From a virus, in the IMG/VR virus record IMGVR_UViG_3300028392_000300, positions 1 through 23,069 of that record: DNA of 23,069 bases; one strand, given 5' to 3'. Numbering within the stretch: position 1 is the stretch's first letter; each line of letters opens with the position of its first letter. The position numbers and the translations under genes are program-made. The notes beneath the pieces were generated by a model that saw only the letters and a program-made list of their open reading frames with translations, did no database searches and was not told the DNA's origin. Of the stretch, positions 1 through 23,069 are shown in pieces.

Positions 1-11
1 AGGGTATATCG

Positions 12-27
12 TGTGATACACACCACA
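12..27. promoter_or_regulatory. Crp/GlxR-like palindrome, one mismatch
   Basis: TGTGA-TACACA-CCACA, one mismatch from TGTGA-N6-TCACA. The promoter it might serve (leftward) is outside the window. Confidence 0.4.
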
Positions 28-111
28 TTCCCCAGCTTTGTGGTCAAGATCACTCAAACTCAGGCGATTTTTTGTTGACATCGTAAGCAATTTTTGCTAC
101 CCTTATTTTTT

Positions 112-134
112 GCGGGCCAAGCTTGATTTGTCAA
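112..134 (-). promoter_or_regulatory. TTGACA-N12-CCCGC element
   Basis: On the minus strand TTGACA (134-129) is followed after exactly 12 nt by CCCGC (116-112). The same spacing recurs at 5366-5388, 6459-6481 and 7723-7745. The TTGACA looks like a -35, but the hexamer 17 nt downstream is only A-rich, so this may be a weak promoter or a protein-binding site. Confidence 0.4.
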
Positions 135-231
135 GTAGGAAAAGGCTGCTACGGGTTCACCAACGAAAGTAAAAGAACCGTGCTTTATTTAACCCCTGGC
201 CCCTGAGGACTATAGAGGCACCCGACCTATA

Positions 232-594
232 TTATACTAAGACTAGACTATACTTTGCCACAAAGTCTTCTAGACTTAGAGTAAATACTAACGTTTCTAA
301 ATCTTCTTCATACAAAGAAAATGTTTTATTTTTCCAATCGATAACTGGGACCTTGTGCTCATTGTCGCCAATTTCATTTACGTGCATTCCCCAGCCTGTT
401 TCTGATTCCCAGTCTGTATTAATGAGTTGAGATGTTGCAATGCGTGTAGCATAAGAATCATCGGTCCACCTTGGACGTGCTTTCTCAACTGCATTAGCCA
501 ATTGTGCTAGCATGTTATAGCCTGCCCAATGACCGTATAAAAAGATAATATTTTCATTATCTAATTTGAATCCGAAGTTTGCTCTGTCTCCCAT
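232..594 (-). CDS. Conserved actinophage-type hypothetical protein (MGDRANF family)
   Basis: A 120-aa soluble protein starting MGDRANFGF, with YGHWAGYNMLAQLANAV at about residues 20-36 and an acidic C-terminal half. I recognise this N-terminus from a hypothetical family common in phages of Actinobacteria; that is recollection, not a search, and no function is known to me. The start is supported by a TAATG overlap with the upstream gene, implying translational coupling. It is the last gene of the leftward operon driven by the promoter at 1634-1656. No membrane segment or catalytic motif is visible. Confidence 0.85.
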   Translation of the reverse strand: MGDRANFGFKLDNENIIFLYGHWAGYNMLAQLANAVEKARPRWTDDSYATRIATSQLINTDWESETGWGMHVNEIGDNEHKVPVIDWKNKTFSLYEEDLETLVFTLSLEDFVAKYSLVLV

Positions 595-794
595 TACACA
601 TCCGCCTTTTCTAATTGAGGTACATCTTCTGTCTTGTTCAATTCTATCGTTTCGAATGCCACTTTGTCAAGGGCTTCTTTATTAGCATTATAATGATGAC
701 CACAGAAATATAGTTGGCCGTCTACTAGATTAATTAAATACATTGCATCTGCAGCCCCACATGCATCACAGGGAATAAACTCACGGTCCCTCAC
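594..794 (-). CDS. Small zinc-ribbon-like protein (DUF7455-like)
   Basis: A 66-aa protein with CDACGA at residues 9-14 and FCGHHY around residues 30-35. This CxxC plus CxHH arrangement should bind one zinc ion and matches the short actinobacterial/actinophage family I know as DUF7455. It starts with GTG, which overlaps the TGA of the 48-aa gene upstream (GTGA), and its own stop overlaps the next ATG (TAATG). It therefore depends on translational coupling inside an operon. Function is unknown; a regulatory or protein-interaction role is only a guess. Confidence 0.8.
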   Translation of the reverse strand: MRDREFIPCDACGAADAMYLINLVDGQLYFCGHHYNANKEALDKVAFETIELNKTEDVPQLEKADV

Positions 795-937
795 AATGCA
801 CCACCCTCAATCATTTCTGATAGACGGTCCAGGATCCAGGTGTCAATATCTTTAATATCAATCTCTGAAAGCTTTTCCATAATTTCTTCACGAGCGAATT
901 TATATCCGTCGTTCCAACCATCTTTATAATCTGACAT
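791..937 (-). CDS. Hypothetical 48-aa acidic protein
   Basis: The ORF starts MSDYKDGWNDGYKFAREEI and ends GGAL. The DGWNDGY opening followed by a predicted amphipathic helix is like small phage proteins I have seen without a function. A GGGGAG ribosome-binding site lies about 6 nt upstream of ATG. The gap to the upstream gene is 2 nt and the stop overlaps the following GTG start. Its position in a tight chain and its good ribosome-binding site make it a real gene. Confidence 0.7.
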   Translation of the reverse strand: MSDYKDGWNDGYKFAREEIMEKLSEIDIKDIDTWILDRLSEMIEGGAL

Positions 938-939
938 TA

Positions 940-1155
940 TTACTCCCCGTATGGATGGTACGGTTCAAATTCTGAAACGTACACTTCTGTGAGCCCATAC
1001 TTATCTCGTAGGTTACTTACCTTCTCAATGCTACCAGTTCCGATATTGAAAGTCAACGGTTCCGAATTCATTTCGGGGTCTAGTCCCATTATTGATGCTT
1101 CCCAGACTGCGCCGTGGAGCGCAGCCTGAGTTCTTGCTTGAAGTTCAAAATACAT
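940..1155 (-). CDS. Hypothetical 71-aa protein
   Basis: It begins MYFELQARTQAALHGAVWEASI and ends EPYHPYGE. No family is recognised and there is no membrane segment. Its ATG overlaps the stop of the 149-aa gene (TAATG), so it is probably translated by coupling. It is the second gene of the operon from the promoter at 1634-1656. Confidence 0.75.
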   Translation of the reverse strand: MYFELQARTQAALHGAVWEASIMGLDPEMNSEPLTFNIGTGSIEKVSNLRDKYGLTEVYVSEFEPYHPYGE

Positions 1156-1604
1156 TACGACTCCCTTACATCATCTACAGAATAATCTGTTACATCTGTG
1201 TTGCCACCCCAAGACGTTACTTGAAGTTCTTCTGAGGCGATTGATTCCAAATCATATTCCTCGGTGAGGGGGACAGTGATAGTTGCAGTAAATGACATTG
1301 TGCCATAGATTTCGATTTCTTTAGTTAGTTCAATATCAAAGATATTTGCAATCTCTTTGATTAGTTCAATCATTTCTTCATCTGCGTCTTGTGCATATGA
1401 AATAATTACATTCTCTAATTTATTTACTTTGTTGTTATAAGCAACATTAATATCGTTAGACTTTCTTGCTTGGTCTAATGCCCATTCGATATTTGTTACC
1501 TTGTCAGTAATATATTCAGGAGACTCAGGAGCAGCATAAGTGCCTGCTACCTTTTTATAAGTTACTAATAGATTAGGGTTATACGGTGTAGTAGTTGTTT
1601 CCAT
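1155..1604 (-). CDS. Hypothetical 149-aa protein, first gene of a leftward operon
   Basis: A mixed protein: a Thr-rich start (METTTTPYNPN), a central Lys/Asp/Glu-rich helical stretch, and a C-terminal beta-rich segment (MSFTATITVPL at about residues 103-113) with a very acidic tail. The phrase FTATITVPL followed by a D/E-rich stretch resembles uncharacterised actinophage proteins, from memory only. The leader AACGAAAGAGGAAAAA ends at the ATG. The promoter that drives it lies inside the 3' end of the preceding gene. Confidence 0.8.
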   Translation of the reverse strand: METTTTPYNPNLLVTYKKVAGTYAAPESPEYITDKVTNIEWALDQARKSNDINVAYNNKVNKLENVIISYAQDADEEMIELIKEIANIFDIELTKEIEIYGTMSFTATITVPLTEEYDLESIASEELQVTSWGGNTDVTDYSVDDVRES

Positions 1605-1623
1605 TTTTTCCTCTTTCGTTAGG

Positions 1624-2049
1624 TTAGGCTAGTATTGTAGCAGGTGCCACTGACATCTTGGACTGCCATAGGGAGCAGTTGGAATCAAGGCGGGAGCCAA
1701 AGACTCTAATGTAATCTGATATATCCTCGGTACGATCAGTTAAACAAGACTTAACAGTATCTACTGAAATAAATACTCTTCCATTCCATAGACCCATAGC
1801 ACCGATGTTTGTTGGTACTTCTAGGCAACCATATGTATCTTGTTCCCAGCCAACACCCTCTGAGCATACAAGAGCATATTTGGAATCCCCAAAAACATTC
1901 TTCTCTTCTAGTTCAATAAAGAGTAATGAGTCTACTGTGCATTCAGAGAAGTCGCTACTGTATTGCAGATTATAAATTCCATTTGCAATTACTGCTAGCT
2001 TTTTACCATCTACAAGTGTTCCAGTATATCCTTTAGTTCTATCTGACAT
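1624..2049 (-). CDS. Hypothetical 141-aa protein
   Basis: It begins MSDRTKGYTGTLVDGKKLAV and is a mostly beta-strand, Cys-containing protein with no family I can name. The leader CAACGAGAGGAATACA precedes the ATG, a variant of the leader used by neighbours. The last residues (MSVAPATILA) are encoded by DNA that doubles as the promoter of the next gene, so the C-terminal sequence may be set by promoter constraints rather than by protein function. Confidence 0.8.
   Translation of the reverse strand: MSDRTKGYTGTLVDGKKLAVIANGIYNLQYSSDFSECTVDSLLFIELEEKNVFGDSKYALVCSEGVGWEQDTYGCLEVPTNIGAMGLWNGRVFISVDTVKSCLTDRTEDISDYIRVFGSRLDSNCSLWQSKMSVAPATILA
1634..1656 (-). promoter_or_regulatory. ATGTCAG-type promoter (copy 1), inside the end of the 141-aa gene
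   Basis: Minus strand: ATGTCAG (1656-1650), 10 nt, TACAAT (1639-1634). The box is read in frame as Met-Ser-Val at the C-terminus of the upstream protein. It drives the 149-aa gene and everything down to 232. Confidence 0.7.
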
Positions 2050-2078
2050 TGTATTCCTCTCGTTGTTGTATATGGAGT

Positions 2079-2101
2079 ATTGTACACGAACCCACTGACA
2101 T
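2079..2101 (-). promoter_or_regulatory. ATGTCAG-type promoter (copy 2)
   Basis: ATGTCAG (2101-2095), 10 nt, TACAAT (2084-2079), driving the 141-aa gene. A Crp-like palindrome lies 61.5 bp upstream of the -10 edge (centre 2145.5). Confidence 0.75.
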
Positions 2102-2116
2102 CCACAAGCTTTCCCA

Positions 2117-2136
2117 GGGGATTTTTTATAATCCCC
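2117..2136. terminator. GGGGATT/AATCCCC hairpin
   Basis: A perfect 7-bp stem with a 6-nt T-rich loop, in the gap between tRNA-Asp and the promoter at 2079. It has no clear U-tract in either direction. It could stop leftward readthrough from the tRNA or be a protein site. Confidence 0.35.
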
Positions 2137-2137
2137 G

Positions 2138-2153
2138 TATGATTAAAATCACA
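2138..2153. promoter_or_regulatory. Crp/GlxR-like palindrome, one mismatch
   Basis: TATGA-TTAAAA-TCACA, one mismatch from TGTGA-N6-TCACA. Confidence 0.4.
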
Positions 2154-2191
2154 CCCTCAATATTGCGGGCATTGTCGACAAATATATTTAG

Positions 2192-2265
2192 CGATCCCTA
2201 CGAGACTTGAACTCGCAACCTCTACCGTGACAGGGTAGCGCTCTAACCAATTGAGCTAAGAGATC
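2192..2265 (-). tRNA. tRNA-Asp (GTC)
   Basis: Complete cloverleaf on the minus strand. The acceptor GATCTCT pairs with AGGGATC (one G-T). The D arm is GCTC/GAGC, and the anticodon stem CTACC/GGTAG has loop CTGTCAC and anticodon GTC. The T arm has loop TTCAAGT. No CCA is encoded. It sits directly downstream of the DUF932 gene on the same strand and is probably processed from that transcript. Confidence 0.93.
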
Positions 2266-2302
2266 GTGAGAGCAGTTTTAAATCTTGCTCAGGATTTTTA
2301 TT

Positions 2303-3316
2303 TTATTTTGTAAGAGCGAGAACTTGCTTTACAATTTGATTTTTTTCTGCGGTAATAACAGGATTGAATCCTGAAGCAGAAGCCATTAGCGTTTCAGAAT
2401 TTCCACGACCTGAACGGAAATAATCCAAACGCTCAGTGAGAGCATTTACAACACCCCAAGCAGTGCCTTTGATGTTAGCATTAGTTGGTGAGTTATGATA
2501 AAGGTCATCAAGAAGAACGACCTTATTTTCCCACTTAGTAAGTCCAACCTTAGAAGAATCATCTTTTGGCTTAGGATAAATTGAATTTATAATTTCTGAA
2601 AACTTTTTATCGGTTACAGAAATTTCGTAGAGAGCCTTTGCTTGCTTTTCGAATTCGTCCATGTATCCGAATGTCAAGCCAAGAGCCTCACGAGCAACAG
2701 CAATTTTTCCGTCTGCTGTCTGAGTATGACGAATTTTGAAAGATTGCTTTGCATTACGCATTGCAAGATTCAAAGTATTTTGGCAAACTACACGAACAGG
2801 TGTAATTGCTGCCTGAACCGCAACAGAGCCGTCGTGTGATGTCCAAACAATTAGATAAAGTTTAGTTTCATCATTAGCGCCTTCTGGGTCAAGAACCATA
2901 GTGCGGGGAACAGTAAGAGAGCCGAAAACTACTTTACCATTCTTTAGAGAGCCAGCAGATTCCCACTTGCATGATTCATCGCCATCTAGAATGTTATCTG
3001 CAAACGCAAACAATTCTTCATTCTGAACTACTTTATAGCGAGAACCGACAACAGATAAAACATCTGTGCCTTGGTCAAATGGATTTGTGCGAACCACAAA
3101 TTGTGAACCGCTAGAATCACGCCATGTGTCTGGAGTGTGCTCAGCAACAGGCTCTAGGCGAACATTCCACTTAGATAATTTTGCCTCTTGCAACATTGAA
3201 AGAGTTGTAACCTCTTCATCTTCACCGAAAATTCGGTTTGCAAGATTGTGCCATGCTGGTTTGCCACGAAGAGCAAATGCTACTTCGCCGTTATTTGTCT
3301 CAAGATTATGAGCCAT
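2303..3316 (-). CDS. DUF932 phage/plasmid-like protein (TIGR03299 family)
   Basis: A 337-aa protein. The start MAHNLETNNGEVAFALRG and the following KPAWHNLANRIFGEDEEVT are characteristic of the DUF932/TIGR03299 family found in phages and plasmids. The middle carries the usual alpha/beta core (RVVCQNTLNLAM at about residues 176-187) and the C-terminal part contains WGVVNALTERLDYF. Its length fits the family. The biochemical role is not established to my knowledge; members often lie in early or replication-associated modules. The leader AACGAAAGG precedes the ATG, driven by the promoter at 3347-3369. tRNA-Asp follows on the same strand. Confidence 0.9.
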   Translation of the reverse strand: MAHNLETNNGEVAFALRGKPAWHNLANRIFGEDEEVTTLSMLQEAKLSKWNVRLEPVAEHTPDTWRDSSGSQFVVRTNPFDQGTDVLSVVGSRYKVVQNEELFAFADNILDGDESCKWESAGSLKNGKVVFGSLTVPRTMVLDPEGANDETKLYLIVWTSHDGSVAVQAAITPVRVVCQNTLNLAMRNAKQSFKIRHTQTADGKIAVAREALGLTFGYMDEFEKQAKALYEISVTDKKFSEIINSIYPKPKDDSSKVGLTKWENKVVLLDDLYHNSPTNANIKGTAWGVVNALTERLDYFRSGRGNSETLMASASGFNPVITAEKNQIVKQVLALTK

Positions 3317-3346
3317 TTTATTTCCTTTCGTTAGGTTGATTGGTTT

Positions 3347-3369
3347 ATTATAACATCACCCACTGACAT
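3347..3369 (-). promoter_or_regulatory. ATGTCAG-type promoter (copy 3)
   Basis: ATGTCAG (3369-3363), 10 nt, consensus TATAAT (3352-3347), driving the DUF932 gene. A perfect Crp-like site is centred 57.5 bp upstream of the -10 edge. Confidence 0.8.
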
Positions 3370-3401
3370 TGTAAATGATTATTCAAGACACGCCGATCAA
3401 T

Positions 3402-3417
3402 TGTGAGATTTATCACA
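3402..3417. promoter_or_regulatory. Perfect Crp/GlxR-type palindrome
   Basis: TGTGA-GATTTA-TCACA. All ten specified bases match the Crp/GlxR consensus. It is upstream of the copy-3 promoter. Confidence 0.6.
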
Positions 3418-3424
3418 CCAGGCG

Positions 3425-3456
3425 TTATCCACAGACACCCGTAAGCTTGTGGATAA
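3425..3456. promoter_or_regulatory. Pair of DnaA-box-like sites in inverted orientation
   Basis: TTATCCACA at 3425-3433 on plus and TGTGGATAA at 3448-3456 (the same 9-mer on minus). Both match the DnaA-box consensus perfectly. Related pairs occur at 5322-5353 and 7680-7709. Confidence 0.5.
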
Positions 3457-3497
3457 CCCCACACTTTTGGGGGCAGCAGTGGGATCCCGCTAGGGAA

Positions 3498-3758
3498 TTA
3501 GGATAAACCTAATTCCTTTGCAGTCAACCCAGTTGAATAAGATTTTGCTTTTGTCACAATAGCTTCATCTAAAAATAAAGCCGTTGTTTTCTTTTTCTTT
3601 TGATTATCAAACACATACGCATTTACTCTTCCGCTAAACTTTTGCAGATTACTAAATACTAATTCAGTTAGATATTCTTTATCAACACCTTGTTCTGAAT
3701 AAATAGTTACATCATTTAGTTTGTTTGCGTCATAGATTTCTATTCTAAAACGAGCCAT
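3498..3758 (-). CDS. Hypothetical 86-aa basic protein
   Basis: It starts MARFRIEIYDANKLNDVTIY and contains a Lys-rich turn (DNQKKKKTT at about residues 51-59). The pattern of alternating hydrophobic strands suggests a small alpha/beta fold. No family is recognised. The ribosome-binding site is AAAGG 7 nt before ATG. No ATGTCAG promoter lies directly upstream, so it is probably read through from the copy-4 promoter. The upstream 100 nt hold a GCCCC/GGGGC hairpin (about 3829-3848). Confidence 0.75.
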   Translation of the reverse strand: MARFRIEIYDANKLNDVTIYSEQGVDKEYLTELVFSNLQKFSGRVNAYVFDNQKKKKTTALFLDEAIVTKAKSYSTGLTAKELGLS

Positions 3759-3858
3759 TGTATTGCCTTTGTTAGTAGTTTCCCGAAGGAGAGCAGTTTG
3801 GCGACTTACTCAGGTCGTTTATTCCTGTATGCCCCACCATTAGGGGCGTGTAGGAAAC

Positions 3859-4275
3859 TTAGAGATACTTAGCAATCTGCTTCATTGTAGAAGCATTTAC
3901 TGTTTCCTCATCTGTCATTTTGAGAATTGTGAGAGCATTTGAGATGTCCTCTTTCATTTCACGATAATTGTGCTGATGAATAATCTCGTAGTCCTTTTCA
4001 GGCTCTTTAGGAAAATCGCTTTCCTTTGTGATGATGTCAAAATCAACATTGAGAGTGTTGTTCCATTGACGATAGTTTGTGCGAAGGTTCTCTGCCTTTG
4101 CGAAGTTCTTGATAGCCCAAGCACCGATTTCTTTCTGCCAAGCCTTGTAAGACTTTTGATACTTTGCTTCGTTTGCTTCTTGTGAGGCATAGTTCTTTTC
4201 TAGTTCTGCTAGACGAGTTTCTAGTGCCTTGATTACCTTTGGTGTTGCCACCTTTACTGTGATTGCTCTGCTCAT
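3859..4275 (-). CDS. Hypothetical 138-aa coiled-coil protein
   Basis: It begins MSRAITVKVATPKVIKALE and continues into a long Lys/Glu-rich helix (about residues 12-60) with heptad-like spacing of hydrophobics, then a Trp/Asn-containing linker and a second helix. The opening resembles hypothetical proteins of actinophages, from memory. The leader AACGAAAGAGGAAAAA is identical to that of the 149-aa gene at 1155. The promoter is copy 4 at 4309-4331. Confidence 0.8.
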   Translation of the reverse strand: MSRAITVKVATPKVIKALETRLAELEKNYASQEANEAKYQKSYKAWQKEIGAWAIKNFAKAENLRTNYRQWNNTLNVDFDIITKESDFPKEPEKDYEIIHQHNYREMKEDISNALTILKMTDEETVNASTMKQIAKYL

Positions 4276-4308
4276 TTTTTCCTCTTTCGTTGGTTGGTTT
4301 GTTTGAGT

Positions 4309-4331
4309 AGTATAACATAGGGGTCTGACAT
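4309..4331 (-). promoter_or_regulatory. ATGTCAG-type promoter (copy 4)
   Basis: ATGTCAG (4331-4325), 10 nt, TATACT (4314-4309). No Crp-like palindrome is seen here; instead a structured stretch lies upstream. Confidence 0.75.
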
Positions 4332-4333
4332 TT

Positions 4334-4384
4334 CCCCGAAGGGAGAGAGTTCTTACTTACGACATTGGGCGAGAACACTCTCTC
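4334..4384. other. Structured stretch with a UUCG tetraloop hairpin
   Basis: Read on the minus strand it contains CCCTTCGGGG (4343-4334), a C(UUCG)G tetraloop hairpin. Beside it is a longer stem (4343-4353 with 4372-4383, one bulge). A partial sequence copy lies at about 3780-3825. It could be a terminator of the 4437 transcript or a structured RNA. No U-tract is present. Confidence 0.35.
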
Positions 4385-4436
4385 AAACTGCCCCTGTTTC
4401 GTGGCTTAGCACCCGCTTTGGGTGTATGCCTCCGTT

Positions 4437-4619
4437 TTATGCGTTTGTTAGTGCTGAGTCGCTAACTGTTGTCCAACGAGTTTCCTTTGTTGGCATTTCT
4501 AGCAACACACGCACCGAGCCAGATGCGTTAGGAATAATCTCTTTGATTACTCCTGTCTTTTTTGACTTTAGGGTGGTGAATAAATCGCCAACCTTGTAAG
4601 TGTATCCATTTACTGTCAT
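4437..4619 (-). CDS. Hypothetical 60-aa SH3-like protein
   Basis: Chosen start: MTVNGYTYKVGDLFTTLKS, preceded by AAGAAAGGAAGCAAA. A longer frame reaches 4667, but its ATG is the promoter box itself and lies upstream of the -10, so it cannot be on the mRNA. The GDLFTT...TGVIKEI pattern, with GSVRVLLE and ending in RWTTVSDSAL, suggests a small beta-barrel of the KOW/SH3 type; this is a fold guess from strand pattern only. Confidence 0.75.
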   Translation of the reverse strand: MTVNGYTYKVGDLFTTLKSKKTGVIKEIIPNASGSVRVLLEMPTKETRWTTVSDSALTNA

Positions 4620-4644
4620 TTTGCTTCCTTTCTTGTAGGTGAGT

Positions 4645-4667
4645 ATTTTACCATAGGGGGCTGACAT
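4645..4667 (-). promoter_or_regulatory. ATGTCAG-type promoter (copy 5)
   Basis: ATGTCAG (4667-4661), 10 nt, TAAAAT (4650-4645), driving the 60-aa gene. A perfect Crp-like palindrome is centred 42.5 bp upstream of the -10 edge. Confidence 0.75.
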
Positions 4668-4684
4668 TTATCAACCCCCTAGCC

Positions 4685-4700
4685 TGTGAGTTATCTCACA
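4685..4700. promoter_or_regulatory. Perfect Crp/GlxR-type palindrome
   Basis: TGTGA-GTTATC-TCACA, spanning the stop codon of the 94-aa gene and upstream of promoter copy 5. Confidence 0.6.
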
Positions 4701-4980
4701 ATTCTTCTTGTGGTAGCCAAGCGTCTAAGTGATGCTGTTCTACGATAGCCCAAGCGGGTGCGTGGGTGCTTCCTCGATACGATACGCCTTCGGGCATTTC
4801 GATCAATTTATCATAGTCCTCGTCATAGTATGCGTCAATAGCCTCGATACATGGTTCGACCATAGATAATGGAACGGGCGGGTAGTGATTACTCCGTAGA
4901 TGAATAGAGATAGCCATTTCTAAATCTAATTCAGGGAATAAATCATTATCTGCTAATTCAGTAGCAAAATTGTTTCCCAT
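4696..4980 (-). CDS. Conserved actinophage-type hypothetical protein (HYPPVP family)
   Basis: A 94-aa acidic protein with SNHYPPVPLSMVEPCIEAID at about residues 30-49 and EGVSYRGSTHAPAWAIVEQH at 64-83. I recognise both phrases from hypothetical proteins frequent in phages of Streptomyces and relatives (recollection). Function is unknown. The ATG overlaps the stop of the 45-aa gene (TAATG). It is the third gene of the operon from promoter copy 6. Confidence 0.85.
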   Translation of the reverse strand: MGNNFATELADNDLFPELDLEMAISIHLRSNHYPPVPLSMVEPCIEAIDAYYDEDYDKLIEMPEGVSYRGSTHAPAWAIVEQHHLDAWLPQEEL

Positions 4981-5117
4981 TAGTTTATCTCCTCATAGTT
5001 ATCATTATCAGTTTCAGTTAGGTTAGTGTAGATAATAATCTGACCTTCATTATCCATGTCTAGCGAGTAATTAGGAATTAGTTTTGCTAATTCAATTCTA
5101 AAATCATAGCCGTTCAT
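4980..5117 (-). CDS. Hypothetical 45-aa protein (DNEGQIIIYT type)
   Basis: MNGYDFRIELAKLIPNYSL followed by DMDNEGQIIIYTNL. The phrase DNEGQIIIYT is typical of a short actinophage hypothetical family, as far as I recall. Both ends overlap neighbours as TAATG, so it is the middle member of a translationally coupled trio (5212 to 4696). Confidence 0.75.
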   Translation of the reverse strand: MNGYDFRIELAKLIPNYSLDMDNEGQIIIYTNLTETDNDNYEEIN

Positions 5118-5212
5118 TATTCACACTCCCCACAATAGCATTTGCCTAGTTCTTTATTGTTGCATTCTTCTTTAGTTAGTGAAGGTTCCCATTCACGCAT
5201 TCTGTCTGACAT
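5117..5212 (-). CDS. Tiny Cys-rich protein, 31 aa
   Basis: It starts MSDRMREWEPSLTKEEC and ends KCYCGEC, giving three clustered cysteines near the C-terminus, a possible half zinc site. The leader AACGAAAGGTAATAA precedes ATG. It is the first gene after promoter copy 6. The stop overlaps the next ATG. Its position and leader make translation likely even though it is very short. Confidence 0.65.
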   Translation of the reverse strand: MSDRMREWEPSLTKEECNNKELGKCYCGECE

Positions 5213-5240
5213 TTATTACCTTTCGTTGTTGGATAAGAGT

Positions 5241-5263
5241 ATTTTAGCATAGGGTACTGACAT
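5241..5263 (-). promoter_or_regulatory. ATGTCAG-type promoter (copy 6)
   Basis: ATGTCAG (5263-5257), 10 nt, TAAAAT (5246-5241). A perfect Crp-like palindrome lies 57.5 bp upstream of the -10 edge, the same distance as at copy 3. Confidence 0.78.
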
Positions 5264-5295
5264 TACCTAATCCATTCTCGGCGTGTCGCAGCTTT

Positions 5296-5311
5296 TGTGA
5301 TAATACTCACA
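5296..5311. promoter_or_regulatory. Perfect Crp/GlxR-type palindrome
   Basis: TGTGA-TAATAC-TCACA, upstream of promoter copy 6. Confidence 0.6.
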
Positions 5312-5321
5312 TTTCCAGGAG

Positions 5322-5353
5322 TTTTCCACAAGTGCCCGTAAGCCTGTGGATAA
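5322..5353. promoter_or_regulatory. Two DnaA-box-like sites
   Basis: TTTTCCACA on plus (5322-5330) and TGTGGATAA (5345-5353), which is a perfect TTATCCACA on minus. They are inverted, as at 3425-3456. Confidence 0.45.
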
Positions 5354-5365
5354 CCCCCCAAATAT

Positions 5366-5388
5366 GCGGGCACCAAACAATTTGTCAA
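5366..5388 (-). promoter_or_regulatory. TTGACA-N12-CCCGC element
   Basis: TTGACA (5388-5383) then CCCGC (5370-5366) after exactly 12 nt. The hexamer at promoter spacing is ATATTT. Confidence 0.4.
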
Positions 5389-5397
5389 GTCGACACG

Positions 5398-5496
5398 CTA
5401 GCTTTTAAATAAAATTAAAATAGCTAAACAAATTGGTAACACGATCACAGATATTAATCCAATTGCAATAATTGCACCAAATAAATTAGGTATCAT
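5398..5496 (-). CDS. Tiny single-pass membrane protein, 32 aa
   Basis: MIPNLFGAIIAIGLISVIV followed by a hydrophobic run and ending FKS: nearly the whole chain is one transmembrane helix. Its ATG overlaps the TGA of the Gp88-like gene (ATGA), implying coupled translation. Function is unknown. Confidence 0.6.
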   Translation of the reverse strand: MIPNLFGAIIAIGLISVIVLPICLAILILFKS

Positions 5497-6242
5497 TTTT
5501 TGCTCGCAGAAAATCGAATGTCTGCTTTACCGTAGACACATAGGCCACAAGATACGCAGGCGGACCCATTGCTAGAGATAAGCGGAATACTTTTCATATT
5601 TTCAGGACACTTAGCACCAGGCTTGCCAGTCAATTCTTTCATAGTGTCTTCTGTTGCAGCGAATGTCTTTCCCAAATAAGCAAGGCGGACCTTAGAATTA
5701 GTTTTCAAATCGAATGCTATTTCTTTATTCTCATCATCTGTAGAATAATAAAGAGATAGATTAGATACATCCTTTAGAATAAGCGCTGCAGACTTTACAC
5801 GTGTATAAACCCAAAATTGAACATCGGAATGCTTTTCGATAACAGTCTTCCAGGCATAAGTATAAGTATCATTGAAAAAATCTCCGTCCCAGTGGATACG
5901 GAATAACTTAGGAGCGTCTTTTTTATTACAGTCTGCAATAAAGTCAACAATCATTTCATCCAATAGGGCTACCATTGTGTCATTGTCTGCATTGCGTAAC
6001 AATTCCCAATTGTGTAATAGATTAGTTTTTACTCCTTTGAAGAGTTTTTCCAATTTACCTGCATAGCAAACAGTCTCACAGATAGACGTTGCACCAGGAC
6101 ATGAAAAATCTTTTCCTGCAGGTAGCCCGAACGTGTTTGCAATTGCTGCTTGCTTGCCGTTTTTAGTAACAAGGTTAGCCACCTTTCTATCATTAGAACG
6201 TTTTAGTTTCATAGGGGTAATTATAGCGGGTGCCTCTGACAT
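5493..6242 (-). CDS. Gp88-like phage protein (Cys-rich)
   Basis: A 249-aa protein from the ATG at 6242, which has GGGGAG 8 nt upstream and overlaps the stop of the 30-aa gene (TAATG). The segment SCPGATSICETVCYAGK near residues 47-63 is the signature Cys motif of the phage Gp88-like family. A second Cys cluster, CVSCGLCVYG, lies near the C-terminus, so a metal or Fe-S site is plausible. Family function is not established to my knowledge. A shorter start at 6212 (MKLKRSNDRK) lies 7 nt after a TATAAT and could yield a leaderless second product of 239 aa. Confidence 0.8.
   Translation of the reverse strand: MSEAPAIITPMKLKRSNDRKVANLVTKNGKQAAIANTFGLPAGKDFSCPGATSICETVCYAGKLEKLFKGVKTNLLHNWELLRNADNDTMVALLDEMIVDFIADCNKKDAPKLFRIHWDGDFFNDTYTYAWKTVIEKHSDVQFWVYTRVKSAALILKDVSNLSLYYSTDDENKEIAFDLKTNSKVRLAYLGKTFAATEDTMKELTGKPGAKCPENMKSIPLISSNGSACVSCGLCVYGKADIRFSASKK
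6220..6242 (-). promoter_or_regulatory. ATGTCAG-type promoter (copy 7), at the start of the Gp88-like gene
   Basis: ATGTCAG (6242-6236) is also the start codon region of the gene; 10 nt later comes TATAAT (6225-6220). The internal ATG at 6212 begins 7 nt after the -10, compatible with a leaderless mRNA. Confidence 0.55.
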
Positions 6243-6334
6243 TAGTAGCACTCCCCGCACATTGCATAGTAATATTCGCCGTCGTCGGTTACAAATTGAG
6301 TGGTATCTTCGCCACATGAAGAACATTTATTCAT
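6242..6334 (-). CDS. Tiny zinc-finger protein, 30 aa
   Basis: MNKCSSCGEDTTQF through to MCGECY: two CxxC pairs 19 residues apart, a compact zinc-ribbon pattern. The leader AACGAAAGGCCTCTC precedes ATG and promoter copy 8 lies just upstream. Its stop overlaps the Gp88-like start, and the two are probably expressed together. Confidence 0.7.
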   Translation of the reverse strand: MNKCSSCGEDTTQFVTDDGEYYYAMCGECY

Positions 6335-6362
6335 GAGAGGCCTTTCGTTGGTAGGTAGTAGA

Positions 6363-6385
6363 ATTATAACAGATGACACTGACAT
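6363..6385 (-). promoter_or_regulatory. ATGTCAG-type promoter (copy 8)
   Basis: ATGTCAG (6385-6379), 10 nt, TATAAT (6368-6363), driving the 30-aa and Gp88-like genes. A Crp-like palindrome is centred 51.5 bp upstream of the -10 edge. Confidence 0.78.
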
Positions 6386-6411
6386 TATCTGCAACACGCT
6401 TGCAAACTCAG

Positions 6412-6427
6412 GGTGATAATAATCACA
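6412..6427. promoter_or_regulatory. Crp/GlxR-like palindrome, one mismatch
   Basis: GGTGA-TAATAA-TCACA, one mismatch from the consensus. Confidence 0.45.
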
Positions 6428-6447
6428 CCCTTAACGACACGCCCGAC

Positions 6448-6463
6448 CCCGCACATTTGCGGG
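6448..6463. terminator. CCCGCA/TGCGGG hairpin
   Basis: A 6-bp GC-rich stem with a 4-nt loop and no U-tract. It lies between the 6577 operon end and promoter copy 8 and may stop leftward transcripts. It overlaps the CCCGC part of a TTGACA-N12-CCCGC element. Confidence 0.35.
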
Positions 6464-6481
6464 CAGCTGATCAATTGTCAA
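6459..6481 (-). promoter_or_regulatory. TTGACA-N12-CCCGC element
   Basis: TTGACA (6481-6476) then CCCGC (6463-6459) with exactly 12 nt between. Confidence 0.4.
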
Positions 6482-6534
6482 GTTTATTTTTATATTTTAT
6501 TTTGCGTGTGTATTTTTTTTTATTACGAACAGGC

Positions 6535-6556
6535 TGCGACGCATTGCTGCGTCGCA
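6535..6556 (-). terminator. Perfect 9-bp hairpin after the 64-aa gene
   Basis: TGCGACGCA and TGCGTCGCA separated by TTGC, 20 nt downstream of the stop at 6577. This is a strong stem without a downstream U-run on the minus strand, as is common for actinobacterial-type terminators. It ends the operon from promoter copy 10. Confidence 0.6.
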
Positions 6557-6576
6557 ATTCCTGAATTCGTTTTACT

Positions 6577-6771
6577 TTATCTCGAAGTGAATTTTGGAAC
6601 ATGATAACCACTCGCTTCATGAAATTTATTTACATTAAAATTAGGATTTTCATTTGCACACATCTCTGCAAAATCTAAAACCATTTTAGAAAATACAGCG
6701 GGGTGAGTTTTATTAGAATTATATTTTAGAATTTCTGCAATCTGCTCAAAGTGCTTGCGTGTCATTGTCAT
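6577..6771 (-). CDS. Conserved actinophage-type hypothetical protein (TRKHFEQIAEIL)
   Basis: 64 aa: MTMTRKHFEQIAEILKYN, then HPAVFSKMVLDFAEMCANEN and a C-terminus of GYHVPKFTSR. This short helical protein resembles a family common in phages of Actinobacteria, from memory. Its ATG overlaps the TGA of the 69-aa gene (ATGA). A second ATG two codons later is an alternative start. It is the last gene of its operon before a strong hairpin. Confidence 0.82.
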   Translation of the reverse strand: MTMTRKHFEQIAEILKYNSNKTHPAVFSKMVLDFAEMCANENPNFNVNKFHEASGYHVPKFTSR

Positions 6772-6977
6772 TTTACAGTTACGACCTTTCTTTCCTCACG
6801 ATAGAAAATTTTTGTGTAGCATTTTAATGCTGGTGTATAAATATTTACAGTTGAGAATTTATCAGCAAATCCCCAATCAACGAACGCAAAAAAATCTTTC
6901 CACGCATCAAATTCGTTTGCGTAGTCTTGTTGCCAATGCGGAGCATTTTCGTCATACGCTAAAGTTATTTTATACAT
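6768..6977 (-). CDS. Conserved actinophage-type hypothetical protein (YKITLAYDEN)
   Basis: 69 aa: MYKITLAYDENAPHWQQDY, with FVDWGFADKFSTVNIYTP at about 32-49 and CYTKIFYREER near 53-63. I recognise this pattern from hypothetical proteins of Streptomyces-type phages; it is one of the stronger clues to an actinobacterial host. Function is unknown. Coupled to its neighbour by TAATG and to the next gene by ATGA. Confidence 0.85.
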   Translation of the reverse strand: MYKITLAYDENAPHWQQDYANEFDAWKDFFAFVDWGFADKFSTVNIYTPALKCYTKIFYREERKVVTVK

Positions 6978-7144
6978 TATTCAGTTTCCCAATCTAGAGT
7001 CAATTCATCATTTACATCAGCGACACAATCGCAAGGCTGGACATCAAAATCATTTTCGTTACCAAAGAAAATAAATCCTGCGCCACCGCATTCATCACAA
7101 GCAACCGAAATCACATCTGACAATTCATCTAAAATATTTCCCAT
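6977..7144 (-). CDS. Small acidic zinc-ribbon protein, 55 aa
   Basis: MGNILDELSDVISV then CDECGGAGFIFFG (residues 16-28) and a CDC pair at about 38-40, a DnaJ-type CxxCGGxG half-motif plus a second Cys pair. The rest is Asp/Glu-rich. The ribosome-binding site is AGGAG before ATG, with a 2-nt gap to the upstream gene. The stop overlaps the next ATG. It probably binds zinc; its partner is unknown. Confidence 0.75.
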   Translation of the reverse strand: MGNILDELSDVISVACDECGGAGFIFFGNENDFDVQPCDCVADVNDELTLDWETE

Positions 7145-7146
7145 TT

Positions 7147-7377
7147 TTATTCTCCTGTCGAAACTACTACTGTGGCATAGAAATCAGGCTTTGGAAAACC
7201 TGTGCCGTTCCATTGTGGTCGGACTTTTACAGAATACGCTTGTGCGTTATCATACCAAACATCATCACGCTTTTCTGCGTATTGAATAATTCCGTCTTTA
7301 CCTTTGCGAGCATAAGAACTAGAACGATAATAAGAACCCTCTAAAAGAGTTTCAATAGAATAAACATTTGCTGACAT
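7147..7377 (-). CDS. Hypothetical 76-aa protein
   Basis: MSANVYSIETLLEGSYYRSS, continuing SYARKGKDGIIQYAEKRDD, and ending DFYATVVVSTGE. A basic, Tyr-rich protein, no family recognised. ATG overlaps the upstream stop (TAATG). A ribosome-binding site (AACGAAAGAAGG) lies inside the end of the upstream gene, below promoter copy 9. Confidence 0.78.
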   Translation of the reverse strand: MSANVYSIETLLEGSYYRSSSYARKGKDGIIQYAEKRDDVWYDNAQAYSVKVRPQWNGTGFPKPDFYATVVVSTGE

Positions 7378-7535
7378 TAGTTGCCTTCTTTCGTTGTTGT
7401 TGTTGTAATTGTATCAGGTAGCACTGACATTTGGGCTGCTTGAATAGCATAAGACTTGCTAAGTGCCTCCATAGCAATTGCTAAGTTAGATAGGCGGGTG
7501 GCTTCAACATGAGCCTTGAATTCATCTAGATTCAT
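7377..7535 (-). CDS. Hypothetical 52-aa protein whose 3' end encodes the next promoter
   Basis: Chosen start: MNLDEFKAHVEATRLS, with leader AACGAAAGGAAGTCAA and a TATAAT 25 nt upstream. The longer frame to 7610 crosses that promoter and is rejected. It is a short helical protein ending MSVLPDTITTTTTKEGN. The Thr run and the MSV phrase are the translation of promoter copy 9 plus its CAACAACAACG leader, so the tail is shaped by regulatory DNA. Confidence 0.7.
   Translation of the reverse strand: MNLDEFKAHVEATRLSNLAIAMEALSKSYAIQAAQMSVLPDTITTTTTKEGN
7408..7430 (-). promoter_or_regulatory. ATGTCAG-type promoter (copy 9), inside the 52-aa gene
   Basis: ATGTCAG (7430-7424), 10 nt, TACAAT (7413-7408). 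It would drive the 76-aa gene and downstream genes to 6577. The box is in frame as Met-Ser-Val, as at copy 1. Confidence 0.65.
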
Positions 7536-7559
7536 TTGACTTCCTTTCGTTATACCGCA

Positions 7560-7582
7560 ATTATAGCGTAACCCACTGACAT
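7560..7582 (-). promoter_or_regulatory. ATGTCAG-type promoter (copy 10)
   Basis: ATGTCAG (7582-7576), 10 nt, TATAAT (7565-7560), driving the 52-aa gene. A perfect Crp-like palindrome is centred 73.5 bp upstream of the -10 edge. Confidence 0.8.
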
Positions 7583-7630
7583 TCATGACATTACTTGCCA
7601 GTAATTCCATACTTTGAGACGCTCAAACCG

Positions 7631-7646
7631 TGTGAGAAAAATCACA
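7631..7646. promoter_or_regulatory. Perfect Crp/GlxR-type palindrome
   Basis: TGTGA-GAAAAA-TCACA, extended outward by one pair (GTGTGA...TCACAC). Confidence 0.6.
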
Positions 7647-7679
7647 CGAATCTCGGGCGTGTCGCCCAAACTCAGGGAT

Positions 7680-7709
7680 TGTGGATAACCTCCCATAACC
7701 TGTGGATAA
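7680..7709 (-). promoter_or_regulatory. Two DnaA-box-like sites in tandem
   Basis: TGTGGATAA twice (7680-7688 and 7701-7709), i.e. TTATCCACA on minus, 21 bp apart or two helical turns. Confidence 0.5.
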
Positions 7710-7722
7710 CCCCCACATCTTT

Positions 7723-7745
7723 GCGGGCCAACTTGATTTTGTCAA
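7723..7745 (-). promoter_or_regulatory. TTGACA-N12-CCCGC element
   Basis: TTGACA (7745-7740), 12 nt, CCCGC (7727-7723). The TTGACA is half of a wider inverted repeat, ACTTGA-N5-TCAAGT. Confidence 0.4.
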
Positions 7746-7761
7746 GTCGACACGCCGTTAT

Positions 7762-7953
7762 TTACTCTTCTAATTCTGCTAGATAATCCTCATGCTCTAC
7801 TAAGCCAATAGCAAACGCTATAGGGTCGCAGCATTCTAGTATTTCGGCGGGGGTGAAAGTGGAGTAACCGATCTTTACTACAGGATAAACATCATTGAGT
7901 AAATCTATAAAGCTTTCTTTGATTTCTAAATCTAATTCAAATTGTGATTTCAT
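7762..7953 (-). CDS. Hypothetical 63-aa acidic protein
   Basis: MKSQFELDLEIKESFIDLLN, then DVYPVVKIGYSTFTPAEILE and CCDPIAFAIGLVEHEDYLAE. The pattern DVYP.V.I....T.AEILE..DPIAF resembles short phage hypothetical proteins. The ribosome-binding site is AAAGGAGA 7 nt before ATG; ATG overlaps the upstream TGA (ATGA). It is the last gene of the operon from promoter copy 11. Confidence 0.8.
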   Translation of the reverse strand: MKSQFELDLEIKESFIDLLNDVYPVVKIGYSTFTPAEILECCDPIAFAIGLVEHEDYLAELEE

Positions 7954-8051
7954 AGACCATTCTCCTTTATGTCTTTTATTACAGCGATTAGTAGAGGGAT
8001 AGTAACGCTAAGCATTACTAATTGTACTAGGCTAGTTAGTAATCTATTCAT
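7950..8051 (-). CDS. Tiny membrane protein, 33 aa
   Basis: MNRLLTSLVQLVMLSVTIP leads into a continuous hydrophobic stretch to about residue 25, ending IKDIKENGL. One predicted transmembrane helix. Start and stop both overlap neighbours by ATGA. Function unknown. Confidence 0.62.
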   Translation of the reverse strand: MNRLLTSLVQLVMLSVTIPLLIAVIKDIKENGL

Positions 8052-8194
8052 GAACCAATTACCTCGCTTACTAGCGCATACTGATTAGCATGCTCATAGC
8101 ATACGGTCTCAGTAGGTACGCCTAATAGGAATGCGTCGATTCCGCTAAACACTAAGTTGATAGAGTGGCAATCTGTTACTTTACATTCTCTCAT
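8048..8194 (-). CDS. Hypothetical 48-aa protein with CxxxxCH
   Basis: MRECKVTDCHSINLVFSGID, with VCYEHANQYALV near residues 31-42. The two Cys-containing segments (C4, C9/H10 and C32/H35) could form a zinc site, as in the 66-aa CDACGA protein at 594. Coupled by TAATG upstream and ATGA downstream. Confidence 0.65.
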   Translation of the reverse strand: MRECKVTDCHSINLVFSGIDAFLLGVPTETVCYEHANQYALVSEVIGS

Positions 8195-8340
8195 TACTTA
8201 TTCTTCTTTCTCTTGTATACGATAACAGCAAGGGCAATAGACCAGCCTACTACGAAGGTGCGCCATGGTAGATACACATCTCCCATGTATGAGGTCAAAT
8301 CCATACCCCAATTACTAAACTGTATGTTGATTAGTTGCAT
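8194..8340 (-). CDS. Small membrane protein, 48 aa
   Basis: MQLINIQFSNWGMDLTSYMG, a central TFVVGWSIALAVIVY transmembrane helix (about residues 29-43) and a basic end KRKKNK. The positive-inside rule suggests the C-terminus is cytoplasmic. TAATG overlaps at both ends. Function unknown. Confidence 0.65.
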   Translation of the reverse strand: MQLINIQFSNWGMDLTSYMGDVYLPWRTFVVGWSIALAVIVYKRKKNK

Positions 8341-8462
8341 TATAGCGCCCCCTCATTTAGTAATCCAATTTCAATCTGAAATAATTCATCAGGTGTTGCG
8401 TCTGCTAGGTCTACCCAGCCCGCACCCTCGTTATCCATACGGAATAATTGTACATAACCCAT
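8340..8462 (-). CDS. Hypothetical 40-aa acidic protein
   Basis: MGYVQLFRMDNEGAGWVDLA, then DATPDELFQIEIGLLNEGAL. Probably a beta-hairpin and helix. TAATG coupling at its 3' end; its ATG shares base 8462 with the upstream stop. No family recognised. Confidence 0.65.
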   Translation of the reverse strand: MGYVQLFRMDNEGAGWVDLADATPDELFQIEIGLLNEGAL

Positions 8463-8647
8463 TACGCTACCTCTGCCATCTCTGCTAGTAGTGCGTCTAC
8501 TTGCTCATCTGTTAGTTCTACATCTTCTAGTTCTTCATCTTCTACATCTACCTCTTCATCTAGGTATGCGTATGCGTCTGCTATGTCTGATTGAATAGAC
8601 TCGTATTTATTTATGCTATTAGTAGCGTATGAGTATGCGTATGACAT
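8462..8647 (-). CDS. Hypothetical 61-aa very acidic protein
   Basis: Chosen start: MSYAYSYATNSINKYESI, with leader AACGAAAGAAGAAAAA. The longer frame to 8716 would read across promoter copy 11. The C-terminal half is almost all Asp/Glu with LTDEQVDALLAEMAEV at the end. Such acidic small phage proteins can mimic DNA or bind host factors, but nothing here shows that. Confidence 0.75.
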   Translation of the reverse strand: MSYAYSYATNSINKYESIQSDIADAYAYLDEEVDVEDEELEDVELTDEQVDALLAEMAEVA

Positions 8648-8680
8648 TTTTTCTTCTTTCGTTAGTTTCTTATAGTTGGA

Positions 8681-8703
8681 ATTATAGCCGATAGGGCTGA
8701 CAT
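8681..8703 (-). promoter_or_regulatory. ATGTCAG-type promoter (copy 11)
   Basis: ATGTCAG (8703-8697), 10 nt, TATAAT (8686-8681), driving a six-gene chain from 8647 to 7762. A Crp-like palindrome is centred 53.5 bp upstream of the -10 edge. Confidence 0.8.
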
Positions 8704-8731
8704 TGTATAGCGACACGCCGTAGCGTAGTGG

Positions 8732-8747
8732 TGTGAGTTACCTCACT
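8732..8747. promoter_or_regulatory. Crp/GlxR-like palindrome, one mismatch
   Basis: TGTGA-GTTACC-TCACT, overlapping the stop codon of the 76-aa gene at 8743. Confidence 0.45.
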
Positions 8748-8973
8748 CCCAACTACGAGTGGTAGCGTACACCTCACGCTTGCGTGGTGTAGGTACATCG
8801 CTGATACTAGCCTCTAGGATAGTACCTCTCTGAGCGACTAGGTCTAGGTAAGCCCAAGCCTGCTCCTCTGTATTGAATAGTACGCCTAAGCAGGTACCGC
8901 TCTGCTTAGATAGTGGATAAGCAGGGTCAGTATTGTATTCTACTGAGTATGCTAGTTTGATTGAGTTACTCAT
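8743..8973 (-). CDS. Hypothetical 76-aa protein
   Basis: MSNSIKLAYSVEYNTDPAYP; the middle LGVLFNTEEQAWAYLDLVAQ reads like a small domain that packs a helix against strands, and the end KREVYATTRSWE is basic. No family recognised. The ribosome-binding site is AAGAAAGGAGTTACA. It is the first gene of the leftward arm as transcribed in this window; promoter copy 12 lies upstream. Confidence 0.78.
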   Translation of the reverse strand: MSNSIKLAYSVEYNTDPAYPLSKQSGTCLGVLFNTEEQAWAYLDLVAQRGTILEASISDVPTPRKREVYATTRSWE

Positions 8974-9019
8974 TGTAACTCCTTTCTTAGTAAGACTTTC
9001 TTACTTTCTTTATACTTTA

Positions 9020-9042
9020 AGCATAGCAGGGGGGACTGACAT
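9020..9042 (-). promoter_or_regulatory. ATGTCAG-type promoter (copy 12)
   Basis: ATGTCAG (9042-9036), 10 nt, TATGCT (9025-9020), with the weakest -10 of the set. A Crp-like palindrome is centred 72.5 bp upstream of the -10 edge. Confidence 0.7.
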
Positions 9043-9089
9043 TTAGACCCCTATTCTCGGGCGTGTCGAAATAAATCTTTGAATTATTG

Positions 9090-9105
9090 TGTGAGATACA
9101 CCACA
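9090..9105. promoter_or_regulatory. Crp/GlxR-like palindrome, one mismatch
   Basis: TGTGA-GATACA-CCACA, the same mismatch as the site at 12-27. GGCGTGTCG lies at 9060-9068 just beyond. Confidence 0.45.
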
Positions 9106-9231
9106 CCCACGCTCAGTATGGGCGGACTATTACAAATGACCATCCCTAAATTTAATGTGTATCATACAAATTAAAAATATATTAACATTTTACAAAATCT
9201 GAAAAGCTGGTTAACTAAAAAATAAAGAGAG

Positions 9232-9246
9232 TATAATGAGATTATG
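9232..9246 (+). promoter_or_regulatory. Leaderless promoter of the first oxygenase
   Basis: TATAAT (9232-9237), six bases, then the ATG of the oxygenase. No Shine-Dalgarno precedes the ATG, so transcription probably begins at or beside the start codon. There is no good -35. Confidence 0.65.
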
Positions 9247-9942
9247 TTTAAAGATTATAATCCTAACTATTTATGTGATGAAGTTTTTACAATTAAAAAC
9301 TTTCTTTCTAAAGACGAGTTGACAGAAATTTTTGTAGAATTAAATTCAGTTGACTGGGATAGTCTTGCTGAACCAACATATAGAAACTTTCAATCTCTTG
9401 CAAAATATAAATCCAGATTGGAAAAAATTTTAGAAGGTGAGAACCTTACAGCTAAAAATTTAAATTCTGTATTAAGGAAAAAGGGCGGGGAAGGCATGCG
9501 TCCACATATTGATATTATGAATTATATGAATAGATTTCTTGAAATTCAAGTAGATGAAAATTTTGATGGTTTTAAAGAAAAACATAGCATGGGAACATAT
9601 TCATTTATAATATATTTTAATGATAATTATACTGGTGGGGAAATATGTTATCCAGAATATGGAATAGAGTATAAACCAGAAGCTGGGGAAATGGTAATAC
9701 ATAGCTGTAAAGTTGTGCATGCTGTTAAAAAAGTTATAGACGGTTATAGATTTAATCTCTCAGACGTATTTGATGGATATATATATGTAGATGCTGAAAA
9801 ACTTAAAACTGTTAAAGAAATAGATCTCAGCAGACTAGATAAATCTGATCCATTATTTTATTATTCTTCACATCATGGCAAAACAGAAAATAAAAGATTT
9901 GCAAAATTTTTAGAAACATATGTAGAAAAAGGCGTATATTAA
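9244..9942 (+). CDS. Fe(II)/2-oxoglutarate-dependent oxygenase (prolyl-4-hydroxylase-like)
   Basis: 232 aa. The metal triad of the double-stranded beta-helix fold is visible: H88-I-D90 (RPHID) and H159 (VVHAVKK), with R169 (YRFNL) placed to bind 2-oxoglutarate. GGEICYPEYG (131-140) is the typical strand before the distal His. The N-terminal 80 residues form a helical cap with VFTIKNFLSKDEL, as in P4H-like phage proteins. The substrate is not readable; protein, nucleic acid or small molecule are all possible. Strongly AT-rich, with frequent ATA codons. Expressed from a leaderless promoter, the first gene right of the strand switch. Confidence 0.85.
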   Translation: MFKDYNPNYLCDEVFTIKNFLSKDELTEIFVELNSVDWDSLAEPTYRNFQSLAKYKSRLEKILEGENLTAKNLNSVLRKKGGEGMRPHIDIMNYMNRFLEIQVDENFDGFKEKHSMGTYSFIIYFNDNYTGGEICYPEYGIEYKPEAGEMVIHSCKVVHAVKKVIDGYRFNLSDVFDGYIYVDAEKLKTVKEIDLSRLDKSDPLFYYSSHHGKTENKRFAKFLETYVEKGVY

Positions 9943-10176
9943 ATAAAATCTCTTGACACAAGAAAATACTTAATGTTATAATTTTTCTAGGGGGGTCGGG
10001 GGGTCAGCAAATCAACAAATACAACAAATTATATATATTATATATATAAGACCTAAGACCTAAGATCAAGTGATACATAAAAATATATTTTACTATATGC
10101 AGATATTGTAGTCAACTAAAATATATAGTACAATAGAAATATGATAAAAACTTTTAATCGAATACGTTAGTCCCTA
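9943..10176. other. Non-coding gap with G-tracts and AT tract
   Basis: After the promoter at 9953 come two GGGGGGTC direct repeats (about 9990-10006), a run of alternating A/T (about 10028-10048) and AAGACCT repeated in tandem (about 10048-10062). A second promoter-like TTGTAG-N17-TACAAT (10106-10134) sits six bases before an ATG that opens only a 9-codon frame (10141-10170). No other gene is seen. Confidence 0.5.
9953..9982 (+). promoter_or_regulatory. Strong sigma-70-type promoter before the tRNA-Ile
   Basis: TTGACA (9953-9958), 18 nt, TATAAT (9977-9982). No convincing ORF starts in the next 150 nt, so the transcript would be a long leader or a non-coding RNA running into tRNA-Ile. Confidence 0.65.
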
Positions 10177-10251
10177 GGGGATATAGCTTAATTTGGTTAA
10201 AGCAATTGTCTTATATGCAATCGACTCTCGGTTCAAATCCGAGTATCCCTA
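10177..10251 (+). tRNA. tRNA-Ile (TAT), reads AUA
   Basis: Acceptor GGGGATA/TATCCCT (G1-T72), D arm GCTT/AAGC, anticodon stem ATTGT/GCAAT with loop CTTATAT (anticodon TAT), T arm CTCGG/CCGAG with loop TTCAAAT. It decodes AUA, a codon frequent in the AT-rich genes right of 9.2 kb and usually rare in actinobacterial hosts, so it probably serves phage translation. Confidence 0.9.
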
Positions 10252-10257
10252 CAATGC

Positions 10258-10272
10258 TATAATAATTATATG
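10258..10272 (+). promoter_or_regulatory. Leaderless promoter of the oxygenase operon
   Basis: TATAAT (10258-10263), six bases, ATG (10270). Same geometry as at 9232. Readthrough from the tRNA is also likely. Confidence 0.5.
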
Positions 10273-10359
10273 AACTGGGATTTCCTATGGGTAATTTTAT
10301 TTTTGGCGGGGATAGGAATAATTCTCTCAGCTCTTTGGGCAAGTTTGAAAGATTGGTAA
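10270..10359 (+). CDS. Tiny membrane protein, 29 aa
   Basis: MNWDFLWVILFLAGIGIIL, then SALWASLKDW: one transmembrane helix with aromatic ends. It begins six bases after TATAAT and has no Shine-Dalgarno. The next ORF starts 1 nt after its stop codon. Function unknown. Confidence 0.5.
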   Translation: MNWDFLWVILFLAGIGIILSALWASLKDW

Positions 10360-10360
10360 T

Positions 10361-10441
10361 ATGAAGAATCTTATTCTCAGAATATCATGGATAGCCATGT
10401 TAGCGTATATTGTTTACGCAGGTACTCATGGAGTTAAATAA
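10361..10441 (+). CDS. Tiny membrane protein, 26 aa
   Basis: MKNLILRISWIAMLAYIVYA then GTHGVK. It has a signal-like or transmembrane helix and a short tail. Its 3' end overlaps the start of the 100-aa gene by 14 nt. Function unknown; the two tiny membrane genes may work as a pair. Confidence 0.45.
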   Translation: MKNLILRISWIAMLAYIVYAGTHGVK

Positions 10442-10730
10442 AAAATATCTGGACAAATCTGTCCAGTCTGTCAATGCAATGAAATTATTTAACCATAATT
10501 ATTATTTATCTCAGGATTATGTCTGCAATGCTGCAGTAACGCCAATTCTAGAGGCTCTGGAAGGCTCTCTAAGCACTTGTTTAAATTTTGATGGATCCAA
10601 GTGTGACGTATGGTATCTAGAGAGCCATACGGGCTGTCTGCAGCTTATGCAGATTCTTAATGAATTAACTGGATATCCTATATGGGATAATAATCTTAGT
10701 CAACTAAAATTAAACATGGATAAATTCTAA
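10428..10730 (+). CDS. Hypothetical 100-aa protein in the oxygenase operon
   Basis: Chosen start MELNKKYLDKSVQSVNAM at 10428; a TTG frame from 10410 would only add six residues. It is a Cys-containing alpha/beta-looking protein, with SLSTCLNFDGSKCDVWYLES at about residues 48-67 and a C-terminal LNELTGYPIWDNN. No family recognised. Its stop overlaps the ATG of the monooxygenase (TAATG), so the two are translationally coupled and probably act together. Confidence 0.7.
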   Translation: MELNKKYLDKSVQSVNAMKLFNHNYYLSQDYVCNAAVTPILEALEGSLSTCLNFDGSKCDVWYLESHTGCLQLMQILNELTGYPIWDNNLSQLKLNMDKF

Positions 10731-11518
10731 TGAGATTTCATTGGATGATCCGTACTGAGGATAATACAGTAAATGGATTAAAAAAATTATCTGCTGAATT
10801 AGATGATTGTGGTATATATTCTTTATTACTTCCATATGGAGCTAATGATAATGATTACTTCTATAAATTACCTCTCGTTATTGATCCCACCCAAAAAATA
10901 AAATATTTAGTCGCTGTGCGACCATATGCTATCTCTCCTGAGTACGTCGGCGCACTTTTTCGCACCATAAATGAAATTAGTCCTAATAGAGTAATTCTTA
11001 ATATAGTATCTGGTAATTTTGATCCTGATATAGAGCCTGTACTTAAACATTATGTAGGAGATGTTTCTCAAATAGATACTATGAAAAAACGTGTTGAATA
11101 TACTGGCAAATGGCTAGAGCAATTCCATCAGATTATGGGCGATGCTTGTCCAGAAATTGTATTATCTGGATCTTCTAATAAAACCTTAGAAATAGCTGAC
11201 AAGTATGCCGATTACCATATGTTTATATTGCCAAGGTTAGAGAATGTAAAACAGTATGGAATTATCAATTCCCGCCGAATGTTATATGCTGCACCGTTGG
11301 TGCGAGATGACCCTTCTAAAATCGACGCACTACTTGACGGCATTAATACTATTTTTTATCATACTGTATTTTCTGGCAATAAAAATGAAGTATCTAATAA
11401 GATTAAATCTTTTGAATCTGATGGAATTACAGATATATTGTTTAATCATTTAGAATTTGATGATAGAATAGATTTAGTATACGATATGATTAAGGAGATA
11501 AATAATGAGACCATTTAA
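10730..11518 (+). CDS. Luciferase-like flavin-dependent monooxygenase (LLM family, SsuD-like)
   Basis: 262 aa, shorter than the usual 330-380 aa. Family traits visible: an opening strand (RFHWMIRT), LVAVRPYAISPEYVGALFRT (about residues 60-80), RVILNIVSGNFDP (89-101) and EIVLSGSSNKTLEIADKYAD (about 142-161), the order seen in alkanesulfonate/alkane monooxygenases, followed by a C-terminal helix pair. These enzymes use reduced FMN (F420 in some actinobacteria) with oxygen. A partner reductase is not seen. Coupled to the gene before it (TAATG) and overlapping the oxygenase after it by 14 nt. Substrate unknown. I am fairly sure of the superfamily and unsure of the reaction. Confidence 0.78.
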   Translation: MRFHWMIRTEDNTVNGLKKLSAELDDCGIYSLLLPYGANDNDYFYKLPLVIDPTQKIKYLVAVRPYAISPEYVGALFRTINEISPNRVILNIVSGNFDPDIEPVLKHYVGDVSQIDTMKKRVEYTGKWLEQFHQIMGDACPEIVLSGSSNKTLEIADKYADYHMFILPRLENVKQYGIINSRRMLYAAPLVRDDPSKIDALLDGINTIFYHTVFSGNKNEVSNKIKSFESDGITDILFNHLEFDDRIDLVYDMIKEINNETI

Positions 11519-12143
11519 AGATTTTGTTGAAACAGAAGAAATATTTCCAAATGTATTTTTGGTTAAAAATTTTTTATCTAATAAAGAATGCAAAGAAATT
11601 TTAAATTCAAAAACAGATAATTTTAATACAGAAGAAATTATTAAAAGTTTTTTTCAACTTAAAAAAAGTAATATTATAATTGATAGATTAAAAAATTATG
11701 TTATTGATGATTTAATTGTTTATGAATCAACTACAGGTAGTGTAATGAAAAAGGGATATTATCACCCAATACATGAAGACAATCCTCATGGCTATCTTGA
11801 TCGTGAAGCAAATTTATCCATTATCCCAGGAGAACCAATTACAAAATTAAAAAGTCATGCCTGGGGAACAGTTTTATATTTATCTAATTTTATGGGTGGC
11901 GAAATATTTTATCCAAATTATATGGAGTACTACTCACCGTCAGCAGGAGATCTTATCGTACATTCTTCAGAAGTAGATATGCCACACGGAACAATGAAAG
12001 CAAAAGATAATAATAGATACATTCATACTACATTTTTTTATAGATTACTAGATGTTCCTACAAAATACATTGAAGAAGGTTTAAAAAATGAATCTGATAT
12101 CATGAACGATAAATATGGTTGGCCAAAATGGCTTAATGTTTAA
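11505..12143 (+). CDS. Second Fe(II)/2-oxoglutarate-dependent oxygenase
   Basis: 212 aa. Metal ligands H90-E-D92 (PIHEDNPHG) and H161 (MPHGTMK), then R171 (NNRYIHTTFFY) for 2-oxoglutarate. GGEIFYPNYM (131-140) matches the equivalent strand of the 232-aa protein at 9244, so the two look like paralogues. The ribosome-binding site AAGGAG lies within the end of the monooxygenase gene and the ATG is 14 nt inside it, so the two should be co-expressed. Convergent with the leftward pair that ends at 12133. Confidence 0.85.
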   Translation: MRPFKDFVETEEIFPNVFLVKNFLSNKECKEILNSKTDNFNTEEIIKSFFQLKKSNIIIDRLKNYVIDDLIVYESTTGSVMKKGYYHPIHEDNPHGYLDREANLSIIPGEPITKLKSHAWGTVLYLSNFMGGEIFYPNYMEYYSPSAGDLIVHSSEVDMPHGTMKAKDNNRYIHTTFFYRLLDVPTKYIEEGLKNESDIMNDKYGWPKWLNV

Positions 12144-12297
12144 TCCAATGTTTTGGATTTAAAAAATAAATAATATTAAAAAATTTTGCTTCAATTTTTT
12201 TTTCAAGCAGCATTTCACTAGATTCTTCTTGAAAATGTTTTGTGTTTCTAAAAGAAGGACTTTGCATCATTCTTGAAAAATGTCTAGGCAAGGCCAT
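12133..12297 (-). CDS. Possible 54-aa protein at the end of the leftward oxygenase transcript
   Basis: MALPRHFSRMMQSPSFRNTK, then a Glu/Lys helix (HFQEESSEMLLEKKIEAKFF) and NPKHWIKH. Its start is 14 nt inside the end of the upstream oxygenase gene, with AAAAAGGA right before it (spacing short). It runs 11 nt into the tail of the convergent gene. No family recognised. Plausible but unproven. Confidence 0.45.
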   Translation of the reverse strand: MALPRHFSRMMQSPSFRNTKHFQEESSEMLLEKKIEAKFFNIIYFLNPKHWIKH

Positions 12298-13162
12298 GTT
12301 CCTTTTTATATTGATCTAATAAATCATCAAATTCAACATGCCCATATGCAGCAGAAAGATCTTCACCAAGCAAACCAGACTGTTTCATTTCAGCAAGTCT
12401 TTCTGGAGTAAACCTAGGATTTTTCTTTAATGGAGTAATCCATGTTTCAATTGCATCATGCCCCTTGTCCCCAATTTGCTCAATATATTCTGGGGTTCCA
12501 TAATTATAAAAAGTTCCGATATTGTCTGCTGCTGGAAGAGAAAAATTAGAAAATGCATAACGTATACCATCAGTTACTTCTCTAACTCCATGTTCAAATG
12601 GATGAAAGGCTGAATGAAGAACTACATCTCCTCTTTTTGGAGTATATTCAAAACATTTATCTGGTTCTGGCTCTTTGCCCGCCCACTCCTTACCCTCAGA
12701 ATTTAAGTTCGGATAAAAAAGTGCACCGCCTTCCCAAGTACCTACATATGCCACTAAACCAAAATCAATAATACAACAAGTTGACCATTTATCATCTTGT
12801 GAAAGTAAATGACACTGTCCTTTTCCAGGGCTATCTGAGTGAATAAACATACCGCCATCACCAGGCTTTACTTTAATTAATGATTGCGATGGATGAATTA
12901 CATATTCTGGTCCAATAAGTTCTGATAAGAATTCCCACATCTCATGCAATTGAGTTGGTCTGCCACTAACTTTATCTTCGTACCAAGGAATTAATCCTTC
13001 TGTATACTTAAATTCGCTAGAATCAAAAGAAGCAAGCTCTTCTTCCATAGATTGCATTAATTTTTCTGGTAAAACATTTTTAAATAAAAATATTCCACTT
13101 TTTGTTCCATATTCATCTACGTATGGAACTAAGTTAATACAATCTTCTCTGTCATAAAACAT
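12284..13162 (-). CDS. Third Fe(II)/2-oxoglutarate-dependent oxygenase
   Basis: 292 aa. Metal ligands H108-S-D110 (MFIHSDSPG) and H191 (FEHGVRE), then R201 (GIRYAFSNF). GGALFYPNLN (145-154) aligns with the GGE..YP strand of the other two oxygenases. It is longer, with a 100-residue N-terminal part and an 80-residue C-terminal extension (LKKNPRFTPERLAEMKQSG). The ribosome-binding site AAAGGAGC precedes ATG; an extended -10 (TGaTATAAT) on minus at 13195-13203 supplies a promoter. The substrate is not readable. It is on the opposite strand from the other two, so it is regulated separately. Confidence 0.85.
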   Translation of the reverse strand: MFYDREDCINLVPYVDEYGTKSGIFLFKNVLPEKLMQSMEEELASFDSSEFKYTEGLIPWYEDKVSGRPTQLHEMWEFLSELIGPEYVIHPSQSLIKVKPGDGGMFIHSDSPGKGQCHLLSQDDKWSTCCIIDFGLVAYVGTWEGGALFYPNLNSEGKEWAGKEPEPDKCFEYTPKRGDVVLHSAFHPFEHGVREVTDGIRYAFSNFSLPAADNIGTFYNYGTPEYIEQIGDKGHDAIETWITPLKKNPRFTPERLAEMKQSGLLGEDLSAAYGHVEFDDLLDQYKKEHGLA

Positions 13163-13194
13163 TTATATGCTCCTTTAATTAACCGCCTATAAGT

Positions 13195-13203
13195 ATTATA
13201 TCA
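13195..13203 (-). promoter_or_regulatory. Extended -10 promoter of the third oxygenase
   Basis: Minus strand TGaTATAAT. There is no good -35, which fits the extended -10 class. The start would be near 13188, giving a short leader with a good ribosome-binding site. Confidence 0.55.
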
Positions 13204-13223
13204 CTACAAAAATTTAAAATGTA

Positions 13224-13253
13224 TTGACTAAAATATAGTTAATATACTATACT
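13224..13253 (+). promoter_or_regulatory. tRNA promoter
   Basis: TTGACT (13224-13229), 18 nt, TATACT (13248-13253), ten bases before tRNA-Asn. Confidence 0.6.
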
Positions 13254-13263
13254 ATAAAAATAA

Positions 13264-13336
13264 TGCCCCATAGCTCAGTTGGTAGAGCGTCGCACTGTTA
13301 ATGCGAATGTCCCTGGATCGAGGCCAGGTGGGGCAG
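13264..13336 (+). tRNA. tRNA-Asn (GTT)
   Basis: Acceptor TGCCCCA/TGGGGCA, U8-A9, D arm GCTC/GAGC, anticodon stem TCGCA/TGCGA with loop CTGTTAA, T arm CCTGG/CCAGG with the unusual loop ATCGAGG (A in place of T54). No CCA encoded. Confidence 0.93.
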
Positions 13337-13340
13337 CAAA

Positions 13341-13413
13341 GTTCCCATAGCTCAGTTGGTAGAGCAGCAGACTTTTAATCTGCGGGTCGACAGTTCGAGC
13401 CTGTCTGGGTACA
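13341..13413 (+). tRNA. tRNA-Lys (TTT)
   Basis: Anticodon stem GCAGA/TCTGC with loop CTTTTAA, D arm GCTC/GAGC, T arm GACAG/CTGTC with loop TTCGAGC. The acceptor GTTCCCA/TGGGTAC has one mismatch (T3-T70). Only 4 nt after tRNA-Asn, so both come from one transcript. Confidence 0.92.
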
Positions 13414-13414
13414 C

Positions 13415-13486
13415 AAAACAGAAAACCCACTCAGAGGCGGATCCAAGTGGGTTTTCTAAAAGGGGAACATAAATGCTCAACCCTTA
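13415..13486 (-). ncRNA. Candidate short antisense-strand RNA
   Basis: A perfect consensus promoter on minus (TTGACA 13520-13515, 17 nt, TATAAT 13497-13492) starts about 30 nt before the terminator hairpin, giving an RNA of about 70 nt. It contains only a four-codon frame (ATG TTC CCC TTT TAG). If the terminator leaks, the same promoter would read antisense across both tRNAs into the third oxygenase. Confidence 0.45.
13421..13456. terminator. Bidirectional intrinsic terminator
   Basis: A perfect 11-bp stem, GAAAACCCACT with AGTGGGTTTTC, and a 14-nt loop. The T-rich 3' arm serves the tRNA transcript on plus. On minus it is followed by TGTTTTGTG and would stop the transcript from the promoter at 13492. 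Confidence 0.8.
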
Positions 13487-13491
13487 ATTAA

Positions 13492-13520
13492 ATTATAAGA
13501 TACTTATAATTCAATGTCAA
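13492..13520 (-). promoter_or_regulatory. Perfect consensus sigma-70-type promoter
   Basis: TTGACA-N17-TATAAT on minus, overlapping the stop codon of the 63-aa gene. It is one of the two strongest canonical promoters in the window. Confidence 0.7.
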
Positions 13521-13708
13521 TCATTTTTTAATAAGTTTTTTAAAATTAATGCATCATAAACACTTTCTAATAAATATCCAATTGTTCCACGCATTGCTTC
13601 AATTTGAGATTTTGCTTCATCATCAGACATTCCTGATGTGCTTGCAAGAGAAAGATTTTTTTCTTGAAAAGCATCAATCATAATATCAATTATATCTTCT
13701 TTATTCAT
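13517..13708 (-). CDS. Hypothetical 63-aa helical protein
   Basis: Chosen start MNKEDIIDIMIDAFQEKN, 6 nt after AAAGG. An ATG two codons earlier (13714) abuts the ribosome-binding site. Two predicted helices: one with KEDIIDIMIDAFQEK, one with EAMRGTIGYLLESVYDALIL. No family recognised. It overlaps the 71-aa gene by 8 nt. Last gene of the lysis operon. Confidence 0.7.
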   Translation of the reverse strand: MNKEDIIDIMIDAFQEKNLSLASTSGMSDDEAKSQIEAMRGTIGYLLESVYDALILKNLLKND

Positions 13709-13916
13709 TTTCATCCTTTGGTGTATAAGATGGGCTGGGTCCTAATAGATAGCCCTGATTATGATATTCTACCATTTTAGCAGTATCATCTCCACCTACA
13801 ACTTTATTAGATATAAGAGTTAATAGGTCATAAATTCTATGTAACATTATATATGTCACCATAGGTAAATTTTCTTCTAGGTTAGAAGAATTTTCGTTAT
13901 TCTGGTCTTCCTGCAT
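13701..13916 (-). CDS. Hypothetical 71-aa protein
   Basis: MQEDQNNENSSNLEENLPMV has an Asn/Glu-rich start, a central helix (YIMLHRIYDLLTLISNKVVG) and a C-terminal YLLGPSPSYTPKDENE. No family recognised. GAGG lies 12 nt upstream of ATG. Overlaps the 40-aa gene by 20 nt and the 63-aa gene downstream. Confidence 0.65.
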   Translation of the reverse strand: MQEDQNNENSSNLEENLPMVTYIMLHRIYDLLTLISNKVVGGDDTAKMVEYHNQGYLLGPSPSYTPKDENE

Positions 13917-14019
13917 CTAGCCAAAAAACCTCTCTGCCCATAGCATCAGTAATCCGAATTGGTTCTGATTCTTTATTACATGTACAATCTATTGAATTAC
14001 ATTTTATTATTTTTTCCAT
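13897..14019 (-). CDS. Tiny Cys-rich protein, 40 aa
   Basis: MEKIIKCNSIDCTCNKESEP, then IRITDAMGREVFWLDAGRPE. CNSIDCTC could bind a metal, while the second half reads like a short beta-hairpin. The ribosome-binding site AAGAGG lies 9 nt before ATG. It overlaps both neighbours (23 and 20 nt). Confidence 0.65.
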   Translation of the reverse strand: MEKIIKCNSIDCTCNKESEPIRITDAMGREVFWLDAGRPE

Positions 14020-14221
14020 TAGATTCAACCTCTTTGACTATATTTTGATAAGTGTTTATTCCAATATAATTTTTATAATTACAATCCAAACAATACAAAT
14101 AAATATTATCTTTTAGATCTTGATTGCAAAAAAGAAAAGATTGGTCCATTGGGCATAAAAACCCATGAACCAATCCATCCTTCGACATGGAAATGTAAGT
14201 AGACACATATTGTATCCTCAT
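13997..14221 (-). CDS. Hypothetical 74-aa zinc-ribbon-like protein
   Basis: MRIQYVSTYISMSKDGLVHG, then FLCPMDQSFLFC (about residues 21-32) and YLYCLDCNYKNYIG (41-54). The pair CxxxxxxxxC and CxxC suggests a zinc ribbon. The ribosome-binding site AAAGGAGATGGG immediately precedes ATG. It sits 10 nt after the lysis gene. Confidence 0.72.
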   Translation of the reverse strand: MRIQYVSTYISMSKDGLVHGFLCPMDQSFLFCNQDLKDNIYLYCLDCNYKNYIGINTYQNIVKEVESNGKNNKM

Positions 14222-14231
14222 CCCATCTCCT

Positions 14232-14774
14232 TTACTTTGTCGGAAATTTTAAATAAAATTCCTTAGCTTTTGGGGTTAAACCCTTCCAAGCTGACCAATC
14301 AACTCCGCCATCGGTCATATAATACGTTATCTCTGCGTTTGTTACTGGGTCGAATAACTCTTTGTTACTCTTTAGATTAAATTTCTCTCTCCTATCAGGA
14401 CCAAGATTTCCAATCATATTAATTTGAAATAATCCATAAGAACTATCTCCTGTTTTCTTATTCCCATCGTAAGCAAGCGGTCTTCCATTAGATTCACGCT
14501 TTGCTATTGCCCAGGCCTTTTTAAGACCTGTTCCTTTGAACCCTACAGTCTTAAGAAGTGTTAACAACTTTTGATCCGTAAGCATCTCAGACGAACTGTA
14601 ACTTGCATTACTGAACTTGTCTAAGACTTCTTGCTTTAATTGGGCTTCAGTTTTCACTAAAGGTTTTACAGTAAGTGCATTAGCAGGCTGTACAGGAAAT
14701 AAAAATAATGTTACCATTATGATTATAGTCCAATCACGCACTAAATCGCTAAACTGTTGTTTTATTTTCTCCAT
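14232..14774 (-). CDS. Exported SLT-type lytic transglycosylase/lysozyme-like lysis protein
   Basis: Chosen start 14774 (MEKIKQQF): AAAGGAGG lies 8 nt upstream, whereas the ATG at 14780 is only 2 nt from it and 14837 has none. 180 aa: a positively charged start, a hydrophobic segment at about 14-30 and an Ala-x-Ala type end (QPANA) suggest a signal peptide. The catalytic domain shows AIAKRESNGRPLAY with probable catalytic E94, SYGLFQINM (112-120), AEITYYM and a C-terminal VDWSAWKG, the typical SLT/goose-lysozyme-like order. It should cut peptidoglycan glycan strands from outside the membrane, for lysis or as a virion-independent muralytic enzyme. Promoter at 14808-14837. Confidence 0.85.
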   Translation of the reverse strand: MEKIKQQFSDLVRDWTIIIMVTLFLFPVQPANALTVKPLVKTEAQLKQEVLDKFSNASYSSSEMLTDQKLLTLLKTVGFKGTGLKKAWAIAKRESNGRPLAYDGNKKTGDSSYGLFQINMIGNLGPDRREKFNLKSNKELFDPVTNAEITYYMTDGGVDWSAWKGLTPKAKEFYLKFPTK

Positions 14775-14807
14775 TGGCATTTCCTCCTTTAGAGACAACG
14801 TTCTATA

Positions 14808-14837
14808 ATAATAACATTGTTTATTAAATTGTGTCAA
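14808..14837 (-). promoter_or_regulatory. Promoter of the lysis operon
   Basis: Minus strand TTGACA (14837-14832), 18 nt, TATTAT (14813-14808), start near 14801, ribosome-binding site at 14790-14783. It faces away from the glycosyltransferase gene. Confidence 0.65.
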
Positions 14838-14860
14838 GTTGGTTGACTAGAAAGGAACGC

Positions 14861-15850
14861 ATGATAATATCATTTTTTACTCCAAATGTTAATTTAACCA
14901 GAGCAACTGGTTATGGTTATGCGTCTGCAAATATAATAGAATCATTACAATCTTTAGGACATAGAGTTGGATATGGATACCACAAAGCTCCAGTACAAAT
15001 AAATTTTTGTCAACCTTTTCAATTTAAATTACATAAAAATCAATATCAAATTGGATATACTCCTTGGGAATCAACTGTAATTCCAGAAACTTGGAAATCA
15101 AATATGAATTTAGTTGATGAATATTGGGCAACTTCTGAATGGAACGCAGAAGTTTTTGAAAATGCTGGAATTAAAAAACCAATTACAGTTTTTCCTCATG
15201 GCATAGATGCAATTTGGAAACCTAAAAAAAGAGAACAAAAAGAAGTTTTAAAATTTTTACATGTTGGAGAGCCAGCGCCAAGAAAAGCAGGGCAAATGGT
15301 TGTTGATGCATTTGGTTTTCTTTTTGGGAATAACCCTAATTATTCATTAACAATAAAAGCTCATTTAAATAATACAACAAGAGTATATGATAATTATATT
15401 GATAAAAACATTATAGGTCTTCCAAATAATATTTACAATAATGTAAAAATAATAACAGAAGAATTACCAGAAGATCAATTAGTTCAACTATATCATGATC
15501 ATGATGTTTTAATTTATCCAAGTTATGGAGAAGGATTTGGATTTATTCCATTACAAGCTTTAGCAACTGGAATGCCAACAATATGCACTGCAGGTTGGGC
15601 GCATTATGGAAAATTTTTAGGACCATTAAAATTAAAATCACATTTAATTAAATCTCCATTTATGAATCTAGATGGATTAGTTTTTGAACCAGACTATCAA
15701 CATCTACTTGAACTTATGCAAGATGTTGCAATAGATTTTAAAGCATATTCAGGATACTATTATGCTCAGTCAACTAAAATTCATGAAGAGTATAATTGGT
15801 TGCAGTTAACTAATAATGCATTTGGTAATATTTTTAAAAATTTTTCTTAA
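14861..15850 (+). CDS. GT4-type glycosyltransferase
   Basis: Chosen start 14861 (MIISFFTPNV), after AGAAAGGAACGC; an upstream ATG in frame (14831) has no ribosome-binding site. 329 aa, GT-B fold: an N-terminal Rossmann-type half with GYGYASANIIESLQSLGH (17-34), a C-terminal half starting KFLHVGEPAPRKAG (131-144), HGID at 113-116, and the nucleotide-sugar site YGEGFGFIPLQALATG (222-237). In the EX7E motif the second Glu is Gln232. It could glycosylate phage DNA, a virion protein or the host surface; nothing here decides. Very AT-rich. Confidence 0.88.
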   Translation: MIISFFTPNVNLTRATGYGYASANIIESLQSLGHRVGYGYHKAPVQINFCQPFQFKLHKNQYQIGYTPWESTVIPETWKSNMNLVDEYWATSEWNAEVFENAGIKKPITVFPHGIDAIWKPKKREQKEVLKFLHVGEPAPRKAGQMVVDAFGFLFGNNPNYSLTIKAHLNNTTRVYDNYIDKNIIGLPNNIYNNVKIITEELPEDQLVQLYHDHDVLIYPSYGEGFGFIPLQALATGMPTICTAGWAHYGKFLGPLKLKSHLIKSPFMNLDGLVFEPDYQHLLELMQDVAIDFKAYSGYYYAQSTKIHEEYNWLQLTNNAFGNIFKNFS

Positions 15851-15873
15851 ACGCTAGACCTTTTAAAAAAAGT

Positions 15874-15903
15874 TTGATACACTTGAACTTCACTTAAAAT
15901 AAT
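15874..15903 (+). promoter_or_regulatory. Possible promoter of the ribonucleotide reductase gene
   Basis: TTGATA (15874-15879) then AATAAT at 18 nt or TAAAAT at 15 nt. It is followed by a small CCGC/GCGG stem and AAAAGG before the ATG. Weak evidence. Confidence 0.35.
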
Positions 15904-15932
15904 ACCGCAAGGCGGAGAAAAGGTAAACACAA

Positions 15933-17867
15933 ATGTCAAAATCTATTGAAAACCCCTATGAAAATTTTATTGCGTTGTCCAGGTATGCAAGATGGATATC
16001 AGAAGACAATCGTCGTGAAACATGGAGTGAAACAGTAGATAGATACTTTAACTTTATGTTAAATCATTTAAAAGAAAATTATAATTATATACCAAACGAA
16101 AAATTAGTTTTAGAATTAAAAAATAATGTATTTGAGCGAAATATTATGCCATCAATGCGTTCTGTTATGACTTCTGGTGTCGCATTGGAAAGAGATAACG
16201 TAGCAGGCTATAATTGTGCTTTTCTTCCAGTAGACTCTCCCCGTTCATTTGATGAGACGATGTATATTCTTATGTGCGGAACAGGAGTAGGTTTTTCTGT
16301 TGAGTATAAATATATTAACAAGCTCCCAGCAGTTCCAGAAACACTAGAAAAATCTACAACTGTAATTACGGTAGAAGATTCAAAACAAGGATGGGCAAAA
16401 GCATATCGTGAATTATTAGCTTTACTTTGGTCTGGCCAAATTCCATCAATAGATGTTTCTAAAGTTCGCCCAGCAGGCGCAAGACTTAAAACAATGGGTG
16501 GACGTTCTTCTGGGCCACAACCCTTAATTAATTTATTTGATTTTACAATTGCAAAATTTAAAAATGCGACAGGCAGAAATTTAAAACCAATTGAATGTCA
16601 TGATATTATGTGTAAAATTGGTGAAGTTGTTGTTGTCGGCGGAGTTCGCAGATCAGCAATGATATCCCTTTCAAATATTAATGATATTGAAATGGCACAA
16701 GCTAAATCAGGAAATTGGTGGGAAGCCAGCCCCCAACGTTCTTTATCTAACAATTCTGTAGCGTATTCCCGTAAGCCAGACATGGAGCAATTTATTGCAG
16801 AATGGAAATCTTTATACGATTCTAAATCTGGAGAACGTGGAATTTATAATGTAGCAGCAGCACAAGCACAAGCAGCAAAATATGGACGCAGAGACCCTAA
16901 TATTCATTATGGCACCAACCCATGCTCAGAAATTATTCTTCGCCCGTATCAATTTTGTAACCTTTCAGAAGTTGTATTGCGTGAAAATGATACAAAAGAA
17001 AATATTAAACGTAAAGTAGAATTGGCTACAATTCTTGGTACTTGGCAATCTACTTTAACTGATTTTAAATATATTCGCAAAATTTGGAAAGATAATACAG
17101 AAGAAGAACGTTTATTGGGTGTATCTTTAACTGGACAGTTTGGTCATCAGTTTATGTCAGGTAAACAAGATCTTATTTCATTAGAAGCATTTTTAATGAC
17201 TCTTAGGGAATCAGCAAGAGCAAAAAATAAAGATGAGGCTGGGAAAATTGGGATTCCTGAGTCTGCAGCTATTACTTGTGTAAAACCATCAGGAACAGTG
17301 TCTCAATTGGTCGGGGTATCTTCAGGTATGCATGCATGGCATTCTCCATATTATATTAGAACAGTTCGTGGTTCAAAAACAGATCCAATTTCAACATTTT
17401 TAAAAGAAGTTGGTATACCTGTTGAAGATGATGTAATGAAACCAAATGATACATATGTATTTTCATTTCCTGTAAAAGCTCCAGAAGGAGCAATTGTTAG
17501 AAATGATTTAACTGCTATTGAGCATTTAAACATTTGGCTAGTTTATCAACGTGCTTGGTGTGAACATAAACCATCAATTACTGTTTCTGTAAAAGAAGAT
17601 GAATGGATGGAAGTTGGCGCATGGGTTTATAAACATTTTGATGAGGTATCTGGAATTTCTTTCTTGCCACATTCTGATCATTCATATAAACAAGCACCAT
17701 ATCAAGAAATTAATGAAAAAGAATATAAAGATTTGGTAAATCAAATGCCTAAAGAAATTCGTTGGGAAGATTTATCATTTTACGAGCTTGAGGATGGAAC
17801 ATCTACCAATGCCACCTTAGCTTGCAGTTCAGATGGAAATTGTGAACTGGTAGATATTTCAGCTTAG
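15933..17867 (+). CDS. nrdJ: Adenosylcobalamin-dependent (class II) ribonucleotide reductase
   Basis: 644 aa, single-subunit type related to the Lactobacillus leichmannii triphosphate reductase (739 aa there, so this copy is about 95 residues shorter). Visible: C95 in YNCAFLP and C342 in QFCNLSE as the redox pair, C331 and E333 in NPCSE (thiyl radical and acid), an 11-residue gap from C331 to C342 as in the model enzyme, VGGVRRSAMI (235-244), CGTGVGFSVE (115-124), KPSGTVSQLVG (451-461) and the C-terminal swinging pair C631/C637. It makes deoxynucleotides for phage DNA synthesis using host B12; no thioredoxin gene is seen. Ribosome-binding site AAAAGG. Confidence 0.95.
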   Translation: MSKSIENPYENFIALSRYARWISEDNRRETWSETVDRYFNFMLNHLKENYNYIPNEKLVLELKNNVFERNIMPSMRSVMTSGVALERDNVAGYNCAFLPVDSPRSFDETMYILMCGTGVGFSVEYKYINKLPAVPETLEKSTTVITVEDSKQGWAKAYRELLALLWSGQIPSIDVSKVRPAGARLKTMGGRSSGPQPLINLFDFTIAKFKNATGRNLKPIECHDIMCKIGEVVVVGGVRRSAMISLSNINDIEMAQAKSGNWWEASPQRSLSNNSVAYSRKPDMEQFIAEWKSLYDSKSGERGIYNVAAAQAQAAKYGRRDPNIHYGTNPCSEIILRPYQFCNLSEVVLRENDTKENIKRKVELATILGTWQSTLTDFKYIRKIWKDNTEEERLLGVSLTGQFGHQFMSGKQDLISLEAFLMTLRESARAKNKDEAGKIGIPESAAITCVKPSGTVSQLVGVSSGMHAWHSPYYIRTVRGSKTDPISTFLKEVGIPVEDDVMKPNDTYVFSFPVKAPEGAIVRNDLTAIEHLNIWLVYQRAWCEHKPSITVSVKEDEWMEVGAWVYKHFDEVSGISFLPHSDHSYKQAPYQEINEKEYKDLVNQMPKEIRWEDLSFYELEDGTSTNATLACSSDGNCELVDISA

Positions 17868-17919
17868 TGGTAGAATATATTCAGGGATTAACCCCTAAAT
17901 ATGTAAGTCAAGGAGAAAC

Positions 17920-18123
17920 ATGAATACATACGTAGAACAATCATTAGCAGCGCTAGGAACATTTGCAAGAGCATTTTTAGCAGCAGCTATTGCTCTTTAT
18001 ATGACTGGAAATACAAATATTAAAGATTTGGGAATGGCTGGTATCGCAGCAGTTGCCCCAGTCATTTTAAAAGCCTTAAGTCCTAACAATACAGAATTTG
18101 GATTTAAAGCACTTAAAAAGTAA
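17920..18123 (+). CDS. Holin-like membrane protein
   Basis: 67 aa: MNTYVEQSLAALGTFARAFL, two hydrophobic segments (about 12-29 and 36-53) joined by a short turn (TGNTNIKDLG), and a basic tail FKALKK. Length, Ala-rich first helix and charge pattern match small class II-type holins of actinophages. It would permeabilise the membrane and let the exported lysis enzyme act. Ribosome-binding site AAGGAGAAAC. The lysis enzyme is 3 kb away on the other strand, an unusual split. Confidence 0.75.
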   Translation: MNTYVEQSLAALGTFARAFLAAAIALYMTGNTNIKDLGMAGIAAVAPVILKALSPNNTEFGFKALKK

Positions 18124-18134
18124 TTAACTAAATT

Positions 18135-18174
18135 AGGAATACTCCTGTGCTAAAATTAGCATAGGAGTATTCCT
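18135..18174. terminator. Long near-perfect inverted repeat between holin and tail genes
   Basis: AGGAATACTCCT (18135-18146) and AGGAGTATTCCT (18163-18174), with an inner TGCTAA/TTAGCA stem. There is one mismatch and a 2-nt loop, about 18 bp in all. No U-tract follows, so it may be a partial terminator, a processing site, or a protein site controlling the tail module. Confidence 0.5.
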
Positions 18175-18193
18175 ATATAGGAGACTATGGCAA

Positions 18194-18541
18194 ATGGCAG
18201 GACAAAAGAATTTCGAAGTAGATCAAAACGCAACATTTACTTTTATTGCAGAATATAAAGATAATAATGGAAATGCGATTGATTTAACTGGCGCATCTGC
18301 AAAGATGCAAATACGTGATACAAAAGGCGGATCAAAATTAGCCGTCACATTAACATCACCAGCAGGTGGGATTACAATAAATGGACCAACTGGAACATTA
18401 ACTATTAAAATGACACCCACTCAAACAAATAAACTCTTTTATCCAAAGTCATCTTATGACATTATGGTTGTCGATACTAATGGGAACAAAATTAAACTCC
18501 TTGAGGGTTTTATGACTCTTAGTAGATCGGTAACCGTGTAA
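18194..18541 (+). CDS. Baseplate/tail-associated Ig-like protein
   Basis: 115 aa: MAGQKNFEVDQNATFTFIAE, AIDLTGASAKMQIRDTKGGS (about 28-47), ITINGPTGTLTIKMTPTQT, YDIMVVDTNGNKIKLLEGFM. This is the beta-sandwich pattern of BppU N-terminal-like phage proteins that decorate tail tips or fibres. The ribosome-binding site GGAG lies 10 nt before ATG. Its stop shares bases with the next ATG (TAATG). Confidence 0.7.
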   Translation: MAGQKNFEVDQNATFTFIAEYKDNNGNAIDLTGASAKMQIRDTKGGSKLAVTLTSPAGGITINGPTGTLTIKMTPTQTNKLFYPKSSYDIMVVDTNGNKIKLLEGFMTLSRSVTV

Positions 18542-18987
18542 TGACTGAGACAGTAGTTGTAACAGAATTAATTAATGATGTAGTTATCTCATCTCCTGGA
18601 CCACAAGGTCCAAGGGGTAGAACTATTTTAAATGGAGCTACTTCTCCTGCAAATAATTTTGGTTTAGCAGGAGATTTTTATTATAACTCTTTAACAACAG
18701 AATTTTATGGACCAAAACCTACAGATATTACTTGGTACGGATCCCCCAAAATATTACTTCATAATAACCCAGAAAATTTTCAATATTCATGGGAATTAGC
18801 ACAAATTACAGGCCCAATTAACGGAACCTATTCAATTGAAATAAATCACAACCTAGCCTTTCATCCAAATGTAACTGTAAAATCAAGCGCAGGAGATATA
18901 TTGGAAACAGGTATAGACTATAATAGTATTAATAAAATAACATTGACAATGAGCCAACCCTTTTCGGGAACCGCTTACTTGTCATAA
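18541..18987 (+). CDS. Tail protein with a collagen-like start
   Basis: 148 aa. SSPGPQGPRGRTI near residues 18-30 gives three or four Gly-x-y triplets (a very short collagen-like spacer), then GDFYYNSLTTEFYGPKPTD and a beta-rich C-terminal domain (NGTYSIEINHNLAFHPNVTV). The layout, short triplet spacer plus globular domain, is typical of phage tail tip or fibre proteins. Coupled to the gene before it. Confidence 0.75.
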   Translation: MTETVVVTELINDVVISSPGPQGPRGRTILNGATSPANNFGLAGDFYYNSLTTEFYGPKPTDITWYGSPKILLHNNPENFQYSWELAQITGPINGTYSIEINHNLAFHPNVTVKSSAGDILETGIDYNSINKITLTMSQPFSGTAYLS

Positions 18988-18999
18988 AGGAGAAAGCAA

Positions 19000-20121
19000 A
19001 TGGCAAGAAAATTTACAGTAAGCCTTGACCTCAATAAAAATGAGTTACTCAATGCAAGAATTCAAAACTTATCGTCAGACCCATCATCACCAGTAATTGG
19101 ACAAATTTATTTTAATACACAAGCAGCAGAAACTCGTGTATGGGATGGTTCTCAATGGCTTGCAGGAGGATCTGTAAAATATGGTTTACTATCAGCTCGG
19201 CCAGCAGCTTCTAAACATGGACTCCTTTATTGCGCAACAGATACGCAAGCATTATATGTAGATAATGGTTCTGCATGGATTCAAATATCAGTAAAGTCAC
19301 AAGATTTAACAGATGCAATTGCAGCTCACAATAATACTGTAACTGGTGTTCATGGTGTAACTGGAACAGTTGTTGGAACTTCTGATACACAAACTTTAAC
19401 AAATAAAACACTTGGAACTGGAACAACTTTAAGTTCAAATTTAAATGCTGGCACACATACAGTAACTAACCTTGGTGCCCCATCAAGCAATTCAGATGCA
19501 GCAACAAAACAATATGTTGATACAGCATTAACAGATGCAGCTTTAACATTTCAAGGTGTTGCAAATGAAACAACGGTTGATAAATCTGGCCACATGGTTA
19601 CAATTGGTCTTCCAGATGATGTAACAATTACTAATGCTTTAACAACAGCATCTGCTCATGTAACGGGTAATTTGCAAGTTGACGGCGATGTAAATATTTC
19701 TGGCCAATTAAATGCAATTAATAGAACAGAAATTAATATTCAAGATAACACAATTAGACTTAATACAGGATTTACTGGTACTCCAGTTTCAGATGCTGGT
19801 TTAATTGTAGAGCGTGGAACTTCTAAAGATACTGCTATTACTTGGAAAGAATCAGATAAACAATGGGAATTAACTAATGATGGAGACAACTATCATGCAA
19901 TTACTAGAAAATATTCACAAGCAATTGGAGATGGCACATTAACCGCATATCCAGTTTATCATAATTTAGGAACACAAGATTACACTGTTCAAATTTATGA
20001 AACTTCTTCTCCATTTGCACAAATTGAAGCAGATGTAACTCATACGTCTACATCGGTTGCAACTATATCTTTTGCATCACCACCTTCAGCAAATCAATAT
20101 AGAGTTGTTATTGTAGGATAA
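19000..20121 (+). CDS. Tail fibre protein
   Basis: 373 aa. N-terminal repeats of a G..YFNT....VWDGSQW type (residues 37-55 and 66-97), a Thr/Asn-rich stalk with TLTNKTLGTGTTLSS and SDAATKQYVDTAL (about 164-178), then TGNLQVDGDVNISGQL (222-237), NIQDNTIRLNTGF and a C-terminal domain with YSQAIGDGTLTAYPVYHNLG. These segments are common in phage fibres and probably trimerise. Ribosome-binding site AAAGGAG. Confidence 0.85.
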   Translation: MARKFTVSLDLNKNELLNARIQNLSSDPSSPVIGQIYFNTQAAETRVWDGSQWLAGGSVKYGLLSARPAASKHGLLYCATDTQALYVDNGSAWIQISVKSQDLTDAIAAHNNTVTGVHGVTGTVVGTSDTQTLTNKTLGTGTTLSSNLNAGTHTVTNLGAPSSNSDAATKQYVDTALTDAALTFQGVANETTVDKSGHMVTIGLPDDVTITNALTTASAHVTGNLQVDGDVNISGQLNAINRTEINIQDNTIRLNTGFTGTPVSDAGLIVERGTSKDTAITWKESDKQWELTNDGDNYHAITRKYSQAIGDGTLTAYPVYHNLGTQDYTVQIYETSSPFAQIEADVTHTSTSVATISFASPPSANQYRVVIVG

Positions 20122-20122
20122 A

Positions 20123-20587
20123 ATGTCAAAACAAATGAAAGTAGCGCTTAATTTTTTAACCATGGATGAAGATCCAGCAAATGGAAAAGAAGGCGATGCT
20201 TATTTTAATGTTTTGTCAAAAAATTTAAAAATTCATAATGGATCAATTTGGACAGATTTAACTCCACCAAGTACAGATCCAACTCCATTTTATATGCATA
20301 CACATGCATTTGATGGAGATGTACATACAATTGATGTACAAAATCAAATTACATTTTTGGAAACTAATGTTAATTATGGTCCAAATGAAGAATTGCCTAT
20401 TATTATTGGATATGAAGGAGGAAATCCAAATTCAATAATTGATAATAATGCAAAACAAAGTCAAACTTTATTAGATGGTGGAATAACAACATCAGAATAT
20501 TTCCCTGATAATAATTTAGTTGATTTTGATGGCGGTGGATCTATAGACACAGCAGGAGATATTTTAGATGGAGGAACATCAATATAA
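20123..20587 (+). CDS. Hypothetical fibre-associated protein
   Basis: 154 aa. GKEGDAYFNVLSKNLKIHNG and SIWTDL (about 21-46) repeat the short motif found in its neighbours. HTHAFDGDVHTIDV gives a His/Asp-rich patch, and the C-terminus is a Gly/Asp run (DFDGGGSIDTAGDILDGGTS) like Ca-binding or adhesin tails. No family name. Starts 1 nt after the preceding stop; ends in a TAATG overlap with the next gene. Confidence 0.72.
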   Translation: MSKQMKVALNFLTMDEDPANGKEGDAYFNVLSKNLKIHNGSIWTDLTPPSTDPTPFYMHTHAFDGDVHTIDVQNQITFLETNVNYGPNEELPIIIGYEGGNPNSIIDNNAKQSQTLLDGGITTSEYFPDNNLVDFDGGGSIDTAGDILDGGTSI

Positions 20588-22662
20588 TGGGAATTAAAAT
20601 ACAATTAAGAAGAGATACAGCAAGTAATTGGACATCAGCTAATCCAGTTTTAAAATCTGGTGAACTTGGTATTGAAACAGATACATTAAAGTTTAAAATA
20701 GGTAATGGCACAGCAGCATGGAATTCTTTAATGTCATATGCAATGAAACCAGGCGAACCAAACGGAGTAGCAACTCTTAATTCATCTGGTAAAATTCCCG
20801 TAGGTCAATTACCAGACTCAGTATCAATTGCACAAGAAGTTCAAAATGCAGTGGCTTTATTATCACTTACAACTTCAAATATTGCAGAAGGAACAAATCA
20901 ATATTTTACTAATCAAAGAGCAATTAATGCAACTTCAACATTAATAACAAATGCAATTTCTACATCTGAATCCTATACAGATGGAAAAATTAATTTAGAA
21001 ATTTCTAATAGAGATACAGCAATTTTATCTGCAAAAACAGAAGCTATTAACACAGCAGAAGCTTATGCATTAGGATTAATGAATAATGCAATTTCTGTTG
21101 CAAATACCGCAACAACAAATCAAATTAATACATTATCTGCAACCCTTCCAGGCCTTGTTAATACTGCAATTGCTTCTCCAATTGCAAGTGAAGTATCTGC
21201 AAGAAACTCAGCAATTTCTACTGCAATTAATAATGAAATTACATCAAGAAATACAGCAATTACTAATGCAATAGCACAAATTCCAACAACTAATTTTTCA
21301 AGCAAAACAACTAATGATTTAGTTGAAGGATCAACTAATAAATATTTTACTGATGCAAGAGCAAAAGCAGCTGTTGCTTCTGATATAACAGCAGCGATTA
21401 ATGGTGCAAATATTTCATTATCTTCTAAAACAACTAATGATTTAGTTGAAGGATCAAGTAATTTATATTTTACAACATCAAGAGCTAGAGCAGCAGCAGC
21501 ATATCCAATAGGACAATTATCCGATTCTATAAATTCTGCTTTTGAAGATGTATATTTACAAGTTGGATCAATAAATGATCAAGTAAATTCTATTCAAAAT
21601 ACTGTATATACAACAGCTTTAACTAATGCTGATTTATATGTCGCAAATGGTGTAGCTGGACTCGACAGTACAGTACACGTACCAGATCAATATATTCCAT
21701 CTACAATTGCAAGACTTGTAAATACTCAATTAACTGGTACCACCACAGCAGAAAATATTTCTACAATTAATGCAACAATAAGTGGTAATTTAACTGTTAG
21801 CGGAACAACCACAACAGTAAATGCAACTAATTTATCAATTTCAGATCCTCTTATTTATATGGCTCAAGGAAATTCTGCAAACGCTAGTGATATTGGAATT
21901 GTTGGACATGCAACAATTTCTGGAACATATCAACATTTAGGTCTTGTTCGTGACCATTCAGATAACAAATGGAAACTTTTTTCTGGAGTTACAGCAGAAC
22001 CAGGAAGCTCTACAATGGATTTTGGCTCAGCAACTTGGGATACATTAAAAGTAGGTCGGTTAGAAGGAAATGTTACTGGATCTTTAACTGGAAATGCAGA
22101 TACTGTAACTAATGGAGTTTATACCTCTAGTTCGTATTCAGACCCATCTTGGTTAACACTAAGTAAATCAAAAGTTGGTTTGCCAAATGTAGATAATACA
22201 ACCGATTTAAATAAACCAATATCCACCGCAACATCAGCTGCATTATTATTAAAAGCTCCATTAAATAGCCCAACATTTACAGGAAATATTGATTTATCAA
22301 ATACAGCAATTAATTTTTCTGGAGCAACAATAACTGGAATGACAACGCTACCAGTACAAGTAAATAATTCTGGAAAATATTTAACAACTGATGGGACCCA
22401 GGCTTCTTGGGCTACCTTAGATTTAAGTTCTTATTTAGTTTCATCAATTGCTGCTTCAACATACTTAACCCAATCAGATGCCACTTCAACATATTTAACT
22501 AAATCTATGGCAACTTCAACATATGCAACATTGTCAAATGCACAAACATATGGATACCATAACTCTTCATCTGGAACTGTTGCGAATCGCATTGCTTACG
22601 GAAGTTCAATAACACCATCAATTACCTCACCAGTTGCTGGCGATATATATATTCAATATTAA
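20587..22662 (+). CDS. Large tail fibre/receptor-binding protein with Mtd_N-type start
   Basis: 691 aa. The opening MGIKIQLRRDTASNWTSANP and GELGIETDTLKFKIGNG match the N-terminal domain found in the Bordetella phage tropism determinant and many fibres. A Thr/Ser/Ala/Asn-rich shaft follows. Three related repeats occur: SNIAEGTNQYFTNQRA (97-112), TNDLVEGSTNKYFTDARA (242-259), TNDLVEGSSNLYFTTSRA (283-300). Two common fibre modules follow: SGNLTVSGTTTTVNATNL (399-416) and VGLPNVDNTTDLNKPIST (530-547). No chaperone/intramolecular peptidase domain is seen at the C-terminus. It should contact the host surface. Confidence 0.88.
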   Translation: MGIKIQLRRDTASNWTSANPVLKSGELGIETDTLKFKIGNGTAAWNSLMSYAMKPGEPNGVATLNSSGKIPVGQLPDSVSIAQEVQNAVALLSLTTSNIAEGTNQYFTNQRAINATSTLITNAISTSESYTDGKINLEISNRDTAILSAKTEAINTAEAYALGLMNNAISVANTATTNQINTLSATLPGLVNTAIASPIASEVSARNSAISTAINNEITSRNTAITNAIAQIPTTNFSSKTTNDLVEGSTNKYFTDARAKAAVASDITAAINGANISLSSKTTNDLVEGSSNLYFTTSRARAAAAYPIGQLSDSINSAFEDVYLQVGSINDQVNSIQNTVYTTALTNADLYVANGVAGLDSTVHVPDQYIPSTIARLVNTQLTGTTTAENISTINATISGNLTVSGTTTTVNATNLSISDPLIYMAQGNSANASDIGIVGHATISGTYQHLGLVRDHSDNKWKLFSGVTAEPGSSTMDFGSATWDTLKVGRLEGNVTGSLTGNADTVTNGVYTSSSYSDPSWLTLSKSKVGLPNVDNTTDLNKPISTATSAALLLKAPLNSPTFTGNIDLSNTAINFSGATITGMTTLPVQVNNSGKYLTTDGTQASWATLDLSSYLVSSIAASTYLTQSDATSTYLTKSMATSTYATLSNAQTYGYHNSSSGTVANRIAYGSSITPSITSPVAGDIYIQY

Positions 22663-22676
22663 GATAGGAGAAAAAA

Positions 22677-23069
22677 TTGCCATTTAATATTTTTAATGGT
22701 TCCTCATGGAATCCATTAAAAAAAGCAAAAATTTATGATGGTAGCTCTTGGCAAGACGCCAAAGCTATTAGCATTTATGATGGCTCGACATGGCAAAAAA
22801 TTTCTTCCTCTGTTCCAGAAAACACAGTTGCACCAACTATAATTTGGCAACAATATAATGGATCAAACGATTATGGAGTTGGTCAAACGGTTTCAGTTAA
22901 TACTGGTACATGGACAAATAATACTTCAATAACTTTTACTTATCAATGGTATATAGCTCCATATACAACTAATGCTACAAAAAATTGGATGGTAATTATT
23001 GGAGCCAACTCTTCAACATTTACTATACCAGCAGACTCAACTTATGTTGGATATTTAATAAAATGTGTA
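22677..23069 (+). CDS. Tail/fibre protein, partial (runs off the window)
   Basis: 131 codons up to the window edge. TTG start, chosen because AGGAG lies 6 nt upstream and no ATG is near. PFNIFNGSSWNPLKKAKIYD shows the repeated motif G.SW....K.IYDG.SW (three copies by residue 42). After that comes an Ig-like segment, VAPTIIWQQYNGSNDYGVG and ITFTYQWYIAPYTT. Repeat plus Ig-like domain is typical of actinophage minor tail proteins. The C-terminus is missing. Confidence 0.75.
   Translation, partial: MPFNIFNGSSWNPLKKAKIYDGSSWQDAKAISIYDGSTWQKISSSVPENTVAPTIIWQQYNGSNDYGVGQTVSVNTGTWTNNTSITFTYQWYIAPYTTNATKNWMVIIGANSSTFTIPADSTYVGYLIKCV

Follow-up and report, generated by a model that had tools for sequence, protein, structure and literature searches.

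Clustered prolyl hydroxylase-like oxygenases and a compact luciferase-like enzyme as candidate fiber-tailoring enzymes in a freshwater actinophage

Three prolyl-4-hydroxylase (P4H)-like 2-oxoglutarate (2OG) oxygenases, here called OXa, OXb, and OXc, and a compact luciferase-like (LLM) enzyme lie together in the window, the whole stretch of viral DNA analyzed here (23,069 bases, the length of the record; G+C content of 35.5%). We propose, with a probability of about 0.45, that they are the local version of a kit tailoring the phage's own fiber. Related phages keep the same enzyme kinds beside fiber genes with Pro/Phe repeats, and the enzymes therefore probably decorate the phages' own fibers. 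OXa, OXb, and OXc would hydroxylate residues, most simply proline, in the low-complexity Pro/aromatic repeats of the fiber, and the LLM enzyme, which is coupled to OXb through a frame overlap, may oxidize or reduce that polymer further. Steps could be added or replaced in relatives by a halogenase, P450, sulfotransferase, methyltransferase, or glycosyltransferase, and swapping of enzymes would let the phage surface change fast. We infer the substrate, the modified residues, the order of the steps, and the benefit of such tailoring. A broader proposal is put forward tentatively: that freshwater actinophages run a multienzyme posttranslational pathway (4 to 13 2OG hydroxylases plus LLM enzyme, halogenase, P450, and sulfo- and methyltransferases) on their own fiber repeats, with enzyme sets matched to the repeat sequence, giving chemically nonstandard adhesins.

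The features of the window on which the argument draws are as follows.

8743..8973, minus strand: marker for the left side of the cargo bay, which its homologues also border in relatives
9244..9942, plus strand: OXa, P4H-like 2OG/Fe(II) oxygenase, 232 amino acids (triad residues; PHROG 2297, 4e-10; family HMM, 144.6 bits)
10177..10252, plus strand: tRNA-Ile(tat), within the bay (ARAGORN)
10410/10428..10730, plus strand: U, member of a small-protein family widespread in these phages (24 family matches in relatives, on both strands)
10730..11518, plus strand: compact LLM enzyme, PF00296, 262 amino acids (Pfam score; AF2 model; MsuD/SfnG, Z 23; 149 viral relatives)
11505..12143, plus strand: OXb, P4H-like 2OG/Fe(II) oxygenase, 212 amino acids (triad residues; PF13640, 7.6e-4, below cutoff; family HMM, 150.6 bits)
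12284..13162, minus strand: OXc, 2OG/Fe(II) oxygenase, 292 amino acids (262 viral relatives; invariant residues; PHD2/P4H fold, Z 12)
13264..13414, plus strand: tRNA-Asn and tRNA-Lys, right side of the bay (ARAGORN)
13701..14221, minus strand: two small conserved genes, bounding the bay on the right (found in about 70 related contigs)
14232..14837, minus strand: lysozyme-like protein, anchoring the bay on its right (PF18896, 50.6 bits; 78 homologues in relatives)
14831..15850, plus strand: family 4-type glycosyltransferase (PF00534, PHROG 2170; rarely with 2OG cargo in relatives)
15933..17867, plus strand: class II ribonucleotide reductase (RNR), backbone marker for the tree (PHROG 367; 66% identical to Anedea)
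22677..23069, plus strand: 5' part of a fiber gene running off the contig (homology to fiber N termini; relatives carry Pro/aromatic tandem repeats)

The backbone of DUF932, Gp88, glycosyltransferase, and class II RNR resembles that of Streptomyces phages such as Anedea, and the phage presumably infects a freshwater actinobacterium. The comparison set comprised 80 viral contigs with RNRs 83 to 95% identical to that of the window. The cultured phages searched gave no usable relatives of the LLM enzyme, OXb, or OXc, and scans of viral contigs with LLM, U, or OXb as single proteins gave zero matches, so that alignments were needed.

The oxygenase set lies within a cargo bay that is hypervariable among freshwater actinophages. 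In relatives this bay holds 3 to 8 kb of interchangeable genes between small conserved minus-strand genes and the lysozyme/RNR block. Among 26 distinct bays, 17 contain a 2OG or JmjC-like gene, 10 contain OXc, the most widespread member, and 3 contain an LLM gene. Tryptophan halogenase (341 bits), P450 (242 bits), sulfotransferases, TylF- and FkbM-like methyltransferases, DUF6065, and a DXD-type glycosyltransferase are also among the cargo, along with weak matches to JmjC_2. Small genes read as HNH-like are also common in the bay. The family 4-type glycosyltransferase tends to be missing where 2OG cargo is present (P = 7e-6 by count), an exclusion that is weak on the tree (about three pairs) and is taken as a hint.

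All five open reading frames from OXa to OXc, with their positions, HxD..H..R residues, and overlaps, are as the sequence-only reading had given them, and chance reading frames are excluded because all five are conserved homologous genes. The HxD...H triad and distal Arg are present in OXa (H88/D90, H159, R169), OXb (H90/D92, H161, R171), and OXc (H108/D110, H191, R201). A GGx(x)FYP strand said to be common to the three occurs in OXb (GGEIFYP) and OXc (GGALFYP), but OXa reads GGEICYP. Across 20 aligned relatives the H, D, H, and R positions are conserved at 90% or more and the GG never varies; in 16 OXc sequences H108, D110, H191, and R201 are invariant. OXb (20.8 bits) and OXc (16.2 bits) match PF13640 short of its cutoff of 27 and OXa has no match, while 14 of the 20 relatives match it (best, 3.6e-13); since homologues in related contigs pass the cutoff, the 2OG assignment is one at superfamily level. 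A PHROG label of “DNA endonuclease” on the 2OG family was treated as a misnomer. The OXc model (pLDDT, 82) is predicted to adopt the double-stranded beta-helix 2OG fold, which is assigned to OXa and OXb by homology, and its best matches are prolyl hydroxylases (Z of ~12 to algal P4H, PHD2, and Bacillus anthracis P4H). The assignment of all three as P4H-like 2OG oxygenases draws on the motifs, on family profiles, and, for OXc, on the model.

The call of an LLM enzyme at 10730 has been upheld by profile (PF00296, 39.3 bits; cutoff, 27.9) and by structure prediction and comparison. The AF2 model (pLDDT, 83) indicates a true compact LLM enzyme with a fold closest to MsuD/SfnG: the nearest solved folds are MsuD (Z 23.3; root mean square deviation, 2.9; 250 residues), SfnG, and SsuD (Z of 22 to 23 over ~250 residues). 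Short F420 enzymes also match (KvPepI, Z 21), as does TIGR03856, weakly, and the cofactor may be FMN or F420. The phage LLM enzymes form a compact clade lacking the hairpin and lid of full-length SsuD relatives. The LLM and OXb frames overlap by 14 nucleotides, and U and LLM share one base (TAATG). U has a conserved C..C..H..C pattern that may be zinc-like. The 100-amino-acid U gene had been paired with the LLM gene, a partnership that was discarded because homologues of U occur in numerous relatives, most of which have no LLM gene.

LLM genes lie close to 2OG genes far more often than chance would give. A search seeded with ten aligned LLM proteins, some of which were reached via OXc, returned the 149 viral relatives, and 92 LLM proteins from fetched loci fell into 32 clusters at 75% identity. 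A 2OG/JmjC gene lies within 1 kb of the LLM gene in 19 of the 32 clusters and within 5 kb in 28, against the ~17% of positions expected to do so at 1 kb, a figure taken from 13 long contigs rich in 2OG genes (P = 6e-8; with this approximate background raised 1.5-fold, P = 4e-5). The genes are therefore not apart and at random in relatives, an outcome that would have spoken against the original grouping. Several lineages share the gene order 2OG-DUF6065-2OG(x3-5)-OXc-LLM. An obligate LLM-2OG pair was rejected, as the L015 and L090 bays contain LLM, DUF6065, and an HNH-like gene but no 2OG gene. OXb was likewise rejected as an orthologue of the 2OG gene beside the LLM gene of L098.

This linkage and the OXc-LLM operon order conserved in several lineages count against the alternative that the bay gathers unrelated accessory genes, the oxygenases and the LLM enzyme having separate substrates and being together by chance. 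High bay turnover, a 2OG gene in just one of three LLM bay types, and the lack of orthology between OXb and the LLM-adjacent 2OG gene of L098 are all expected of such a collection; with linkage above expectation across 32 lineages, we regard chance assembly as unlikely, if the strongest competitor.

The evidence for fiber tailoring lies in relatives in which operons of four to eight 2OG genes adjoin Fn3 fiber genes with tandem Pro/Phe repeats (FFxPP), for example, FFAPPGFFAPPS. The 2OG operon is directly downstream of the repeat fiber gene in L227, L235, L202, L262, and L242, and further contigs (L273 to L281 and L285) share this layout. Every operon of four to eight 2OG genes for which the upstream side was read adjoins such a fiber gene, and Fn3 domains were present in the repeat fiber genes scanned. 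Operons of this size also fit the idea, already raised from the window, that the enzymes act stepwise on one substrate. Contigs with the Pro/Phe repeat hold 0 to 13 PF13640 genes (median, 8) and those without it hold 0 to 3 (31 contigs, which are fragments, so that absence of repeat or 2OG genes is uncertain). At least five 2OG genes were found in 17 of 19 repeat contigs versus 0 of 12 others (P = 6e-7; Mann-Whitney P = 2e-5), the 31 contigs being related to one another. Mapped on the RNR tree, the repeat shows five changes and the multi-2OG state six, and all four differing independent pairs agree (P = 0.125), too few for significance. The distance from the repeat array to the nearest 2OG domain is 0.6 to 2.4 kb in 13 of 13 contigs measured. 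A different repeat, FxFTP, is confined to 3 of 41 contigs (G005, G007, and G038), all of which are among the 5 contigs with P450; G005 and G007 were scored as repeat negative in the 31-contig count, and G038 lay outside it. The enzymes near repeat fibers also include an Asp/Asn beta-hydroxylase (PF05118, 47 bits). In several fibers a Cys directly follows the repeat, and the C-terminal domain appears Hint/intein-like, a resemblance rather than membership (PF14890, 21.1 bits; cutoff, 35.8).

The last gene of the window connects it to these fibers. Its 131 residues are 38 to 42% identical (E values of 1e-18 to 1e-27) to the N termini of fibers of 800 to 1,146 amino acids in L014, L016, L017, L020, L021, L028, L035, and L038, all with Pro/aromatic repeats and, wherever the bay was read, with 2OG or P450 cargo in it. 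The contig ends at 23069, before any repeat; given this homology, the phage probably carries a Pro/aromatic-repeat fiber. The FFxPP repeat and a 2OG operon are both missing from the nearest long RNR relatives, L003 and L093.

Counted in favor of fiber tailoring are the position of the 2OG operons beside repeat fiber genes, the repeat-2OG and FxFTP-P450 associations, the presence of further protein-hydroxylase families (PF05118 and, weakly, JmjC_2), the likeness of OXc to prolyl hydroxylases, the homology of the last gene of the window to repeat fibers, the LLM-2OG linkage, and the precedent of LLM enzymes that act on ribosomal peptides (LanJC; PMC7268733). Counted against it are the end of the window ahead of any repeat, the state of L003 and L093, the LLM bays without 2OG genes (L015 and L090 types), the reduction of the repeat/2OG association to about five independent changes on the RNR tree, and L005, which appears to have a proline-rich fiber repeat and no 2OG gene in its bay. 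The substrates suggested from the window had included protein, in generic terms, and nucleobases; a protein, the Pro/aromatic-repeat tail fiber, is the better-supported candidate, and nucleobases are not supported.

The tracking of the fiber repeat by 2OG operons also weighs on a second alternative, namely, that the enzymes alter a host or cell surface polymer (glycan, teichoic acid, or glycolipid), blocking superinfection or changing adsorption, and that the fiber linkage reflects only a shared late-region location. The bay often contains sulfotransferases, TylF- and FkbM-like methyltransferases, and glycosyltransferases, and a lysozyme and a glycosyltransferase adjoin it, as modification of such a polymer would lead one to expect. 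However, members of the P4H, Asp/Asn-hydroxylase, and JmjC families typically hydroxylate proteins, and the adjoining glycosyltransferase tends to be absent alongside 2OG cargo. A surface polymer as the substrate is, on these grounds, doubtful.

Auxiliary metabolism, in which the LLM enzyme would desulfonate alkanesulfonates and the 2OG oxygenases would change small molecules or 2OG levels, supplying sulfur or carbon to the phage, is improbable. Such a role is what is usually proposed for the 2OG genes of cyanophages (PMC9602691), and MsuD, SfnG, and SsuD are the closest solved folds. Nevertheless, assignment of the LLM enzyme as the alkanesulfonate monooxygenase SsuD/MsuD fails on both the SsuD equivalog score (TIGR03565, 43.5 versus a required 518.2 bits) and the pocket: besides the missing lid and hairpin, the positions that we take to be SsuD Cys54, Arg226, His228, and Arg297 are not conserved or are deleted in the alignment. 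In the Pfam scan no TauD-type match was found for OXa, OXb, or OXc at an E value of ≤1, no flavin reductase was found among the window proteins scanned, and 2OG operons in relatives adjoin structural genes. The sulfur module suggested from sequence thus loses its footing in both the LLM pocket and the TauD comparison. Least probable is hypermodification of phage DNA nucleobases by TET/JBP-like steps, which the sequence-only reading had also entertained, for despite the 2OG fold and weak Tet_JBP matches in 4 of the 20 aligned relatives (best, 1.2e-5), OXa, OXb, and OXc have no match to Tet_JBP (PF12851) at an E value of ≤1 in the Pfam scan, the main family is PF13640, and the genes accompany fiber genes in relatives.

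Aquatic viromes are rich in phage 2OG oxygenases, and for those of cyanophages no substrate is reported to be known (PMC9602691); the repeat-2OG association offers a concrete candidate. If fiber tailoring is correct, phages build hydroxylated, halogenated, or sulfated fibers, affecting host recognition, and would be a source of protein-tailoring enzymes; the role of viral 2OG oxygenases would also become answerable through virion proteomics. In the open-license literature we found no report tying phage 2OG genes to repeat fibers, and searches of open-license full texts gave nothing relevant on phage halogenase with 2OG and sulfotransferase or on hydroxyproline with phage fibers.

The prolyl hydroxylase of PBCV-1 and the P4H of Bacillus anthracis act on proline in proteins. 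Both the PBCV-1 collagen prolyl hydroxylase and the B. anthracis enzyme have folds near the OXc model (5c5t, Z 11.8; 5hv0, Z 12.2), but they are single enzymes of a eukaryotic virus or a bacterium, whereas here several paralogues occur in tailed phages together with an aromatic-proline repeat. The FMNH2-dependent monooxygenases MsuD, SsuD, and SfnG share the barrel of the phage LLM enzyme, and there is a weak SsuD profile match, but the phage enzyme has 262 amino acids and is without their hairpin, lid, and catalytic-pocket positions. LanJC reductases are also PF00296 proteins and act on residues of a ribosomal peptide, the lanthipeptides; they belong to bacterial RiPP clusters, and no RiPP precursor was identified here (PMC7268733). 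An F420-dependent LLM gene is likewise carried on a virus contig of soil ammonia-oxidizing archaea, where it was read as electron transport, with no 2OG link stated in the part of that report consulted (PMC11849493).

That one phage genome can carry several 2OG genes has been published before. Cyanophage S-SCSM1 has 24 2OG-Fe(II) oxygenase genes, at odds with the view that single 2OG genes are the norm in aquatic phages (PMC9602691). It resembles the present relatives in having many diverse PF13640-type genes of no known function in one aquatic phage; it differs in host group and in being described in terms of metabolic reprogramming, with no repeat fiber link or LLM enzyme named in the part seen (PMC9602691). 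Pelagiphages of the HTVC023P type also carry several non-orthologous 2OG genes near one another, but their partner is a ferrochelatase, whereas the partners here are the LLM enzyme, DUF6065, sulfotransferase, and the fiber gene (PMC9599517).

Cytochrome P450 is phage encoded in the related viral loci L017, L019, L028, L040, and L318 (207 to 249 bits), and FxFTP tail fiber repeats occur in the carriers L017, L028, and L040. The fibers of L016, L021, L014, L202, and L227 end in a Hint/intein-like domain (a weak Pfam match), whose first residue, Cys, immediately follows the Pro/aromatic repeat; this domain may serve in fiber cutting or attachment.

In actinophage bays (hypervariable cargo regions), a tryptophan halogenase near the P4H-like 2-oxoglutarate (2OG) oxygenase OXc forms a recurrent set (L014, L020, L021, L022, L030, and L205), accompanied in the first five by a membrane-like open reading frame (ORF) of 92 to 96 amino acids. 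DUF6065, a candidate for a missing step, repeatedly adjoins genes for the luciferase-like enzyme (LLM) or 2OG oxygenases, both in bays (L015, L085, and L090) and in 2OG operons (L227, L235, and L262). The LLM neighbor in L096 to L100 is a minus-strand ORF with FLAGA repeats (about 5.5 to 5.8 kb of the locus), and the equivalent position in L083 holds a plus-strand AKKKAP-repeat protein; these are probably one lysine-rich, DNA-binding-like gene read on either strand.

Among the window and the relatives compared, phages with 2OG cargo mostly lack a glycosyltransferase between the lysozyme and ribonucleotide reductase genes, but the window combines both:

14831-15850, glycosyltransferase, between lysozyme and ribonucleotide reductase

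Among cultured phages, the sole near DNA match to the window is the tRNA-Asn of Lactococcus phages (P087 group), with 98 to 100% identity to the tRNA-Asn region at 13261-13311.
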